Assembly: GCF_022869825.1 (NCBI RefSeq)
Contig: NZ_CP094971.1
Coordinates: 249,501 to 313,500, forward strand
DNA: 64,000 bases
Source: Clostridium sp. BJN0001
GTDB taxonomy: Bacteria > Bacillota > Clostridia > Clostridiales > Clostridiaceae
Reading direction: 5' to 3'
In this document: positions 1 through 64,000 of the stretch, piece by piece
How the letters are laid out: the number at the start of each line of letters is the position of its first letter
Numbering within the stretch: the first letter of the stretch is position 1
Program-made: the position numbers and the translations under genes
Notes under the pieces: model-generated
The model's database searches: none
The model's input: the letters and a program-made list of their open reading frames with translations, nothing else
Told to the model about the DNA's origin: nothing

Positions 1-39
1 GATGCTCAGAAGCCAGAAGTACTTGAATTAAGATACTAA
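1..39 (+). CDS. rplM: 50S ribosomal protein L13, C-terminal end (partial)
   Basis: The first 13 codons of the window read DAQKPEVLELRY and a TAA stop, which matches the conserved C-terminus of ribosomal protein L13. The rest of the gene lies outside the window. It is followed after 24 bases by rpsI, the usual rplM-rpsI pair of bacteria. The call rests on a short peptide plus the neighbour. Confidence 0.85.
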   Translation, partial: DAQKPEVLELRY

Positions 40-63
40 TACATTTTGGGAGGAGGAATAAAA

Positions 64-456
64 ATGGCAAAAGTTCAATATTTAGGAACTGGAAGAAGAA
101 AGAAATCAATAGCAAGAGTAATACTTGTACCTGGAAATGGTAAAGTAGTTGTAAATAAGAGAGACATAGAAACTTATTTTGGATTAGAAACTTTAAGAGT
201 AATAGTTAATCAACCATTAGTATTAACTGCAACAAAGGATAAGTTTGATGTTTTAGTAAATGTTCACGGTGGTGGATTTACAGGTCAGGCAGGAGCAATC
301 AGACACGGTATTGCAAGAGCATTAGTTAAATCTGATGAAGCTTTAAAATCTGATATAAAGAAAGCTGGTTTCTTAACAAGAGATCCAAGAATGAAGGAAA
401 GAAAGAAGTACGGCTTAAAGAAAGCAAGAAAGGCTCCACAGTTCTCAAAGAGATAG
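64..456 (+). CDS. rpsI: 30S ribosomal protein S9
   Basis: The 130-residue product starts [19 protein letters not shown] and ends in the basic tail [12 protein letters not shown], both typical of S9, a 30S head protein whose C-terminal Arg reaches the P-site tRNA. The ATG at 64 is preferred over the upstream TTG at 46 because GGGAGGAGG lies about 7 bases before it and the S9 family begins at MAKVQY. It forms the usual operon with rplM, and a strong intrinsic terminator follows directly. Confidence 0.97.
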
Positions 457-472
457 TATTTGGAGTATGCGA

Positions 473-508
473 AATCCTACAAACATTATGTTTGTGGGAT
501 TTTTTTTA
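473..508 (+). terminator. Intrinsic terminator of rplM-rpsI
   Basis: A 13-bp stem (AATCCTACAAACA with TGTTTGTGGGATT, one G-U pair) with a four-base loop is followed by a run of eight T. It lies 17 bases after the rpsI stop codon. Confidence 0.9.
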
Positions 509-658
509 TTATATTATTATGTGTTACTTAAATGTTTATATAAATTTTGATTTGTGTTTAAAATAGTAAAAACTTGGATAAATAGATGTTGGCTTAAGTG
601 GAAATATATTATACAATATATGTAAATTAATTTATATTTTATAAATGGGGAGATATAT

Positions 659-940
659 ATGAAGAAAGTATCTTTTATAGATAAAGTTTTATTATTTTTG
701 AATTTTAAGGATGTAGATGACGAGATAACACGTGAAGGTAACACAAAGAATAACTCTATAGTTACTTGGATATTTTGTTTTATTTTTATAGTGCCTTCAA
801 TAATATGGGTTGACATATGGGCAGACAATCATTTGAGATCTTTTAAGATAATAGTAGCTCTTATTATTTTATTTATTCTAATTGAATTAAATTATTATTT
901 AGAGGTTTTAAAACATAAAAAAGATGATGATGAAAAATAA
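659..940 (+). CDS. Small membrane protein of unknown function
   Basis: I do not recognise this 93-residue protein. It has a short amphipathic N-terminus, a charged segment (DVDDEITREGNTKN), two predicted membrane helices at roughly residues 34-52 and 61-80, and a charged C-terminal tail KHKKDDDEK. GGGGAG precedes the ATG at a spacing of about 6, which supports translation. It stands alone between the rpsI terminator and a decayed gene region. Confidence 0.6.
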   Translation: MKKVSFIDKVLLFLNFKDVDDEITREGNTKNNSIVTWIFCFIFIVPSIIWVDIWADNHLRSFKIIVALIILFILIELNYYLEVLKHKKDDDEK

Positions 941-1189
941 TATAATAAAGCTTAAAACTAAATAAAGTTTAATTAGTAATATACTTCGGTTAGAATCTAA
1001 TAATCGAAATGTCTTTATATGATTTAGTAGAGAAGATACAAAGACTAAAATTATTAATGCTATGAAATTGTGGATATTTTTGATATAATATTATGCAGAT
1101 TATTTGCCTTGATATTATAATGGATAAGGTGTTAAGGAAAAGAAAGCAGTACCAATTGTTCGAATATTGTTATGGGAGGATTCTATTAT

Positions 1190-1419
1190 ATGAGAAAATT
1201 AGTCCAGAGGAATCCTGTAAAATTATAAGAAACTGTTTGGGATGTGGATGCAAAACAACATTTCATAACACAAACAGCTTTCGTGTAAATGCAAATGGAA
1301 ATAAGATAGATGCATGGTTGATTTATCAATGTACAAAATGTAAACATAATCATGGGTCAAGGGATTGGAAAAGGCGGGTATTATTGTCGTGCCAGAGGAA
1401 AAACAAGAACATAAAATAA
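1190..1419 (+). pseudogene. Decayed DUF1062-family gene fragment
   Basis: The frame containing FRVNANGNKIDAWLIYQC and the paired CxxC motifs resembles the N-terminal zinc-ribbon-like part of DUF1062 proteins, which usually run to about 180-200 residues. A good start (GGGAGG then ATG at 1190, reading MRKLVQRNPVKL) is in a different frame and stops at once. A frameshift near 1225 would join it to the conserved part. After CTKCKHN at about 1347 the family similarity ends. A different frame then stays open from 1350 to 1448 (LEKAGIIVVPEEKQEHK...), perhaps the tail of another gene. An open frame from an ATG at 1093 also exists but has no good ribosome site. I read the whole as a remnant with at least one frameshift and a deletion. 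Confidence 0.6.
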
Positions 1420-1444
1420 ATATTGAAATAAAGGAATGGTTATT

Positions 1445-2341
1445 GTGAGGGAACAATTTGATATAAGAAAAAGTTACAGACATGATGAGGTTTTAAGAAA
1501 GAGCTTTAATGAGTTGGCAAATGATACATTTGGTATCAATTTTGAGGACTGGTATAAAAATGGATATTGGACAGATAAATATAATCCATATTCAATAGTG
1601 ATCGATAATAAAATTGTGGCGAATGTTTCTGTAAATAAAATGGAGTTTATATCAGGCGGAAAAAGTGAAAAGTATTTGCAACTTGGTACAGTTATGACAG
1701 ATAAAAAATATCGCAATAAGGGATTTATTAAAACAATCATGCATGAGATTGATAGGGATTATTATGATACTGTTGATGGAATTTATCTTTTTGCCAATGA
1801 CAGTGTTTTGGAGTTTTATCCTAAGTTTGGATATAAAAAAAGTACAGAATATCAGTATTTCAAAGTAATATCTAATAAATTTAAGGAAGTCGGTATGGCG
1901 AGTGATAATAAGGCTCGACAAATTCAAATGAATAACAAAGAAGACTGGTTATTGTTAGAGAGAGCAATAGAAAACTCTGTAAACAACTGTACGTTTGAAA
2001 TGAAAAATAATATTGAATTGATTATGTTTTATGTTACAAAATTTATGCGAAGCAATGTTTATTATGTTGAAGACGAAAGTGCCTATGTGATTGCAGAAGT
2101 TAATGAAGATAAACTGTTTTTACATAATATTTTTTCAGAAAAAGTAGTAGATGTGGATAGTGTTATTGAAGCATTCGGAGAAAATATTAAAAAAGTAATA
2201 CTTGGGTTTACACCATTAAGTAATCAAGGATATCAAGTTGAGAAGCTATGCAAAGAAAATACAACATTATTCGTAAAAGGTAAAGGTTTTGATTCGTTTG
2301 AACAAAAGAGGTGTATATTTCCAACGTTATCTCATGCGTAG
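1445..2341 (+). CDS. GNAT family N-acetyltransferase
   Basis: The roughly 298-residue protein has an N-terminal GNAT fold with the acetyl-CoA loop in LGTVMTDKKYRNKGFIKTIM (about residues 82-101), then FANDSVLEFYPKFGYKKS, the usual GNAT beta-4/beta-5 region. The C-terminal 150 residues resemble the second domain of larger two-domain GNATs. The acceptor cannot be predicted. I prefer the GTG at 1445 because AAAGGA ends 9 bases upstream; the ATG at 1436 directly abuts that site. The start overlaps the end of the decayed region upstream. Confidence 0.8.
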   Translation: MREQFDIRKSYRHDEVLRKSFNELANDTFGINFEDWYKNGYWTDKYNPYSIVIDNKIVANVSVNKMEFISGGKSEKYLQLGTVMTDKKYRNKGFIKTIMHEIDRDYYDTVDGIYLFANDSVLEFYPKFGYKKSTEYQYFKVISNKFKEVGMASDNKARQIQMNNKEDWLLLERAIENSVNNCTFEMKNNIELIMFYVTKFMRSNVYYVEDESAYVIAEVNEDKLFLHNIFSEKVVDVDSVIEAFGENIKKVILGFTPLSNQGYQVEKLCKENTTLFVKGKGFDSFEQKRCIFPTLSHA

Positions 2342-2484
2342 AACAGAAATAGAATAAAAATATCTGAATAAGAAACATCTTGAGATGTAATAAAACACCG
2401 TAGGTGTGAAACGTATGTGCAACAATGAATACTTGAAATCCTGTATTTTCGGGCTTTTTAAGCTCTAAAACGGTTAACAAAGAG

Positions 2485-2521
2485 ATAGTATAAAGGTTAG
2501 ATCAAATAACCTTTATACTAT
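2485..2521. terminator. Bidirectional terminator hairpin
   Basis: A perfect 15-bp inverted repeat (ATAGTATAAAGGTTA with TAACCTTTATACTAT) with a 7-base loop lies between the convergent GNAT gene and the dehydrogenase. T-rich flanks are modest, so efficiency in each direction is uncertain. Confidence 0.7.
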
Positions 2522-2552
2522 GTTTCTTATGTATCAATTTAACAATATTCTT

Positions 2553-3626
2553 TTAGTTTAACTTTTCAATTTTGAGTATAGCGTCTTTTATCATTTCTGC
2601 ATTTACTTTATAAGGCCATTTTCTAACGTCTATTCCAGCTAAAGCTTTATCTATTACTGCATCAACATCATCTATAGAGGCATTAATATCACCTAATTTA
2701 GTTGGAAATTTCATTTGTTTTGAAAATTTAAATATTTTATCTCTTTCTTTAATATTATTATCAACAGTTAGTAGGATTAGAACACCATAAGCTACTATTT
2801 CACCGTGTAAATGATGATGTTCTTCAACAGATTTGCATATTGTAAAGCCATTGTAACATGCATGAGCAAGTCCTGTATTTAAATCAATACCAACGAGGTT
2901 AGAAACAAATCCAGTTGAAATAATAATTCCTAATATAACTTCAATAAGTTCACTGCTTGATTTATTATTATCACAGTCATTTAAAGCTTTAACACCATAT
3001 TTAACAAGTGGTGATGCACAAAGACTGCTTATTTGAAAGCCCATAGATGCAGCATGAGAAAGCTCGTCACCTCTTGCACTTGTTGTACATTCATAATATT
3101 TTGCCATAGTATCTCCAATACCAGCCCAAAGGTATTCTCTTGGAGCTTCTGCAATTATCTGACTGTTAATAAAAATCCATCTTGCTGGCTTTTCCTGAAA
3201 AGAATATTCTCTTAATGAACCATCGGGATTATAAATTATACCAAGGCTTGTACAGCTTGCACATGTAGAGGCTATTGTTGGAAAAGTGAAGAAAGGACGA
3301 TTACTTTCTTGAGCTAAGACTTTACATGTATCCATAGCTTTTCCACCGCCACATGCAAAGATCATATCTGCTTCTTGAACTTCTTTTTTCTGATTAAGCA
3401 TAGAGATATTTTCTCTGCTGGCTTCACCACCATACCAAAATTCTCCTAATATTTGAATGTCACTTCCTTTTATAGCTTCTCTTATTTTATGGGCTGCAGC
3501 AGCAAGAGCATGTTTTCCACCTATTATTACTGCTTTTTTTCCATAGATTGAGCATACCTCTGGTATATCTTTATAAGCTTCTATCCCTATTGAGTAGTTA
3601 GGGAAAAAATGTCTTTCGTTATTCAT
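2553..3626 (-). CDS. Iron-containing alcohol dehydrogenase family, glycerol dehydrogenase-like
   Basis: The 357-residue protein belongs to the GldA/hydroxycarboxylate dehydrogenase branch of the metal-dependent alcohol dehydrogenases. It shows the GGGKAMDTCK nucleotide-binding loop (about residue 92), PTIASTCASCTSLGIIY, GIGDTMAKYYE with a metal-ligand Asp, and the His ligands in HACYNGF and HHHLHGEIVAYG. The last motif suits members such as E. coli YbdH/HcxA at least as well as true glycerol dehydrogenase. GGAGG precedes the ATG. It is a monocistronic reverse-strand gene, and the substrate stays open. Confidence 0.82.
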   Translation of the reverse strand: MNNERHFFPNYSIGIEAYKDIPEVCSIYGKKAVIIGGKHALAAAAHKIREAIKGSDIQILGEFWYGGEASRENISMLNQKKEVQEADMIFACGGGKAMDTCKVLAQESNRPFFTFPTIASTCASCTSLGIIYNPDGSLREYSFQEKPARWIFINSQIIAEAPREYLWAGIGDTMAKYYECTTSARGDELSHAASMGFQISSLCASPLVKYGVKALNDCDNNKSSSELIEVILGIIISTGFVSNLVGIDLNTGLAHACYNGFTICKSVEEHHHLHGEIVAYGVLILLTVDNNIKERDKIFKFSKQMKFPTKLGDINASIDDVDAVIDKALAGIDVRKWPYKVNAEMIKDAILKIEKLN

Positions 3627-3864
3627 ATATTATTCCTCCATTGTTAATTTTTTATTATCCAAATTCTAATTACTGAATTATAGCACTAGATATAAAAAAC
3701 TTCAAATTATGAATGATATTTTAATTAAAAGATAAAATAATTAAGATTATATTGATAAAAAGCTATGATTTATAAAAAATAAATATAAATTTAATATTTT
3801 ACAATAAATGTAATTAGAGGTTCATATAATTAATATATATTTCTATTAATTGGAGCGAAGTTAT

Positions 3865-4704
3865 ATGACTCAGATTAAATCAAAAATTATAGAAAGAAAA
3901 AATGGTTCTATCAAAATGAAGAAACCGCAGTGGATAGTAGTGCATGACACAGGTAGCAAATGGGTTGATGCTGATGGCGAATATCAAAATTGTTTATTAA
4001 AGAAAGATGACTATGTTGAAGATTATATAGTAGACAGCACAAAGATAATAAAAGTAACTGATAATTGTTATGAAGATAATGAAAGTTTTATGGACAATTA
4101 TGAAAAACCAGATAAAACTTTATATAACAGCATATCAATAAAAATGTGTATAGAAAAAGGTAAAAGACCGACAGATTCTACTTTTCAAAATACTATTTAT
4201 CTAATAAGATATTTAGCTGAAAAATATAAAATTGGATATGACAGGGTTATAAGGCATTATGACTGCACATATAAATGCTGCCCCAAAAGTATGTCACATG
4301 ATGGATGGACTTCATGGTGGACTTTTTTAGAAAAGATTAAAAATGGAAGGCAGCTTATAGGATGGCACAATATAAACAAGTATTATTGGTGGTATTCAAT
4401 AGATAAATACGGAAATTATTATAAAGATTCATGGCAGAATATAAAGGGAAAATGGTATCTATTTAATAAAAAAGGATTTGCACAATCTGGATGGCATAAG
4501 TCTTGGGGAAATTGGTATTATTTTAATAAAAATAGGGATGAACATTTTGGAGAAATGATGACAGGATGGCTTAAATACAATGATAAGTGTTATTATCTTG
4601 AAGAAAGAGACGGATATAATATGGGAGCATGCTATTACAATTGTACTGCTGTTATTGATGACCTTGGATATACTTTTGATGAAAATGGGTACATGCTTGA
4701 ATGA
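3865..4704 (+). CDS. N-acetylmuramoyl-L-alanine amidase (Amidase_2) with C-terminal cell-wall-binding repeats
   Basis: The 279-residue protein cuts the amide bond between MurNAc and L-Ala in peptidoglycan. Residues about 15-155 form an Amidase_2/T7-lysozyme-like domain, with zinc ligands visible as VHDTG, IRHYDCT and the Cys of CCPKS. From about 165 on, Trp/Tyr/Gly-rich units (LIGWHNINKYYWWYSID, GKWYLFNKKGFAQSGWHK, GNWYYFNKN, MMTGWLKYNDKCYYLE) are choline-binding-type wall repeats. GGAG sits 9 bases before ATG 3865; the upstream in-frame TTG at 3850 has no such site. There is no signal peptide, as in phage endolysins, and no phage gene nearby. Confidence 0.85.
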   Translation: MTQIKSKIIERKNGSIKMKKPQWIVVHDTGSKWVDADGEYQNCLLKKDDYVEDYIVDSTKIIKVTDNCYEDNESFMDNYEKPDKTLYNSISIKMCIEKGKRPTDSTFQNTIYLIRYLAEKYKIGYDRVIRHYDCTYKCCPKSMSHDGWTSWWTFLEKIKNGRQLIGWHNINKYYWWYSIDKYGNYYKDSWQNIKGKWYLFNKKGFAQSGWHKSWGNWYYFNKNRDEHFGEMMTGWLKYNDKCYYLEERDGYNMGACYYNCTAVIDDLGYTFDENGYMLE

Positions 4705-4709
4705 TATAA

Positions 4710-4754
4710 AAATGTCCTAATTGCAGATATAAAGTGCAATGGGACGTTTTTTAT
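4710..4754 (+). terminator. Intrinsic terminator after the amidase gene
   Basis: AATGTCCTAATTGCA pairs with TGCAATGGGACGTTT (G-U pairs included) across a short loop and runs into TTTTTTATTT. Confidence 0.85.
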
Positions 4755-4887
4755 TTAGTGAATATTTTTTTAATAGGTATGAGTTTTACATAAGAGTTAT
4801 AATAATGTAATATAATGATATACTAAGCTCTATTTATTAAAGAGAACAAGGCAAATTCAAAAGCTTATAGTATAAAAGGAGTAGAAT

Positions 4888-5721
4888 ATGATAGCACTTA
4901 TTGTAGCTTATTCAAAGAATAATGTTATAGGAAATAAAGGCAGAATCCCATGGAAAATAGAAGGTGAGCAGAAGAGATTTAAAGAACTTACTTATGGGAA
5001 TGTGGTTATTATGGGAAGAAGAACTTTTGAGGAAATAGGACATCCTTTAGAGGGAAGAAAGACAATAGTTATTTCAAAAACAAAAAGGTTTGAAGATGAT
5101 AATTTAATTACTGTATCTTCATTAGAGGAAGCATTTGAGAAATCAGATGGAAAAGATATTTTTATATCAGGAGGAGAAAAACTATATAAAGAGACAGTAA
5201 ATATTGCAGATAAATTATATATAACTAAGATAGATAAAGAGTTTGAAGGAGATACATTTTTCCCTGAGTTTGATAAGACAGAATTTGAAGAGGAGATAGT
5301 TAAAACTGCTTATTATGAGACACCATACACATATATGACTTTTACGAGAAATGCACTTAGGCTGCGTCCTCATCATGGAATGTGTTTATGTTTTTTTGAA
5401 GGAAAAGGATATTCAAAAGAGCATATAAAAAATATGTATGACATTTGTGAAAGACTTGATAAAAATATAGATATAAAACTTACTAGAAACTGCGATATGA
5501 TATGTAGAATGTGTCCTAATAATTTAGATGGAGTATGCAAAACGGATGATAAGGTTAATGAGCTTGATAAAAAAGTGCTTAAAATGACTAATCTTTCATT
5601 TGGAGAAAAAATTAAGTACAAAGATTTCCACAATTCAGTTATGAAAAATATCATTTCCTGTGGAAAACTTAAATCTATCTGTGAATTATGTGAATGGTAT
5701 TATATATGCAGCAAAAAATAA
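4888..5721 (+). CDS. Dihydrofolate reductase fused to a DUF1284 domain
   Basis: Residues 1 to about 155 are a complete dihydrofolate reductase: MIALIVAYSKNNVIGNKGRIPW, VIMGRRTFEEIG, KTIVISK, IFISGGEKLYKETV and TFFPEFD are the standard motifs for NADPH-dependent reduction of dihydrofolate. Residues about 158-277 match DUF1284: LRPHHGMCLCFFEGKGYS, DMICRMCPNN and a C-terminal IC-ELCEWYYIC Cys cluster that suggests metal binding. The two are joined by TRNALRL with no stop or frameshift. DHFR is normally about 160 residues and DUF1284 proteins about 130, so this looks like a full-length fusion. AAAAGGAG precedes the ATG, and glycerate kinase follows after 24 bases, probably in the same transcript. 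Confidence 0.88.
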   Translation: MIALIVAYSKNNVIGNKGRIPWKIEGEQKRFKELTYGNVVIMGRRTFEEIGHPLEGRKTIVISKTKRFEDDNLITVSSLEEAFEKSDGKDIFISGGEKLYKETVNIADKLYITKIDKEFEGDTFFPEFDKTEFEEEIVKTAYYETPYTYMTFTRNALRLRPHHGMCLCFFEGKGYSKEHIKNMYDICERLDKNIDIKLTRNCDMICRMCPNNLDGVCKTDDKVNELDKKVLKMTNLSFGEKIKYKDFHNSVMKNIISCGKLKSICELCEWYYICSKK

Positions 5722-5745
5722 AGAATTTGGAGGATATTTATACTT

Positions 5746-6891
5746 ATGAAAATAGTAGTTGCATCAGACTCATTTAAAGGCTCATTATCTTCAGAAAAAA
5801 TAATAGAGATTGTGAAAAAAAGTGCAAAGAAAGTATTTAAAGATGCTCATGTAGATGGAGTATTCACTGCTGATGGTGGAGAAGGAACAATGGATGCCGT
5901 TTTAAGTGAGATGAGTGGAGAGAAAAAATATCTTACTGTAAAAGGACCACTTTTTGAAGATGTTTTATCATGTTATGCTTTAATAAATAAGAAAACTGCA
6001 TTAATTGAGATGGCAAAAGCTTCAGGTCTTACTATGGTAAAAGAAGATAAAAGAAATCCTTACTATACATCTTCTTTTGGAACAGGAATGCTTATTAAAG
6101 ACGCTTTATCTTTAGGAATAAAGGACATAATAATAGGAATTGGCGGGAGTGCTACAAATGATGGTGGAATTGGTGCTATGACTGCACTTGGAATTAAGTT
6201 CTTAGATAAAGATAAAAATATTCTTAAAGGTTATGGAAAAGATTTAAAAGATATTTGTGATATTGATTTAACAAATATTGATAAAAGAATTTTAGATGCA
6301 CATTTTACCGTTATGTCTGACGTAAAAAATCCTCTTCTTGGAGAAAATGGGGCAACATATACATTTGGAACGCAAAAAGGTGCAGATTCTAATATCCTTA
6401 AAAATCTTGAAGAGGGAATGAAAAATTATTCCGATGTAGTTTTAAAAAAGACAGGAAAAGATTTTAAAGATAAAGAAGGAGCAGGAGCAGCAGGTGGGCT
6501 TGGATATGCACTTATGACATTTTTAAATGCAGATTTAAAATCTGGAATTGAAACAGTGCTTGATATAGTTGATTTTGATGAAAAAATTAAAGATGCTGAC
6601 TTAGTTATTACTGGAGAAGGAAGAATGGATTCGCAGTCTGCACATGGAAAAGTAGCTTCTGGTGTAGGTTTAAGATGCAGAAAATACAATGTGGTTTGTG
6701 CTGCAATTGTAGGTTCACTTCTTCCTGGATACGAGTCTATTTATGATTGTGGAATTAATACTGTTATGACTACAGTAAATGGAGTAATGGGACTTAATGA
6801 AGCAATAGATAATGCACAAGAGCTTTATTATGATGCATCATGTAGATTATTAAATGCATTAAAATGTGGAATGGAGATGAAAAATAGATGA
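5746..6891 (+). CDS. Glycerate kinase
   Basis: The 381-residue protein matches the GlxK/GarK family that phosphorylates glycerate with ATP. It starts MKIVVASDSFKGSLSS and carries TADGGEGTMDAV, IGIGGSATNDGGIGAM, GAGAAGGLGYAL and VITGEGRMDSQSAHGK, all family signatures. Length is typical. TTTGGAGGA lies upstream. It overlaps the next gene by 4 bases (ATGA), so translational coupling is likely. The family includes enzymes forming 2-phospho- or 3-phosphoglycerate, and the product is not settled by sequence. Confidence 0.92.
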   Translation: MKIVVASDSFKGSLSSEKIIEIVKKSAKKVFKDAHVDGVFTADGGEGTMDAVLSEMSGEKKYLTVKGPLFEDVLSCYALINKKTALIEMAKASGLTMVKEDKRNPYYTSSFGTGMLIKDALSLGIKDIIIGIGGSATNDGGIGAMTALGIKFLDKDKNILKGYGKDLKDICDIDLTNIDKRILDAHFTVMSDVKNPLLGENGATYTFGTQKGADSNILKNLEEGMKNYSDVVLKKTGKDFKDKEGAGAAGGLGYALMTFLNADLKSGIETVLDIVDFDEKIKDADLVITGEGRMDSQSAHGKVASGVGLRCRKYNVVCAAIVGSLLPGYESIYDCGINTVMTTVNGVMGLNEAIDNAQELYYDASCRLLNALKCGMEMKNR

Positions 6892-7847
6892 AAAAATCGA
6901 TTCTTTTATTTATAAGTGTGTACCCAATGCTCCCTATAATGTATATTGCTTTAAGGTCGCTTTTAAAAGTTCACAATAATATAATTTTAGGAGTTACTAT
7001 TCCATATAATCATATAGAAAACATGAAAGTAAAAGAAAATATGAATCTTTATAAAAAAGATTTAAAAAAAGCTTTCTTTTTTCTTTCACCGATACCTATA
7101 ATACCTATCTTTATAAAATATTATTCAATTGGAATCACATTAGATATTATATGGATTATTTTAGCGGTAGCTATAATGATGCTTATCTATATAAAATATA
7201 ATAGAATTCTTCATAAAATGAAGAAAGAAAACGAATGGAATAATTCTTATGATGTATTACTAGGCGATGAATATGCAAATGAAATACAAGATAAAGATGT
7301 AATAAAAAAGAAACTTGATGATGATGAAAACTGGATCTATGGTATGATTTATTATAATAAAAATGATAAGCATATTATGGTAAGTTCAAGAAGCGGACAT
7401 GGAAATTATGCTTTTAATATGGCATCACCTGTTGGAAAAGTAATTGCTTTAATTTTAGTAGTAATTATTTTATCACTTCCTGCTGTATGTGTTATGGCAA
7501 TTAGAGAAGAGTTTACGCCTATAACAATTTCATTTTCAGATGAAAGCTTTAACGTGCATCATATAGGCACTAAATATGAAATTGATGCTTACGATATAAA
7601 ATCTATAAAACTTATAGAGTCTCTTCCAGAACATTCGAAAAATTCAGGAACGAATATGGTTAATCTTGAAAAAGGTTCATTTGAGGTAAAAGGATATGGA
7701 AAGTGCACACTGTGCTTAAATCCTGTTAATAACAAATTTATTTTCATTGAAACTGTGGATAAAAAATATATTTTCAGCGGAAAAGATGATGATGAAACAG
7801 AAGCTGATTTTGAAGAGATTTTACCTGAAATCGTTGACAAAAAGTAA
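6888..7847 (+). CDS. Membrane protein with a DUF5808 domain
   Basis: The 319-residue protein has membrane helices at roughly residues 3-24, 62-80, 85-103 and 180-203. Between the third and fourth lies a DUF5808-like stretch (DENWIYGMIYYNKNDKHIMV followed by SSRSGHGNYAFNMASPVG). The C-terminal 110 residues are soluble and may be a bacterial PH-like domain. Its start overlaps the glycerate kinase stop, so it is the last gene of that operon. Role unknown; membrane regulators of this sort often accompany small-molecule operons. Confidence 0.75.
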   Translation: MKKSILLFISVYPMLPIMYIALRSLLKVHNNIILGVTIPYNHIENMKVKENMNLYKKDLKKAFFFLSPIPIIPIFIKYYSIGITLDIIWIILAVAIMMLIYIKYNRILHKMKKENEWNNSYDVLLGDEYANEIQDKDVIKKKLDDDENWIYGMIYYNKNDKHIMVSSRSGHGNYAFNMASPVGKVIALILVVIILSLPAVCVMAIREEFTPITISFSDESFNVHHIGTKYEIDAYDIKSIKLIESLPEHSKNSGTNMVNLEKGSFEVKGYGKCTLCLNPVNNKFIFIETVDKKYIFSGKDDDETEADFEEILPEIVDKK

Positions 7848-7877
7848 AAAGTATTGTATTATAAAAATATGATTTTT

Positions 7878-7912
7878 GGATTGTTAGAGCACGTAGCTTG
7901 CTTCACAAAACC
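7878..7912 (+). promoter_or_regulatory. RAT site (ribonucleic antiterminator) for a BglG/LicT protein
   Basis: GGATTGTTAGAGC followed by CACAAAACC is the classic layout of the RNA target of BglG/LicT antiterminators. Its 3' end overlaps the left arm of the terminator at 7907, so antiterminator binding would prevent termination. It lies directly before the licT-like gene, giving autoregulation. Confidence 0.85.
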
Positions 7913-7957
7913 TATTCATAGATATATTTACTATATCTGTGAGTGGGTTTTATTTTT
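7907..7957 (+). terminator. RAT-controlled conditional terminator
   Basis: AAAACCTATTCATAGATATA pairs with TATATCTGTGAGTGGGTTTT (20 bp with G-U pairs, 5-base loop), followed by TATTTTTT. The left arm shares six bases with the RAT site. Confidence 0.9.
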
Positions 7958-7977
7958 TCTAAAGGGGGATTATTTAC

Positions 7978-8838
7978 GTGATAATACAAAAAATATTGAA
8001 TAATAATGTTGTTATAACACTTGATGAAAAGCAGAGTGAGATAATAGTTATGGGAAAAGGTCTTGCTTATAATAAAAGAAAAGGTGATGAAATTGATGAA
8101 TCAAAAATAACAAAAAGATTTGTCTTAGATTCACTTCCATATCATGAACGTTTAGTTGATGCCTTTAGTAGTATTTCAGGAATTTGCGTAGAAATTTGCG
8201 ATGATATTGTAAGATATGCAGAACAGAGATTATCACAGAAATTAGATGATTCAATATATATTTCTCTTTTAGATCATATAAGTACAAGCATAGAACGATA
8301 TAAAGATGGGATTGTATTAAAAAACAAACTTTTGTGGGAAATAAAGAATTTCTATAAAAATGAGTATGATATTGGACTTTTTGGTTTATCTGTAATTAAG
8401 GAAAAATGTGCAGTAAGTATGCAGGAAGATGAGGCTGGTTTTATTGCTCTTCATATAGTAAGTTCAGAAATAAGCAATGATATTCAGAACATATATGAGA
8501 TAACAGGCTTTATACAGAGTATTTTACATATTGTCAAATACTATTTTAAGTTTGATTTTGATACAGCTTCATTAAATTATAATAGATTTATAACTCATCT
8601 TAAATTTTTTGGACATAGAGTATTTTCTAAAAAAGTAAATGAAAAGGAACAGATAAAGAATAATATTTTAGATATCATAAAAGAAAAATATACAAATCCA
8701 TATTTATGTGCATTAAAAATAAAACAATTTATAGAAGAAAAATATAATTATTATCTTGATGATGATGAAATTTTATATTTGACAATTCATATTGCAAATC
8801 TTTTAACAAAAGATATGAATAAATCTGATAATACATAA
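7978..8838 (+). CDS. licT: BglG/LicT-family transcription antiterminator
   Basis: The 286-residue protein has the N-terminal RNA-binding CAT domain (MIIQKILNNNVVITLDEKQSE, GKGLAYNKRKGDEID) and two PRD domains with conserved His at about 100 (LDHI), 158 (ALHIV), 206 (THLKFFGHR) and 270 (TIHIANL). In this family PTS phosphorylation of these residues sets activity, and the protein binds RAT RNA to block termination. GTG start with GGGGGAT upstream. The RAT/terminator pair before it and the EIIBCA gene after it fit beta-glucoside-type control. Confidence 0.95.
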   Translation: MIIQKILNNNVVITLDEKQSEIIVMGKGLAYNKRKGDEIDESKITKRFVLDSLPYHERLVDAFSSISGICVEICDDIVRYAEQRLSQKLDDSIYISLLDHISTSIERYKDGIVLKNKLLWEIKNFYKNEYDIGLFGLSVIKEKCAVSMQEDEAGFIALHIVSSEISNDIQNIYEITGFIQSILHIVKYYFKFDFDTASLNYNRFITHLKFFGHRVFSKKVNEKEQIKNNILDIIKEKYTNPYLCALKIKQFIEEKYNYYLDDDEILYLTIHIANLLTKDMNKSDNT

Positions 8839-8982
8839 ACCAAAAAGACAACTGGTTTAGTTTTATAAATTAAATATATAAAAAAGGATGATGCTTTAAA
8901 ATATAAGAATATCTCATGTTTGGTAGTTACATTAAGTTGGCTAAACTTTCATTTTATAAATATGAAATGGAGGTAATTCGAA

Positions 8983-10863
8983 ATGAATTATGAAAAAATG
9001 GCAAAGGAAATTTTAAAGGCAGTAGGCGGAGAAAAAAATATAAATTCTGTAGTTCACTGTTCTACAAGATTAAGATTCACATTGAATTCAGAATCAAAAG
9101 CTGATGACAATAAAGTAAAATCAATTAAAGGCGTATTATCGCTTGTAAAAAAAGGTGGACAGTATCAGCTTGTAATTGGAAGTGATGTAGATAAGGTATA
9201 CAAAGAACTTGCAAATATAACTAATATTGATATGGCAAAAAGTTCAAAAGGGAATGAAAATAAAGAAAAACAAGGAATTGTGAATAGAGTTTTAGCAGTT
9301 ATTACAGGTTCAATAGCACCTATGATTCCTATACTTGCAGGAGCAGGAATGGGAAAAGTACTTCTTTTAGTACTCAACCTTATTGGAATTTTAGATAAAT
9401 CTTCACAGACATATATTATGCTTAAACTTATTTTTGATAGTGGATTCTATTTTATGCCTGTATTTGTAGCTTTTTCTGCAGCGAAAATATTTGGATGTAA
9501 TAGATACCTTGCTGCATTTATATCTCTTTCAATGCTTCATCCAGATTGGACAAAATTAGTTTCTGCTGGGAATGCGGTGTATTTTTTTGGAATAAGTATA
9601 CCACTTGTAAAATATTCTTCACAGCTTGTTACTGCTCTTTTGCTTGTATGGGTTATGTCTTATATAGAAAAATATGTTTATAAGTATGTTCCTGATATGA
9701 TAAAGGTATTTATGGCTCCATTGTTAGTTATGCTTATTACTGCACCTTTAGGATTTATGTTAATAGGTCCTGTAGGAAATTATATAGCACAAGTTGTTGC
9801 AAATATGGTTTTATTTATACAGCAGCATTTTGGCATCGTTGCAATTCCTATTTTAGCAGCTATATATCCATGGCTTGTATCTATAGGAATGCATAAAGCA
9901 TTAAGTCCTATATGTGTTATGCTTATAGAACAAAATGGTTACGATCCAGTTACACGTGTTATTGCATTATGCTCTAATATGTCACAGGCAGCAGCTTCAC
10001 TTGCTGTATCTATAAGAACAAAGAATAAAGAATTTAGACAGATCGCTTTTTCATCAAGTATAACTGCGTTTTTAGGTGGAATTACTGAACCTGCAATGTA
10101 TGGTGTAACTTTAAAGCTTAAAAAACCTATGTATGCATGTATGATAGGTGGAGCTTTTGGAGGCCTTTTTGCAGGAATAGTACAGTTAAAAGCTTATGTA
10201 TATGTAACACCAGGTCTTTTAAGTCTTCCAATGTGGGTAAGTGAGGGAAGCAAGGATATTATTTATGCATTAATTACATTAACTATATCGGCAGTAGTAA
10301 CATTTATAGCAACATTAATAATAGGTTTTGATGATCCTATTTCTGATGACGAAACAGAAGATATAAAGTTAGAAAAATCTGATAATGAAGAAAAACAAAT
10401 CAAAGAAAATGAAGAAGGACATGTTTTGTATGCACCAGTTGAAGGAAAGACAATTCCATTAAGTGAAGTAAATGATTCTACTTTTTCAAGTGGAATAATG
10501 GGAAAAGGAATAGCTGTAATGCCATCATTAGGGAAGGTTTATGCACCTGGAGATGGGGTGGTTGAAGCTTGCTTTAAAACAGGACATGCAATTGCAGTTT
10601 CGGTTGAAGGAGTAGAAGTTTTAATACATGTAGGTATTGATACTGTATCTTTAGAAGGAAAGTATTTTAAAAGTTTAGTATCTCAAGGCCAGAAAGTAAA
10701 AAAAGGAGATCCTCTTTTAGAATTTGATTTAGATAAGATAAAGAAGGCGGGATATGATGTTACAACAATGATAATTGTTACAAATAGTTCTAATTACGCA
10801 GATGTTAAAATAGAAGATAAAGATAATATAAAAAAAGATAATGTGATATTTACAGTAAGATAA
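8983..10863 (+). CDS. bglP: Beta-glucoside-type PTS transporter, EIIBCA
   Basis: The 626-residue permease has EIIB at residues 1-80 with phosphorylatable Cys26 in VVHCSTRLRF, a roughly 340-residue EIIC membrane domain (GITEPAMYGVTLKLKKP is the conserved loop) and a C-terminal EIIA domain (from about 485) with the active His at about 549 in VLIHVGIDTV. It imports and phosphorylates a sugar, probably a beta-glucoside. The sugar cannot be fixed because no phospho-glycosidase gene follows. A PHP-domain gene lies 12 bases downstream. GGAGG precedes the ATG. Confidence 0.93.
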   Translation: MNYEKMAKEILKAVGGEKNINSVVHCSTRLRFTLNSESKADDNKVKSIKGVLSLVKKGGQYQLVIGSDVDKVYKELANITNIDMAKSSKGNENKEKQGIVNRVLAVITGSIAPMIPILAGAGMGKVLLLVLNLIGILDKSSQTYIMLKLIFDSGFYFMPVFVAFSAAKIFGCNRYLAAFISLSMLHPDWTKLVSAGNAVYFFGISIPLVKYSSQLVTALLLVWVMSYIEKYVYKYVPDMIKVFMAPLLVMLITAPLGFMLIGPVGNYIAQVVANMVLFIQQHFGIVAIPILAAIYPWLVSIGMHKALSPICVMLIEQNGYDPVTRVIALCSNMSQAAASLAVSIRTKNKEFRQIAFSSSITAFLGGITEPAMYGVTLKLKKPMYACMIGGAFGGLFAGIVQLKAYVYVTPGLLSLPMWVSEGSKDIIYALITLTISAVVTFIATLIIGFDDPISDDETEDIKLEKSDNEEKQIKENEEGHVLYAPVEGKTIPLSEVNDSTFSSGIMGKGIAVMPSLGKVYAPGDGVVEACFKTGHAIAVSVEGVEVLIHVGIDTVSLEGKYFKSLVSQGQKVKKGDPLLEFDLDKIKKAGYDVTTMIIVTNSSNYADVKIEDKDNIKKDNVIFTVR

Positions 10864-10875
10864 GGAGGCTTTAAA

Positions 10876-11715
10876 GTGATTTATGCAGATTTACATGTTC
10901 ATACTAATCATAGTGATGGTATATGTGAAATATCAGATGTACTTAAAAGAGCAAAAAATAATGGAATAAAAGCAATAGCAATTACTGATCATGATACAGT
11001 GGATCAGTTTGATGATGTTAAGAAAATAGCAGACAAATTAGGAATTGAAGCTGTAAAAGGCGTAGAGATGAGCTGTTATGATTTTGATACTTATAAAAAG
11101 GTTCATGTTGTTGGGTTATGGCTTAACAAAGATACAAATAATATAAAAAAGCTTTGTGATAAAACTCTTTCGTGCAGAAATGAATATCATAAGCAGCTTA
11201 TACAAAAGCTGAAAGAAAAAGGTTACGATATTACATATAACGATGCTAAGAAATTTTCAAAGTACAGTATAGTATTTAAGATGAATATTTTTCAAGCATT
11301 AAAAGAAAAATATCCATCTGAAATGACAAAAGAAAGATATCGTGAACTTTTTGCATCAAAGACAAGCAGAGAAACTGATTTAAAAATGGGATACATTGAT
11401 GTAAAAGATGGAATAAATGCAATAAGAAAAGATGGGGGAGTTTCGATAATTGCTCATCCATGTGAATATGATAATTATAATGAAATAGAGAAATACATAT
11501 CATATGGTCTTCAAGGAATTGAAATAAACCATTCAAAGATGAAAGAAATAGATTTTAAGAAAACATTAGATTTTGCAGACAGATTTAATCTTTTAAGAAG
11601 TGGTGGAAGTGATTTTCATGATCCTACAATAATTCAGTTTGGAAAATTTGGGCTTACAGAAGATCAGTACAATAATCTAAAAGAAAAAGTTATAAAATAT
11701 AAAGCTCTCAACTAA
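10876..11715 (+). CDS. PHP-domain metal-dependent phosphatase
   Basis: The 279-residue protein starts IYADLHVHTNHSDG, followed by AIAITDHDTVDQF, GVEMSCYD, IIAHPCEY and GGSDFHDP, the metal-binding motifs of the PHP family. It is closest in layout to YciV/RNase AM-like proteins that act on 3',5'-nucleoside bisphosphates or RNA 5' ends. GTG start with AAGGAGG upstream. It takes the place usually held by a phospho-beta-glucosidase in such PTS operons, and a terminator follows. A sugar-phosphate role is possible but unproved. Confidence 0.85.
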   Translation: MIYADLHVHTNHSDGICEISDVLKRAKNNGIKAIAITDHDTVDQFDDVKKIADKLGIEAVKGVEMSCYDFDTYKKVHVVGLWLNKDTNNIKKLCDKTLSCRNEYHKQLIQKLKEKGYDITYNDAKKFSKYSIVFKMNIFQALKEKYPSEMTKERYRELFASKTSRETDLKMGYIDVKDGINAIRKDGGVSIIAHPCEYDNYNEIEKYISYGLQGIEINHSKMKEIDFKKTLDFADRFNLLRSGGSDFHDPTIIQFGKFGLTEDQYNNLKEKVIKYKALN

Positions 11716-11730
11716 AACTCTTAATATATA

Positions 11731-11775
11731 AAAAACTGTCATAATAGAAACTAATATTATGGCAGTTTTTCTATA
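11731..11775 (+). terminator. Intrinsic terminator of the PTS operon
   Basis: AAAAACTGTCATAATA pairs with TATTATGGCAGTTTTT, followed by a short T-rich tract. Confidence 0.9.
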
Positions 11776-11853
11776 TAGAAAATAATTTAAGAAAATAGTA
11801 TAATAAAAAGATATATTAATAATGTAAATTTATAAGAAATTGGGGCTATAAAA

Positions 11854-12696
11854 ATGGATAAACTAGCAATACTTGGACCAAAAGGGACGTTCAGCGATTG
11901 TGCAGCGAAGGAGTTTTTAAAAGAATGTAATCTTAAGATGAAAAAGATATATTTTTCAAGTATAGATGATGCATTTCATTCAGTAGGAAACGAATGTGAG
12001 TATGGAATAATACCTATTGAGAATACTCTAGATGGATTTGTACAAAGAACACTTGATCTGCTTCTTGAAATGGATGTTACAATACTTACAGAAATAAAAA
12101 TACCAATTAAGTTTTCACTTATGGCTAATGTGAATAAAATAAGTGAGCTTAAAAAGTTATACGTTCAGTTTAAATCAAGTGGACAGTGCAGAAAGTTTAC
12201 TGATACTTTAAACGGCGTAAGCATTATAACAACAGAGAGCAATATGGAATCATATTATAAGCTTAAAGCAGGGATTGAAGGAGATGGGGCGATAGTTCCT
12301 GCACATATTTGTGATTCTGAAATATCATATGTGGATAAAAATGTTACAGATGCAGATGAAAACTATACACGATTTATAATTATAAAAGCTAATAAAGAGT
12401 TTAAATGGAGAGAATATGAAGACAAATCAAATATAAAAATTCCTCTTTATATTTTACCAAAGAGTGATAAGCCTGGTATGCTTTTTGAGATATTAAAAGG
12501 ATTTAGCGATAATCAGATAAATCTTGTCTCAATAATGTCAAGACCTACTAAAAAGCAGATGGGTACATATAATTTTTATATAGAAATTGATACATCTTCA
12601 ACAAAGTTTGAAAAAATAAAAGCTACAGTAATGGAGCTTAATAAAAAATATAAAATAAAAATTCTTGGAAACTATCAAGTAAAAAATGTTTTATAA
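11854..12696 (+). CDS. pheA: Prephenate dehydratase
   Basis: The 280-residue monofunctional enzyme converts prephenate to phenylpyruvate in phenylalanine synthesis. The catalytic domain shows LGPKGTFSD, IIPIENTLDG and YTRFIII with the essential Thr-Arg-Phe (about residue 171). The C-terminal ACT domain (about 195-275) has GMLFEILKGFSDNQINLVSI and SRPTKKQMGTYNFYIEID. The usual ESRP signature tied to phenylalanine binding reads MSRP here, and GALV reads GMLF, so feedback control may differ. It stands alone between two terminator- or riboswitch-bounded units. Confidence 0.92.
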   Translation: MDKLAILGPKGTFSDCAAKEFLKECNLKMKKIYFSSIDDAFHSVGNECEYGIIPIENTLDGFVQRTLDLLLEMDVTILTEIKIPIKFSLMANVNKISELKKLYVQFKSSGQCRKFTDTLNGVSIITTESNMESYYKLKAGIEGDGAIVPAHICDSEISYVDKNVTDADENYTRFIIIKANKEFKWREYEDKSNIKIPLYILPKSDKPGMLFEILKGFSDNQINLVSIMSRPTKKQMGTYNFYIEIDTSSTKFEKIKATVMELNKKYKIKILGNYQVKNVL

Positions 12697-12753
12697 GGTA
12701 ATATATAATTCTAGAAAAATTTTATACTTAAAAGAAGGAAGGATAAAAAAAGT

Positions 12754-13779
12754 ATGAATTATGAAGAAGTTTTAAAAAATGCATCAACATGTATGGGAGA
12801 TTACTGCAAAGCATGTCCAGAGTGCAATGGAAGAGCCTGCAAAAATCATATGCCAGGTCCTGGTTCAAGAGGAGCAAAAACTACCATAGCTATGAGAAAT
12901 TATGATGGATGGAAAAATATTTTTGTAAAGCTTGATACTTTAAATGAAATGAAAGATGTAGACACAACTTTAAATATATTTGGAAAGACATTTAAATATC
13001 CGATATTTGCAGGTCCTGTTGGAGCTGTAAATCTTCATTATGGAGATAAATATGATGATGTCAAGTATAATGATATATTAGTATCTGCATGTGCAGAAGA
13101 AAAAATTGCAGCATTTACAGGAGATGGTACAAACCCTGATGTAATGAAAGCTGCATCAAAAGCTATAAAAAGAAATAACGGAATTGGAATACCAACAATA
13201 AAACCATGGAATATTGATGTTATAAAAGAAAAAATGGAACTTGCAAAATGTTCAGGAGCATTTGCTTATGCTATGGATATTGATGCTGCAGGACTTCCAT
13301 TTCTAAAGAATCTTACTCCAAAAGCAGGAAGTAAGTCAGTAGATGAAATGAAGGAAATAATAAAGCTTTCAAAAGTGCCTTTTATAATTAAGGGAATAAT
13401 GACAGTAAAAGGAGCTTTAAAAGCAAAAGAAGCTGGAGCAGCAGGAATTATAGTTTCAAACCATGGTGGAAGAGTTTTAGATGGATGTCCTGCAACTGCA
13501 GATGTGCTAGAAGATATTGTATCAGCTGTTAAAGATGATTCTTTTAAAATATTTGTAGATGGTGGAATACGTTCAGGCAATGATGTATTTAAAGCTCTTG
13601 CAATGGGTGCAGATGCTGTTTTAATTGCAAGACCATTTGTAACTGCTGTCTATGGCGGTGCAGAAGAGGGAGTTAAAGCTTATATTAAAAAAATATCAGC
13701 AGAATTAAGAGATACAATGGAAATGTGTGGAGCTTTCAGCTTAGAGGAAATAACTTCTGATATGATTTCACAATATTAA
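12754..13779 (+). CDS. FMN-dependent alpha-hydroxy-acid oxidizing protein
   Basis: The 341-residue protein is a TIM-barrel FMN enzyme of the lactate oxidase/glycolate oxidase/L-lactate dehydrogenase family: PIFAGPVGAVNL, FIIKGIMTVKGALKAKEAGA, the catalytic IIVSNHGGRVLDG and the phosphate-binding FVDGGIRSG and GADAVLIARP. Unlike classic members it begins with five Cys (13, 18, 21, 24, 29) in a CxxCxxC-like cluster that could hold metal or disulfides. GAAGGAAGGA precedes the ATG. The substrate is unknown. The FMN riboswitch unit starts about 80 bases downstream. Confidence 0.85.
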   Translation: MNYEEVLKNASTCMGDYCKACPECNGRACKNHMPGPGSRGAKTTIAMRNYDGWKNIFVKLDTLNEMKDVDTTLNIFGKTFKYPIFAGPVGAVNLHYGDKYDDVKYNDILVSACAEEKIAAFTGDGTNPDVMKAASKAIKRNNGIGIPTIKPWNIDVIKEKMELAKCSGAFAYAMDIDAAGLPFLKNLTPKAGSKSVDEMKEIIKLSKVPFIIKGIMTVKGALKAKEAGAAGIIVSNHGGRVLDGCPATADVLEDIVSAVKDDSFKIFVDGGIRSGNDVFKALAMGADAVLIARPFVTAVYGGAEEGVKAYIKKISAELRDTMEMCGAFSLEEITSDMISQY

Positions 13780-13809
13780 TTTTTGATAAATTATAAAATT
13801 TGAAAGATG

Positions 13810-13837
13810 TTGACAAGAAATTAAATAATGATATAAT
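13810..13837 (+). promoter_or_regulatory. Sigma-A-type promoter of the riboflavin operon
   Basis: TTGACA (13810-13815) and TATAAT (13832-13837) are both perfect, with a 16-base spacer, just upstream of the FMN riboswitch. Confidence 0.9.
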
Positions 13838-13856
13838 TAGAATAAATTTAATAGTA

Positions 13857-13965
13857 ATCTTCGGGGCAGGGTGAAATTCCCTACCGGTGGTAAAGCCCAC
13901 GAGCTATTTTTAGCATGATTCGGTGAAATTCCGAGGCCGACAGTAAAGTCTGGATGAAAGAAGAT
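13857..13965 (+). ncRNA. FMN riboswitch (RFN element)
   Basis: The conserved RFN segments are in order: ATCTTCGGGGCAGGGTGAAA, TACCGGTGGTAAAGCCCACG, GATTCGGTGAAATTCCGAGG, CCGACAGTAAAGTCTGGATG and the closing AAGAAGAT that pairs with the 5' ATCTTC. It binds FMN and, in Firmicutes, terminates transcription of rib genes. A terminator follows 30 bases later. Confidence 0.97.
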
Positions 13966-13994
13966 AGAATAAATAGTTTTATTTATGTATATTC

Positions 13995-14029
13995 TGCTCT
14001 GAAATGTTAATCATTTCAGAGCTTTTTTG
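13995..14029 (+). terminator. FMN riboswitch terminator
   Basis: GCTCTGAAATG pairs with CATTTCAGAGC over a short loop, followed by TTTTTT. This is the likely expression-platform terminator. Confidence 0.92.
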
Positions 14030-14062
14030 TAAATAAAAATATTTTTATTTGTGTATTTTATA

Positions 14063-14094
14063 TGCCCTGAATTTTAAATTCAGGGTATTTTTTT
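14063..14094 (+). terminator. Second hairpin in the rib leader
   Basis: CCCTGAATTT and AAATTCAGGG form a compact hairpin followed by TATTTTTTT, directly before the ribD ribosome site. It is a second terminator-like structure in tandem with the one at 13995. Confidence 0.75.
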
Positions 14095-14111
14095 ATGGAG
14101 GTGTAGAAAAT

Positions 14112-15212
14112 TTGGATGATAAATATTATATGAATATGGCACTTGAACTTGCAAAAAAAGGAGTAGGACGTGTAAATCCTAATCCACTTGTTGGAACAGT
14201 TATTGTAAAAAACGGAAAAGTTATAGGTAAGGGATACCATGAGAAATATGGAGAGCTTCATGCAGAACGTAATGCAATAAAGAGTCTTACTGAAAGTGCA
14301 GAAGGTTCTACAATGTATGTAACACTTGAACCATGCTGCCACTATGGGAAAACACCTCCATGTACAGAGGCTATTTTAGAGAACAAAATAAAAAAAGTAG
14401 TAATAGGTTCTGATGATCCAAATGTTTTAGTTAGAGGAAAAGGGATAGCATATATTAAAGCGCATGGGGTAGAAGTTGTAAAAGGAGTAATGAAAGAGGA
14501 ATGTGATGAAATAAATAAAATCTTTTTCCATTACATAATTAATAAAACTCCATACGTTATGATGAAATATGCAATGACTATGGATGGAAAAATTGCATGT
14601 GTAACTGGAGAATCAAAATGGATTTCAGGGGAAGAATCAAGGCTTGATGTGATGAACGACAGAAACAGATTTAAAGCGATAATGGTAGGAGTTAATACTG
14701 TTATTAAAGATAATCCAAACCTTACATGCAGACTTTCAGGTGGTGTAAATCCTATACGAATAATCTGTGATACGAATTTAAAAACTCCTCTTAACTGTAA
14801 TATTTCAGATACTGCAAAAGATATAGAAACAATAATTGCTACATGCTGCATAGATGATAAAAAAATAGAGAAATATAGAAATAAAGGTTTGGAAATTCTT
14901 AAAGTTAAAAAGAAGGATGGTCATACTGATTTAAAAGATCTTATGATAAAACTTGGAGAAAAAAAGATAGACAGTTTAATCCTTGAAGGAGGAGCAGAAC
15001 TTAATTATTCAGCTCTAGAAGCTAAAATTGTAAAAAAAATAAAGGTTTATATTGCACCTAAGATATTTGGTGGAAAAGATGCTAAATCGGCAGTTGCAGG
15101 TGAAGGCGTATCTTATCCATCTTGTGCATTTATGTTTTCTAATTCAAAATTTAAGAAAATTGGAGAAGATATTGTAATAGAAAGTGAGGCAAAATCTTGT
15201 TTACAGGAATAA
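14112..15212 (+). CDS. ribD: Bifunctional diaminohydroxyphosphoribosylaminopyrimidine deaminase / 5-amino-6-(5-phosphoribosylamino)uracil reductase
   Basis: The 366-residue enzyme performs the second and third steps of riboflavin synthesis. The N-terminal deaminase has the zinc motifs HAERNAI and EPCCHYGKTPPCTEAI; the C-terminal reductase shows MMKYAMTMDGKIA, SKWISGEESR, MVGVNTVIKDNPNLTCR and LILEGGAELN. The start is the TTG at 14112, 8 bases after GGAGGTG; an upstream in-frame ATG at 14062 lies inside the terminator hairpin. It overlaps ribE by 16 bases and is controlled by the FMN riboswitch. Confidence 0.96.
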   Translation: MDDKYYMNMALELAKKGVGRVNPNPLVGTVIVKNGKVIGKGYHEKYGELHAERNAIKSLTESAEGSTMYVTLEPCCHYGKTPPCTEAILENKIKKVVIGSDDPNVLVRGKGIAYIKAHGVEVVKGVMKEECDEINKIFFHYIINKTPYVMMKYAMTMDGKIACVTGESKWISGEESRLDVMNDRNRFKAIMVGVNTVIKDNPNLTCRLSGGVNPIRIICDTNLKTPLNCNISDTAKDIETIIATCCIDDKKIEKYRNKGLEILKVKKKDGHTDLKDLMIKLGEKKIDSLILEGGAELNYSALEAKIVKKIKVYIAPKIFGGKDAKSAVAGEGVSYPSCAFMFSNSKFKKIGEDIVIESEAKSCLQE

Positions 15213-15835
15213 TAGAAGAAGTAGGAACTATGAAAAAAATAAATAGAAGTTCGTATTTATCGTCAGTTGTGATAAAAGCAGATGAGATTCTTAAAGACAT
15301 ACATATAGGTGACAGTATTGCAGTAAATGGAGTATGTCTTACAGTAATAAAATATGATAATTCCTATTTTGAAGCTGATGTTATGAATGAAACTTTTAAA
15401 AGGTCTACTATAAATAGATTAAAAAGCGGTGACAAAGTAAATCTTGAAAGAGCTATGAAAATAGATAGAAGATTTGGAGGTCATATCGTATATGGTCATG
15501 TTGATGGAACTGGGATTATTAAGAATATAAAAAAAGATGACAATGCAGTTATTTATACGATACAGGCAGATAAATCAATACTTAAATACATAATAGAAAA
15601 AGGATCTGTTGCTATAGATGGAATAAGTCTTACAGTTGTAGATGTTAATGACAAAGAGTTTAAAGTTTCAATTATTCCACACAGCAAGGAAGAGACTACT
15701 TTCAAATATAGAAATATAGGAGATAGTGTAAACATTGAAAATGACTGTATAGGAAAATATATTGAAAAATTACTATTTTCTAAGGATAAAGAAAAGGGAC
15801 TTACAGAAGGATTTTTAAAAAAATTTGGATACTAG
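15197..15835 (+). CDS. ribE: Riboflavin synthase, alpha chain
   Basis: The 212-residue protein has the two lumazine-binding repeats: [22 protein letters not shown] and [12 protein letters not shown], then [15 protein letters not shown] and [11 protein letters not shown]. It makes riboflavin from two 6,7-dimethyl-8-ribityllumazine molecules. The TTG start is inside the ribD end; MFTGI is the invariant family N-terminus and GTGAGG lies upstream. Second gene of the FMN-controlled operon. Confidence 0.96.
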
Positions 15836-15846
15836 GAGGATTGATT

Positions 15847-17046
15847 ATGTTTGAATATAACACAATTGAAGATACTATTAATGATTTAAAAGCTGGAAAA
15901 CTTATAATGGTTACAGATGATCAGGATAGGGAAAATGAAGGAGATTTAATCTGCGCAGCAGAATTTGCGACTACATATAATGTTAATTTTATGGCTAAAT
16001 ATGCAAAAGGACTTATATGTATGCCTATGGGAGATGAGCTTGCTAAAAAGCTTAATTTAGATCAGATGGTTTCAAATAATACTGATAATCATGAAACTGC
16101 ATTTACGGTTTCAATTGATTATAAAGATACAACAACAGGAATTTCAGCAGTTGAAAGAGGACTTACCGCTAGAAAATGTGTAGAAGATAACATAAAACCT
16201 GAAGATTTTAGAAGACCTGGTCACATGTTTCCTCTTAAAGCAAAGAAATTTGGAGTTTTAGAGAGAAATGGTCACACAGAGGCAACAGTTGATATGATGC
16301 GTATTGCAAATCTTAAGGAATGTGGTTTATGCTGTGAGATTATGAATGAAGACGGAAGCATGATGAGAAAAGACGATCTTATTGAATTTGCAAAGAAGTG
16401 GAATATTAAATTTACAACAATAAAAATGTTGCAGGATTATAGAAAGAAACATGAAAAATTCGTTGAGTGTACTTCTATAAGTGAGCTTCCAACTAAATAT
16501 GGTTATTTTAAAGCACACTGTTATGTAAATATAATGACAGGAGAACATCATGTAGCACTTGTTAAAGGTGATATTAAAGATGGAAAAGATGTTTTATGTA
16601 GAGTACATTCTGAATGCCTTACAGGAGATGTGTTTGGCTCTTTAAGATGTGACTGTGGAGAGCAACTTAAAAGTTCAATGATAAAAATAGAAGAGGAAGG
16701 AAGAGGAATTCTTCTTTATATGAGACAGGAAGGAAGAGGCATTGGTCTTGTAAATAAACTTAAAGCATATGCACTTCAAGATAAGGGCATGGATACTGTT
16801 GAGGCTAATGAAGCACTAGGATTTAAAGCAGATCTTCGTGAATATTATATTGGAGCTCAAATATTAGAAGATATGGGTGTAAAGACAATAAAACTTCTTA
16901 CAAATAACCCAGATAAAATATATCAGCTTTCAGATTTTGGAATGGAAATAGTTAAAAGAGTTCCTATAGAAATGAAACCTGAAAAGTATGATTCATTCTA
17001 TTTGGAAACTAAAAAAAATAAAATGGGACACATGTTAAATTATTAA
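15847..17046 (+). CDS. ribBA: 3,4-dihydroxy-2-butanone 4-phosphate synthase / GTP cyclohydrolase II
   Basis: The 399-residue bifunctional enzyme supplies both riboflavin precursors. The RibB half has [46 protein letters not shown] and [12 protein letters not shown]. The RibA half (about 205 on) has [21 protein letters not shown] with the zinc Cys and [23 protein letters not shown] 15847 lies 6 bases after TAGGAGGA; the in-frame TTG at 15841 directly abuts it. Third gene of the rib operon. Confidence 0.97.
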
Positions 17047-17072
17047 TAAATAAGGAAAGAGGAGAAATAAAA

Positions 17073-17537
17073 ATGAATATATTTGAAGGAAAATTAGTAG
17101 CTAAGGAAATAAAAATAGGAATAGTTGTTGCACGTTTTAATGAGTTTATCACATCTAAATTATTATCTGGTGCAGTTGATGGATTAAAGCGTCATAATGT
17201 TTTAGATGATTCAATTGATGTTGCATGGGTGCCTGGAGCATTTGAAATTCCTCTTATAGCATCAAAAATGGCAAAAAGTAAAAAATATGATGCAGTAATC
17301 TGTCTTGGCGCAGTAATAAGAGGAACTACAAGCCATTATGATTATGTATGCAGCGAAGTTTCAAAAGGAATAGCATCAGTATCTCTTAGCTCAGATATAC
17401 CAGTTATGTTCGGAGTTTTAACAACTGATAATATAGAGCAGGCTATTGAAAGAGCTGGAAGTAAAGCTGGAAATAAGGGCTTTGAATGTGCAGAAGGTGC
17501 AATTGAGATGGTAAATCTTATAAACGAAATCAAATAA
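17073..17537 (+). CDS. ribH: 6,7-dimethyl-8-ribityllumazine synthase
   Basis: The 154-residue protein has [45 protein letters not shown] with the catalytic His, and [17 protein letters not shown]. It condenses the RibA- and RibB-derived products into lumazine, usually as a 60-mer or pentamer. GAGGAG precedes the ATG. Last gene of the operon; no clear terminator follows. Confidence 0.97.
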
Positions 17538-17625
17538 TTACGACAAAATCATACATTATATAACATATAAGTATTTGTGTCATATACTCCAATGTTAAAA
17601 CTACGTAAAATAATTATTAAAAAGG

Positions 17626-17642
17626 TTAACATTGTGTTAAAA
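17626..17642 (+). promoter_or_regulatory. Possible PhoP-box direct repeats
   Basis: TTAACA (17626) and TTAAAA (17637) are 5 bases apart, the spacing of PHO-box hexamer repeats known in Bacillus. Further TTAAAA copies occur at 17595 and 17617. The gene downstream is a phosphate transporter. In AT-rich DNA this could be chance. Confidence 0.35.
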
Positions 17643-17695
17643 ATAATGTAAACTTAAATACGATAGAAAAATAAATATGCAAAGGAGAAAATGCA

Positions 17696-19312
17696 TTGAA
17701 TACTATTACGGTAATTGTCAAATTAATGGGTGGACTGGGGCTATTTATTTATGGTATGAAGTTAATGGGTGACGGTTTAGAGAATGCAGCAGGAGAAGGA
17801 TTAAAAAATATCCTTGAAAAGGTAACCAAGAACAGAGTAATGGGCGTATTTATAGGAGCTGTAGTTACAGCAGTAATACAAAGTAGTAGTGCAACCACTG
17901 TAATGGTTGTTGGATTTGTTAATGCTGGACTTATGAGTCTTGCACAGGCAGCTGGTGTAATTATGGGGGCTAATATAGGTACTACTATTACAGCACAGCT
18001 TGTTGCATTTAAACTTGATGAAATAGCTCCATTATTTGTTTTTGCTGGAGCTATACTCGTAATGTTTGCAAAAGCGAAAAGAAGAAGAGAAATAGGAAAC
18101 ATAATACTTGGATTTGGTATATTATTTACAGGAATGGGACTTATGAGTACTTCTTTAGCACCTATTGCAAAATCTCCATTATTTGCAAATATACTTGTAG
18201 CAATTGGAGATAATTGGTTTATAGGAGTAATTGCAGGAAGCGCAATTACAGCAATACTTCAAAGCTCATCAGCAACTACTGGTATACTTATAGCACTTGC
18301 AACTACTGGAACTATAGATATACATCTTGCACTTCCTATAGTATTTGGATGTAATATAGGGACATGTATAACTGCAATTCTTGCAAGTATTGGAACAAAT
18401 AAGACAGCACATAAAGCAGCACTTCTTCATTTAGTATTTAACATTACAGGAACATTAATATTTCTTCCGTTTTTGGGACTTTTAGCAGAATTTGTACAAA
18501 AGTTAAGTCCTGGAGAAGTAAGCAGACAGATTGCAAATGCACATACAGTTTTCAATGTCGCTAATACATTCATACTTTTACCATTTACAAAATATATTAT
18601 TGTATTTGTAAATAAGATAATTCCATGTGAAGATAAGATTGAAAAACATGGACCGAAGTACATAGATGATAGACTTTTAGAAACTCCAGTAATAGCAGCT
18701 GGACAAGTTATCAAAGAAACAATAAGAATGGCAAATAAGGCTAAGAAGAATGTTGAACTTGCCATGAAAGGTTTTGTTGAATGTGATGAAAAATGTATAG
18801 GTGATGTTTACGAAAATGAAAAAATCATAAACATATTAGAAGAAAAGATAACAACTTATCTTGTAAAACTTGCAAAGTGTGAATTATCAGCTAAAGAAAA
18901 AGGAATAGTAGCATCTACATTTCATATAATAATAGATATTGAAAGAATAGGTGATCATGCTGAGAATATAGTTGATCTTGCAACTGAAAAGATAAATAAA
19001 AATTTAAAGTATAGTGAAGATGCAATAGATGAATTATATGAATTATATAATTCTACAATGAAAGCCGTAGACATAGCGATAGAAAGTTATGTAAAGAGAG
19101 ATGTTAACGAAGCAAAAAGTATTGAAGAGATAGAAGAAAAAATTGACAAGTATCAGAAATTATATAGAGATAAACATATACAAAGACTTTACGATGGAAA
19201 ATGTAATGCGTTTGCAGGAGCTATATATTTAGACATTATAAGTACATTCGAAAGAATAGGAGACCACGCCACTAATATAGCTGAAAGCGTAATTGAAAAT
19301 TATGTAAAGTAA
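17696..19312 (+). CDS. Na/Pi cotransporter family protein with PhoU-like domain
   Basis: The 538-residue protein has two Na/Pi-cotransporter repeats, each with the signature QSSSATT (about residues 63 and 186), within eight or more hydrophobic helices (residues 1-310). A C-terminal PhoU-like helical domain (about 340-530) carries two ERIGDHAENI/ERIGDHATNI motifs. It probably takes up phosphate with sodium or regulates it. The TTG at 17696 follows AAAGGAG; the nearby ATG at 17691 is out of frame and stops immediately. Confidence 0.92.
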   Translation: MNTITVIVKLMGGLGLFIYGMKLMGDGLENAAGEGLKNILEKVTKNRVMGVFIGAVVTAVIQSSSATTVMVVGFVNAGLMSLAQAAGVIMGANIGTTITAQLVAFKLDEIAPLFVFAGAILVMFAKAKRRREIGNIILGFGILFTGMGLMSTSLAPIAKSPLFANILVAIGDNWFIGVIAGSAITAILQSSSATTGILIALATTGTIDIHLALPIVFGCNIGTCITAILASIGTNKTAHKAALLHLVFNITGTLIFLPFLGLLAEFVQKLSPGEVSRQIANAHTVFNVANTFILLPFTKYIIVFVNKIIPCEDKIEKHGPKYIDDRLLETPVIAAGQVIKETIRMANKAKKNVELAMKGFVECDEKCIGDVYENEKIINILEEKITTYLVKLAKCELSAKEKGIVASTFHIIIDIERIGDHAENIVDLATEKINKNLKYSEDAIDELYELYNSTMKAVDIAIESYVKRDVNEAKSIEEIEEKIDKYQKLYRDKHIQRLYDGKCNAFAGAIYLDIISTFERIGDHATNIAESVIENYVK

Positions 19313-19388
19313 TAAAATAGCGAATAAAATATAAATACATGATGCATAATATTAATATGTTTGATTAAAAGACAGGAGGAAATCATTT

Positions 19389-20057
19389 ATGAGAACAAAA
19401 AGAATATTAAAGGTGTTATGTATTTTTTTTATACTTCTTTTTATATACCCATTTAATGGCAAATATGTTTTAGCTGAGAATACAGAAAGTAAAAAGATAA
19501 TACTTGTTGATCCAGGACATGGTGGAATAGATAGCGGTGCGAAATCTAAAAGTGGAACACTAGAGAAAGATATAAATCTTCAGATATCTTTAAAGCTTGG
19601 TGAAAAGCTTAAAGAAGAAGGTTATGAGGTGGTTTTTACACGAGAAGATGATTCCGAAATAAGTAGAAAGAAAGCAAAAGATTTAAAAGCAAGATGTGAT
19701 ATGAAACAAGATAAAAAATGTGATGCTTTTATATCAATTCATCAAAATACATTTCCACAGGAAAGTTGTTTTGGAGCACAGGTTTGGTATGCAGATAATG
19801 ATTCCAGTAGAAATTTTGCAGAGCTTGCACAGAATTCTTTAAAGGAAAATATAAATGATGGGAATAAGAGAGTAGCAAAGCCTGCTAAAGATCAATATAA
19901 AATTTTAAGAGATAGTTATAGTGGTCCATCAATTTTAGTCGAGTGTGGATTCTTATCAAATAATAAAGAGGAAAAAATGCTTAAGACTGATGAGCATCAA
20001 AATGATATTGTAGATGCTATTGTTAAAGCTGTAAATGAATATTTTAGTGAGAAATGA
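19389..20057 (+). CDS. cwlD: N-acetylmuramoyl-L-alanine amidase, CwlD-like
   Basis: The 222-residue protein has a signal peptide or membrane anchor (residues about 7-28) and an Amidase_3 domain: LVDPGHGGIDSGA (zinc His and Glu region), FTREDD, FISIHQNTF and ILVECGFLSNNKEE. Single-domain, roughly 220-residue exported forms match CwlD, which with PdaA makes muramic delta-lactam in spore cortex. Other Amidase_3 roles are not excluded. GACAGGAGGA precedes the ATG. Monocistronic. Confidence 0.85.
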   Translation: MRTKRILKVLCIFFILLFIYPFNGKYVLAENTESKKIILVDPGHGGIDSGAKSKSGTLEKDINLQISLKLGEKLKEEGYEVVFTREDDSEISRKKAKDLKARCDMKQDKKCDAFISIHQNTFPQESCFGAQVWYADNDSSRNFAELAQNSLKENINDGNKRVAKPAKDQYKILRDSYSGPSILVECGFLSNNKEEKMLKTDEHQNDIVDAIVKAVNEYFSEK

Positions 20058-20079
20058 TAGTTAAACTTTTATAGATAAT

Positions 20080-20168
20080 ACAGGGGGCTTTTACATATTT
20101 ATAGGAATACTTTTTTCTTCTTTTAAAATACTTTTCAAGAGGAATTATATTTTTTAAAAGCCCCCTGT
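20080..20168. repeat. Long-range inverted repeat around a 60-base loop
   Basis: ACAGGGGGCTTTTA at 20080 pairs with TAAAAGCCCCCTGT ending at 20168, a perfect GC-rich clamp in very AT-rich DNA. The 60-base interior is T-rich. No T-run follows the right arm, so it is not a standard terminator for cwlD. It could be the closing stem of a structured RNA. Confidence 0.6.
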
Positions 20169-20255
20169 GAAGACATAAATGTTGTTAAAATTTTTAGGAG
20201 AGTTTATTATTATGTTTGAGTTACTGTATAGGCAGATGTACTGTTTTAAAAAAAT

Positions 20256-20567
20256 TTAATATTCGTGATATCGTTTACCACAGCTTATAAATTTCATACA
20301 ATATATCTGTCTACTATATAATATATTATCTGTTTTCGTAAAATATGAATATTTATTATAAATTTTATAATTAGTATTAGCATTTACTGAATTTGTATCA
20401 GAATCTTCAAATGGATTAACTTCAATACTATTTCTAGGAGTAATATTATTTCGTGAAACAGTATTTTTTACGAAAAGATAAACATCATATATGATAAATA
20501 AAATAAGAATTATTGATATTAATAATATTATTATATTAACAATATTGCTGATTTTTTTTACATTCAT
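20256..20567 (-). CDS. Small membrane-anchored protein of unknown function
   Basis: I do not recognise this 103-residue protein. It has one strong membrane helix at residues about 9-29 and a polar tail rich in Asn and Tyr (NTVSRNNITPRNSIEVNPF, SRQIYCMKFISCGKRYHEY). AAAGGA lies about 8 bases before the ATG. It reads toward the cwlD end and away from the fumarase genes. Confidence 0.5.
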   Translation of the reverse strand: MNVKKISNIVNIIILLISIILILFIIYDVYLFVKNTVSRNNITPRNSIEVNPFEDSDTNSVNANTNYKIYNKYSYFTKTDNILYSRQIYCMKFISCGKRYHEY

Positions 20568-20701
20568 AAAATATATCCTTTAAAATAGAAAGTACTTATA
20601 ATAAACTTATTATAATAAATAAAAAATATTCCTTTTAAGAAGTTACGCTTGTAAAAATTTATAAGAATTAAACTAATAATTAATAAAAAGGAGATATGGG
20701 T

Positions 20702-21544
20702 ATGAGAGAATTAAGTGTAGAGAAAATAACAGAAGCAGTTAAAAATTTGGCAATTGAATCCAATTATTATTTAAGTGATGATGTAAAAAATGCACTTAAT
20801 AAATTTAAGGATGAAGAAACATGGGATATAGGAAAAGATGTTTTAGGAAAAATAATAGAAAATTCTAAAATAGCATCAGATGAGAAGATGCCTATCTGTC
20901 AGGACACAGGAATGTCCTGTGTTTTTTTAGAAATAGGACAAGATGTGCATTTAGTTGAAGGAAGTATTAAAGATGCTATAAATGAAGGAGTACGAGAAGG
21001 ATATAAAGAAGGATATTTAAGAAAATCAGTTGTAAAAGATCCGATAAGAAGAGAAAATACAAATGATAATACTCCAGCAGTAATTTATTATGATATTGTG
21101 TGTGGAGATAAAGTTAAGATAACTTTTGTACCTAAGGGCTTTGGCTCAGAGAATATGAGTAAAATAAAAATGCTTAAACCGTCTGATGGAATAGAAGGAG
21201 TTAAAAATTTTATAATAAATACAATAAAAGAAGCAGGTCCTAATCCATGTCCACCAATGGTTGTTGGAGTAGGTATAGGCGGAACTTTTGATAAAGCAGC
21301 TTTTTTAGCTAAGAAGGCACTTATAAGACCAGTTAATCAAAAAAATGAAGATGAATTTTATAAAAATTTAGAAATTGAACTTTTAGATACGATAAATAAA
21401 CTTGGGATAGGACCTCAAGGGTTTGGAGGAAGAACTACAGCGATAGGTCTTAATATAGAGACTTTTCCTACGCATATAGCAGGACTCCCTGTTGCTGTAA
21501 ATATAAGCTGCCATGCAACAAGACATAAAATGGTTATTCTTTAA
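20702..21544 (+). CDS. Class I fumarate hydratase, alpha subunit (or tartrate dehydratase alpha)
   Basis: The 280-residue protein matches the N-terminal catalytic half of class I iron-sulfur fumarases: MPICQDTGMSCVFLEIG, LRKSVVKDPIRRENTNDNTP, FVPKGFGSENMS and GVGIGGTFDKAAFLAKKAL, with GGRTTAIGLNIETFPTHIAGLPVAVN near the end. Cys residues at about 62, 178 and 276 are candidate [4Fe-4S] ligands. ATG 20702 is chosen over ATG 20696 because AAAAGGAG is 8 bases away rather than 2. It pairs with the beta gene 13 bases downstream. Confidence 0.9.
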   Translation: MRELSVEKITEAVKNLAIESNYYLSDDVKNALNKFKDEETWDIGKDVLGKIIENSKIASDEKMPICQDTGMSCVFLEIGQDVHLVEGSIKDAINEGVREGYKEGYLRKSVVKDPIRRENTNDNTPAVIYYDIVCGDKVKITFVPKGFGSENMSKIKMLKPSDGIEGVKNFIINTIKEAGPNPCPPMVVGVGIGGTFDKAAFLAKKALIRPVNQKNEDEFYKNLEIELLDTINKLGIGPQGFGGRTTAIGLNIETFPTHIAGLPVAVNISCHATRHKMVIL

Positions 21545-21557
21545 AGGGGGAAGAGAG

Positions 21558-22112
21558 ATGGAGATAAAATTAAAAACACCACTTACAGCCGAAAAGCTAA
21601 AAGATTTAAAAGCTGGAGATAGTGTATTATTAAGTGGGATAATTTACACAGCAAGAGATGCAGCACATAAAAGATTAATTGATCTTCTTAATGAAGGGAA
21701 AGAACTTCCTTTTAAAATAAAAGATGAAACTATATATTATGTAGGACCAAGTCCTGCAAAGCCAGGAAAAGTAATAGGATCAGCAGGGCCTACAACTAGT
21801 TATAGAATGGACGCATATGCTCCAAGACTTCTTGATTTGGGATTAAAAGCAATGATAGGCAAAGGAAAGAGAAATAAAGAAGTAATAGATGCGATAGTTA
21901 GAAATAAAGCAGTATATTTTGGAGCGATAGGTGGCGCTGCAGCATTAATTGGGAAAAGTATTGTAAAATCTGACATAATTGCTTATGAAGATTTAGGCGC
22001 TGAAGCAATAAGAAGACTTGAAGTAAAAGATATGCCTGTTGTTGTGATAATAGACTCTAAAGGCAATAATTTATATGAGATAGGAAAGAAGAAATATCTT
22101 GAATCTTTATAA
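21558..22112 (+). CDS. Class I fumarate hydratase, beta subunit (or tartrate dehydratase beta)
   Basis: The 184-residue protein matches the C-terminal domain of class I fumarases: LKAGDSVLLSGIIYTARDAAHKR, YYVGPSPAKPGKVIGSAGPTTSYRMD and MIGKGKRNKEVIDA. With the alpha subunit it interconverts fumarate and malate. Fumarase and L-tartrate dehydratase subunits look alike; the lack of tartrate genes favours fumarase. ATG 21558 follows GGGGGAAGAG. An IS3-family element lies about 20 bases after the stop codon. Confidence 0.9.
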   Translation: MEIKLKTPLTAEKLKDLKAGDSVLLSGIIYTARDAAHKRLIDLLNEGKELPFKIKDETIYYVGPSPAKPGKVIGSAGPTTSYRMDAYAPRLLDLGLKAMIGKGKRNKEVIDAIVRNKAVYFGAIGGAAALIGKSIVKSDIIAYEDLGAEAIRRLEVKDMPVVVIIDSKGNNLYEIGKKKYLESL

Positions 22113-22207
22113 TTGATAATTAAGAACTTATAGCCCCCCTAATTAGATTGGACAATATTAATTAAAATAATTAATATATAAATATGATAATTAGGAGGTC
22201 TTTTTAT

Positions 22208-22507
22208 ATGGAGAAAATTAAATTTAGAAGAACATTTACAGAGGAAGAAAGAGTTAAATTTGTTACTGAAGTTTTAGAGTCTGGAAGCAATATACTTATT
22301 GCTAAAAAATATGATATTAATGCTGTACAATTAAGCTATTGGGTAAATAATTACCGTAGATATAGGCAAACACTAGAACCAAAAGAACCAAAAGATACAA
22401 AATTGATACCTAATTATAAGCGCGAATATAAAAAAGCTCAGGAAAAAATTGAGGAGCAAAAACTAAAAATAGCTATTCTTGAAGATCTTCTAAAAAAAAA
22501 CAAATAA
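22208..22507 (+). CDS. IS3-family transposase OrfA
   Basis: The 99-residue protein has an N-terminal helix-turn-helix (FRRTFTEEERVKFVTEVLES ... IAKKYDINAVQLSYWVNNYR) and a C-terminal leucine-zipper-like coiled coil (AQEKIEEQKLKIAILEDLLKK). ATG 22208 lies 12 bases after GGAGG. It ends just after a run of nine A where OrfAB fusion is expected. Confidence 0.9.
   Translation: MEKIKFRRTFTEEERVKFVTEVLESGSNILIAKKYDINAVQLSYWVNNYRRYRQTLEPKEPKDTKLIPNYKREYKKAQEKIEEQKLKIAILEDLLKKNK
22492..22500 (+). other. Programmed -1 frameshift slippery site
   Basis: A run of nine A at the end of orfA, followed by C, is where the ribosome can slip from the orfA frame to the orfB frame. The orfB frame is open across it, with a stop just upstream at 22480. 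Confidence 0.75.
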
Positions 22508-23433
22508 CACTAGAATATAAAATTTTAAGTGCCCACAAATGGATTAAACTTGGATATAAAGTAACAATAGTACTTAAAATATTACGGATTTCTAGATCCA
22601 CATATTATTCAAAACAGAAATATATTGTTAAAAGAAGCTACGCTAACGTAGGTAGAAAGGTCCCTGGATACAGTTTAACATTCGATAATATCAAAATATC
22701 TGATATAACTATTCAAAAGTATATAACAGAAATTAGAAGTAAGAAAACATCGCGAAAATATGGATATAAAAAAGTTACCGGTGAGTTAAGATTTAGAAAG
22801 AAGTACAATTTAAAAATTAATAAGAAGAAAGTTAGAAGACTAATGAAAAATTTAAATTTATTAGGAAACTACTATAAAAGGCAGAAAAGAAGAATGTCAC
22901 GTACCTGCGAAAGCAGAAAAGTTACAGCTTCTAATCAATTATGGCAAATGGATATCAAATATGCATTTATTGCTGGTAATAAGAAAACAGCCTATATAAC
23001 TTCAATAATCGATGTTTTTGATAGAGAAATAGTGGCATATTCAATTGACCTATCTGCTACAGGTTCTGTTGCTAAAAAAGTTATGTTAGAAGCTCTATAT
23101 AACAGAGGCTTAAACTATGATAAAAATAAAACAGTAGTACTTCGTACCGATAACGGCAGTCAATTTATTAGTGGAGTTTTTGAGAAAGGATGCCTTGATG
23201 AAGGTGTTCTTCATGAAAGAATTCCAGTACACAGTCCAAATTATAATGCATTCATAGAATCATATCATAGATATCTTCAAGATGAATGCCTTACCGGAAT
23301 GATATATTGGAATTTAGATCACATAAAAAATGATGTAGGTGATTTTGTTTATAGATATAATCATGAGAGAATACATTCATCTATTGGATATATTCCTCCT
23401 CATGATTACTATCTAATGAAATTAGCAGCATAA
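22492..23433 (+). CDS. IS3-family transposase OrfB (produced by -1 frameshift)
   Basis: The frame is open from 22483 to 23433 without a start near its beginning, so it is expected as the second half of an OrfAB fusion made by -1 slippage on A9. It carries an HTH_21-like region (KYGYKKVTGELRFRKKYNLK) and an rve integrase core with the DDE residues in WQMDIKY, RTDNGSQF and NAFIESYH. Thirty-five residues separate the second Asp from Glu, the IS3 D35E spacing. It ends with the typical NHERIHSSIGYIPPHDYY. No disruption seen. Confidence 0.9.
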   Translation, partial: KKKQITLEYKILSAHKWIKLGYKVTIVLKILRISRSTYYSKQKYIVKRSYANVGRKVPGYSLTFDNIKISDITIQKYITEIRSKKTSRKYGYKKVTGELRFRKKYNLKINKKKVRRLMKNLNLLGNYYKRQKRRMSRTCESRKVTASNQLWQMDIKYAFIAGNKKTAYITSIIDVFDREIVAYSIDLSATGSVAKKVMLEALYNRGLNYDKNKTVVLRTDNGSQFISGVFEKGCLDEGVLHERIPVHSPNYNAFIESYHRYLQDECLTGMIYWNLDHIKNDVGDFVYRYNHERIHSSIGYIPPHDYYLMKLAA

Positions 23434-23494
23434 TTACAGAATATTAAGAACTAACGAGTATTAACTTAATATTGTCCATTTAACGGGGAGCCCT

Positions 23495-23760
23495 CCGAGG
23501 TGGAAATTCAATCTAATTGACAATGGACAATTTAGGTGGAAATTCCTACGGAATTTCATTATATGTTTTTTGCGATTCTCGCAAAAAAATAAAGCTTTCG
23601 CCTGAAGCGAAAGCTAAATCAATTCTATGTTTCTGCGTTAAAGCAGAAACTTCCACAATTGTCAATTGTCAATTTTTACATTAATTTAGGTTTCTGTGAT
23701 TTTGAGCAGAAACATCCCCATTTGTCATTTGTGCTTTGTCCTTTGATATTTGATATGTCA
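23495..23760 (-). repeat. Mosaic intergenic repeat, copy A
   Basis: Read on the minus strand from the deacetylase stop codon, the order is: heptamer tract (GACAAAGCACAAATGACAAA), palindrome GTTTCTGC..CAGAAAC (23690-23713), a second heptamer tract (ATTGACAATTGACAATTG), the same palindrome again (23629-23650), AGCTTTCGC..GCGAAAGCT (23593-23615), TTTTTTGCG..CGCAAAAAA (23566-23588) and GAAATTCC..GGAATTTC (23539-23557). It ends with ATTGTCC-type heptamers next to the IS3 right end. Confidence 0.85.
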
Positions 23761-23761
23761 T

Positions 23762-24535
23762 TTAATTATTAATTGAGTTAATCATTTTCTTAAATTCATC
23801 TAGTTTCATATAAGAGTTCATATAAATTCTATTTAAAGTGTATTTATTATATGTAGAATCAATAATGCCTCTTTTGCATGTAAAACCTAATGAATATCCA
23901 GCCTCTTTTGCTGCTTTTATTGTGTTTTCATCATAATCGCCAAATGGATAAGCAATTGATGTTATTTTCTTTCCTAAAGTTTTTTCTAATATTTCTTTTG
24001 ACTCTTTAAGCTCTAAAAGCTGTTTTTCATATGAAAGTTTACTTAAATGGCAATGTGTTTTTGTATGAGATTCAATATCTATTCCAAAGCTACTCATTTC
24101 TTTTAACTTATCTTTACTTAAGTAATATGAATCTTTAAGACCATCTGTAATATAAAAAATGGTTGCTTTCATATTAAGAGATTTAAGAGATGGAAAAGCA
24201 TATGTATAATTATCCATATATCCATCATCAAATGTTATCATAATAGTTTTTTTAGGAAGAGGTTTTTTATTTTCTATATAGTCATAGAAATCGGAAGCCG
24301 TTATAGCTGAAAAACCAGAATCCTTTATAAATTGAAGTTCACTTTTTAAAAGATCAGGAGGAATTGTAAGCTCATTTTTCCATGATGGATTTACAGAGTG
24401 ATAATATAAAACAGGGATTTTAATATTATCCATTTTAGTCGATGATAAAGCTTTTTTTGAAAAGAACATGAAAACAGATAATATTATTACTAATAAAATA
24501 ATAAAAAAAGTTTTGAGTTTTGGAAATCTAGTCAT
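23762..24535 (-). CDS. Polysaccharide deacetylase family protein
   Basis: The 257-residue protein has an N-terminal signal anchor (residues about 9-31) and a NodB-type deacetylase domain: VLYYHSVNP, MITFDDGYMDNY with the catalytic and metal Asp, IESHTKTHCHLSKL with the metal His residues, and SIAYPFGDYDENTI. It likely removes acetyl groups from an extracytoplasmic polymer such as peptidoglycan or an exopolysaccharide. AAAGGAG precedes the ATG. Monocistronic and divergent from the small protein and two-component genes. Confidence 0.9.
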   Translation of the reverse strand: MTRFPKLKTFFIILLVIILSVFMFFSKKALSSTKMDNIKIPVLYYHSVNPSWKNELTIPPDLLKSELQFIKDSGFSAITASDFYDYIENKKPLPKKTIMITFDDGYMDNYTYAFPSLKSLNMKATIFYITDGLKDSYYLSKDKLKEMSSFGIDIESHTKTHCHLSKLSYEKQLLELKESKEILEKTLGKKITSIAYPFGDYDENTIKAAKEAGYSLGFTCKRGIIDSTYNKYTLNRIYMNSYMKLDEFKKMINSINN

Positions 24536-24557
24536 AAAAATGTCTCCTTTATTATAC

Positions 24558-24586
24558 TTGACTCATTGTGTTAAAAAAGATATTCT
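24558..24586 (+). promoter_or_regulatory. Candidate promoter for the small membrane protein and two-component genes
   Basis: TTGACT (24558) and TATTCT (24581) are separated by 17 bases, upstream of the ribosome site at about 24593. The transcript would have a very short leader. Confidence 0.45.
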
Positions 24587-24604
24587 AAAAAGCAGGTGAT
24601 ACTA

Positions 24605-24775
24605 ATGAAAAAAATAAATATGAAAAAAATAAAAAAAGTAATTCTTATAGTCCTTCTTATTTTGTGCATTATTATTATTTTTTATGAGAAATACAAAACA
24701 GATAATAATAATCAATTAATAGAGAAAGTAAAAATTGAAAAAAATATTGAACCTGAAATAACTGATGCGAATTAA
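24605..24775 (+). CDS. 56-residue single-pass membrane protein upstream of a two-component system
   Basis: The ORF starts at an ATG preceded by AGGTGAT at a good spacing and encodes MKKINMKKIKKVILIV..., a basic N-terminus, one membrane helix (residues about 12-27) and a polar tail ending EKNIEPEITDAN. I do not recognise it. It lies 33 bases before the response regulator and is probably cotranscribed, so a sensory or accessory role is possible but is only inference. Confidence 0.6.
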   Translation: MKKINMKKIKKVILIVLLILCIIIIFYEKYKTDNNNQLIEKVKIEKNIEPEITDAN

Positions 24776-24808
24776 TTTTATAAATTTATAAAGATGGAGG
24801 CCTGCAAA

Positions 24809-25501
24809 ATGTATAATGTTTTAGTTGTTGATGACGAAAAAGAGATAAGAGATGCGATAGAGATATATTTAAGAGGAGAAAATTTAAAAGTATATAAGGC
24901 AGAAGATGGCCTTCAGGCACTTGATATATTGGAAGAAAAGACAATTCATCTTATTCTTCTTGATATAATGATGCCTAAATTAGATGGTATAAAAACATGT
25001 CTTAAGATAAGAGAAAAGAAAAATATGCCTATAATAATGCTTTCTGCTAAAAGCGAAGATACAGATAAGATATTAGGTCTTAATGTTGGAGCTGATGATT
25101 ATATAACTAAGCCTTTTAATCATCTTGAACTTCTTGCAAGAGTAAAATCTCAGCTTAGAAGATATCAAAAACCTCTTGATATAAAAGAAGGCGATGAAAT
25201 AATAAAGGTTAAAGATCTTAGTATAGATACAGCTGCTAAAAAAGTTACAGTACGTGGTGAGGAGATAAAAGTTACAGCTACAGAATATAAAATTCTGTTT
25301 CTTTTAGCATCAAACCTTGGACGAGTGTTTTCTATAAAGGAAATATATGAGAATGTGTGGGAAGAACCTTTTTATAGAAGTGAAAATACGGTAACTGTCC
25401 ACATAAGAAGAATAAGAGAGAAGATAGAGATTAATACGAAAGAACCTGAGTATATAAAGGTGGTGTGGGGAATTGGGTATAAAATTGAAAAAGAAGATTA
25501 A
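24809..25501 (+). CDS. OmpR/PhoB-family response regulator (VanR-like)
   Basis: The 230-residue protein has a receiver domain with the acidic pocket VVDDEKE, phosphoacceptor Asp about 51 in LILLDIMMPKLDG, and conserved Ser and Lys in MLSAKSE and YITKPFN. Its winged-helix DNA-binding domain (about 130-228) shows TATEYKILFLLASNLGRVFS and HIRRIREKIE. ATG 24809 follows GGAGG. It overlaps the histidine kinase gene and forms a pair with it. The layout resembles VanR-type regulators, but no resistance genes lie nearby. Confidence 0.92.
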   Translation: MYNVLVVDDEKEIRDAIEIYLRGENLKVYKAEDGLQALDILEEKTIHLILLDIMMPKLDGIKTCLKIREKKNMPIIMLSAKSEDTDKILGLNVGADDYITKPFNHLELLARVKSQLRRYQKPLDIKEGDEIIKVKDLSIDTAAKKVTVRGEEIKVTATEYKILFLLASNLGRVFSIKEIYENVWEEPFYRSENTVTVHIRRIREKIEINTKEPEYIKVVWGIGYKIEKED

Positions 25502-26825
25502 AAATTATATATCAGGCATATATCTTATAGATATATTAATATTATTTTTAATATTTAATGAGATAGTAGCACATGTTGCAGACTCATTTGAGATAAAGAA
25601 AATCCCTGAGAATTTTACATTTTTAGATGCTTTAATAATACTTGTCATATTTTCTTTATATATTGCAAAGTTTATCTATGTTTTTAAATATTCTAAAAAG
25701 AAGAATAAAATAAGGTCAAGACTTATTAAAAATTTTATATTTATATTTAAAAATGGATTCAAATATAAGGAAACAAAAAGGACACTTATTATTTCAATTA
25801 CAATTGCAATTTTTGTTCTTATATCATATCTTTATTTTCTGGCAACAGGCGGCAGGGAAAACAATATATTTGTTAAGTTATTTAAAATGTATCCATTTAA
25901 GGGTAGTATACTCATGCTTGCTGTTATTATTATAAGTATACTATATGGACTTAAAAAAACACTCGATATAGTTGTTGTAAATAGTGGACTTAAAAAATTT
26001 ACAGAGGGAGATTTGAATGCAAATATAAATCTTCAAGGTTCTCCTGCTGTAAATGAGCTTATAAAAAATATAAACCTTATACAAAAAGGATATAAAGAGA
26101 CTCTTCATGAGGGAGTAAAAAATGAAAAGCTTAAGACTGAACTTATATCAAATGTTTCCCATGATTTAAAAACACCTTTAACATCAATAATAAATTATGT
26201 AAACATTTTAAAAAATGAAGATATAACAGATGAAGAAAAAAAAGAATATCTTGCGATATTAGACAAAAAATCATTAAGGCTAAAATCTCTTATAGAAGAC
26301 CTTTTTGAAATGTCTAAGATAAATAGCGGAAAGATGAAACTTGATCTAGTGAAGATTGATATACTGTCTCTTATTCATCAGGGGATTGGAGAATATAGTA
26401 ATCTTTATCCTGAAAAAAATATAAAATTTAAAGTTAATTCTAAAGATGAGAGCATATTTATGAAATTAGATGGCAGACTAATGTCAAGAACTATAGAAAA
26501 TATCATAATAAATGCACTCAAATATTCACTTAATAATACAAGAGTTTATATTGATGTAAAAGATCATGAAAAATATGTTGAAATATCATTTAAAAATGTA
26601 TCTCAGTATGAGATGGATTTTGAAGGAAATGAAATGTTTGAAAGATTTGCAAGAGGAGATAAATCAAGAAACTCAAAAGTTGAAGGATCAGGTCTTGGAC
26701 TTGCAATTATAAAAAGTATAATAGAACTTCATAAAGGGACAGTTCATATAAGAACCGAAGGCGATATGTTTAAAATATATATTATACTACCAAAAAACAA
26801 AGAAAAAGAAAAAGAGTCAAAATGA
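25473..26825 (+). CDS. Sensor histidine kinase (VanS-like)
   Basis: The roughly 450-residue kinase has four predicted membrane helices (about 15-33, 48-68, 103-123, 144-162), a HAMP-like linker, a HisKA dimerization domain with the phospho-His in NVSHDLKTPLTSIINYVNIL (about residue 229) and a HATPase domain (NIIINALKYS, GSGLGLAIIKSI). There is little extracellular sequence, so it may sense a membrane-borne signal. The TTG at 25473 overlaps the regulator by 29 bases; a second TTG at 25485 is also possible. Confidence 0.9.
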   Translation: MGIKLKKKIKNYISGIYLIDILILFLIFNEIVAHVADSFEIKKIPENFTFLDALIILVIFSLYIAKFIYVFKYSKKKNKIRSRLIKNFIFIFKNGFKYKETKRTLIISITIAIFVLISYLYFLATGGRENNIFVKLFKMYPFKGSILMLAVIIISILYGLKKTLDIVVVNSGLKKFTEGDLNANINLQGSPAVNELIKNINLIQKGYKETLHEGVKNEKLKTELISNVSHDLKTPLTSIINYVNILKNEDITDEEKKEYLAILDKKSLRLKSLIEDLFEMSKINSGKMKLDLVKIDILSLIHQGIGEYSNLYPEKNIKFKVNSKDESIFMKLDGRLMSRTIENIIINALKYSLNNTRVYIDVKDHEKYVEISFKNVSQYEMDFEGNEMFERFARGDKSRNSKVEGSGLGLAIIKSIIELHKGTVHIRTEGDMFKIYIILPKNKEKEKESK

Positions 26826-27011
26826 AAATGCTGTAAAAATTGATTTTTTAGAAGAAAAGTTTGTAATTTGTAGAAGATATGGAGTTATTATTGATAATTT
26901 ATAATGTAAATAATACTTTTATATTGTTAAATTTATGATATACTAAAAAGTAGAGACAAAATATAGTTTATACATAGAATAAATGGTTAGGATTTAAGGA
27001 GGATTTTTTTT

Positions 27012-28631
27012 ATGAAGAAAGGAATAGCAGCATCTAAAGGATATGCTATAGGAAAAGTATACTTAAAGGAAAATAAGAAAGTTAACATTACTGATGAAAA
27101 GATAAGTGATATTGAAGCTGAAAAAGCAAAGATGCAGAAAGCTCTTGCTGATTCTAAAAATCAACTTCAAGCTGTAAAAGAAAAAGCTGAAAAGGAAATG
27201 GGAGCATCAAAAGCAGCAGTTTTTGAAGCACATATTACTTTAGTAGATGATCCTGAATTTACTGGAGCTATGATGTCTGAAATAGAAAACAACAGCGTAA
27301 ATGGATTAAAAGCAATAACTACCGTTACAGATAACTTCGTGCAAATTTTTGAGTCAATGGATAACGAATACATGAAGGAAAGAGCTGCAGATATAAAAGA
27401 TGTTTCAAAGAGAATCTTATCTAACTTTGCAGGTTTTGGCGGAGATGGATTTAATATAACTGAGAAAAATACAGTAGTTGTAGCTCATGATTTAACACCA
27501 TCTGATACTGCAGGTCTTGATAAATCTAAAGTAGTTGGATTTACTACTGATATTGGTGGAAGAACTTCACATGCTGCAATCATGTCAAGAACTCTTGAAA
27601 TTCCAGCAGTTCTTGGAGTAGGAGACATAACAAAATGTGTTAAGACTGGAGACAGCATAATTGTTGATGGAATTAACGGTGATGTAATTATCAATCCTTC
27701 AGAGGATGTAATTGCTGAATACAGAGAAAAAGAAGAACAGTTTAAGAAAGAACAAGAAGAATTAAAGAAATTAATAAATGTTGAGACAAAAACAAAGTCT
27801 GGCAGAAGAATAAAAGTATGTGGAAACATAGGAAAACCTGCTGACATAAAGACTATTATAGCAAATGGAGGAGACGGAGTAGGCTTATTCAGAACAGAAT
27901 TCTTATATATGGATAGAAACGAAGCTCCAACAGAAGAAGAACAGTTTGAAAGCTATAAAGCAGTTCTTGAAGGAATGAATGGAAAACAGGTAATAATAAG
28001 AACTCTTGATATCGGAGGAGATAAGACACTTCCATATCTTCCATTACCAAAGGAAATGAATCCATTCTTAGGATATAGAGCAATAAGATTATGTCTTGAC
28101 AGACCTGAAATATTTAAGGTACAGTTAAGAGCACTTTTAAGAGCTTCAGTTTATGGAAATCTTGGTGTAATGTTCCCTATGATTTCTGGACTTCAAGAAT
28201 TTAAACAAGCAATAAAAGTTGTAGATGAATGTAAGGCTGAACTTAAAGCAGAAGGAAAAGAATATTCAGATAAGATTGAATGGGGAATCATGGTTGAAAT
28301 CCCAGCAGCTGCAGTATATGCAGATGAACTTGCTAAATATGTTGATTTCTTCTCAATTGGAACAAATGATTTAATTCAGTACACATTAGCAGCTGACAGA
28401 ATGAGTGAAAAAGTTTCATATCTTTATAACCCAATGCATCCAGCAGTATTAAGACTTATAAAGATGACAATTGAAGGAGCACATAAACACGGTAAATGGG
28501 TAGGAATGTGCGGAGAAATGGCAGGAGATGAAAATGCTATTCCAACACTTGTTGAATATGGCTTAGATGAATTCTCAATGAGCGCAACTTCAATACTTAA
28601 TGCTAAGAAAGTAATGATAGAGCAGAAATAA
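27012..28631 (+). CDS. ptsI: Phosphoenolpyruvate-protein phosphotransferase (PTS enzyme I)
   Basis: The 539-residue enzyme starts the PTS phosphorelay by moving phosphate from PEP to HPr. It shows the swivelling domain with catalytic His (about 187) in GGRTSHAAIMSRTLEIPAVLG, the PEP-binding barrel with FRTEFLYMDR, RTLDIGGDKTLPYL and FSIGTNDLIQYTLAADR, and the active Cys in GMCGEMAG (about 500). No ptsH is adjacent. AAGGAGG precedes the ATG. It would energise the beta-glucoside permease found earlier in the window. Confidence 0.97.
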   Translation: MKKGIAASKGYAIGKVYLKENKKVNITDEKISDIEAEKAKMQKALADSKNQLQAVKEKAEKEMGASKAAVFEAHITLVDDPEFTGAMMSEIENNSVNGLKAITTVTDNFVQIFESMDNEYMKERAADIKDVSKRILSNFAGFGGDGFNITEKNTVVVAHDLTPSDTAGLDKSKVVGFTTDIGGRTSHAAIMSRTLEIPAVLGVGDITKCVKTGDSIIVDGINGDVIINPSEDVIAEYREKEEQFKKEQEELKKLINVETKTKSGRRIKVCGNIGKPADIKTIIANGGDGVGLFRTEFLYMDRNEAPTEEEQFESYKAVLEGMNGKQVIIRTLDIGGDKTLPYLPLPKEMNPFLGYRAIRLCLDRPEIFKVQLRALLRASVYGNLGVMFPMISGLQEFKQAIKVVDECKAELKAEGKEYSDKIEWGIMVEIPAAAVYADELAKYVDFFSIGTNDLIQYTLAADRMSEKVSYLYNPMHPAVLRLIKMTIEGAHKHGKWVGMCGEMAGDENAIPTLVEYGLDEFSMSATSILNAKKVMIEQK

Positions 28632-28633
28632 TA

Positions 28634-28656
28634 TCAAATGACAAATGTCCTTTGAA
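28634..28656. repeat. Fragment of the heptamer repeat after ptsI
   Basis: CAAATGACAAATGTCCTTTG begins 3 bases after the ptsI stop codon and matches the heptamer tracts that border the mosaic intergenic elements. No palindromic modules follow, so this is a solo or decayed remnant. Confidence 0.6.
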
Positions 28657-28670
28657 CTAAGTGGCTGTCT

Positions 28671-28710
28671 CAAAATGATTTTTTATTATCATTTTGATGC
28701 GGCTCTTTTT
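28671..28710 (+). terminator. Probable intrinsic terminator of ptsI
   Basis: CAAAATGAT pairs with ATCATTTTG over an 8-base loop; GGCTCTTTTTAT follows. The T-run is offset from the stem by about 7 bases. Confidence 0.6.
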
Positions 28711-28734
28711 ATATTATTTGGAATTTAAAACTGA

Positions 28735-28762
28735 TTGACATTTATGCATAAAAGTATATAAT
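28735..28762 (+). promoter_or_regulatory. Promoter of argC
   Basis: TTGACA (28735-28740) and TATAAT (28757-28762) with a 16-base spacer. Confidence 0.85.
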
Positions 28763-28782
28763 TAATGTATAATTATACATTA
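28763..28782 (+). promoter_or_regulatory. Perfect 20-bp palindrome at argC, likely ArgR operator (ARG box)
   Basis: TAATGTATAATTATACATTA is a perfect palindrome that begins directly after the -10 box and covers the transcription start. Its size and AT-rich dyad resemble ARG boxes, and the gene is an arginine synthesis gene, so ArgR repression is the natural inference. Confidence 0.6.
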
Positions 28783-28801
28783 GTTTTTGGGGGTAAAATA
28801 A

Positions 28802-29749
28802 ATGAAAAAGAAGATATTTATAGATGGAAGTGCAGGAACAACAGGGCTTAGAATTTATGAAAGATTTGAAAATCGTGATGATATTGAACTTATAAAAATA
28901 TCAGAAGAATTAAGAAAAGATCCTGTGGAAAGAAAAAAGCTTATAAATGAGTCAGATATTACATTTTTATGTCTTCCTGATGCAGCAGCTAAGGAATCTG
29001 TAGATTTAGCTACAAATGATGATGTGATAATAATCGATACATCTACAGCACATAGGACTGAGAAGGGGTGGGCATATGGTTTCCCAGAACTTTCAAAAAA
29101 ACATAGAGAGAATATAAAAAATGGAAAGAGAATAGCAGTGCCAGGATGTCATGCTACAGGCTTTATTTCAGCTGTTTATCCGCTTGTTGCAGGAGGAATT
29201 ATTCCGCCTGACTATCCTATTTCAGCATTTTCTTTATCAGGTTATAGTGGTGCAGGTAAAAAAGGAATTGCACAGTATGAAATGGAAAATAGAGAAAAAG
29301 AATTTGATGCACCAAGAGAATACGCATTAAATCAGCAGCATAAGCATTTAAAAGAGATGAAGAAAATTACAGGACTTTCAAAACTTCCTCTTTTCTCACC
29401 AATAGTGTCAGATTATTATAGTGGAATGCTTGTATCAGTTCCTTTATATACAGAATATTTTAAGGAAAAAAAGAGTCCTTTAGAGATTCAGAAGTTTTTT
29501 GAAGAATTTTATAAAGGAGAAAAATTTATAAAAGTAATGCCATATGGTTCTGAGGATAAAACAAATGGATTTTTATCTGGAAATGCATGTTCAATGTGGG
29601 ATGGACTTAGAATTTTTGTAACTGGAAATGAAGATAGAGTAGTTGTTTCAGCTCAGTTTGATAACCTTGGAAAAGGTGCATCTGGAGCAGCTATTCAATG
29701 CCTTAATATTGTACTTGGATGCGAAGAAGATAAAGGATTAAACTTATAG
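28802..29749 (+). CDS. argC: N-acetyl-gamma-glutamyl-phosphate reductase, short type
   Basis: The 315-residue protein matches the short ArgC family: KIFIDGSAGTTGLRIYERF (NADP loop), FLCLPDAAAKES, IDTSTAHRT, the active-site Cys in VPGCHATGFISAVYPL and SLSGYSGAGKKGI. It reduces N-acetylglutamyl phosphate in arginine synthesis. It stands alone, away from other arg genes, with its own promoter and palindromic operator. GGGGGT precedes the ATG. Confidence 0.95.
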   Translation: MKKKIFIDGSAGTTGLRIYERFENRDDIELIKISEELRKDPVERKKLINESDITFLCLPDAAAKESVDLATNDDVIIIDTSTAHRTEKGWAYGFPELSKKHRENIKNGKRIAVPGCHATGFISAVYPLVAGGIIPPDYPISAFSLSGYSGAGKKGIAQYEMENREKEFDAPREYALNQQHKHLKEMKKITGLSKLPLFSPIVSDYYSGMLVSVPLYTEYFKEKKSPLEIQKFFEEFYKGEKFIKVMPYGSEDKTNGFLSGNACSMWDGLRIFVTGNEDRVVVSAQFDNLGKGASGAAIQCLNIVLGCEEDKGLNL

Positions 29750-29801
29750 GGAAAAAAGATGGTATAATTAGAATAAAAACAATAGAAGAACTGGTGAGAG
29801 A

Positions 29802-31049
29802 ATGGATAATAAAAAAGCAAAGAAAATTTATGATAAAGCAGTAAAATACTATCAATCTGGAGATCTTGACGATGCACTTAAAATATGTGAAAAAAGTATT
29901 TCAAAAGATATAAAAAATCCTGCACTTTTAAATTTAAAGGGGCTTATTCTATATCAGAGAGGCGATTTAAATAAGGCAATTACTACATGGAAAGTTAATG
30001 CTGATTACAATAAAGATATGATGGCTAACAATTATATAAATGATGCATATTATGATAAAGACAGCGGAGAACTTTATGTATATGCAGAGCGTCTAATCAA
30101 AAATTTAAGAGTGGATGATGCTATAAAGATACTTAAAAAATGCAGTAAAAGTGATTTTAACTGTATAAATGTAAATTCAGCACTTGCTATGGCATATCAG
30201 AGAAAAGGTGAATTTGAAAAAGCTTCTGAATTTATAGAGAAAGCACTTAAAGTGGATAAGAATAATCCACGTGCATTAAAGATAAAAAAGGACCTTAAAA
30301 CTGGAGGTCTTTCAACAGATTCTGTGTATGAAGAAAAAAGTCATAAAGCAAGAAATATATTTATAATTATGCTAGTTCTTCTTATAATAGGTGGGCTTAG
30401 TTATTTTGTTTTCCTAAAATATTCTGTAAAGATAGATAAAAAAGAAAATACAGAAAAAATTACTGTAGATGAAGATGTAACTCCTAAGGTAGAGACTAAT
30501 ATAGATACACAGGAACAGGAAAATGAAGATAGCTATGGATTTGACAAAGAAAAAATAACATCATTTATTAATGATAAAGATTTTAATTCTTTATATGATT
30601 CTATAAAAACTGTAAATGAGTCAGATTTAAAGAGTGAAGATGATAAAGTTTATAAAGATGCAGTTAATATGTTAAAGACAGAGGGAGTTAAGAATTTCTA
30701 TGATGATGGACGTCAGTATTACAATGATAAAAAGTATGATGATGCAGTAGACAGCCTTAAAAAAGCATACGATTATAAAGATGGAAATTATTTAGCACAG
30801 CATATAATTTTTTATTATGCAAGTTCCCTTTTAGAGCAGGGGAAAAATGATGAAGCATTGGGACTTTATAATGATTATTATAAAGCTTACCCAAAGGGAC
30901 CATATATTGAAGGTGTTTTATATCAGCTTACGCTATTAAATTCAGGCGTTGATGATAAAAATAGTAAAGCTTATGCAAAAACTCTGATAGAAAAGTATCC
31001 AGAGTCCACATATATAAATGATACAATAAAGCAGATAGCAAATAGTTAG
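29802..31049 (+). CDS. Tetratricopeptide-repeat protein with one membrane helix
   Basis: The 415-residue protein has N-terminal TPR units (AKKIYDKAVKYYQSGDLDDAL, ALLNLKGLILYQRGDLNKAI, SALAMAYQRKGEFEKASEFI) inside, a membrane helix at about 187-206 (FIIMLVLLIIGGLSYFVFL), an acidic linker, then C-terminal TPR-like repeats (YYNDKKYDDAVDSLKKAYDY, LLEQGKNDEALGLYNDYYKAYP) outside. It is probably a scaffold spanning the membrane. The start has only GGTGAG upstream. Function unknown. Confidence 0.85.
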   Translation: MDNKKAKKIYDKAVKYYQSGDLDDALKICEKSISKDIKNPALLNLKGLILYQRGDLNKAITTWKVNADYNKDMMANNYINDAYYDKDSGELYVYAERLIKNLRVDDAIKILKKCSKSDFNCINVNSALAMAYQRKGEFEKASEFIEKALKVDKNNPRALKIKKDLKTGGLSTDSVYEEKSHKARNIFIIMLVLLIIGGLSYFVFLKYSVKIDKKENTEKITVDEDVTPKVETNIDTQEQENEDSYGFDKEKITSFINDKDFNSLYDSIKTVNESDLKSEDDKVYKDAVNMLKTEGVKNFYDDGRQYYNDKKYDDAVDSLKKAYDYKDGNYLAQHIIFYYASSLLEQGKNDEALGLYNDYYKAYPKGPYIEGVLYQLTLLNSGVDDKNSKAYAKTLIEKYPESTYINDTIKQIANS

Positions 31050-31113
31050 ACATATTCCAAATAATTAAAGGGAATAATAAATGTTGCAATAAAAATTTGA
31101 GAAGGATGATTAT

Positions 31114-32262
31114 ATGGTTACATTTATTAAGAATTGTGATGTATTTGCACCTGAATATATTGGGAAAAAAAATATACTCGTTTCAGGCAGAAGCATAGAA
31201 GGAATTTTTGAAGAAAATGAAGATGTTAATATTCCAGGAATGAATGTTATTTATGCTGATGGAAATTATATGTTTCCAGGTCTTATTGATTCCCATGTGC
31301 ATATAACAGGAGGCGGTGGAGAAAGTAGTTTTAGTTCACGAACTACTGAGATTGATGTTAGTGAGATTGTAAAATATGGAGTTACTACTGTTGTTGGATG
31401 TAGAGGAACAGATGATGTTGGAAGAAGTATGGAAAGCCTTATATCAAAGGCTAAAGAGCTTAAAGAAAAAGGTATTTCTGCATATTGCTATACAGGTTCA
31501 TACAGTATTCCAGCTAAAACTATGACTAGGTCTATAAAAAGAGATATTATGATGATAGATGAGATAATAGGTACAGGGGAAATAGCTGTTTCAGATAATA
31601 GAAGCTCTAATCCAACATATGAAGAACTTCTAAAGATAATTTCAGAAACGAGAGTTGCTGGACTGTTATCTGGAAAAGCAGGGGTAGTAAATATTCATGT
31701 TGGAGATGGAAAAGATAAATTAAAGCTTATTAAACTTATTATAAACAGCACCGAAATACCAGCTTATAACATACTTCCTACGCATATTAATAGAAATGGA
31801 GCACTTTTTTCTGAAGCTAAAAATTATATTAAACACGGAGGAGTAGTTGATATTACTACAAGCTGTGATAAAAATAATATGGCAGAAGGAGAACTTAGAG
31901 CAGCAAAAGCATTAAAAGAGCTTTTAGATTCTGGCGCAGATATACAAAATATAACATTCTCATCTGATGGAAATGGAAGTATGCCAGAGTTTGATTGTGA
32001 AGGACACTTAATAAAAATGGGCAGATGTAGTTTAGATTCTCTATACACAGAAGTGATTTCGGCAATAAATGATTATGGGATAAGTATAGAGAAAGCTTTA
32101 TCCGTTGTTACAAAGAATCCTGCACAGATTTTAAAATTAAGGAAAAAAGGCAGAATAAGACTTGAGAATGATGCTGATTTTCTTATAGTTGATAAAAATA
32201 ATTTTGAAATTAAGTACGTATTTGCTAACGGAAAATGTATGCTAAATAAAAAAGAAAAATAA
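31114..32262 (+). CDS. iadA: Beta-aspartyl-peptidase (isoaspartyl dipeptidase)
   Basis: The 382-residue amidohydrolase splits isoaspartyl dipeptides from damaged proteins. Motifs are GLIDSHVHITGGGGE (metal His pair), VVGCRGTDD, YCYTGSYSIP, VVNIHVGDGK, NILPTHINR and FSSDGNGSMPEFD with the catalytic Asp. Length fits the family. GAAGGATGA lies before the ATG. It follows the TPR gene by 64 bases and ends at a strong terminator. Confidence 0.94.
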   Translation: MVTFIKNCDVFAPEYIGKKNILVSGRSIEGIFEENEDVNIPGMNVIYADGNYMFPGLIDSHVHITGGGGESSFSSRTTEIDVSEIVKYGVTTVVGCRGTDDVGRSMESLISKAKELKEKGISAYCYTGSYSIPAKTMTRSIKRDIMMIDEIIGTGEIAVSDNRSSNPTYEELLKIISETRVAGLLSGKAGVVNIHVGDGKDKLKLIKLIINSTEIPAYNILPTHINRNGALFSEAKNYIKHGGVVDITTSCDKNNMAEGELRAAKALKELLDSGADIQNITFSSDGNGSMPEFDCEGHLIKMGRCSLDSLYTEVISAINDYGISIEKALSVVTKNPAQILKLRKKGRIRLENDADFLIVDKNNFEIKYVFANGKCMLNKKEK

Positions 32263-32273
32263 TATAGATTTAT

Positions 32274-32316
32274 AAAAGGACTGTGTTATATATTTAACAA
32301 CAATCCTTTTTTATTT
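32274..32316. terminator. Bidirectional terminator
   Basis: AAAAGGACTGTGTTA pairs imperfectly with TTAACAACAATCCTTTT, flanked by A- and T-runs, between convergent iadA and the HAAS-domain gene. Confidence 0.85.
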
Positions 32317-32317
32317 A

Positions 32318-32725
32318 TTATAAATCATAGTAATTTTTATAAAATTCTTTAAGTGCAGGTGCAATAATAAAAATAATCCATGAAAATTCCCAAATGTTAA
32401 ATACAAAACTTATAAAAAAGTAAACTGCTACAGTTATTAACCAGTAGACTTTCATTAAAGATTTTACAAGTTTTTTATTTTTGCTTTCTATTTGATGAAA
32501 CTCATTTGAATTATGTGCTTTTAATTTTTCATTTATTAGATCACTTATGTTACTAAACTCAGATATTATAATTCCTACTATTTCTTCATCACTTTTTCCT
32601 TCACTTTGTAATTTTTTATAATCAGATTCCATTCTATTTAAAATTTCACTTTTTAATTGTTTTATTTCTTCTGTTTGAGGAACTCCGGAAAAAGTATTAT
32701 TAACATATGTTGTTAAAGTATTCAT
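32318..32725 (-). CDS. HAAS-domain-like small membrane protein
   Basis: The 135-residue protein has an N-terminal helical region (EIKQLKSEILNRMESDYKKL, SDEEIVGIIISEFSNISDL) resembling the HAAS/DUF1700-type domain found beside PadR regulators, followed by two close membrane helices (about 92-110 and 113-128). ATG 32725 follows AAGGGGTGAT at proper spacing; the longer frame to 32752 has no ribosome site. No PadR-type gene adjoins it. Function unknown. Confidence 0.65.
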   Translation of the reverse strand: MNTLTTYVNNTFSGVPQTEEIKQLKSEILNRMESDYKKLQSEGKSDEEIVGIIISEFSNISDLINEKLKAHNSNEFHQIESKNKKLVKSLMKVYWLITVAVYFFISFVFNIWEFSWIIFIIAPALKEFYKNYYDL

Positions 32726-32812
32726 AATGCTATCACCCCTTATAAAAAGCATTATAATACTTGTTATTAATTAAGACAATAAATGAATTTTAATAAAATA
32801 AAAATGAAAAAG

Positions 32813-32947
32813 GACAAAGTACAAATAAGGTTGTTTCTGTTTGAGCGCAGAAACTAAATTTATAAGCTTTTGCGTTTAGGCGAAAGCTTTAAGTCTTTTG
32901 CGAGAATCGCAAAAGACTCACCTCATTTGTCCTTTGTCAGCTGTCAA
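32813..32947 (+). repeat. Mosaic intergenic repeat, copy B
   Basis: Plus-strand order: heptamers (GACAAAGTACAAAT), GTTTCTG..GCAGAAAC (32833-32854), AGCTTTTGC..GCGAAAGCT (32865-32888), AGTCTTTTGCG..CGCAAAAGACT (32892-32918), then ATTTGTCCTTTGTC heptamers. It is a compact copy lacking the GAAATTCC palindrome. It abuts the 3' end of the SleB-type gene in the opposite orientation from the other copies. Confidence 0.8.
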
Positions 32948-32959
32948 ATGACTTTTGCA

Positions 32960-33544
32960 TTATGCTTTTATTTTAAAAAATGTGTGATGCCCTATAATTG
33001 TTTTATTTACTTTTGCAGTTCCTTTCATCCACGAACATGTTGAGATTTGTGGATTATAGAAAAATAGAGCTCGATTTGTAGGATCTACTCCTTTAATGGC
33101 ATCATATACTGCACTATAACAATCTTTATTCGGCGTTGCCGTTATATTATTATGTCTTACACATGAAAAAGCATTTTTTTGAAATATTACATTTTTAATT
33201 GTATTTGGAAATCCTGGTGTTATAACACGATTTAGGACTACCGATGCAACTGCTACTTTTCCTGTATATGGCTCACCTATGCTTTCTGCAGCTACTAGCT
33301 TTGCCATTAGATTTATGTCATCTTTTGTAATATATATTTTTTGAGAGTTCGAACTGAAAACTTCAACGGTAGAGTTTTCAGTTGAACATGAGTTAGCCTG
33401 ATAATCTATATTCTGTGAAGTTAAATAAGTCTTTGCATTGTCAGCGGCTTTAACGTTTATTACAGTAGCAGAAGCAGAACTGATATTAAATATGAAAAGA
33501 TAAAATACCAGTGCTGTAAAAAATATACTGCATATTTTTTTCAT
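32960..33544 (-). CDS. Cell wall hydrolase, SleB/CwlJ type
   Basis: The 194-residue protein has a signal peptide (about 1-26) and a C-terminal Hydrolase_2 domain (about 70-190): INLMAKLVAAESIGEPYTGK with the catalytic Glu, VAVASVVLNRVITPGFPNTI, VIFQKNAFSCV and AVYDAIKGVDPT. Family members such as SleB are lytic enzymes acting on spore cortex or vegetative wall. No N-terminal peptidoglycan-binding domain is present, so it is a short variant and its stage of action is unclear. AAAGGAGG precedes the ATG. Confidence 0.88.
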   Translation of the reverse strand: MKKICSIFFTALVFYLFIFNISSASATVINVKAADNAKTYLTSQNIDYQANSCSTENSTVEVFSSNSQKIYITKDDINLMAKLVAAESIGEPYTGKVAVASVVLNRVITPGFPNTIKNVIFQKNAFSCVRHNNITATPNKDCYSAVYDAIKGVDPTNRALFFYNPQISTCSWMKGTAKVNKTIIGHHTFFKIKA

Positions 33545-33608
33545 AAAAAACCTCCTTTTTTATAGTGCAACAAATATATTATTACCCAAGGAGATATTTT
33601 TATACATT

Positions 33609-34538
33609 TTATCCTTGTCTATACTCATCTAAGGATTTGATAAAAGAATCATAATAATTTAAAAAATCATCATACTTATCAAAAGCATCATCATAATCGG
33701 ATGAAGAATCGTTTTTTACTGCATAAGAAAGTTTATTTAAATATATCTTATATGAATTTATCATATCTTCCATGTGCTCATAACAGCTAAAAGCATCTTC
33801 AGGAACTGAAATTGAAGAAACTTCATTTTCTAAAGATTTTAATGAAGATTGTTTATTTTTTATATCACATACAAGAGGTGATATATCTCTTTTCTTTGAT
33901 CTTATATCTGAAACAGCGTCTCTTAAATCTTCTTTTAACGATGAAAAGTCTGATATTATGTTGTCTAGTGAAAAAAGAAAATCTGATTTTGCTGATTTCA
34001 TGATTTCAGTATCATTAATATTTCTATATGATGTATCGACATAATCATTTAAGGAATCAAAAAAAGTAGCTGAATTTCCTAAATAATTAATGTTAATATC
34101 ATTTTTATTTAAATTATCAGCAGAATCTAAAATTTCTTTTCTGCTTTTTAAAAGTGATTGATATGTGCTTGTGAAATTATCTTTATTTGTATCAGATAGT
34201 GCAGACATAGAATTTAAATATAAGTTTAAATTTAAATTTATATGATCTAAAAGAGTTTCTTTAAGATTTTTATATTTTTCATTCGACATTTCAAGTGATA
34301 TAAGTTCGCTTTTAAGATCTACAATCTGGTTAAAGCTTGAGTTAAGCTTTATTGAAGCCTCTTTTGGATTAAAATCTGAAACATATAGTGAAGAATTTAT
34401 TTTATTTAGTTTATCTGAAATAATATTTAATTTTTTTAAATCGTTACATTTATAAAAAAATGTAAATAATATAGATGAAATGATTAAAATTAATAATATA
34501 GGCAAAATATATTTATAATATTTTTTTATAAATTCCAT
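33609..34538 (-). CDS. Membrane-anchored coiled-coil protein of unknown function
   Basis: I do not recognise this 309-residue protein. It has one N-terminal membrane helix (about 9-29) and a long, mainly alpha-helical extracytoplasmic part rich in Ser, Asp, Lys and Asn, with heptad-like stretches (LKKLNIISDKLNKINSSLYV, IKNKQSSLKSLENEVSSI). AAGGAG precedes the ATG. It lies 64 bases upstream of the SleB-type gene on the same strand and could be cotranscribed. A cell-envelope role is plausible. Confidence 0.6.
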   Translation of the reverse strand: MEFIKKYYKYILPILLILIISSILFTFFYKCNDLKKLNIISDKLNKINSSLYVSDFNPKEASIKLNSSFNQIVDLKSELISLEMSNEKYKNLKETLLDHINLNLNLYLNSMSALSDTNKDNFTSTYQSLLKSRKEILDSADNLNKNDININYLGNSATFFDSLNDYVDTSYRNINDTEIMKSAKSDFLFSLDNIISDFSSLKEDLRDAVSDIRSKKRDISPLVCDIKNKQSSLKSLENEVSSISVPEDAFSCYEHMEDMINSYKIYLNKLSYAVKNDSSSDYDDAFDKYDDFLNYYDSFIKSLDEYRQG

Positions 34539-34696
34539 ATTTTTTCTCCTTACAAAATAGCTTACTTATATATAATATTTATAAAATAGCAAATTTATTA
34601 TAAAATAATAAATTTGTAATAAAATAATGACACTCTTAGTACCAATACAAGCTATTAATGTTGTATAATTTTATATAGAGAAATGAGGTGAGTAAA

Positions 34697-35551
34697 TTGA
34701 GTGATTTTTTTGCAATGCTAGTAAAAACTTTTTCTAATATATCAGTATGGGCAGTGCTTGATATATTAGTTGTTTCTATGATATTTTATAAAGGTTATAC
34801 ATTAATAAAAGAAACAAGAGCAGAACAGCTTTTAAAAGGTATACTTCTTATAGTTGCACTTATACCTATAAGTTATTTTTTAAAGCTCGATATGCTTAAT
34901 TTTATTTTAAATAAAACACTTACAATAGGAGTTTTATCTGTTGTTATAATCTTTCAACCTGAAATAAGAAGAGCGCTTGAACATATAGGAAGAAGTGCAT
35001 TTGATGACAATCATCAGATAAATAAAGAAAGAGTTAATACTATGATAAATGAAGTAGTAACTGCAGTAGAAAATTTGGCACAGTCAAAAACAGGTGCGTT
35101 AATAGTAATTGAACAGACAACAGGCTTAAATGAACTCATAGCCTCAGGAACAATGATTGATGCAGTTACAACATCAAATCTTCTTGAAAATATATTCGTA
35201 GTAAATACACCACTTCATGATGGTGCAACAATAATAAGAAATAATAGAATACTTGCATCAGGATGTGTACTTCCTCTTACAAATAATGTGAACATAAATA
35301 AAAAGCTTGGAACAAGACATAGAGCAGCGATTGGTCTTTCTGAAGTCTCAGATGCTCTTATAATAATTGTATCTGAAGAAACAGGAGTTATATCACTTGC
35401 TATAAATGGTAATTTAACAAGAAATTATAACAAAGACAAATTAAGAAGTGTACTTACAGCGATAATTGAGAATAAGGCAAAGAATAATGTGGTAACAGCT
35501 GGAGAGAAGGTGAAGTCATGGATAAAGATGAAAAAATTTCTAAATCGATAA
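34697..35551 (+). CDS. cdaA: Diadenylate cyclase CdaA
   Basis: The 284-residue protein makes c-di-AMP from ATP. It has three N-terminal membrane helices (up to about residue 80) and a DisA_N cyclase domain with FQPEIRRALEHIGR, LHDGATIIR (DGA about 174) and LGTRHRAAIGLSE (RHR about 207). The TTG at 34697 has GAGGTGAG about 5 bases upstream; the in-frame GTG at 34688 overlaps that site. It overlaps cdaR by 34 bases, the usual cdaA-cdaR pairing. Confidence 0.95.
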   Translation: MSDFFAMLVKTFSNISVWAVLDILVVSMIFYKGYTLIKETRAEQLLKGILLIVALIPISYFLKLDMLNFILNKTLTIGVLSVVIIFQPEIRRALEHIGRSAFDDNHQINKERVNTMINEVVTAVENLAQSKTGALIVIEQTTGLNELIASGTMIDAVTTSNLLENIFVVNTPLHDGATIIRNNRILASGCVLPLTNNVNINKKLGTRHRAAIGLSEVSDALIIIVSEETGVISLAINGNLTRNYNKDKLRSVLTAIIENKAKNNVVTAGEKVKSWIKMKKFLNR

Positions 35552-36735
35552 TAGTAAAACTTATTTGTTTGCTTATATCGACATGTTTATGGTTTTATGT
35601 AAGTAATGTTGAAAACCCTACAAGAACTTCAAAGATAAAAAATGTTCCTGTACAGCTTATAAATCTTTCATCTCTTCAAGATGCAGGACTTGCAATTTCG
35701 GAGAACCAGGACTTTACGGTTGATTTAAGCCTTGAAGGCTCATCAAAAAATGTAATTAATGCCAAAGTTGAAGATTTTAAAGTAGAGGCTGATATGTCAG
35801 CATATGCCTTAAAAGAAGGAGAAAATTTAATACCTATCAAGATAGTTGACTATCCTGAAAATGTAAGTATAAAAAATAATGGTGTACTCGCAGTAAAGGT
35901 AAAGCTTGAGAAGATGATTCAAAAGGATATAGATTTGGTTTCAAAAGTTGATATATCATATAAAGACAACATATATGAGAAAGATAAAAAGATATCACCA
36001 TCAAAAGTAACAATATCAGGGCCTCAAAGTGCAGTTGACAGAGTTACGCAAGCTGTTATTGAAGGTGAAGAAAAAAATGTAGACAGGAATATGGAAGCAT
36101 CATATGATATTCAATTTATAGATCAAAAAGGAAATAAAGTATCTAATATAGATTCAAATTATAATAAAGCACAGCTAGAAATTGAGGTAAGCAGTGGTAA
36201 AAGTGTGCCTGTGACTGTAAAAACACAGTCCAATATAAAAGAGGGATATATATTAGAATCTGCACTCCCTTCTTCTGAATCTGTAGTAATTATAGGAAAT
36301 ACGGACAATCTAAATAATATATCAGAGATAGAAACTGAACCGATAGATTTATCAGAAATTACAGGAGATACTGAAATTTCTGCAAAGTTAAAACTTCCAA
36401 ACAATATTACACTTTTCAATGGAGAAGATAAAATTAAAGTAGAAATAAAAGTTGTGGCTGCTAAAAACCCAACAAGTGTAATGAGTGTAAAAGTAAATTG
36501 TAATAATTTAAAAGACGAGTTTGCTATTAAAAATGAAAATATAGTAACGAGTGTTACATTCTCAGGAAACACTGAAGATTTAAAATCATTAACTGCAAAA
36601 GATATAGAAGCTTCTGTTGATCTTTCACAGATATCAGAAGAGGGAACGTACAATTTTAAGCCTTCAGTTACTACGAAGAAAAATATTGAAGTATCTGCGG
36701 TGTCAGAAGTAAGTATTACGATAAATAAGAAATAA
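35518..36735 (+). CDS. cdaR: CdaA regulator, YbbR-domain protein
   Basis: The 405-residue protein has one N-terminal membrane helix (about 11-29) and four tandem YbbR-like domains outside, e.g. NVPVQLINLS, KKISPSKVTISGPQSAVDRV, SALPSSESVVIIGNTDNLNN and NIVTSVTFSGNTEDLKSL. In Firmicutes it binds and modulates CdaA. Its start lies inside cdaA with GAAGGTGA upstream. The usual third gene glmM is not next; it lies about 15 kb downstream. Confidence 0.92.
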   Translation: MDKDEKISKSIIVKLICLLISTCLWFYVSNVENPTRTSKIKNVPVQLINLSSLQDAGLAISENQDFTVDLSLEGSSKNVINAKVEDFKVEADMSAYALKEGENLIPIKIVDYPENVSIKNNGVLAVKVKLEKMIQKDIDLVSKVDISYKDNIYEKDKKISPSKVTISGPQSAVDRVTQAVIEGEEKNVDRNMEASYDIQFIDQKGNKVSNIDSNYNKAQLEIEVSSGKSVPVTVKTQSNIKEGYILESALPSSESVVIIGNTDNLNNISEIETEPIDLSEITGDTEISAKLKLPNNITLFNGEDKIKVEIKVVAAKNPTSVMSVKVNCNNLKDEFAIKNENIVTSVTFSGNTEDLKSLTAKDIEASVDLSQISEEGTYNFKPSVTTKKNIEVSAVSEVSITINKK

Positions 36736-36761
36736 AGATAAGCGAAAGACGGTGATAGAAT

Positions 36762-38366
36762 TTGCCTATTAGAATTAATAATCTTCATCTAAATCTTGAT
36801 GAAGATAAAGATGACTTAAAGAAGAAAGCACGTAAAAAGCTTGGAATTTCTGAAAATGCTATAAAGAATATTGAAATTATCAAAGAGAGCTTAGATGCGA
36901 GAAAGAAAAATGATATTAAGTTTAATTATTCTATAGATGTTTATACTGAAGATGATGAAAAAGTTTTAAAATCTGCACATAGTAAAGATATAAGATTTGA
37001 AGAAATAGAAAAAAGAGAAGATATAATTCATGGAAATGAAAAACTTATAGAGCGTCCTGTCATAATAGGATTTGGCCCTGCGGGAATATTTGCAGCTTTA
37101 ACTTTAGCTAAAAATGGTTATAAACCTATTGTGTATGAACGTGGCGAAAATGTGGATAAAAGAACAAAGACTGTTAATAACTTTTGGAAAACAGGAAAGT
37201 TAAATACAGAATCAAATGTTCAGTTTGGAGAAGGTGGAGCAGGAGCTTTTTCAGATGGAAAATTAACAACAAGAATAAAAGATCACAGATGTTCATTTAT
37301 TTTAGATGAATTTATTAAATCTGGTGCACCAGAAGAGATAAAATATCAGGCAAAGGCGCATGTAGGAACTGATCTTTTAAAAGGTGTCGTTAAAAATATA
37401 AGAAAGCAGATAATTGATTTAGGCGGAGAAGTAAATTTTGAATCAAAGCTTGAGAAAATAGAAATATCTGAAGGAAAGCTAAAAGCTATCGTAGTAAATG
37501 GAATAAGAAGAGAATGTAATGCTCTTATTCTTGCAATAGGTCATTCATCAAGAGATACGTATGAAATGATCTATGATGAGGGAGTAAATATGGAGGCAAA
37601 AGCTTTTGCAATAGGGGTTAGAGCTGAACATCCACAGGAAATTATAAATATAAGCCAGTATGGAAAATATTTTGATCATCCAAAGCTTCATGCAGCTGAT
37701 TATAGACTTTCATATCAGTCAGCAAAGTTAAAGCGTGGAATATATTCATTCTGTATGTGCCCTGGAGGAATAGTTGTAGCAGCAGCATCTGAAAAGGAAA
37801 GGCTTGTTTCAAATGGTATGAGTTATCATGCAAGAGATGGCGTAAATGCTAATTCAGCTCTTGTAGTTACAGTAAATCCAGATGATTTTAAAGGTTCTTC
37901 TCCACTTAGAGGAATGTATTTTCAAAGACATTACGAAAGCCTAGCGTATAAATTAGGAGGTGGAGGATATAAAGCTCCTGTGCAGCTTGTTGGAGATTTC
38001 TTAAAAGATAGAAAGAGTACAAAGCTTGGAAGCGTAAAGCCTTCATATACAGCAGGATATGTTTTTGAGGAGCTTAAAAATTGTCTTCCATCATACGTTA
38101 TTGATGGATTAAAAGAAGGAATAATAAATTTTGATTCAAAGATTAAAGGCTATGGTATGGATGATGCTGTTCTTACTGGAATAGAAACAAGAACATCAGC
38201 ACCTGTAAGGATAGATAGAAACAAAAATTTAGAGTCAATAAACGTGTCAGGCCTTTATCCATGCGGAGAAGGTGCAGGGTTTGCAGGGGGAATAATTTCA
38301 GCAGCAGTTGACGGAATTAAGTCAGCAGAAAGCCTAATTACGAAATATAGTGAAAATATCAATTAA
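36762..38366 (+). CDS. FAD-dependent dehydrogenase (COG2509 type)
   Basis: The 534-residue flavoprotein has an N-terminal domain of about 85 residues, the FAD-binding IIGFGPAGIFAALTLAKNGYK (about 100), VQFGEGGAGAFSDGKLTTR, LILAIGHSSRDTYEM, FCMCPGGIVVAAASEKERLV and a C-terminal SGLYPCGEGAGFAGGIISAA dinucleotide-binding loop. This is the uncharacterised NAD(FAD)-utilizing dehydrogenase family common in Clostridia. TTG start with GGTGAT upstream. It follows cdaR by 26 bases and may be cotranscribed. Confidence 0.88.
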   Translation: MPIRINNLHLNLDEDKDDLKKKARKKLGISENAIKNIEIIKESLDARKKNDIKFNYSIDVYTEDDEKVLKSAHSKDIRFEEIEKREDIIHGNEKLIERPVIIGFGPAGIFAALTLAKNGYKPIVYERGENVDKRTKTVNNFWKTGKLNTESNVQFGEGGAGAFSDGKLTTRIKDHRCSFILDEFIKSGAPEEIKYQAKAHVGTDLLKGVVKNIRKQIIDLGGEVNFESKLEKIEISEGKLKAIVVNGIRRECNALILAIGHSSRDTYEMIYDEGVNMEAKAFAIGVRAEHPQEIINISQYGKYFDHPKLHAADYRLSYQSAKLKRGIYSFCMCPGGIVVAAASEKERLVSNGMSYHARDGVNANSALVVTVNPDDFKGSSPLRGMYFQRHYESLAYKLGGGGYKAPVQLVGDFLKDRKSTKLGSVKPSYTAGYVFEELKNCLPSYVIDGLKEGIINFDSKIKGYGMDDAVLTGIETRTSAPVRIDRNKNLESINVSGLYPCGEGAGFAGGIISAAVDGIKSAESLITKYSENIN

Positions 38367-38432
38367 TTTTCTGAAAATTTAGCTTTTTGACTATATTTTT
38401 GTTAAAATATATATGGAGAGCTTTATAAGCGA

Positions 38433-38461
38433 TTGACACAAAATTAACAATATAAGATAAT
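38433..38461 (+). promoter_or_regulatory. Promoter of ptb-buk
   Basis: TTGACA (38433) and GATAAT (38456) with a 17-base spacer, 40 bases before the ptb start. Confidence 0.75.
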
Positions 38462-38501
38462 TATTATATAAATATATGAAAGGTTAGAGGTGCATAATAA
38501 A

Positions 38502-39416
38502 ATGAGTAAAAATTTTGCAGATTTATTTTCAAGATTAAAAGAAATACCTACTAAAAAAGTAGCAGTAGCAGTAGCACAAGACGAACCCGTATTAGAGGCT
38601 ATAAAAGAAGCTTATGAAAAGGGAATAGCTAACGCTATATTAGTAGGAGATAAAGAAAAGATTCATGCAGTTGCAGATAAAATTGACATGGATTTAAAGA
38701 ATTTTGAAATAATGGATGTAAAGGATCCTAGAAAAGCAACACTTGAAGCTGTTAAGCTTGTATCAAGCGGAAATGCTGATATGCTTATGAAAGGTCTTGT
38801 AGATACAAAGACATTCTTAAGAAACGTATTAAATAAAGAAGTTGGTTTAAGAACTGGAAAGACAATGTCTCATGTTGCAGTATTTGAAATTGAAGGATGG
38901 GATAGATTATTCTTCTTAACTGATGTTGCATTTAATACATATCCAGAATTAAAGGATAAGATTGCAATAATAAATAATGCAGTAACAGTTGCACATGCAT
39001 GTGGACTTGAAAATCCAAAGGTTGGAGTTGTATGCCCAGTTGAAGTTGTAAATCCAAACATGCCATCAACAGTTGATGCAGCATTACTTGCAAAGATGAG
39101 CGACAGAGGACAATTCAGAGGATGCGTTGTTGACGGACCATTTGCACTTGATAATGCTATTTCTTTAGAATCTGCTAGACATAAGGGAGTTAAGGGAGAT
39201 GTCGCAGGACAAGCCGATATATTAATGCTTCCAAACATCGAAACAGGAAATGTTATGTATAAGACATTAACTTATTTTGCACCTGCTAAAAACGGATGTC
39301 TTTTAGTTGGAACTTCAGCTCCAGCAATTTTAACTTCAAGATCTGATACTTTTGAAACAAAGGTAAATTCTATAGCACTTGCAGCATTAGTTGCTCATAA
39401 TAACAGCTGTAAATAA
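38502..39416 (+). CDS. ptb: Phosphate butyryltransferase
   Basis: The roughly 304-residue enzyme converts butyryl-CoA and phosphate to butyryl phosphate in butyrate fermentation. It matches the PTA_PTB family in length and motifs: MKGLVDTKTFLRNVLN, GLRTGKTMSHVAVFEI, FLTDVAFNTYP, VVDGPFALDNAISLESA and ADILMLPNIETGNVMYKTL. The pairing with buk 17 bases downstream supports butyrate over acetate. ATG 38502 follows AGAGG; a GTG at 38490 is possible. Confidence 0.96.
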   Translation: MSKNFADLFSRLKEIPTKKVAVAVAQDEPVLEAIKEAYEKGIANAILVGDKEKIHAVADKIDMDLKNFEIMDVKDPRKATLEAVKLVSSGNADMLMKGLVDTKTFLRNVLNKEVGLRTGKTMSHVAVFEIEGWDRLFFLTDVAFNTYPELKDKIAIINNAVTVAHACGLENPKVGVVCPVEVVNPNMPSTVDAALLAKMSDRGQFRGCVVDGPFALDNAISLESARHKGVKGDVAGQADILMLPNIETGNVMYKTLTYFAPAKNGCLLVGTSAPAILTSRSDTFETKVNSIALAALVAHNNSCK

Positions 39417-39433
39417 TATAAGGAGAGATGAAG

Positions 39434-40501
39434 ATGGCTTATAAATTATTAATTATAAATCCAGGTTCAACATCAACTAAAATTGGTGTTTATGAAGATG
39501 AAAAAGAAGTTTTTGAAGAGACTTTAAGACATACAAATGAAGAACTAAAACAGTTTAAAGAAATTTATGATCAGTTTCAGTTTAGAAAAGATGTTATTGT
39601 AAAGGTACTTAAAGAAAACAATTTTGATATGAAGTCATTAAATGCCATAGTTGGAAGAGGCGGACTTTTAAAGCCAGTTGAAGGCGGAACTTATGCTGTA
39701 AATGATGCTATGGTTGAAGACTTAAAGGTAGGAGTACAAGGACCTCATGCTTCAAACTTAGGTGGAATTTTAGCAAGATCAATTGCTGATGAATTAAATA
39801 TACCATCATATATCGTTGATCCAGTTGTAACTGATGAATTAGCTGACGTTGCAAGATATTCAGGAACTCCTGATATTCCAAGAAAGAGTAAATTCCATGC
39901 TTTAAATCAGAAAGCAGTTGCTAAGAGATATGGAAGAGAGTCAAAAAAAGGATACGAAAACTTAAACCTTGTTGTTGTACACATGGGTGGTGGAGTATCA
40001 GTTGGAGCTCATAATCATGGAAAAGTTGTTGATGTAAACAATGCACTTGATGGAGACGGCCCATTCTCACCAGAGAGAGCAGGAGCAGTTCCAGCAGGAG
40101 ATTTAATAAAGATGTGCTTTAGCGGAAAGTATTCTGAAGAAGAAGTATACAGCAAAGTAGTTGGAAAAGGCGGATTTGTTGGATACTTAAATACTAACGA
40201 TGTAAAGGGAACAATTGATAAGATGGAAGCTGGAGATAAAGAATGTGAAAAAATCTACAAAGCTTTCTTATATCAATTAACTAAATCAGTAGGAGAAATG
40301 GCAGCAGCACTTAACGGAAAAGTTGACCAGATTATCTTAACTGGAGGAATTGCATATTCTCCAACACTTGTACCAGATTTAAAGGCAAATGTTGAATGGA
40401 TTGCACCAGTTACTGTTTACCCTGGTGAAGATGAATTATTAGCATTAGCACAGGGTGCTATCGCAGTATTAAGCGGTAAGGAAAAAGCTAAGGTATACTA
40501 A
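39434..40501 (+). CDS. buk: Butyrate kinase
   Basis: The 355-residue enzyme makes butyrate and ATP from butyryl phosphate. It belongs to the acetokinase/ASKHA family: [72 protein letters not shown] and [17 protein letters not shown] 39434 lies 7 bases after AAGGAGAG; the ATG at 39428 is too close. Codon choice in ptb and buk is regular, as in highly expressed genes. A mosaic repeat and a very strong terminator follow. Confidence 0.97.
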
Positions 40502-40640
40502 AGGACAAATGACAAAGAACAAATGACAAATTAAATGACAAAGGACAAATGTGGAGGTTTCTGCTTAGGCACAGAAACCCCAAAACTTATGAGCTTTCGC
40601 TTCAGGCGAAAGCTTTTTGTCTTTTGTGACCTGTCATTTG
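40502..40640 (+). repeat. Mosaic intergenic repeat, copy C
   Basis: It starts at the base after the buk stop codon with heptamers (AAGGACAAATGACAAAGAAC and onward), then GTTTCTGC..CAGAAAC (40557-40578), AGCTTTCGC..GCGAAAGCT (40592-40614) and TGTCATTTG at the end. The GCGAGAATCGC and GAAATTCC palindromes are absent. Confidence 0.85.
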
Positions 40641-40641
40641 A

Positions 40642-40699
40642 AAAAAAGTGTCTATATAAAAATGATGATTAAAAATCATTTTTATATAGACACTTTTTT
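40642..40699. terminator. Very strong terminator hairpin after buk
   Basis: A perfect 25-bp inverted repeat (arms 40642-40666 and 40675-40699, loop GATTAAAA) ends in six T. The core reads AAGTGTCTATATAAAAATGA. Confidence 0.93.
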
Positions 40700-40727
40700 G
40701 CATTTTAGATTTATTTTTATATAAATA

Positions 40728-40756
40728 TTGCCAACGTAACAATGTTATGTTATACT
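40728..40756 (+). promoter_or_regulatory. Promoter of yhbD-like gene
   Basis: TTGCCA (40728) and TATACT (40751) with a 17-base spacer that contains the near-palindrome GTAACAATGTTAT, a possible operator for the MerR-like protein encoded next. Confidence 0.55.
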
Positions 40757-40789
40757 AAACGCATAAAATAAAAAAGTGGGAGTGAGTAT

Positions 40790-41434
40790 ATGGAAGAGGA
40801 CAACTTAATTTCTAAAAAAGAATTGCTTAAAATAACGAATATATCATATGGTCAATTATATAGATGGAAGAGGAAAGACCTTATACCTGAGGATTGGTTC
40901 ATAAAAAAATCTAGCTTTACTGGACAAGAAACATTTTTTCCAAGAAAAGAAATATTAGATAGAATAGAAAAAATAAAGAATCTTAAGGAAGATGTGTCTT
41001 TAGATGAGTTAGCAAAAATCTTTTCACCTAATCTTTCATCAGTATTTTTGGAAGAAAACGAAATACTTAAACAAAACATTGTTTCACAAGCTGCAATAAA
41101 TTTATATAAAGATGTTCATAAAGAAAGTAATGGATTTTATTTCAATGAGCTACTATTTATTAGTATTGTGGATAAATTTATTAAATCGGGTAAGGCAAGT
41201 TTAGAAGAGGGTAGATTGGTTTTAGATACATTAGAAAAGAACTATAAAAATTTTGATGGCAGATGTTGTGATGTAGTGCTTATGAGAAAATTTGGAGTAG
41301 GAATATGTTTCTTAATGTTAATACCAAATGAAATATATATTGAAAGCGAAGCTATACTTGTATTAAAGGTGAATGCTGCAGAATGTGTAGAAAAATTAAA
41401 GTCAAAAATAAATTATAATGAAGGGAAGTTTTAA
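40790..41434 (+). CDS. YhbD-like MerR-type DNA-binding protein (DUF4004)
   Basis: The 214-residue protein begins with a MerR-like helix-turn-helix (LISKKELLKITNISYGQLYR, WKRKDLIPEDWFIKKSSFTG, FFPRKEILDRIEKIK) and continues with a helical domain typical of YhbD/DUF4004. In Bacillus subtilis yhbD adjoins the bactofilin genes yhbE-yhbF, and here a bactofilin-like gene starts one base after the stop, so the partnership is kept. GTGGGAGTGAG precedes the ATG. Confidence 0.82.
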   Translation: MEEDNLISKKELLKITNISYGQLYRWKRKDLIPEDWFIKKSSFTGQETFFPRKEILDRIEKIKNLKEDVSLDELAKIFSPNLSSVFLEENEILKQNIVSQAAINLYKDVHKESNGFYFNELLFISIVDKFIKSGKASLEEGRLVLDTLEKNYKNFDGRCCDVVLMRKFGVGICFLMLIPNEIYIESEAILVLKVNAAECVEKLKSKINYNEGKF

Positions 41435-41435
41435 A

Positions 41436-42158
41436 ATGGAGGAAAAATTAATTGATATGAAAATTTCTGGTTCTGGTAAAATCGGTGGTGGAAAATATAA
41501 TGAGATAAAGATAAGTGGATCAGCTAAAATTGAAGGAGATATAGAGTGCTCTAGCTACAGATGTTCAGGTTCTTCTTCTGCAAGTTCAAATATAAAGGCT
41601 GAAACAATTAAGATTAGCGGCAGCACTAAAATTATGAAATCACTAAATACTAATGAATTATCAATAAGCGGTTCTTCTCATATATTAGGTGATGTTAATG
41701 CCAAAAAAGTAAAAATAAGCGGATCGTATAATGTTGGAGGAAATCTTCATACAGAAGATATAAAAACATCAGGAATGCTATCTGTAGGTGGTGACTGTGA
41801 AGCAGAAAACTTTAATGCTCAAGGTGGATTTAACATAGGCGGATTATTAAATGCAGGAAATATTGATGTAGAGATTTATGGAAACTGCAAAGCAAAAGAT
41901 ATAGGTGGAGAAAATATAAAAGTAAAACTTGGTAGAAGTCACTTATTTGCTAGGATGTTAAATATTTTTATGACAAATAGAAAGCTTGAAGCAGATACAA
42001 TTGAAGGTGATGATGTTTTTCTTGAAAATACTACAGCAAGGATAGTAAGAGGAAATAACGTTATAATAGGAGATAACTGCAATATCGATACTGTAGAATA
42101 TAGAAATGAAATAAATATAAACAGTAATTATAAGACTGTTTGCAAAAAAATAGATTAA
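41436..42158 (+). CDS. Polymer-forming cytoskeletal protein (bactofilin-like, YhbE/YhbF type)
   Basis: The 240-residue protein is a series of short beta-helix repeats around ISGSGKIGGG, IKISGSAKIEGDI, IKISGSTKI, LSISGSSHILGDV and VKISGSYNVGGNL, the bactofilin pattern. The later part (NIDVEIYGNCKAKDIGGENI, LENTTARIVRGNNVIIGDNC) keeps the beta-helical rhythm. It should self-assemble into filaments. ATG 41436 follows AAGGGA at 8 bases; the ATG at 41418 lies inside yhbD. Operon of two with the yhbD-like gene, closed by a terminator. Confidence 0.87.
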   Translation: MEEKLIDMKISGSGKIGGGKYNEIKISGSAKIEGDIECSSYRCSGSSSASSNIKAETIKISGSTKIMKSLNTNELSISGSSHILGDVNAKKVKISGSYNVGGNLHTEDIKTSGMLSVGGDCEAENFNAQGGFNIGGLLNAGNIDVEIYGNCKAKDIGGENIKVKLGRSHLFARMLNIFMTNRKLEADTIEGDDVFLENTTARIVRGNNVIIGDNCNIDTVEYRNEININSNYKTVCKKID

Positions 42159-42162
42159 ATGA

Positions 42163-42208
42163 GAATGTAAAGAAATTTGTTTACACAAATCTCTCTACAT
42201 TCTTTTAT
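42163..42208. terminator. Terminator between convergent genes
   Basis: GAATGTAAAGAAATTTGT pairs with ACAAATCTCTCTACATTC, followed by TTTTATTTTTT. Confidence 0.85.
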
Positions 42209-42546
42209 TTTTTATAGTTTATAAATTTATTTTCTTCTAATATAGCAAAGAATTTTGCAAGCCTTGTATAAAATGAATTTTCACTATTATCGTCAAAATC
42301 ATCTCTTACTTTATCAGCTATTGAGCTTATATCGCTTGTTCCATCTATAGCTTTCCAGACTATGCTGCCATATGTATCAAGTTCTATTTTACTTATCTTT
42401 GGTCTACTAAAAATAGTCTGTGCGATTTTATTAAAGAAACCTTTATTTATTACGTCTATTGTTACAATTCCATCTTTAGATACGTTCCATTTAAATTCTT
42501 GATTTATAACTGGTACATAATCTAAATAATTTACGTCTTTTTTCAT
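42205..42546 (-). CDS. PqqD-family protein
   Basis: The 113-residue protein fits the PqqD/RRE fold used as a peptide-recognition module: VPVINQEFKWNVSKDGIVTI, the central LDTYGSIVWKAIDGTSDISS and a C-terminal helix with FYTRLAKFFAILEENKFI. PqqD proteins usually deliver a precursor peptide to a radical SAM enzyme; no such gene or precursor is nearby, so this is an orphan whose role is unknown. AGGAGGA precedes the ATG. Confidence 0.8.
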   Translation of the reverse strand: MKKDVNYLDYVPVINQEFKWNVSKDGIVTIDVINKGFFNKIAQTIFSRPKISKIELDTYGSIVWKAIDGTSDISSIADKVRDDFDDNSENSFYTRLAKFFAILEENKFINYKK

Positions 42547-42609
42547 GGTTCTAAATCCTCCTATAATAGTATTGTTAGCTTATTAATTAAAAAAATACTA
42601 TTTAAAAAG

Positions 42610-42648
42610 CAATATGGCTGCTACATATTTAATGTGTAGCAGCCAATA
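42610..42648 (-). terminator. Terminator of the OPT transporter gene
   Basis: GGCTGCTACATA and its complement form a stem of about 12 bp (42616-42644). On the minus strand it is followed by a T-rich tract. Confidence 0.8.
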
Positions 42649-42667
42649 AAGTTATTTATTATCTAAA

Positions 42668-44590
42668 TTATTTTGCCTGACTTTTATCTTTATGCCATAT
42701 TGTAAATTTAAATAGTGTAAGTATTAATAAACCAAAGGCTATTAAAGAACCTAGACTACCAAAATGTACAGCACCTGATAAATCAACTATTTGAGCAATT
42801 GATTTACCTCCAATTTTAACTATTGCAAATACGGCAAGTAATATTCCTACAAGACCTTCACCTGCGATAAGTCCTGAAGTATATAAGATACCTCTGTCAA
42901 TTGAATCTTTTCTCTTTTCTTCACTGATCTTTTTCTTCTTTTCGAAGTAAAATCTTATAAGTCCACCAATTATTATTGCTGTGCTTAAATGAACTGGTAA
43001 GTATAGACCAATGGCAAATGGTAATACTGGGATTCCAAGTATTTCAACTACGATAGCAATTCCAGTTCCTACGAATACTAAAGTCCAAGGAAGATTTCCA
43101 TCCATAACACCTTGAACAACCATTTTCATAAGTGTTGCCTGAGGTGCTGTAAGTTCTGCTGAACCAAATCCCCATGCAGCGTTTAATAAATATAATACTC
43201 CACCTATTGTGATTGAAGAAGCAACAACACCGATAACTTCACCTATCTGCTGTTTGTAAGGAGTTGCTCCAACTATATATCCTGTTTTTAAATCCTGAGA
43301 TGTATCTCCAGCTATAGCTGCAATTATACAGATAACTGAACCTACTGCGATAGAAGATAACATTCCTTCGTGTCCTACAACACCAGTCGCCTTGAAAATA
43401 ACAGTTGTAATAAGAAGTGTAGCAATTGTCATTCCTGAAACTGGGTTGTTACTGCTTCCTACAAGTCCAACTATTCTAGATGAAACTGTTGCAAAGAAGA
43501 ATCCGAATATAGCTATAAGTAATGCTCCTCCAAAAGAAACTGGGATTGTAGGAACAAGCCATATTATTAATATTATAGCTACTATAGAACCGATTATAAC
43601 TCCAAGAGGTAAATCTTTATCTGTTCTATAGTCAGAAACAGTTTTAGTGTCTTTATTTGATAAATCTTTAATAGATGCTGAAAAAGTTGAAACTATTAGT
43701 GGAAGAGATTTTAATAAACTTATTATTCCACCAGCTGCAACAGCTCCTGCTCCTATGTATTTTAAGTAGCTTGACCATAATGCAAATGAATCCATTGAAG
43801 ATACGGGATCTGTGCCGGGATACATGACCATGCTTCCACCAAAAAGAGAGATTAATGGTAAAATTACGAGCCATCCTAAAATACCACCTGCGAACATATA
43901 AGAAGATATTTTAATACCACATATATATCCAACACTAAGTAATGCAGGAAGTACATCTAAACCAAATCCAGCACCTTTATAGCCTGGAATTTCATGATGA
44001 ACTTCATTTGAAAATAGTTTTAATCCTTCTGCTGCGAATTTATATACGGCAGCAATTCCAAGACCTGCAAAAACTCCAGAAGCTTTAGAGCCTCCTTCTT
44101 CACCTGCAAGTAAAACTTGTGCACATGCAGTACCCTCTGGATATGGAAGAATTCCATGTTCTTTAACGATAAGAGCTTTTCTTAAAGGAATCATGAATAA
44201 GACTCCTAAAATACCACCACATAAACAAATGATTGAAATTTCAAATAATGATGGATTAGCATCTCCCCATTCTTTACTCCAAATAAAGATTGCTGGGATT
44301 GTGAAAATTGCACCAGCTGCAACTGATTCACCAGCTGAACCTATAGTTTGTACAATATTATTTTCTAATATTGAATCTTTTTTTAAAATTACTCTTATAA
44401 TACCCATTGACATAACTGCTGCTGGTATTGAAGCTGATATTGTCATACCAACCTTTAATCCTAAATATGCGTTTGCTGCACCAAAGATAACAGCTAAAAG
44501 CACTCCTAAGAATATAGATGTTATTGTTATTTCCGGTAATACTGTATCATGGGAAATAAACGGCTTATGTTTTTTGCTTGCTTTTGACAT
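42668..44590 (-). CDS. OPT family oligopeptide transporter
   Basis: The 640-residue protein has about 14-16 membrane helices and the OPT signatures: ITSIFLGVLLAVIFGAANAYLGLKVGMTIS at the start (seen in parts), ENNIVQTIGSAGESVAAGAIFTIP, PYPEGTACAQVLLAGE, GCC-like AGDTSQDLKTGYIVGATP and a C-terminal GLIAGEGLVGILLAV. Bacterial members transport oligopeptides or metal chelates; the substrate is unknown. AAAGGAGGA precedes the ATG. Monocistronic. Confidence 0.93.
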   Translation of the reverse strand: MSKASKKHKPFISHDTVLPEITITSIFLGVLLAVIFGAANAYLGLKVGMTISASIPAAVMSMGIIRVILKKDSILENNIVQTIGSAGESVAAGAIFTIPAIFIWSKEWGDANPSLFEISIICLCGGILGVLFMIPLRKALIVKEHGILPYPEGTACAQVLLAGEEGGSKASGVFAGLGIAAVYKFAAEGLKLFSNEVHHEIPGYKGAGFGLDVLPALLSVGYICGIKISSYMFAGGILGWLVILPLISLFGGSMVMYPGTDPVSSMDSFALWSSYLKYIGAGAVAAGGIISLLKSLPLIVSTFSASIKDLSNKDTKTVSDYRTDKDLPLGVIIGSIVAIILIIWLVPTIPVSFGGALLIAIFGFFFATVSSRIVGLVGSSNNPVSGMTIATLLITTVIFKATGVVGHEGMLSSIAVGSVICIIAAIAGDTSQDLKTGYIVGATPYKQQIGEVIGVVASSITIGGVLYLLNAAWGFGSAELTAPQATLMKMVVQGVMDGNLPWTLVFVGTGIAIVVEILGIPVLPFAIGLYLPVHLSTAIIIGGLIRFYFEKKKKISEEKRKDSIDRGILYTSGLIAGEGLVGILLAVFAIVKIGGKSIAQIVDLSGAVHFGSLGSLIAFGLLILTLFKFTIWHKDKSQAK

Positions 44591-44721
44591 TGTTTTCCTC
44601 CTTTAATTAATTAAAAAAATAGCTTCAGCATTAATATACTATCAATTTTATTCTAAATTAAGTATTAAATATATTAATGCGTAAGCGTATTACGGCAATA
44701 ATATTTATATAAAAAAATTGT

Positions 44722-46017
44722 TTACTTTAAATCTAATTTTATTGGCTTTTCTTCACCAGTTTCCATGTTCTTTACTTTTATAGCATTTGAAGAAACTTCG
44801 TCTTCACCAATAACTATTACGTTTTTAGCGCCTATCTTATCTGCAAATGTGAATTTCTTCTTTATTTTGTCATTGTCTAAGTATATATCAACTTTTTTGC
44901 CTTCAGATAATAATGTCTTATATACTTTAAGGCAATAATTTAAAGTATCACCTATAGGGATTATAAGATAGTCTATTGAAGGTTCTATTTTATAAGAATC
45001 TATAAATCCAATTTCCTTAAGTACATAAAATAATCTTGTAAGTCCTATAGATACACCCATTCCAGGAAGAACGTTATTTGTATAGTTTTCAGCTAAGTTA
45101 TCGTATCTTCCACCTGAACAGACAGAACCAAAATGTTCATTTCCTTTAAGGAATGTTTCAAATACTGTTCCTGTGTAGTAATCAAGACCTCTTATTATTT
45201 TAAGATTTATTTCATAAGACTCTTTTTCAAGTCCTAATAAATCAAGAATATCTGTTACAGTTTTAAGTTCTTCAATTCCTTTATTAAGAGTTTCATTATC
45301 AAGATTAAATTCTTTTAAGCTTTCTAATATTTCAGAAGCAGTTCCATTTAATTTTAATATCTCATTTAAGAAAGAAGCTTTTTCATCGCCTACTAATTCT
45401 TTTAATGAACTCTTAAATTCATCTTCGCCTATTTTGTCATACTTATCAATTAAAATCATTACTTCATTGATGTTTTCAATTTCTTTAGCTTCTAATATTC
45501 CAGATAATATCTTTCTGTTGCTTATTTGGAATTTAAAAGTCTTAAGACCAATTTTCTTAAGAGCCTGATAAGCTAAATTTATTACGAATGCATCATTGTT
45601 TATGCTTAACTTATTGTTTCCTATTATATCAACATCACATTGATAAAATTCTCTATAACGTCCTCTTTGGTTTCTTTCTCCACGATAAACTTTTCCTACT
45701 TGATATCTCTTAAAAGGAAATGCTAAATCGTTATAATGCTGTGCTACGAATCTTGAAAGCGGAACAGTTAGATCAAATCTTAAAGAAAGATCATTACTTC
45801 CTTTATTAAATCTATAAACCTGCTTTTCAGTTTCTCCAGCACTTTTAGCAAGTAAAACTTCAGATTTTTCTATTATAGGAGTGTCAATAGGAAGACATCC
45901 ATTATTTTGATAAACTTCAGTTATTTTGTTTGTAATATCATTAAAAATTTTCTGTTCATTTGGCAAAAGCTCCATAAAACCTGGAAGTATACTTGGAGTT
46001 ATTTTTGCTTTTTTCAT
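44722..46017 (-). CDS. hisS: Histidine-tRNA ligase
   Basis: The 431-residue class II synthetase charges tRNA-His. It begins with PSILPGFMELLPNEQKIFND and shows motif 2 in YRGERNQRGRYREFYQCDVD, the His-specific IIRGLDYYTGTVFETFL, the GGRYDNLAENY segment, motif 3 in PGMGVSIGLTRL and an anticodon-binding C-terminal domain (about 335-430). The second ATG at 46017 lies 9-10 bases after AAAGGA; the ATG at 46023 is closer. A leader of about 230 bases with a short His-containing ORF precedes it. No aspS follows. Confidence 0.95.
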   Translation of the reverse strand: MKKAKITPSILPGFMELLPNEQKIFNDITNKITEVYQNNGCLPIDTPIIEKSEVLLAKSAGETEKQVYRFNKGSNDLSLRFDLTVPLSRFVAQHYNDLAFPFKRYQVGKVYRGERNQRGRYREFYQCDVDIIGNNKLSINNDAFVINLAYQALKKIGLKTFKFQISNRKILSGILEAKEIENINEVMILIDKYDKIGEDEFKSSLKELVGDEKASFLNEILKLNGTASEILESLKEFNLDNETLNKGIEELKTVTDILDLLGLEKESYEINLKIIRGLDYYTGTVFETFLKGNEHFGSVCSGGRYDNLAENYTNNVLPGMGVSIGLTRLFYVLKEIGFIDSYKIEPSIDYLIIPIGDTLNYCLKVYKTLLSEGKKVDIYLDNDKIKKKFTFADKIGAKNVIVIGEDEVSSNAIKVKNMETGEEKPIKLDLK

Positions 46018-46247
46018 TTTCATTCTTCCTTTCGTAAATAAAATAAAAGCCACACAGTTTAACTCCACTGAATGACTTCTGATAAATTATAAAAACATTT
46101 AAGTTGCATCAGCAGTATGAATACAAGACATTCTATAACCTATATCTGTTCTTACAGAGCAAGTTAATTAAGAATGATAATGTATAATGCTAGATATTTT
46201 ACTATCCGATGTTTTCATAAAAATATTCTCCTAATTTAATATAGTCT
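46018..46247 (-). promoter_or_regulatory. hisS leader RNA region
   Basis: About 230 bases separate the predicted transcription start from hisS. It contains the leader ORF, a small hairpin TCTGTAAGAACAGA and a region before the hisS ribosome site (CAGTGGAGTTAAACTGTGTG) followed by a T-rich tract. I did not find the T-box core sequence, so an unrecognised attenuation mechanism is possible. Confidence 0.5.
46168..46218 (-). CDS. Candidate leader peptide of hisS
   Basis: TAGGAG lies upstream of an ATG reading MKTSDSKISSIIHYHS and TAA: 16 residues with two His codons near the end. The same frame stays open for 22 more codons after the TAA (ending RTDIGYRMSCIHTADAT and TAA at 46099). So either this is a leader peptide or the remains of a 39-codon ORF. 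Confidence 0.45.
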   Translation of the reverse strand: MKTSDSKISSIIHYHS

Positions 46248-46254
46248 ATAAAAT

Positions 46255-46283
46255 ATTATACACTATAAAAGAATAATGTTCAA
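46255..46283 (-). promoter_or_regulatory. Promoter of hisS
   Basis: On the minus strand TTGAAC and TATAAT are separated by exactly 17 bases. The -35 box ends 13 bases from the IS4-family element. Confidence 0.8.
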
Positions 46284-46383
46284 TATTAATTTTTTTGAGT
46301 TTCCGTATTTTACATTAAAAATGCAAAAATACGAGTATGAGTTAGCGTTTTAAATAAATATTGTGAATTTAATGTGATTTCTC

Positions 46384-46437
46384 TAAAAAAGTGGTCACTA
46401 AAAAGACGTATTAAAAATACGATTTTTTAGTGGCTAT
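46384..46437 (-). terminator. Terminator of the IS4-family transposase
   Basis: CACTAAAAAGACGTATT and its near-complement (46396-46432) form a long stem with a 3-base loop; on the minus strand TTTTTT follows. Confidence 0.8.
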
Positions 46438-46451
46438 TGATTTTTATAAAT

Positions 46452-47708
46452 TTACATCGTGAGATTAAAATACAATTGATAGCTTGAAGTAATTTTTCTT
46501 ATATTTTGCCATTCTTTTATTCCGTTCCTTGCATAGGCAAGGGTTTTCGATATTCCCCTTGCCATCTGATAGTAATAAAATAAGCATTTTTTCTTAAAAG
46601 CTTTAGCATTTGAAATAATATTATTAGATAGTCTTTTAGTTCCAATATTATCTGTTAAAATTCCCACCATGCCTATTGTGTATGTTAATAATTGATTTAA
46701 ATTATTTATAGATTTTAAACTTCTAACTCTAAAGTTTTCAAAGCCATATTCTTGCTTCTTAAATCTGAAATATTCTTCGATTCTCCACCTAGACATATAT
46801 AATCTTAATATCTTTACTACATCCTCTTTAGACTTAATTATTTTATTAGTAGCGAGCATCATTGGAGTTTGCGATAGGCCATATATTAAAACTAGATACA
46901 TATTCTTTTTTGCAGCTGTTATTTGGCAATTAATATGACTTATATAGCAATCTTTTTCTTCTCCTTGAAATAATACTTTTGTTTTTATTTTGCCTTTTCT
47001 TGAATCTCTTAATGTAGTAGATTTGTACCACTTACCCTTAAAAAATATCTTTCTTCTTTCAGTTAATCGAATTACAAAATCTTGATTTTGATTATACATA
47101 AATTTGAAAAGATCATTCATATCATATCCACGATCAAAAATAAAAGTACCTTTAGTATTAATGGTATTAATTACTGAAGTCAGCCCTTCAAATGTGACTG
47201 TATTAGTAGACTTATATTCTTTTTCTTTTGCTGAATGTATCTTTGAAAACAAACTAACTGGCTGCTTTTTATTTTGAGTTAAAGCTACCATTTCTGTAAC
47301 TTTATAACCTTTTTCGCAAGTGTTTTTTCGGCTAGAGCCATCACGAACAAATCCTAAAGAATCGAATTTATTGCCATAAGGCTTGATTACATCACTATCA
47401 TCAACAAGAATAACAGGATCATTCATATCAATACTTTTTAGTAGTTGTTTTTTATAGTTAACAGTAACGCTATCAGAAATATTTTTCATTAAATTATTAC
47501 TTAACCGTTCTACAGTATTTACCTTGTTTATAGATTCCATAAGAGAATCTGAAATGTCAGAAAGTAAAATACTTTTTGATTTACAAATTCCATAAATAGT
47601 ATCTTGAATAAATTTTCTTTCAACCTGTCCAACTTCATCTGTAATTTTTTCTGTAAAATTAATAATTTTTCTTTTAATTTCATATGTATTTGTGGTAAAA
47701 TTTTTCAT
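46452..47708 (-). CDS. IS4-family transposase
   Basis: The 418-residue protein has a DDE catalytic core: VILVDDSDVIKPYG (first Asp), GTFIFDRGYDMNDLF (second Asp) and the IS4 YREK motif in YMSRWRIEEYFRFKKQEYGF with Y, R, E and K at the expected spacings. ATG 47708 follows AAAGGAG; the longer frame to 47843 has no ribosome site. No frameshift or stop interrupts it, so it may be active. Confidence 0.92.
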   Translation of the reverse strand: MKNFTTNTYEIKRKIINFTEKITDEVGQVERKFIQDTIYGICKSKSILLSDISDSLMESINKVNTVERLSNNLMKNISDSVTVNYKKQLLKSIDMNDPVILVDDSDVIKPYGNKFDSLGFVRDGSSRKNTCEKGYKVTEMVALTQNKKQPVSLFSKIHSAKEKEYKSTNTVTFEGLTSVINTINTKGTFIFDRGYDMNDLFKFMYNQNQDFVIRLTERRKIFFKGKWYKSTTLRDSRKGKIKTKVLFQGEEKDCYISHINCQITAAKKNMYLVLIYGLSQTPMMLATNKIIKSKEDVVKILRLYMSRWRIEEYFRFKKQEYGFENFRVRSLKSINNLNQLLTYTIGMVGILTDNIGTKRLSNNIISNAKAFKKKCLFYYYQMARGISKTLAYARNGIKEWQNIRKITSSYQLYFNLTM

Positions 47709-47962
47709 AGGGAAATACTCCTTTGTTTTTTGTTTAGTGCTATTTTTTTGTGGTGAAAAAATTATAACAGAAAACTCACTGTATTTCCTTATTTTTATGT
47801 AAAAATTAAGAATTTGTGGATTAAAAATCCGTAAAATTATCAATTGTGGATAATTTTACGGAAACTCAAATAATTTTATATGTAATAAGTTCTTTTAATG
47901 ATAAAATTTGTATTATATAATGTACATAAAATATAGTTTGATAAAAAAGGAGACAAAAATTT

Positions 47963-48796
47963 ATGAGAAGTTCACTTAATATAAAAAATAAGCTTAACAT
48001 GATTTACAAGATGGAAAATGATTCTATATTTCAAATACTTGAATACGATGATTTAAATGGGGCAGATGATGTTCAAAGCGCTTTTGCACTTAATGTAATA
48101 AAAAGAGGAGACATAAAGTTAAAGCAGATAAGGATTGAACTTGATGATAGTGCTGTTCGTATTGAGCCAGGTGCATTAAGTTATATGAAAGGTGATATAA
48201 ATATAAGTACAAAATCAGGTGGGGTATTTGGTTTTGGTAAGAAATTATTATCTAGCAAAATAACAAATGAAACATTATTTAAACCAGAATATTCAGGAAC
48301 AGGAGAAATATTTTTAGAACCATCTTTTTCAAACTTTGCTCTAATTGAGCTTGAAGATGATGACATAATAATAGATGATGGTTTATTTTATGCTTGTGAG
48401 ACAAGTGTTGATGTAAGCGTGCAAGCACAGAAAAATCTATCTTCCATGATGCTTGGAAATGAAGGGGTGTGGCAGACATCACTAGGTGGTAGCGGCATAG
48501 TAGCACTTGAAATACCTGTTCCTGAAAGTGAAATTTTTAAGTGCGTACTAATAGATGATACTTTAAAAGTTGATGGAAACTTTGCAATTTTAAGGACAGG
48601 AAATATTGAATTTTCAGTTGAAAAGTCAGCAAAGACAATTGCAGGTTCTATAGTAAATAAAGAAGGACTTGTTAATGTGTACAGAGGAACAGGAGAAGTA
48701 TGGCTTGCACCAACTAAGAGTGTTTATAGTAAATTAAAGATGCAAGGTCTTAGTGAAATGAGAAAATCACAACATGATAGTAATACAGAAGAGTAG
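47963..48796 (+). CDS. AIM24-family protein
   Basis: The 277-residue protein has a typical AIM24 (PF01987) beta-rich domain: VRIEPGALSYMKGDINISTK, LFKPEYSGTGEIFLEPSF, IIDDGLFYACETSVDV and VNVYRGTGEVWLAPTKSV. The family is widespread in bacteria, and its role there is poorly known. AAAAGGAGA precedes the ATG. Monocistronic; a large mosaic repeat begins at the stop codon. Confidence 0.88.
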   Translation: MRSSLNIKNKLNMIYKMENDSIFQILEYDDLNGADDVQSAFALNVIKRGDIKLKQIRIELDDSAVRIEPGALSYMKGDINISTKSGGVFGFGKKLLSSKITNETLFKPEYSGTGEIFLEPSFSNFALIELEDDDIIIDDGLFYACETSVDVSVQAQKNLSSMMLGNEGVWQTSLGGSGIVALEIPVPESEIFKCVLIDDTLKVDGNFAILRTGNIEFSVEKSAKTIAGSIVNKEGLVNVYRGTGEVWLAPTKSVYSKLKMQGLSEMRKSQHDSNTEE

Positions 48797-48798
48797 AC

Positions 48799-49246
48799 AA
48801 ATGACAAAGTACAAATGACAAAGGACATATTAAATGACAAAGTACAAATGACAAATGACAAAGATGGTTGTTTCTGCTTGGACGCAGAAACTTGGAATTT
48901 GATAGAATTGATAATGTGCTAATGTATAATTGATAATTATGGATGTTTCTGCTCAAAATCGCAGAAACCCAAATTAATGTAAAAATTGACAATTGACAAT
49001 TGACAATTGTGGAAGTTTCTGCTTGAGCGCAGAAAACAAAATTTATGAGCTTTCGCTTCAGGCGAAAGCTTTATTTTTTTGCGAGAATCTCAAAAAACCA
49101 TACAATGAAATTCCGTAGGAATTTCCACCTGAATTGTCCATTATCCATTATTAATTCTCAATTGCACAGGATTTCCACCACATTTGTCATTTGTCCTTTG
49201 AAAGTTTGTCCATTGTACTGTCATTTGTACTGTCCTTTAGCACATA
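48799..49246 (+). repeat. Mosaic intergenic repeat, copy D (longest)
   Basis: It starts 3 bases after the AIM24 stop. Order: long heptamer tract (ACAAATGACAAAGTACAAAT and variants), GTTTCTGC..GCAGAAAC (48870-48891), ATTGATA-type linker, the same palindrome (48945-48968), ATTGACA heptamers (about 48986-49010), the palindrome again (49015-49037), AGCTTTCGC..GCGAAAGCT (49048-49070), a GCGAGAATC hairpin with one mismatch (49074-49097), GAAATTCC..GGAATTTC (49107-49125), then ATTGTCC and TTTGTCATTTGTCC heptamers. Confidence 0.9.
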
Positions 49247-49258
49247 ATTTGCAACTAG

Positions 49259-49279
49259 TTTTGCATTATAATTGCAAAA
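49259..49279 (+). promoter_or_regulatory. Operator-like palindrome, upstream copy
   Basis: Near-palindrome TTTTGCA-TTATAAT-TGCAAAA lies 14 bases before the -35 box. Its reverse complement recurs downstream of the promoter at 49333. Confidence 0.6.
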
Positions 49280-49293
49280 CAAGAATAGAAACA

Positions 49294-49322
49294 TTGACTT
49301 ATGGGCATTATAAACATATAAT
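49294..49322 (+). promoter_or_regulatory. Promoter of the AAA ATPase gene
   Basis: TTGACT (49294) and TATAAT (49317) with a 17-base spacer, between the two operator-like palindromes. Confidence 0.8.
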
Positions 49323-49332
49323 GGTAGTATGA

Positions 49333-49353
49333 TTTTGCAATTATAATGCAGAA
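49333..49353 (+). promoter_or_regulatory. Operator-like palindrome, downstream copy
   Basis: TTTTGCAATTATAATGCA is the exact reverse complement of the main part of the upstream copy. It covers the expected transcription start region and ends 1 base before the GGAGGT ribosome site. Confidence 0.6.
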
Positions 49354-49367
49354 TGGAGGTTTATAAA

Positions 49368-50699
49368 ATGTTACTAGAGTTTAAGACAAAAAATTATAAG
49401 TCTTTTGTGGAGGAAACGAAGTTTTCTATGCTTGCAGCACCAAAGCAAAAAGGACTTGATTATAGTTTGTGTGAAAAGAAAATAAAAGGAAAAACATTAA
49501 AGGGGCTATGCTCCTCAGTGATTTATGGACCTAATGCAGCAGGTAAAACAAATATTATCGGAGCAATGGATGTATTTCGTGCAATTGTTTTAAGAGGAAA
49601 TATAAGAAATTCAGAGGAAAAAGCATCTCCAAATACAGCATCAGCTGAGTTGGAATTAATTCCAAATAATAAATGTAAAACTGCTCAGCCAGTTGAATTT
49701 TCAGTTGATTTTTTTGAAAATGGATTAAGAATTGAATATAGTGTTAGTGTTGATTTAGGAACGTTCCTTGATAGTGAATATAAGAGAAAAATTTTATCCG
49801 AAAAATTGATAGTGGATGGAGACGAAGTTTTTTGTAGAACTAAAGATTTATCTTTTGGTAATTTAAAAGTAATAAAAGATTATCTTTCTGATCCAATGAA
49901 GCAAAACATGGAGGGTGCTATTGATATAGCAAAAAATAGTTTAAATCAAGAGGAACTATTTTTGATAAATGGATTTAAACTTATTTTTTCACAGAAATTT
50001 GTTAAGCTTATAACAGATTGGTTTACAAATAAGTTTATGGTTATTTATCGTGCAGATTCCATGCAGCTTATTAAACGATTTGCTGATCCACAAAAAAAAG
50101 CAGTATATGTTGAAAAAACAACAGATGAAGCTGCTAAGCTTTTTGGAATAAATTCTAATGCAGTAGGTTATGTTGTTAGTGATGATGATTCAGAGGCAAA
50201 GTTATGTTCTATATTTAAAGATGTTAAAAATAAAAAAAGTACTGCTATAGCAGCAGAGATTTTTGAGTCTTATGGGACAATTCGATTTATCAATATGTTT
50301 CCACTTGTAATTCGTGCAATCCAAACTGGAGGAACATTGGTAGTTGATGAATTTGATGCATCAATTCATCCAATGGCTCTTATGAGTATTATTAATATTT
50401 TTCATAATGATGATATAAATATTAATCATGCTCAATTAATTTTTAACACTCATAATCCAATTTTTCTTAACTCAAATCTTTTTAGAAGAGATGAAATCAA
50501 ATTTGTGGAAAGAGATGATGATAATCATGATAGTACACTGTATGCACTATCAGATTTTGGGACAACAGGAGAAAAAGGTGTTCGTAAAAATGAAGATTAT
50601 ATGAAAAATTATTTTGTAAGTCAATATGGAGCTATAAAGGACATTGATTTTGTACCTATATTTGAAGAAATCCTTGCAACTAAAAATGAGGTGGTGTGA
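49368..50699 (+). CDS. AAA family ATPase, RloA/AbiLi-like (COG1106)
   Basis: The 443-residue protein has an ABC/SMC-like ATPase split around a central insert. Walker A is YGPNAAGKTN (54-61), N-terminal FKTKNYKSFVEETKFSMLAA is typical of the family, and the Walker B stretch is GGTLVVDEFDASIHP (about 330) with a following His switch in FNTHNPIFL. Such ATPases pair with RloB/AbiLii proteins in abortive-infection loci. ATG 49368 follows GGAGGT. The next ORF, starting 3 bases after the stop, is too short to be a whole partner. Confidence 0.88.
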   Translation: MLLEFKTKNYKSFVEETKFSMLAAPKQKGLDYSLCEKKIKGKTLKGLCSSVIYGPNAAGKTNIIGAMDVFRAIVLRGNIRNSEEKASPNTASAELELIPNNKCKTAQPVEFSVDFFENGLRIEYSVSVDLGTFLDSEYKRKILSEKLIVDGDEVFCRTKDLSFGNLKVIKDYLSDPMKQNMEGAIDIAKNSLNQEELFLINGFKLIFSQKFVKLITDWFTNKFMVIYRADSMQLIKRFADPQKKAVYVEKTTDEAAKLFGINSNAVGYVVSDDDSEAKLCSIFKDVKNKKSTAIAAEIFESYGTIRFINMFPLVIRAIQTGGTLVVDEFDASIHPMALMSIINIFHNDDININHAQLIFNTHNPIFLNSNLFRRDEIKFVERDDDNHDSTLYALSDFGTTGEKGVRKNEDYMKNYFVSQYGAIKDIDFVPIFEEILATKNEVV

Positions 50700-50702
50700 T
50701 GT

Positions 50703-50846
50703 ATGGCAAAAAGAATTATGCAAAATAATGAAAAGAATGGCTATACACTGAAACAATATAAAGGATATAAGTATTATAAAGAGAATCCTTCACTTGCAAT
50801 CTGGGAGGTAATTGAAAAAATATTGAAAGATTGTTCGTTAATTTAA
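50703..50846 (+). pseudogene. Short ORF after the ATPase, probable remnant of an RloB/AbiLii-like partner
   Basis: The 47-residue ORF starts MAKRIMQNNEKNGYTL and ends YKENPSLAIWEVIEKILKDC. RloB-type proteins commonly begin with a basic MAKR segment and end with an NPS-V/I-W/H-K-L-V/I-E motif, so this may be a gene that lost its centre. The ribosome site GAGGTGGTG is intact. An overlapping ATG in another frame gives only nine residues. The match is short, and the reading as a remnant is inference. Confidence 0.45.
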
Positions 50847-51218
50847 TATACAATACAAATAATTGATAATGCGTTAATTGATAATTGATAATGTGCAAAT
50901 TGATAATTGTGGTTGTTTCTGCTCAAAATCGCAGAAACCCCAAATTAAATGACAAAGTACAAATGACAAAGGACAAATCAGGAAGTTTCTGCTAAGTCGC
51001 AGAAACCAAAATATATGAGCTTTCGCTTCAGGCGAAAGCTTTATTTTTTGCGTAAAACGCAAAAAACCACCTAAATTGTCCATTGTCCATTGTCAATTAG
51101 ATTTGATTTCCACCTAAATTATCAATTAGAATTTATTCCTATATCATTTGTCATTTGTCCTTTAACCATTTGTCATTTGCACTGTCCTTTGTCATTTAAC
51201 AATTTGTCATTTAGCATG
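50847..51218 (+). repeat. Mosaic intergenic repeat, copy E
   Basis: It begins at the stop of the short ORF. Order: ATTGATA heptamers, GTTTCTGC..GCAGAAAC (50915-50938), GACAAAGTACAAATGACAAA heptamers, the same palindrome (50985-51006), AGCTTTCGC..GCGAAAGCT (51018-51040), TTTTTTGCG..CGCAAAAAA (51044-51066), ATTGTCC-type heptamers, and long TTTGTCA/TTTGTCC tracts to about 51218. The GAAATTCC palindrome is missing. Confidence 0.88.
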
Positions 51219-51309
51219 TTATTAGCGTATTAAAGTTGTAAAGTATTAGATATGAAGTTATAATATCAATATAGACTTTAATTTATAAAAAGTGATGAGG
51301 TGCAGAGTA

Positions 51310-51624
51310 ATGAGTGGGCTTGAATCAAAATTGAAGAGTAAAGATTTAGATTTATTTTTTAAAGGTATACTTGAGCTTAATTGTGTCGAGGATTGTTATA
51401 AATTTTTTGAAGATGTAGCTACAATTAATGAAATACAGGCTTTAGCACAGAGATTTCATGTTGCAAAATTGCTAGATGAAAAAAAGACTTATACCGAAAT
51501 AGTAAAACTTACTGGAGCAAGTACAGCAACAATAAGCAGAATTAACAGATGTTTAAATTATGGCAGCGATGGATATAGTCTTGTCCTTAATAGGCTGAAA
51601 TTACAAGAGAAAAAGAGTAAATAA
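51310..51624 (+). CDS. YerC/YecD-type TrpR-related DNA-binding protein
   Basis: The 104-residue protein has the TrpR-superfamily helices: LFFKGILELNCVEDCYKFFE, DVATINEIQALAQRFHVAKL, YTEIVKLTGASTATISRINR as the helix-turn-helix, and a C-terminal LNYGSDGYSLVLNRL. This is the uncharacterised YerC family of Firmicutes, not tryptophan repressor itself. ATG 51310 follows TGAGGTG by 7-9 bases. Monocistronic, just before glmM. Confidence 0.88.
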   Translation: MSGLESKLKSKDLDLFFKGILELNCVEDCYKFFEDVATINEIQALAQRFHVAKLLDEKKTYTEIVKLTGASTATISRINRCLNYGSDGYSLVLNRLKLQEKKSK

Positions 51625-51706
51625 TTTATATCGTTGTAAAATATAATAAAAAATATTATACTAGTTACGATGAATATAGAATATTTTAAGCGAGGTAAAT
51701 ATATAT

Positions 51707-53056
51707 ATGGGTAGAATGTTTGGAACAGACGGAGTAAGAGGTGTCGCTAATAAAGAATTAACAGCACAGATTGCCTATGATTTAGGAAAGGCAGGAGCTT
51801 TTGTATTAACTGAAGGTGCTCATAAGCCAAAGATACTTGTTGCTAAAGATACAAGAATTTCAGGAGACATGCTTGAATCTGCACTTACAGCAGGAATTTT
51901 ATCTGTTGGAGCAGAAGCAATAGTTCTTGGAGTAGTACCAACTCCTGCAGTTGCATATTTAACAAGAAAGTATGGAGCTGATGCCGGAGTTATGATTTCA
52001 GCATCACATAATCCTGTTGAATATAATGGAATTAAATTTTTTAATGATAAAGGATACAAATTATCTGATGAGCTTGAAGACAAAATTCAAGAGATAATTG
52101 AAAGCGGATTTAAAAATGTTCCAAGTCCAGAAGGAACAGAAATAGGAAGAAAGAAATTTGAAGTTGGAGCTCTTGATGATTATATAGAGTTTGCAAAAAA
52201 GACAGCTCCATATTCATTAAAAGGATTAAAAGTTGCACTTGACTGTGCAAATGGATCAGCCTACAAGTCTTCTGTAAAAGCCTTTAGAGATTTAGGAGCA
52301 GATGTATTTGTAATAAATGATAATCCTGATGGAACTAATATTAATGAAAAATGTGGTTCAACTCATCCTGAAGAACTTATGGATTATGTAGTTAAAGAGG
52401 GATGCGATGTAGGATTTGCTTTTGATGGAGATGCAGATAGATGTCTAGCTGTTGATGAAAAAGGAAATCTTATAAGTGGAGATTTCACTCTTATGTTATG
52501 TGGAAGCTATTTAAAAGAGCTTGGAAAGTTAAGCCACAATACAATTGTTGGAACAGTAATGAGTAATTTAGGTCTTGATATAGCTTGCAAGAAACTTAAA
52601 ATGAATCTTGTAAAGACTACTGTAGGAGATAGATATGTTCTTGAAAAGATGATAAGAGAGGGATATACTCTTGGTGGAGAACAGTCTGGACACATTATCT
52701 TCTTAGATTACAATACTACTGGAGATGGGCTTGTTACAGCACTTCAGATTGCTACAATTGTTAAGAAGAAGGGAAAATCATTATCAGAATTATGCTCTAT
52801 TATGAAAGATCTTCCACAGGTACTTGCTAATGCTGTTGTACCAAACGATAAAAAGGAAGATTATTTAAATGATGATGAAATTCAAGCTGAAATTAAAAAG
52901 ATAGAAGATTCTCTTAATGGAGTAGGAAGAGTTCTTATAAGACCATCAGGAACAGAACCTCTAGTAAGAGTAATGCTTGAAGGAGAAAATCAAAAAGAAA
53001 TTGATAAAATGGCTCATAAACTTGCTGATTTAATACATAATAAGTATACTAAGTAA
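51707..53056 (+). CDS. glmM: Phosphoglucosamine mutase
   Basis: The 449-residue enzyme turns glucosamine-6-phosphate into glucosamine-1-phosphate for peptidoglycan precursors. It begins [18 protein letters not shown] and carries the phosphoserine loop [17 protein letters not shown] (Ser about 100), the metal loop [26 protein letters not shown] and [22 protein letters not shown] lies upstream. It usually follows cdaA-cdaR in Firmicutes but here lies about 15 kb from them. Confidence 0.97.
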
Positions 53057-53105
53057 AAGTTTGAACATTTTAAATTGAATATTAATGCTTGCTTTAGCAT
53101 GATAT

Positions 53106-53139
53106 AAAAAAGAGAATTCATTTGGATTCTCTTTTTTTA
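53106..53139 (+). terminator. Intrinsic terminator of glmM
   Basis: AAAAAAGAGAAT pairs with ATTCTCTTTTTT over an 8-base loop. Confidence 0.9.
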
Positions 53140-53221
53140 ACATTTTAAGAAATCTCTTTATAAGTAGATTTAAGTAGTAATATAATTATGATATAAAATT
53201 AAAGATAAGGAGTGATTCTGT

Positions 53222-53467
53222 ATGAAATGGAAAGAAGTAAGAGAATTGTATCCTAATCAATTTGTAAAATTTGAAATCTTAGAATCTCACATAAAAGATA
53301 ATAAAGAATATGTGGATGATGTTGCAGTTATTAAAGCTCTTTCTGATGGAAAAGATGCAAGAAAAGAGTTTATAAATTGTAAAAAAGGTCAATTAGTATA
53401 CAATACTAAAAATGAAGAATTAATAATACAGTTAGTAAAGCATGTTGGGATTAGAAGAAGTGTATAA
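53222..53467 (+). CDS. Small protein of unknown function beside a retropepsin-like gene
   Basis: I do not recognise this 81-residue protein by name. It is soluble, alpha/beta in pattern (KWKEVRELYPNQFVKFEILE, ALSDGKDARKEFINCKKGQL, LIIQLVKHVGIRRS), with AAGGAG before the ATG. The next gene starts 2 bases after its stop, so the two form an operon, and such a pair suggests a shared job. Confidence 0.7.
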   Translation: MKWKEVRELYPNQFVKFEILESHIKDNKEYVDDVAVIKALSDGKDARKEFINCKKGQLVYNTKNEELIIQLVKHVGIRRSV

Positions 53468-53468
53468 A

Positions 53469-53759
53469 ATGAATAATTTGCAATTTAAAGATGGACTATT
53501 GTACACTTCAATAATTCTAAAACATGGAGATAAATCTGTTTTAGTAGAGAATGTTATTATTGACAATGGAGCATTTCATACAATTATAGCTACTGATTAT
53601 TTAGAAAAGATGGATGTTGAATTTTCAGACGATGATGAATTAGTTAAAGCTTCCGGTTATGGTGGAACTGTTTGATATTCTGTAAGGAAAAGAATAGATT
53701 ATATTTTTTCTTTAGAAAATTATATTGCAGTTAAATGTGTGGATAACTTTTTAGCATAG
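53469..53759 (+). pseudogene. Broken retropepsin-like aspartyl protease gene
   Basis: The open part encodes 68 residues with VENVIIDNGAFHTIIATDYL, the active-site loop of single-domain retropepsins, and ASGYGG further on. The motif normally reads DTGA; here Thr is Asn. A TGA at 53673 stops it straight after GYGGTV. The same frame then continues with YSVRKRIDYIFSLENYIAV to a TAG at 53757, as expected if the stop is a recent mutation. Intact family members are about 120-140 residues. Confidence 0.6.
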
Positions 53760-53922
53760 GGGATATAACATAGTCGCCTTGGCAGTTTTTTTATTTAAAT
53801 ATTAATTTTTATAGACTGTATAGATATTCTTCAAAATACTTAGAATTAGCTAGAAAACACAAGCTAAACTCACATAATCACTATAAATAGAAAAAAACAA
53901 TAAAAATCCATATTTATTTTAC

Positions 53923-53952
53923 TTTGACTTTCTTTGACCTTAAAAGTATAAT
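53923..53952 (+). promoter_or_regulatory. hsp18 promoter with overlapping CtsR operator
   Basis: On the minus strand GGTCAAAGAAAGTCAAA (53923-53939) matches the CtsR heptad repeat with its 3-base spacer. On the plus strand it overlaps the -35 TTGACT (53924), with TATAAT at 53947 and a 17-base spacer. Repression by CtsR until heat shock is the expected mode. Confidence 0.85.
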
Positions 53953-54031
53953 GTACTTGTACAAAGGAAATAGATAAAGATCCTAAACAAAAAGTAAAAA
54001 TTATATTTATATATTTTAAGGAGGTTTTAGT

Positions 54032-54481
54032 ATGTTTGGATTAATACCATTTAGAACTAACAAAAATGAAGAGAAAGGCGTTGCATTTAATGATTTCTTT
54101 ACTGACTTTTTTAATGATGACTTTTTCTCACCAATGAATATTTCAGATGAAGGAATGAAAAAATTTAATGCAGATGTAAGAGAAACTGATAAAGAATATC
54201 TAGTTTCAGCAGAACTTCCTGGAGTAAAAAAAGAGGATATAGCACTAGATTACAAGGATAATAATTTAGTAATAAGAGCAAAAAGAGAAGAAGTCCATGA
54301 TGAATCAAAGGACAATTATATAAGAAAAGAAAGAAGCTATGGAGAATTTAGCAGACAATTCTATTTTGACAATGTAGACAAAGAAAAAATTTGTGCAAAA
54401 TTCCAAAATGGAGAACTTCAAATAATTCTTCCAAAGACTGAGCAGAAGGTTGATGACAGCACAAAGATATTTATTAGGTAA
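54032..54481 (+). CDS. hsp18: Hsp20/alpha-crystallin small heat-shock protein
   Basis: The 149-residue chaperone has an N-terminal arm (MFGLIPFRTNK, NDFFTDFFNDDFFSPM) and an alpha-crystallin domain: ADVRETDKEYLVSAELPGVK, NLVIRAKREE, RKERSYGEFSRQFYFDNVD and the C-terminal NGELQIILPKT, then an IFIR tail close to the I-x-I motif. It holds unfolding proteins during stress. TTAAGGAGG precedes the ATG. A CtsR site controls the promoter. Confidence 0.94.
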   Translation: MFGLIPFRTNKNEEKGVAFNDFFTDFFNDDFFSPMNISDEGMKKFNADVRETDKEYLVSAELPGVKKEDIALDYKDNNLVIRAKREEVHDESKDNYIRKERSYGEFSRQFYFDNVDKEKICAKFQNGELQIILPKTEQKVDDSTKIFIR

Positions 54482-54492
54482 AAAATATTATA

Positions 54493-54522
54493 TTGACAAT
54501 TAAGTTAATGTAAGTATATAAT
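54493..54522 (+). promoter_or_regulatory. Promoter of the metE leader
   Basis: TTGACA (54493) and TATAAT (54517) with an 18-base spacer, 15 bases before the SAM riboswitch. Confidence 0.8.
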
Positions 54523-54537
54523 ATAGAAAATTAAAAA

Positions 54538-54640
54538 CTTATCAAGAGAGGTGGAGGGACTGGCCCGTTGAAGCCCAGCAACCAATAATAGATTATTATT
54601 ATATGGTGCTAATTCCTGGAGTGTTTTACTCAGAGATAAG
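54538..54640 (+). ncRNA. SAM-I riboswitch (S-box)
   Basis: The conserved S-box pieces are present in order: CTTATCAAGAGAGGTGGAGG, GACTGGCCCGTTGAAGCCCA, GCAACC, TGGTGCTAATTCC and the closing GAGATAAG that pairs with CTTATC. It binds S-adenosylmethionine and favours the terminator at 54669. Confidence 0.96.
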
Positions 54641-54668
54641 AAGTATTTTCTTAGAATGTGTTGTTAAT

Positions 54669-54703
54669 AATGCACCGGAATTTATTTTCTGGTGCATTTT
54701 TAA
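54669..54703 (+). terminator. SAM riboswitch terminator
   Basis: AATGCACCGGAA pairs with TTCTGGTGCATT (one G-U), followed by TTTTAAT. Confidence 0.9.
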
Positions 54704-54735
54704 TATATAAAAAGCTTTAAATTTTAATAAAGCGG

Positions 54736-54898
54736 ATATAAGGTGCTTTTAGAAATAAAAGATAATAGGGAATCAGGTTAGAATCCTGAGCAGCACCCAC
54801 TACTGTATTTTGGACGAAATTTCTATATCCACTGCTTACTATAAAAGCGGGAAGGAGAAAGAGTAGGCTGATAATAAGTCAGGAGACCTGCCTTATAT
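54736..54898 (+). ncRNA. Cobalamin riboswitch
   Basis: ATATAAGGTGC opens the element; AATAGGGAATCAGGTTAGAA, GAGCAGCACCCACTACTGT, GCGGGAAGG and the B12-box-like AATAAGTCAGGAGACCTGCC follow in order, and CCTTATAT closes P1 with ATATAAGG. No terminator with a T-run follows, so control of translation is more likely than termination. Confidence 0.92.
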
Positions 54899-54940
54899 TT
54901 AATTTAAGCCCTTGGGGATGAGGGATAAGGAGGAAAAAAT

Positions 54941-57229
54941 ATGTTAAAAACAACTATTTCAGGCTATCCAAGGATAGGCAGAAAAAGGGAACTAAAATTT
55001 GCTACTGAAAAGTATTTTAAGGAGCAGATAACAAAGGAAGAATTTTTAAAAACATCACAAAATTTAAGGAAAGAGTATTTTATGATACAGAAAAACAAAG
55101 GTATAGATATAATACCTGTCAATGATTTTTCTTATTATGATAATATTCTTGATACAGCTTATATGCTTAATGTCATACCGAAAAGATACAAAGATTTAAA
55201 TCTTGATAATCTTGATACATATTTTGCTATGGCAAGAGGATATCAGAAAGATGGAAATGATGTAACAGCACTTGCTATGAAAAAATGGTTTAATACAAAT
55301 TATCACTATATTGTACCAGAGATAGATGATTATACAGAGTTTAAGCTTAATGATACAAAAATATTTGACCTTTATGATGAGGCAAAAAAATTAGACATAA
55401 ATGCAAAACCTGTGATAATTGGACCATTTACGTTTTTAAAATTATCTAAGATTAATACAAAAAGAAGTTTTGAAGATCTTTTAGATAGTCTTGCAGATGT
55501 ATATTCTAACATATTTGATAAGTTAGATGAAAAAGGTGCATCATACGTTCAGATAGAAGAACCTGAACTTGTAAAAGATATTACAGATGATGAATTTAAA
55601 CTTTTTAAATCTGTATACTCTAAGATATTTAAAAAGAAATATAAATTTGAGTCTATACTTCAAACTTATTTTGGAGATATAAGGGACATATATAAAAACA
55701 TTTCTGAATTACAATTTGATATAATAGCTCTTGATTTTGTTGAAGGAAAAGAAACTTTAAACTTAATCAGAAAGTATGGTTTTCCAAAGAATAAAAAGCT
55801 TATTGCTGGAATAATTAATGGAAAAAATATATGGGTTAATGATTATAAAAAATCTATTGAAGTATTAAAAGAAATTGAAAAAAATATAGATAGAGACAGA
55901 ATTATTTTAGGTACAAGCTGCTCACTTTTACATGTACCATATACAGTAAAAAATGAGACAAAACTTGCAGATGAGTACAAAGAGAGCATGGCTTTTGCTG
56001 AGGAAAAACTTGATGAACTTAAAGAAATTAAAATTTTAGAAGACAATAAAGATTATGAAAACAGCAGTGAATTTGTTGCAAATGGTCTTATTTTAAAGAG
56101 AAAGAGAGAAAATAAGTTATGCTTCTTAAAAGAAGTCAGAGAAAAAATAAAGAATTTAAAACCATCTGATTTTAGAAGAAAAGAAAGTTTTGATACAAGA
56201 CGTGATTTTCAAAAAGAAGAATTTAACTTACCACTACTTAAAACAACAACAATAGGTTCATTCCCTCAGACAGCAGAGATTAAAAATGAAAGAAAAAAAT
56301 TTAGAAATGGAATTATAAAAGAAGGAGAATATAATAATTTCTTAAAGAAAAAAATTGATGAAGTTATAAAATTTCAAGAAGATATAGGACTTGATGTTCT
56401 TGTACATGGAGAATATGAGAGAACAGATATGGTTGAATATTTTGGAAAACTTCTTCAAGGATTTTTATTTACAGAAAACGGCTGGGTTCAGTCATATGGG
56501 ACAAGAGGGGTAAAGCCACCTATAATATATGGAGACATAAAAAGAGTAGAGCCTATGACTGTAAAGTGGATAAAATATGCACAAGAAAAGACTGAAAAGC
56601 CTGTTAAAGGTATGCTTACAGGGCCTGTCACAATTCTAAACTGGTCATTTAAAAGAGAAGATATTGACATTAAGTCAATAATGTATCAGATTGGTATTGC
56701 AATAGGTGAGGAAGTTCTTGACCTTGAGAAAAATGGAATAAAGATAATACAGATAGATGAAGCAGCTTTAAGAGAAAAGCTTCCTCTAAGAAAGAGTGAT
56801 TGGCAGAAAGAATATCTTGATTTTGCAATTCCTGCATTCCGTCTTACAAATGCAAAGGTAAAAAAATCAACTCAGATTCACACACATATGTGCTATAGTG
56901 AATTTAACGATATAATAAAGGCTATTGATGATATGGATGCTGATGTTATATCTATAGAGGCAGCAAGATCAGATTTCTCTATTCTTGATTTTCTAAAAGA
57001 AAATAACTTTAGACTTGAAATAGGACCAGGAGTTTATGATATACATTCTCCAAGAGTTCCATCAGAAGAAGAAATAGAAGATGCAATAAAAATAATGCTT
57101 TCAAAAATAGATGCTGATAAGCTATGGATAAATCCTGACTGTGGACTTAAAACAAGAGGAACAGAGGAAACTATAAAAAGTCTTAAAAATTTAGTTAATG
57201 CAGCTAAAAAAATAAGAGAAGAGCTTTAA
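54941..57229 (+). CDS. metE: Cobalamin-independent methionine synthase
   Basis: The 762-residue enzyme moves the methyl group of methyl-tetrahydrofolate to homocysteine. The N-terminal domain starts TTISGYPRIGRKRELKFATE; the C-terminal catalytic domain shows TTTIGSFPQTAEIKNERKKF, LVHGEYERTDMVEYFG, GMLTGPVTILNWSF, IDEAALREKLPL and the zinc ligands in QIHTHMCYSEF and WINPDCGLKTR. AAGGAGG precedes the ATG. It is expressed only when both SAM and cobalamin are low, if both leader switches repress. Confidence 0.97.
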   Translation: MLKTTISGYPRIGRKRELKFATEKYFKEQITKEEFLKTSQNLRKEYFMIQKNKGIDIIPVNDFSYYDNILDTAYMLNVIPKRYKDLNLDNLDTYFAMARGYQKDGNDVTALAMKKWFNTNYHYIVPEIDDYTEFKLNDTKIFDLYDEAKKLDINAKPVIIGPFTFLKLSKINTKRSFEDLLDSLADVYSNIFDKLDEKGASYVQIEEPELVKDITDDEFKLFKSVYSKIFKKKYKFESILQTYFGDIRDIYKNISELQFDIIALDFVEGKETLNLIRKYGFPKNKKLIAGIINGKNIWVNDYKKSIEVLKEIEKNIDRDRIILGTSCSLLHVPYTVKNETKLADEYKESMAFAEEKLDELKEIKILEDNKDYENSSEFVANGLILKRKRENKLCFLKEVREKIKNLKPSDFRRKESFDTRRDFQKEEFNLPLLKTTTIGSFPQTAEIKNERKKFRNGIIKEGEYNNFLKKKIDEVIKFQEDIGLDVLVHGEYERTDMVEYFGKLLQGFLFTENGWVQSYGTRGVKPPIIYGDIKRVEPMTVKWIKYAQEKTEKPVKGMLTGPVTILNWSFKREDIDIKSIMYQIGIAIGEEVLDLEKNGIKIIQIDEAALREKLPLRKSDWQKEYLDFAIPAFRLTNAKVKKSTQIHTHMCYSEFNDIIKAIDDMDADVISIEAARSDFSILDFLKENNFRLEIGPGVYDIHSPRVPSEEEIEDAIKIMLSKIDADKLWINPDCGLKTRGTEETIKSLKNLVNAAKKIREEL

Positions 57230-57230
57230 A

Positions 57231-57273
57231 AAAAGGCCTTGCACTAAAATAATTAGTGCAAGACCTCTTTTTT
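57231..57273. terminator. Bidirectional terminator after metE
   Basis: AAAAGGCCTTGCACTA pairs with TAGTGCAAGACCTCTTTT (slight mismatch), flanked by A- and T-runs. It serves metE and the convergent small gene whose stop lies in it. Confidence 0.9.
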
Positions 57274-57430
57274 AATAAGTAATAGTGTGTGCTTTTTTAT
57301 TGCCTGATTTTGCTTTTCCTTGAATTTCAGGAACGGGAGAAACATCATTTTTATCTACGTGATATTTATGATTACTTTCAGTGCCATGTGGATCTTTTAC
57401 GTTAGGCCTTCTCATGCCAGCTTTAGCCAT
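57272..57430 (-). CDS. 52-residue basic, histidine-containing small protein
   Basis: GAGGTGAT precedes an ATG for MAKAGMRRPNVKDPHGTESN, continuing HKYHVDKNDVSPVPEIQGKA and ending in KSGNKKAHTITY. It has no hydrophobic segment and looks unfolded, rich in Lys, His, Pro and Asn. The Shine-Dalgarno site is near ideal and the gene has its own terminator, so I believe it is real. Small spore proteins have similar composition, but I cannot assign a family. Confidence 0.65.
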   Translation of the reverse strand: MAKAGMRRPNVKDPHGTESNHKYHVDKNDVSPVPEIQGKAKSGNKKAHTITY

Positions 57431-57490
57431 AACAATCACCTCATCTATAGTATGGGAAATTTAATCAAATATTATTCATCTATTTATAAT

Positions 57491-59551
57491 TTATTTTAAT
57501 TTAAATTTCTTAACCATATCGGAAAGCACTGTAGAGTTATTTTTATTCTTATCTGATTCTTTTAATATATCAGAATTTTTTTCTCGTATATTCTGCATAT
57601 TATTGCTTATAGTTGATGAAGATTCTGTTATGGAAAATATAAATTCAGATATTTTATTTATATTATTTTTTATATTAGATACAGAATTTGATATTTTAGA
57701 AGAATTTTCTGAATAAGTATCTGCAATTTTCTTAAAATCTGTACCTGCTGATTTATATGAAAGTGTTATATCTATTATGTCTGAATAATTTTTTAGTATA
57801 TCTTTATCAACAAAATCTAAAAGCTCTTTAGATGATTCAGCAAGTTCTGAGATTGAAGAAAGTGCATTAGTTATATTACTTTTTATTAAAATTACTGCAT
57901 TTTTAGATTCATCAGAAAGGTTTCTTATTTCATCTGCTACAACTGCAAAGCCTTTTCCATTTTCACCAGCACGTGCGGCCTCAATTGATGCATTTAATGC
58001 TAGAAGATTTGTTCTATCTGATATTTCTAAAATACTTTCTGTTATTTCAGAAATATTTTCAACACTTTTTATTTGATCTAATGATTCTTTTAATTTTCCA
58101 CCGCATTTTTCATATATTTGTTTTATGTTATCTGAGAAGCTCTTAGTATTCTCATAGAAAGTTCCTGCCTGCATCTCAATTTTATCTGCATAAGCTATAG
58201 ATTTTTTTGCATTTAAGGCAGATGTTGTTGTAGAATTATCAACATTTTCTGTAATAGAATTTACTTCTGACAAAAGAGATGATGATTCCTGAAGGCTTGA
58301 AAAAATTTGAGTTGATTTATCAGCTGCTTCATTAAGATCGTTTGAAATAACCGAAATCATATCATCGATTTTAACACTCTTAGAAAATATAGATGAACTT
58401 TTTTCTTTTATAGCTGATATTAACTGATTTAAATTAAAAGAACTTAAATTAATCGCTTTAACTACTGTTCCAAATTCATTATTACTTAATGGGTTTACTG
58501 TACATGAAAGATTATAATTTGAAAGCTCTCTAGAACAATTTTCAATTAAGCTTAGCTCTTTTTTAAGACTTCTCTTTATTATAACTGATATAAAAGCTGC
58601 AACCATAAGTGTTACTATTAAAAAGATTACAAGAGATATACTTATTGATATTATGTCTTTAAACATTTCATAAACTGATGTAACAATAACTATTGACCAT
58701 TCTGTATTTGGAATCGAAGTAAATGATGCAAGGGAATATGAATTATTCATATTAAGAAACATTGTATCTGTTTCACTAGATGATATCTTTGATAAAAAGT
58801 TTTTAGTCTCTTCTAATTCTTTTTCACTATATTTTGAAGCATTTTCTATAAGTGATGATTTGTTTTGAACATAAGACATATCTTTATGTACAATAAAGTT
58901 ACCATTATTATCTACAATAAAAGCATATCCCTTATCTCCAACTTTAATACTTTGAACAAAATCGTTAATTTCCTGAATATTTATTGCTCCACATAGATGA
59001 CAGATTGTATTATCTTTATTATCTTTTACAGGGATTACTACTGTTATTACTGATTCTTTTCCATCAGTTTGTATATTAGGTCTTGAGATAAAAGAATCAG
59101 TAATTTGAGATTCTTTATATAATTCATCTGAAGAAGCATCTTTTATTTCATTTGTATCTGCATAAAAAGCTTGTCCATCATTTCCTAATATGAAGATGTT
59201 ATTAAAATCCCATTTATTCATTTCTTCAATTAACAAAGGACGCTGAACTTTCCAGTCCATTGTCTGAATTTCATCAGAATATGCAATATTAAGAAGCTCA
59301 TTTTTTCTTGATTCAAGCTCTGCATTTATTATTTTGCAGCTATCAATTGTACGGTCTATAAGAGTTTCTCTTGTACTTGAAATTATGCTCTTTGTGAATT
59401 TATAGTAAATGAAAAGGGATAGTGAAAGACATATTAAAATGATAGAAGCGGTTACCTCGATTACTATTTTATTAGCAAAACTTATCTGACGTTCTTTCTT
59501 TTTCTTCCTTTTTTGATTATTTTTCTTAGATTTTTTTTTGAAAAGTTTCAT
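57491..59551 (-). CDS. Methyl-accepting chemotaxis protein
   Basis: The 686-residue receptor has a Lys-rich cytoplasmic N-terminus, membrane helix 1 (about 28-50), a dCache-type ligand domain (about 55-300; [36 protein letters not shown]), membrane helix 2 (about 305-328), a HAMP region and the signalling domain with [20 protein letters not shown] and [20 protein letters not shown] at the tip. The ligand is unknown. GGGGAGGA precedes the ATG. Monocistronic. Confidence 0.94.
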
Positions 59552-59934
59552 TTAATCCTCCCCATTATATGCATGTAAAGTGACTTACTAATGACATGTA
59601 GAGTAATGTATTAATAAATAGTTTATTAATAATATCATACACATATAATGGTTAAAACAAGATTAAATTGTCATTAAATGTTTGTTAAATTACAAATATT
59701 TGATAAACGAATAAAAATTTTCTAATTAAACCAGTTTAATTAAAAATTTAAAAAAATAAATTAATTATTTAGTATATATAAGTTTAATTTTCTTATATTA
59801 TGTAAAAATATAAAACAAATTAGTGATAATATGCAAAAAAATACAACATAAATATAACAAATTATTAAAATAGTATGATGCAAAAAGGTTAAAATTGCTA
59901 TTTTAATAAAAAAATAAAAAAACAAATAATCATG
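59552..59934. other. AT-rich intergenic region without recognised gene
   Basis: About 380 bases lie between the divergent chemoreceptor gene and the T-box operon promoter. I see no ORF with a ribosome site and no stable hairpin. A short imperfect direct repeat (GCATGTAAAG / ACATGTAGAG) occurs near 59570-59600, close to the chemoreceptor start. Confidence 0.5.
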
Positions 59935-59963
59935 TTGACATTGAAGATTTTAAAGAGTAAACT
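59935..59963 (+). promoter_or_regulatory. Promoter of the ilvN-cimA-leuCD operon
   Basis: TTGACA (59935) and TAAACT (59958) with a 17-base spacer, upstream of the T-box leader. Confidence 0.75.
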
Positions 59964-60004
59964 AAAGCCATAAACTTGAACAACAGAATATGTCTTTTAA
60001 TTTT

Positions 60005-60262
60005 ATAAATGCAATGAAGGAGACAGTTATAAAGCTTAAATAAGTTTTAGAGAGCCAATGCTACGGTGGAAATTGGTACTTATGTTTTTATGATTATCAC
60101 TCTTGAGCAGATTTCAGAAAGGAAAGTAATTTCTTAGTAAGTTGTGTCCGGTGGCATCCGTTATATGCAAGGGTTTGTTAGAACCTAGTGATATTGGTTA
60201 ATAAGGCGGAATTATATCCCACTTCTTATGATGTATATCATTAAGGGTGGTATTTTTTTACC
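60005..60262 (+). ncRNA. T-box leader, probably sensing tRNA-Ile
   Basis: Stem I elements are AATGAAGGAGACAGT, AGAGAGCCAATGCTACGGTG, GAAATTGG and then GATTATCACTCTTGAGCAG. By alignment with known leaders the specifier is ATC (60096-60098), since the XXX-ACT-TTGAGC context follows it; CTC (Leu) two bases later is the alternative. TCCGGTGGCATCCGTTAT is the stem III/F-box region. A hairpin at 60218-60249 followed by TATTTTTTT is the terminator. The antiterminator core is degenerate (AAGGCGGAATT). Confidence 0.85.
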
Positions 60263-60281
60263 AATTTTAGGGGGTGATTGG

Positions 60282-60785
60282 TTGGAAAAGCATGTATTAT
60301 CTGTATTAGTTAAAAATTCATCAGGCGTGTTAACACGGGTTAGCAGTCTATTTTCAAGAAGAGGCTATAACATAGAAAGTCTCACAGTGGGGCAGACAGA
60401 AAATCATGAAAATTCAAGGATGACAATAACACTTTTTACAGATGAGGATATGTTACAGCAGGTAAAAAAACAGCTTGCAAAGCTTGAAGATGTAATTAAT
60501 GTTGTAAATTTTAAACCTAAAGATTCTGTTTGCAGAGAGCTTGTACTTATAAAAGTAAAAGCTACAAAAGAAAACAGATCAGAAATCAATGAAACAGTAA
60601 ATATTTTTAGAAGCAAGATAGTTGATATTTCAAATAGTACAATGACTATTGAGCTTACTGGAAATGAAAGCAAAGTTTCAGCATTTATAAATCTTATGAA
60701 AGAAATTGGCATTATTGAGCTTGCAAGAACAGGGGTTACAGCTCTTCAAAGGGGAAATGAAACAATAGATAAAGACACAATTTAA
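60282..60785 (+). CDS. ilvN: Acetolactate synthase, small (regulatory) subunit
   Basis: The 167-residue protein has the N-terminal ACT domain HVLSVLVKNSSGVLTRVSSL, FSRRGYNIESLTVG and a C-terminal domain with RELVLIKVKA, the usual layout of IlvN/IlvH, which gives valine feedback to acetolactate synthase. The catalytic subunit ilvB is not next to it in this window. The TTG at 60282 follows GGGGGTGAT by 5 bases; the longer frame to 60228 runs through the T-box terminator. Confidence 0.93.
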   Translation: MEKHVLSVLVKNSSGVLTRVSSLFSRRGYNIESLTVGQTENHENSRMTITLFTDEDMLQQVKKQLAKLEDVINVVNFKPKDSVCRELVLIKVKATKENRSEINETVNIFRSKIVDISNSTMTIELTGNESKVSAFINLMKEIGIIELARTGVTALQRGNETIDKDTI

Positions 60786-60816
60786 GCAATAAATAATTAA
60801 ATAAGGAGGGGGCAGC

Positions 60817-62415
60817 GTGGCTTCAAAGAATGTAAATATATTTGATTCCACATTAAGGGATGGAGCACAAGGCGAAGGAATATCTTTTTCAATTGAGGAT
60901 AAAATAAAGATTGTAAAGATATTAGATAATCTTAAAGTAGATTATATAGAAGCTGGAAATCCAGGTTCTAATCCCAAAGATATGGAATTTTTTAAACTTT
61001 TAAAAGATATCAAATTAGAAAATTCGAAAATTGCTGCGTTTGGTTCAACCAGAAAACCTGAGACAAAGGCTCAGGAAGATAAGAATATCAGGGAACTTTT
61101 AAAATCTGAGGTTCAAGATATTGTAATATTTGGGAAGTCATGGGACTTTCAAGTTACTGAAATTTTAAAGACATCTTTAGAAGAAAACTTAAATATGATT
61201 AAAGATACGATTTCATATTTATGCTCATGTAATAAAAAAGTTATTTTTGATGCAGAACATTTTTATGATGGATATAAAGCCAATAAAGATTATGCATTAA
61301 AAGTTATAGAGGCAGCAGAAAAAGCAGGGGCAGAAACAGTAGTCTTGTGTGATACGAATGGGGGCACTCTTCCACAAGAAATATACTCTATAACAGGGGA
61401 AGCTTTAAAAATACTTACTAGAGCAAAAATAGGAATTCACAGCCATGATGATATGGGGATGGCAGTTGCTAATTCAATCATGGCAGTTAGTGCAGGAGCA
61501 TCACAGGTGCAGGGAACACTTATAGGAATTGGGGAAAGATGCGGGAACGCAAATTTAAGTGCAATAATACCTGCACTTAAATTAAAAATGAAATGTGATG
61601 TTATTGGGGAAAAAGAACTTTTAAATCTTACTAAGAGCGCAAGGGGCGTAGCAGAAATATGCAATATTACATTAGATGATAAAGTACCATTTGTTGGAAC
61701 ATCATCTTTTGCACATAAAGGGGGCATGCATATAGATGCTGTTACAAAATTTCCTAAATCTTATGAGCATATAAATCCAGAATTGGTTGGTAATAAGAGA
61801 AGGTTTTTAGTATCAGAAGTAAGTGGAAGAAGCACAATATTTAATGAAATAAAAAAACTATTTCCTGAAATAAAAAAGGATAATCCGGCGGTAGTAAAAA
61901 TAACAGACAGAATAAAAGAGCTTGAATATGAAGGCTATCAGTTCGAAGGGGCAGAAGGAACTGTTGAGCTTATCATGAGAAAGATGGTTGGAAAGTATAA
62001 ACCGTTTTTCAAGCTAAATCATTTTAAAATAATTGGGGAAAAGCCGGTAGAAAAGCATGAAATGAGTTCGACAGCAGTAATCAATATAGCAGTAGATGGA
62101 CAAAATGAAATGACAGCAGCTGAGGGCGATGGTCCTATAAATGCACTTGATAAGGCATTAAGAAAGGCGCTTGAAGTATTTTATCCAGAATTAAAAAGGG
62201 CTAGGCTTGTAGATTATAAAGTAAGAGTTTTAGACTCGAGAAGTGCTACAGAAGCAAAGGTAAGAGTATTAATAGAATCAACAGATGGGGTAGAGAACTG
62301 GACAACAGTTGGGGTTTCAAGAGATGTTGTTGAAGCAAGTTGGATAGCTCTTGTTGATTCAATAGAATATAAACTTATAAAAGATATAGAAAAAAAATTA
62401 AAAATGTTTTTTTAA
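60817..62415 (+). CDS. cimA: (R)-citramalate synthase
   Basis: The 532-residue enzyme joins pyruvate and acetyl-CoA to (R)-citramalate, the threonine-independent entry to isoleucine. It starts [20 protein letters not shown], with [32 protein letters not shown] and [16 protein letters not shown] as the HMGL catalytic part, then a LeuA-type regulatory domain (about 390-525). The GEGISFS variant and length match the CimA branch rather than 2-isopropylmalate synthase. GTG start after AAGGAGGGGG. The neighbours leuC-leuD supply the next isomerase. Confidence 0.92.
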
Positions 62416-62431
62416 AAAGGAGGAAGAACAA

Positions 62432-63700
62432 ATGGGAATGACAATGACACAGAAGATTTTAGCTTTTCATGCAGGACTTGACAGCGTAAGAGCAGGACAA
62501 TTAATTGAGGCAAATCTTGATTTAGTACTTGGAAATGATATTACAACTCCGGTTGCCGTAAATGAATTTAAGAAATTTAATGCTGATAAAGTATTTAGCA
62601 AAACTAAGATAGCAATAGTTCCAGATCATTTTACACCGAACAAGGATATTAAGGCTGCAGAACAAGTTAAATACGTCAGAGAGTTTTCTAATAAAATGGG
62701 GATTGAAAATTTCTTTGAAGTAGGTCAGATGGGTATAGAACATTGCCTTATTCCTGAAAAGGGGCTAGCAGTTGCAGGAGATGCAGTAATAGGGGCAGAT
62801 TCACACACATGTACTTATGGGGCACTTGGAGCTTTTTCAACAGGGGTAGGCTCAACAGACATGGCAGCAGGAATGGCAACAGGAAAGTGTTGGTTTAAAG
62901 TACCTTCAGCATTAAAATTTGTATTAAAAAATAAACCTGCAAAATGGGTAAGTGGAAAAGATATAATTCTTCACATCATTGGAATGATAGGCGTTGATGG
63001 AGCATTATATAAATCAATGGAATTCACAGGTGATGGACTTAACTATCTTTCAATGGATGACAGATTTACAATTGCAAATATGGCAATTGAAGCAGGTGGA
63101 AAGAATGGAATCTTCCCAGTTGATGAAAAAACAGAAGAATACTTAAAAGAACATGCACCAAACAAAAAGTGGAAAAAATATGAAGCTGATGAAGATGCAG
63201 TTTATGACAAAACATATGAAATAGATTTAAGCACTTTAAGACCAACAGTTGCATTTCCACATCTTCCAGAGAATACAAAGACAATTGATGAAAGCGTAGG
63301 GGTTAAGCTTGATCAAGTAGTTATTGGTTCTTGTACAAATGGAAGAATGACAGATTTAAGAATTGCAAGAGACATTATAAAGGGAAAGAAAGTTAAGAAG
63401 GGATTAAGATGTATTGTAATTCCAGGAACTCAGAAGATATACCTTCAGGCTTTAGAAGAAGGAATCATAAAAGACTTAGTTGAAGCTGGAGCAATTGTTT
63501 CTACTCCTACATGTGGACCTTGTCTTGGAGGACATATGGGAATATTAGCAAAAGGAGAAAGAGCATTATCTACTACAAACAGAAACTTTGTAGGAAGAAT
63601 GGGACACGTTGAATCAGAAGTATATTTAGCAAGTCCAGCAGTAGCAGCAGCATCAGCAATAACTGGAGAAATCACAGATCCAGAGAAAGTAGCTAAGTAA
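62432..63700 (+). CDS. leuC: 3-isopropylmalate/(R)-2-methylmalate dehydratase, large subunit
   Basis: The 422-residue aconitase-family protein has the [4Fe-4S] Cys in [17 protein letters not shown] and [13 protein letters not shown], plus [20 protein letters not shown] and the early [14 protein letters not shown]. Length and pattern match the short LeuC type common in Clostridia and archaea. With LeuD it isomerises isopropylmalate and, with CimA upstream, citramalate. AAAGGAGGA precedes the ATG. Confidence 0.95.
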
Positions 63701-63716
63701 GGGGAGGTTTTTTAAG

Positions 63717-64000
63717 ATGAGCGTAAAAGGTAAAGTATTCAGATACGGAGATAATGTAGATACAGATGTTATAATTCCTGCAAGATATTTAAACACATCA
63801 GATCCAAAAGAACTTGCAGCACATTGTATGGAAGACATTGATAAAGAGTTTGTTAAAAAAGTACAAAATGGAGACATCATTGTAGCAGATAAAAACTTTG
63901 GATGCGGTTCATCAAGAGAACATGCACCACTTGCTATAAAAACTGCAGGAGTAAGCTGCGTTATAGCTAAGACATTTGCTAGAATCTTCTACAGAAATTC
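63717..64000 (+). CDS. leuD: 3-isopropylmalate/(R)-2-methylmalate dehydratase, small subunit (partial)
   Basis: The window ends within this gene. The visible 94 codons begin [20 protein letters not shown] and include [10 protein letters not shown] and the conserved [24 protein letters not shown] precedes the ATG by 8 bases, and the gene starts 16 bases after leuC. It is the small partner of the LeuCD dehydratase. Confidence 0.95.

Follow-up and report, generated by a model that had tools for sequence, protein, structure and literature searches.

A modular, heptamer-armed palindromic repeat, probably also a transcription stop signal, at gene 3' ends of a Clostridium genome

The window analysed here, a stretch of 64,000 nucleotides, consisted of bases 249501–313500 of a single-contig Clostridium genome of 2,688,791 bp (2.69 Mb). 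Five intergenic elements of related build could be located in it (Table 1). A butyrate kinase gene, identified by NCBIfam, lies beside element 3, and by its product the nearest named relatives were Clostridium neonatale (92% identity) and other Clostridium species. An ORF for an AAA-type ATPase (AAA_21) between elements 4 and 5 gave a weak match, far below the cut-off, to the MADS3 defence ATPase. An IS3-like element consisting of HTH_Tnp_1 and rve ORFs appears to terminate within the right arm of element 1, and its flank sequence also abuts another element at about 755.8 kb (G000). Two more repeated sequences abut elements, one at 329–330, 375, 450 and 517 kb and the other at 379, 456 and 461 kb; mobile elements may land repeatedly in these repeats. 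The Rfam search of the window at gathering score revealed FMN, SAM and cobalamin riboswitches only, with no match to an element; the SAM and cobalamin aptamers stand in tandem, 81 bases apart, upstream of a single ORF. When eight element loci were searched against Rfam up to E 0.01, one c-di-GMP-II riboswitch was obtained, outside the element.

Two models were used for homology searches. R1 is a covariance model built from 35 complete copies of this genome, after 5 of 40 regex elements had been dropped for lacking module D. R2 was built without this genome, from 23 two-hairpin elements of other species, 9 of the 32 elements extracted from relatives having been dropped from its alignment.

Table 1. 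Features of the window, with module positions and matches to models R1 and R2.
Feature	Position	Strand	Content	R1 match	R2 match
IS3-like element	22184..23495		HTH_Tnp_1 and rve ORFs
Element 1	23495..23760	-	right heptamer arm; D 23539-23557; C 23566-23588; B 23593-23615; A 23629-23650; second A (degenerate) 23690-23713; left heptamer arm to 23760	G000:273026-273163 minus, E 2.7e-27	23526-23662 plus, E 2.3e-4
Element 2	32813..32947	+	heptamers; A variant 32833-32854; B variant 32864-32889; C 32892-32918; without D; inverted heptamers	G000:282320-282431, E 5.4e-13
Element 3	40502..40641	+	heptamers from butyrate kinase stop codon; A 40557-40578; B 40591-40615; C reduced (no complete C); without D; short right arm	G000:290044-290184, E 3.3e-10
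Hairpin 3' of element 3	40647..40694	+	separate, terminator-like; not part of element
Element 4	48799..49246	+	heptamers 48799-48865; A 48870-48891; heptamers; A 48945-48968; heptamers 48985-49012; A 49015-49036; B 49047-49071; C 49074-49097; D 49107-49125; inverted heptamers to 49246	G000:298502-298638, E 1.3e-27	49003-49138 minus, E 0.0011
Terminator signature of element 4	49047..49080	+	B hairpin and T-rich tract common to C left arm (consensus tool and scripted scan)
ATPase ORF	49353..50699		AAA_21
Element 5	50847..51218	+	heptamers; A 50915-50938; heptamers; A 50985-51006; B 51017-51041; C 51044-51066; without D; inverted heptamers	G000:300472-300580, E 3e-18
FMN riboswitch	13853..13969
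SAM riboswitch	54536..54642
Cobalamin riboswitch	54724..54909
ORF downstream of the aptamers	54941..57229

Read in the sense direction, a full element consists of 7-nt tandem units, one to three copies of hairpin A, then hairpins B, C and D, and inverted 7-nt units. The left-arm units are AAATGAC, AAAGGAC, AATTGAC and kin. Hairpin A is formed by GTTTCTGC..GCAGAAAC, hairpin B by AGCTTTCGC..GCGAAAGCT, hairpin C by TTTTTTGCG..CGCAAAAAA and variants, and hairpin D by GAAATTCC..GGAATTTC; exact module B was searched as GCTTTCGC..GCGAAAGC. Exact B was found four times and exact A five times in the window, and neither occurred in 100 shuffles each. The whole genome contained 43 exact B (control pattern 0) and TTTCTGC..GCAGAAA at 72 places (control 0). 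At 34 of the 43 exact B places A was present before and C and D after, eight places were without one or two of A, C and D, and one (365.9 kb) had none of these nearby. A reversed order, with A after or D before B, was observed at 0/43 exact B places of the whole genome; since each place was read on whichever strand had the better support, this tests consistency rather than orientation. The original prediction of a fixed module order with variable module presence was confirmed by these counts, and the genome-wide module search that had been proposed as a check revealed modules that were not scattered and kept their order at exact B places. The grammar ascribed to all five regions was found in the order of their modules, but some modules are missing from elements 2, 3 and 5. 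As in BOX-type repeats, ordered modules occur with a variable inner copy number, since one to three A are present per window element. As in MITEs, terminal inverted repeats are present, here as inverted heptamer arms whose heptamer number and exact ends vary.

A coding function of the elements was rejected. Mechanical ORFs of 80 and 95 aa overlap element 4, against the claim that no ORF lies inside, but they bear no sign of being genes.

Computed folds indicated a structured RNA. Element 4 gave a z value of -9.65, with 0/100 shuffles as stable, and the copy at L022:15040-15265 gave -11.7, with 0/200 shuffles as stable, while a control fold of 61 nt inside a gene gave -0.24. In the fold of the latter copy the heptamer arms pair into one long outer stem, and the loop enclosed by it carries hairpins A to D. 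Hairpin C was missed by RNAalifold because of alignment gaps and was scored directly instead. Its inner pairs were GAG/CTC in 6 copies, GCG/CTC in 1, GCG/CGC in 32 and GAG/CGC in 0 (P 2e-6), and its outer pairs were TA..TA in 13, TA..AA in 1, TT..TA in 2 and TT..AA in 23 (P 2e-7); this strict count used 39 of 56 copies, leaving out 17, and the copies are related rather than 39 independent events. A looser count of 43/56 copies, in which the copy at 802721 was read through into its neighbour, gave the same result. The closing pair of D was C-G in 39, T-A in 6 and C-T in 2 cases (n=47), and the B stem was nearly invariant in the 35 aligned copies, which had been picked by a pattern requiring most of that stem. 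Structural selection or a palindrome-perfecting copying process would both produce the covariation of hairpin C. Within this genome, pairing of a copy's own arms was not better than pairing with arms of different copies (P 0.13; three nested copies sharing a right arm were left out); this quantitative test took the place of an earlier regex arm-type test, which was not significant (P 0.10).

Rearrangement at the hairpins is shown by composite copies in which a second element starts inside module C of the first (517.5, 659.9 and 802.7 kb), and by a junction at 366.0 kb where A is joined straight to D, with B and C lost. Simple forms with one hairpin and heptamer arms could also be seen in the same genome and region (L016:275-352 on the minus strand, L019:18950-19017 and L019:19638-19717); it is possible that these are simple relatives or remnants of the multi-hairpin elements. 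The composite copies and the A-D junction, as well as the 7-nt tandem arms and their variable heptamer number, are also what replication slippage and template switching could leave if arms and palindromes were made in place and hairpins perfected there, with no mobility at all. Such an origin is very unlikely, as module sequence and order are conserved over dozens of loci and cannot arise independently.

The R1 search revealed 56 strong copies in this genome (sense matches, E < 1e-8), of which 52 lie within 146–803 kb, a quarter of the chromosome. Among 20,000 simulations with uniform placement, the best window of the same size held 32 copies at most versus the 52 observed, and with neighbours merged, 34 of 38 loci fell in the domain versus 23 in the largest simulated case; the window size was chosen after the data had been seen, and each simulation was scored by its own best window. 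Exact heptamer triples, 42 in this genome, occur between 298 and 765 kb. The dnaA gene starts at base 7 of the chromosome; on this basis the origin was placed close to base 0, which puts the window on the right arm. Accordingly oriented, 47/56 copies run with replication, with the terminus assumed opposite the origin and gene orientation left aside. Nearby copies were not clearly more alike than distant ones in this genome (P 0.05–0.12).

BIMEs are multi-copy extragenic palindromes in inverted arrangement, and together with matS they are comparison models for arrays that organise a chromosomal domain. A protein-binding array of that sort, organising one domain, would be in keeping with the clustering of 52/56 copies far above the simulations and with the near invariance of the pattern-selected B stems. 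We consider it unlikely. The domain covers a portion of one arm and begins 146 kb from the origin, while the skew changes sign only between 1.32 and 1.60 Mb (sampled stretches); modules come and go between copies; and elements of the wider family described below occur chromosome-wide in G028 (2 contigs) and G030 (1 contig), among the places listed. The confinement to one chromosome quarter is explained neither by random insertion nor by any domain signal known to us.

Strong R1 matches were found in this genome only, since 67 other genomes of the genus gave six single weak matches of 33–40 bits; the one in G085 is at the same place as an R2 match. Exact module B had no match in a collection of genome contigs (from which the window's own genome is possibly absent) or in viral contigs, its pattern had none in 58 relatives, and the elements had none against plasmids.

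The placement of elements relative to genes was surveyed with a simple gene caller in approximately 0.6 Mb of fetched stretches, which yielded 297 gaps of at least 30 nt. An element was present in 49 of them (25 tandem plus, 8 tandem minus, 15 convergent and 1 divergent). Divergent gaps accounted for 1/49 with an element versus 45/248 without (P 0.002), and the single case, at 375.9 kb, was an error of the caller, which had taken a spurious ORF overlapping the element where a short plus-strand ORF ends at it. Convergent gaps accounted for 15/49 with versus 29/248 without (P 0.0016), and in tandem gaps 31 copies lay in gene sense and 8 opposite (P 3e-4). The predicted location at gene 3' ends was thus borne out, with one divergent gap among 49 and that one spurious. 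The avoidance of divergent gaps would also be expected if harmful insertions were simply removed.

In the sense direction, module B runs into a T-rich tract which doubles as the left arm of C, giving the GC-containing hairpin and T-tract of an intrinsic terminator. The terminator consensus was matched by B at 40591, 49047 and 51017, the three copies in the scanned part; the scanned region held 16 terminator-like sites versus 3.5 in shuffles, and the consensus tool additionally reports B on the other strand, where the tail is poorer. The assertion that the elements are not standard terminators is contradicted, for module B, by this signature. A scripted scan revealed a terminator signature within the element span at 37/41 3' ends with a sense copy, mostly module B, and at 8/22 with a reversed copy; the span was the model match ± 60 nt, and some native terminators (e.g., that of butyrate kinase) are counted inside it. 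A terminator outside the element was additionally present at 8/41 sense ends. Such outside terminators were found at 5/30 convergent ends with an element versus 30/58 without (P 0.0014), at 6/33 versus 57/174 tandem ends, and at 11/63 versus 87/232 of all ends (P 0.0025). Judged by these sequence signatures, the repeat is probably a transcription stop signal as well; we infer actual termination and a transfer of terminator duty.

At the butyrate kinase locus the element lies between the stop codon and a further terminator hairpin, which is probably the gene's own terminator. The five relatives displayed show a comparable hairpin after the stop codon, and in none of them does an element lie between stop codon and terminator. 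One of the five, C. weizhouense, has a family-type match beyond the terminator, and it gave the only match when R2 was run over 80 named butyrate kinase loci.

A purely selfish or neutral MITE-like repeat could owe its 3' placement to removal from promoters and genes, the termination by B being incidental, and this is a possibility of some weight though not the one we prefer. A further terminator hairpin is present beside the butyrate kinase copy, no common function is obvious by eye for the genes that separate neighbouring copies, and the convergent enrichment of the pneumococcal BOX, RUP and SPRITE repeats has been read as that of possible parasitic repeats (PMC3049150). Against it stand the sense orientation bias of 31:8 and the scarcity of other terminators at element-bearing convergent ends.

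The suggestion that the elements are dispersed and MITE-like agrees with the 56 strong copies and their inverted heptamer arms. Dispersal by copying and mobility are inferred. No target-site duplication was seen by eye, the element ends within heptamer tracts not being sharp, and no empty site was found within the species. No autonomous copy or mover was found either, and on visual inspection nothing unusual was apparent among the genes lying between copies separated by less than 3 kb. Mobilisation as a REPIN or BIME by a Y1 (RAYT) transposase was considered because Y1_Tnp genes were present in 12/12 element-rich relatives examined, although IS200/IS605 transposases share that Pfam family. It is hardly credible for these elements: Y1_Tnp is absent from this genome, 20 fetched stretches surrounding 21 of the 28 listed Y1 places contained no R2 match up to E 0.05, and several Y1 genes are flanked by unlike palindromes. 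The BIME-like interpretation of the original prediction, taken as Y1/RAYT mobilisation, is not supported by these results. The palindromes in question are ACCCCTGGGGT, GGTGACAGTCACC and GGGACGGTT..AACCGTCCC, which accompany RAYT-like Y1 genes at L300-L302, L305-L307 and L309-L311; these loci are likely REP-RAYT systems in Clostridiaceae.

Related elements were sought beyond this genome. Heptamer triples were present in 7/68 genomes of the genus, this one included; the backward control, which reads CAGKWAA, also matched 7/68 genomes at 32 places, none of them in this genome, and AACAGTT-type heptamers were found in two of the control-matching genomes. The triples of G005 and G072 flank an ordered arrangement of heptamers, GGATG, hairpin 1, an AT-rich spacer, hairpin 2 and inverted heptamers; such hairpins were not evident around the triples of G028, G069 and G003. 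The pattern GACAATNNNRGATGAAAT occurred in 13/206 family genomes (21 times in G005, 13 in G191, 8 in G206, 6 in G030, 2 each in G022, G072 and G085, and once in six others), and as its backward control gave one match each in 8/206, the single matches (6/13 genomes) are meaningless alone; four matches were plainly coding sequence. The stem of hairpin 1 had at least 8 pairs in 18/23 extracted elements, its pairs 6 to 8, which the search left unfixed, exchanging C-G, T-A and A-T; the lower five pairs were fixed by pattern and finder and are no evidence, and broken pairs end the stem and go uncounted. Just beyond the right arm of several G005 elements (e.g., at L214, L216 and L221) there is a repeated hairpin, GTGGCGTAGCCAC, followed by T's, which resembles a separate terminator module.

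With R2, at least 42/206 family genomes from 10/46 genera matched at E 0.001 (22 candidates scored per genome), and among 391 genomes of the class at least 3, all of this genus, matched at E 1e-4 (12 candidates scored per genome). The two best window matches fell on elements 1 and 4, each on the antisense strand relative to the terminator. In the alignment hairpin 1 of R2 pairs with D and the right foot with the foot of A, and most of C, B and A falls in an unaligned stretch of 65 nt. Another 530 kb of stretches from this genome yielded 8 matches up to E 0.05 (best 0.0013), five on known copies and three others that were read as one-hairpin forms, one with both arms and two with the left arm only. 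R2 recovered 7/56 copies at the thresholds used on fetched sequence, and at E 0.001 over the whole genome of the window it found 0 copies among the 22 candidates scored. Owing to this low recovery, membership of the wider family rests on marginal similarity together with shared build. Both the R2 core match and 7-nt periodic inverted arms were found in the elements of this genome. From sequence comparison, the element looks like an elaborated, enlarged member of a Clostridiaceae-wide family of heptamer-armed hairpins.

The arms were analysed in 27 of the 42 R2-matching genomes, one locus each, 6 of the 27 having given sequences to R2. The best arm period was 7 in 22/27, 14 in 4/27 and 11 in 1/27, and mean arm self-match was 0.48 at lag 7, 0.44 at lag 14 and 0.26–0.32 at the other lags from 3 to 13, each arm including 10 modelled bases. 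Twenty further loci from 6 genomes gave a best lag of 7 in 9, of 14 in 8 and others in 3. The heptamer unit varies by genome (AATTGAC, AATTAAC, AACAGTT, AAGTGAC, AATTTAA, CAGGTTT and others). A locus's own left and right arms, taken outside the model, shared a mean of 6.85 complementary 6-mers versus 2.80 (sd 0.62) with another genome's arm, with 0/20,000 permutations as high, and the duplex energy also differed between own and other arms (P 0.0011); in 7/27 loci (G081, G085, G016, G177, G196, G092 and G067) the own pair was not above its average with others. Arms were more alike within than between genomes (25 loci from 6 genomes, 0/5,000 permutations). Shared ancestry contributes to this likeness; two-sided complementary change is predicted by a paired stem or by coupled copying.

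One rather speculative extension, which we hold to be doubtful, is a clade-wide repeat whose heptamer 'address' is rewritten per species on both arms simultaneously while the hairpin core is kept. If true, the rewriting would require a trans-acting factor that reads or copies DNA or RNA seven nucleotides at a time, and such a factor, co-evolving with the repeat, would be an undescribed dispersal machinery. Few small interspersed repeats have a known mover; here, arms that vary over many genomes yet mostly remain complementary would allow the mover to be sought through its co-variation with the heptamer.

The reading we prefer, with a probability of roughly 0.55, is that of an interspersed palindromic repeat which is non-autonomous, has a novel build, and spreads as copies that act as gene 3' ends. 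Each copy consists of two inverted arms of 7-nt units that can pair into a long stem around hairpins. Their number is as a rule two in the Clostridiaceae elements read from other genomes and up to six here, where B and C stand between D, the counterpart of the family's hairpin 1, and A, the counterpart of its last hairpin. Copies may spread by copying or transposition and persist where harmless, directly after stop codons. The sense RNA would adopt a multi-branched fold in which B and its U-tract form an intrinsic terminator, and copies may in this way have taken over as 3' ends of many neighbouring genes. This suggests repeats that deliver ready-made transcription terminators to gene ends.

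The view that the elements belong to no named family was upheld, as none matched in Rfam and no description of this heptamer-armed family was found in the part of the open-access literature that was searched. Cyanobacterial STRRs are intergenic 7-nt tandem units. The TAACTGA repeats of Beggiatoaceae, Cyanobacteria and Bacteroidetes also consist of intergenic 7-nt tandem units, but they are reported as direct repeats, and in one genome most of them lie immediately before start codons (PMC4679880). In the present elements, by contrast, the heptamers are inverted arms around hairpins after stop codons. Clop-1 of C. perfringens (93 bp) and Clot-1 of C. tetani (74 bp) are likewise intergenic stem-loop families of Clostridium, compared here by listed length and type (PMC2267715). 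REPINs share extragenic palindromes in inverted, multi-copy arrangement (PMC3116915). The link of REPIN and BIME to RAYT does not extend to the present elements, there being no Y1 here and no family element near the tested Y1 genes of relatives. Closest in build is BOX of S. pneumoniae (boxA-boxBn-boxC), a modular stem-loop RNA of fixed order with a variable number of inner modules and enrichment between convergent genes; it differs in that the description compared here mentions no heptamer arms (PMC3049150). In likely effect, the closest known system appears to be SPRITE of S. pneumoniae, which is interspersed, bears an intrinsic-terminator signature and is enriched between convergent genes; it is described as an 18-bp duplex with a long U-rich tract (PMC3049150), whereas here the terminator is one of several hairpins within a closed outer stem.
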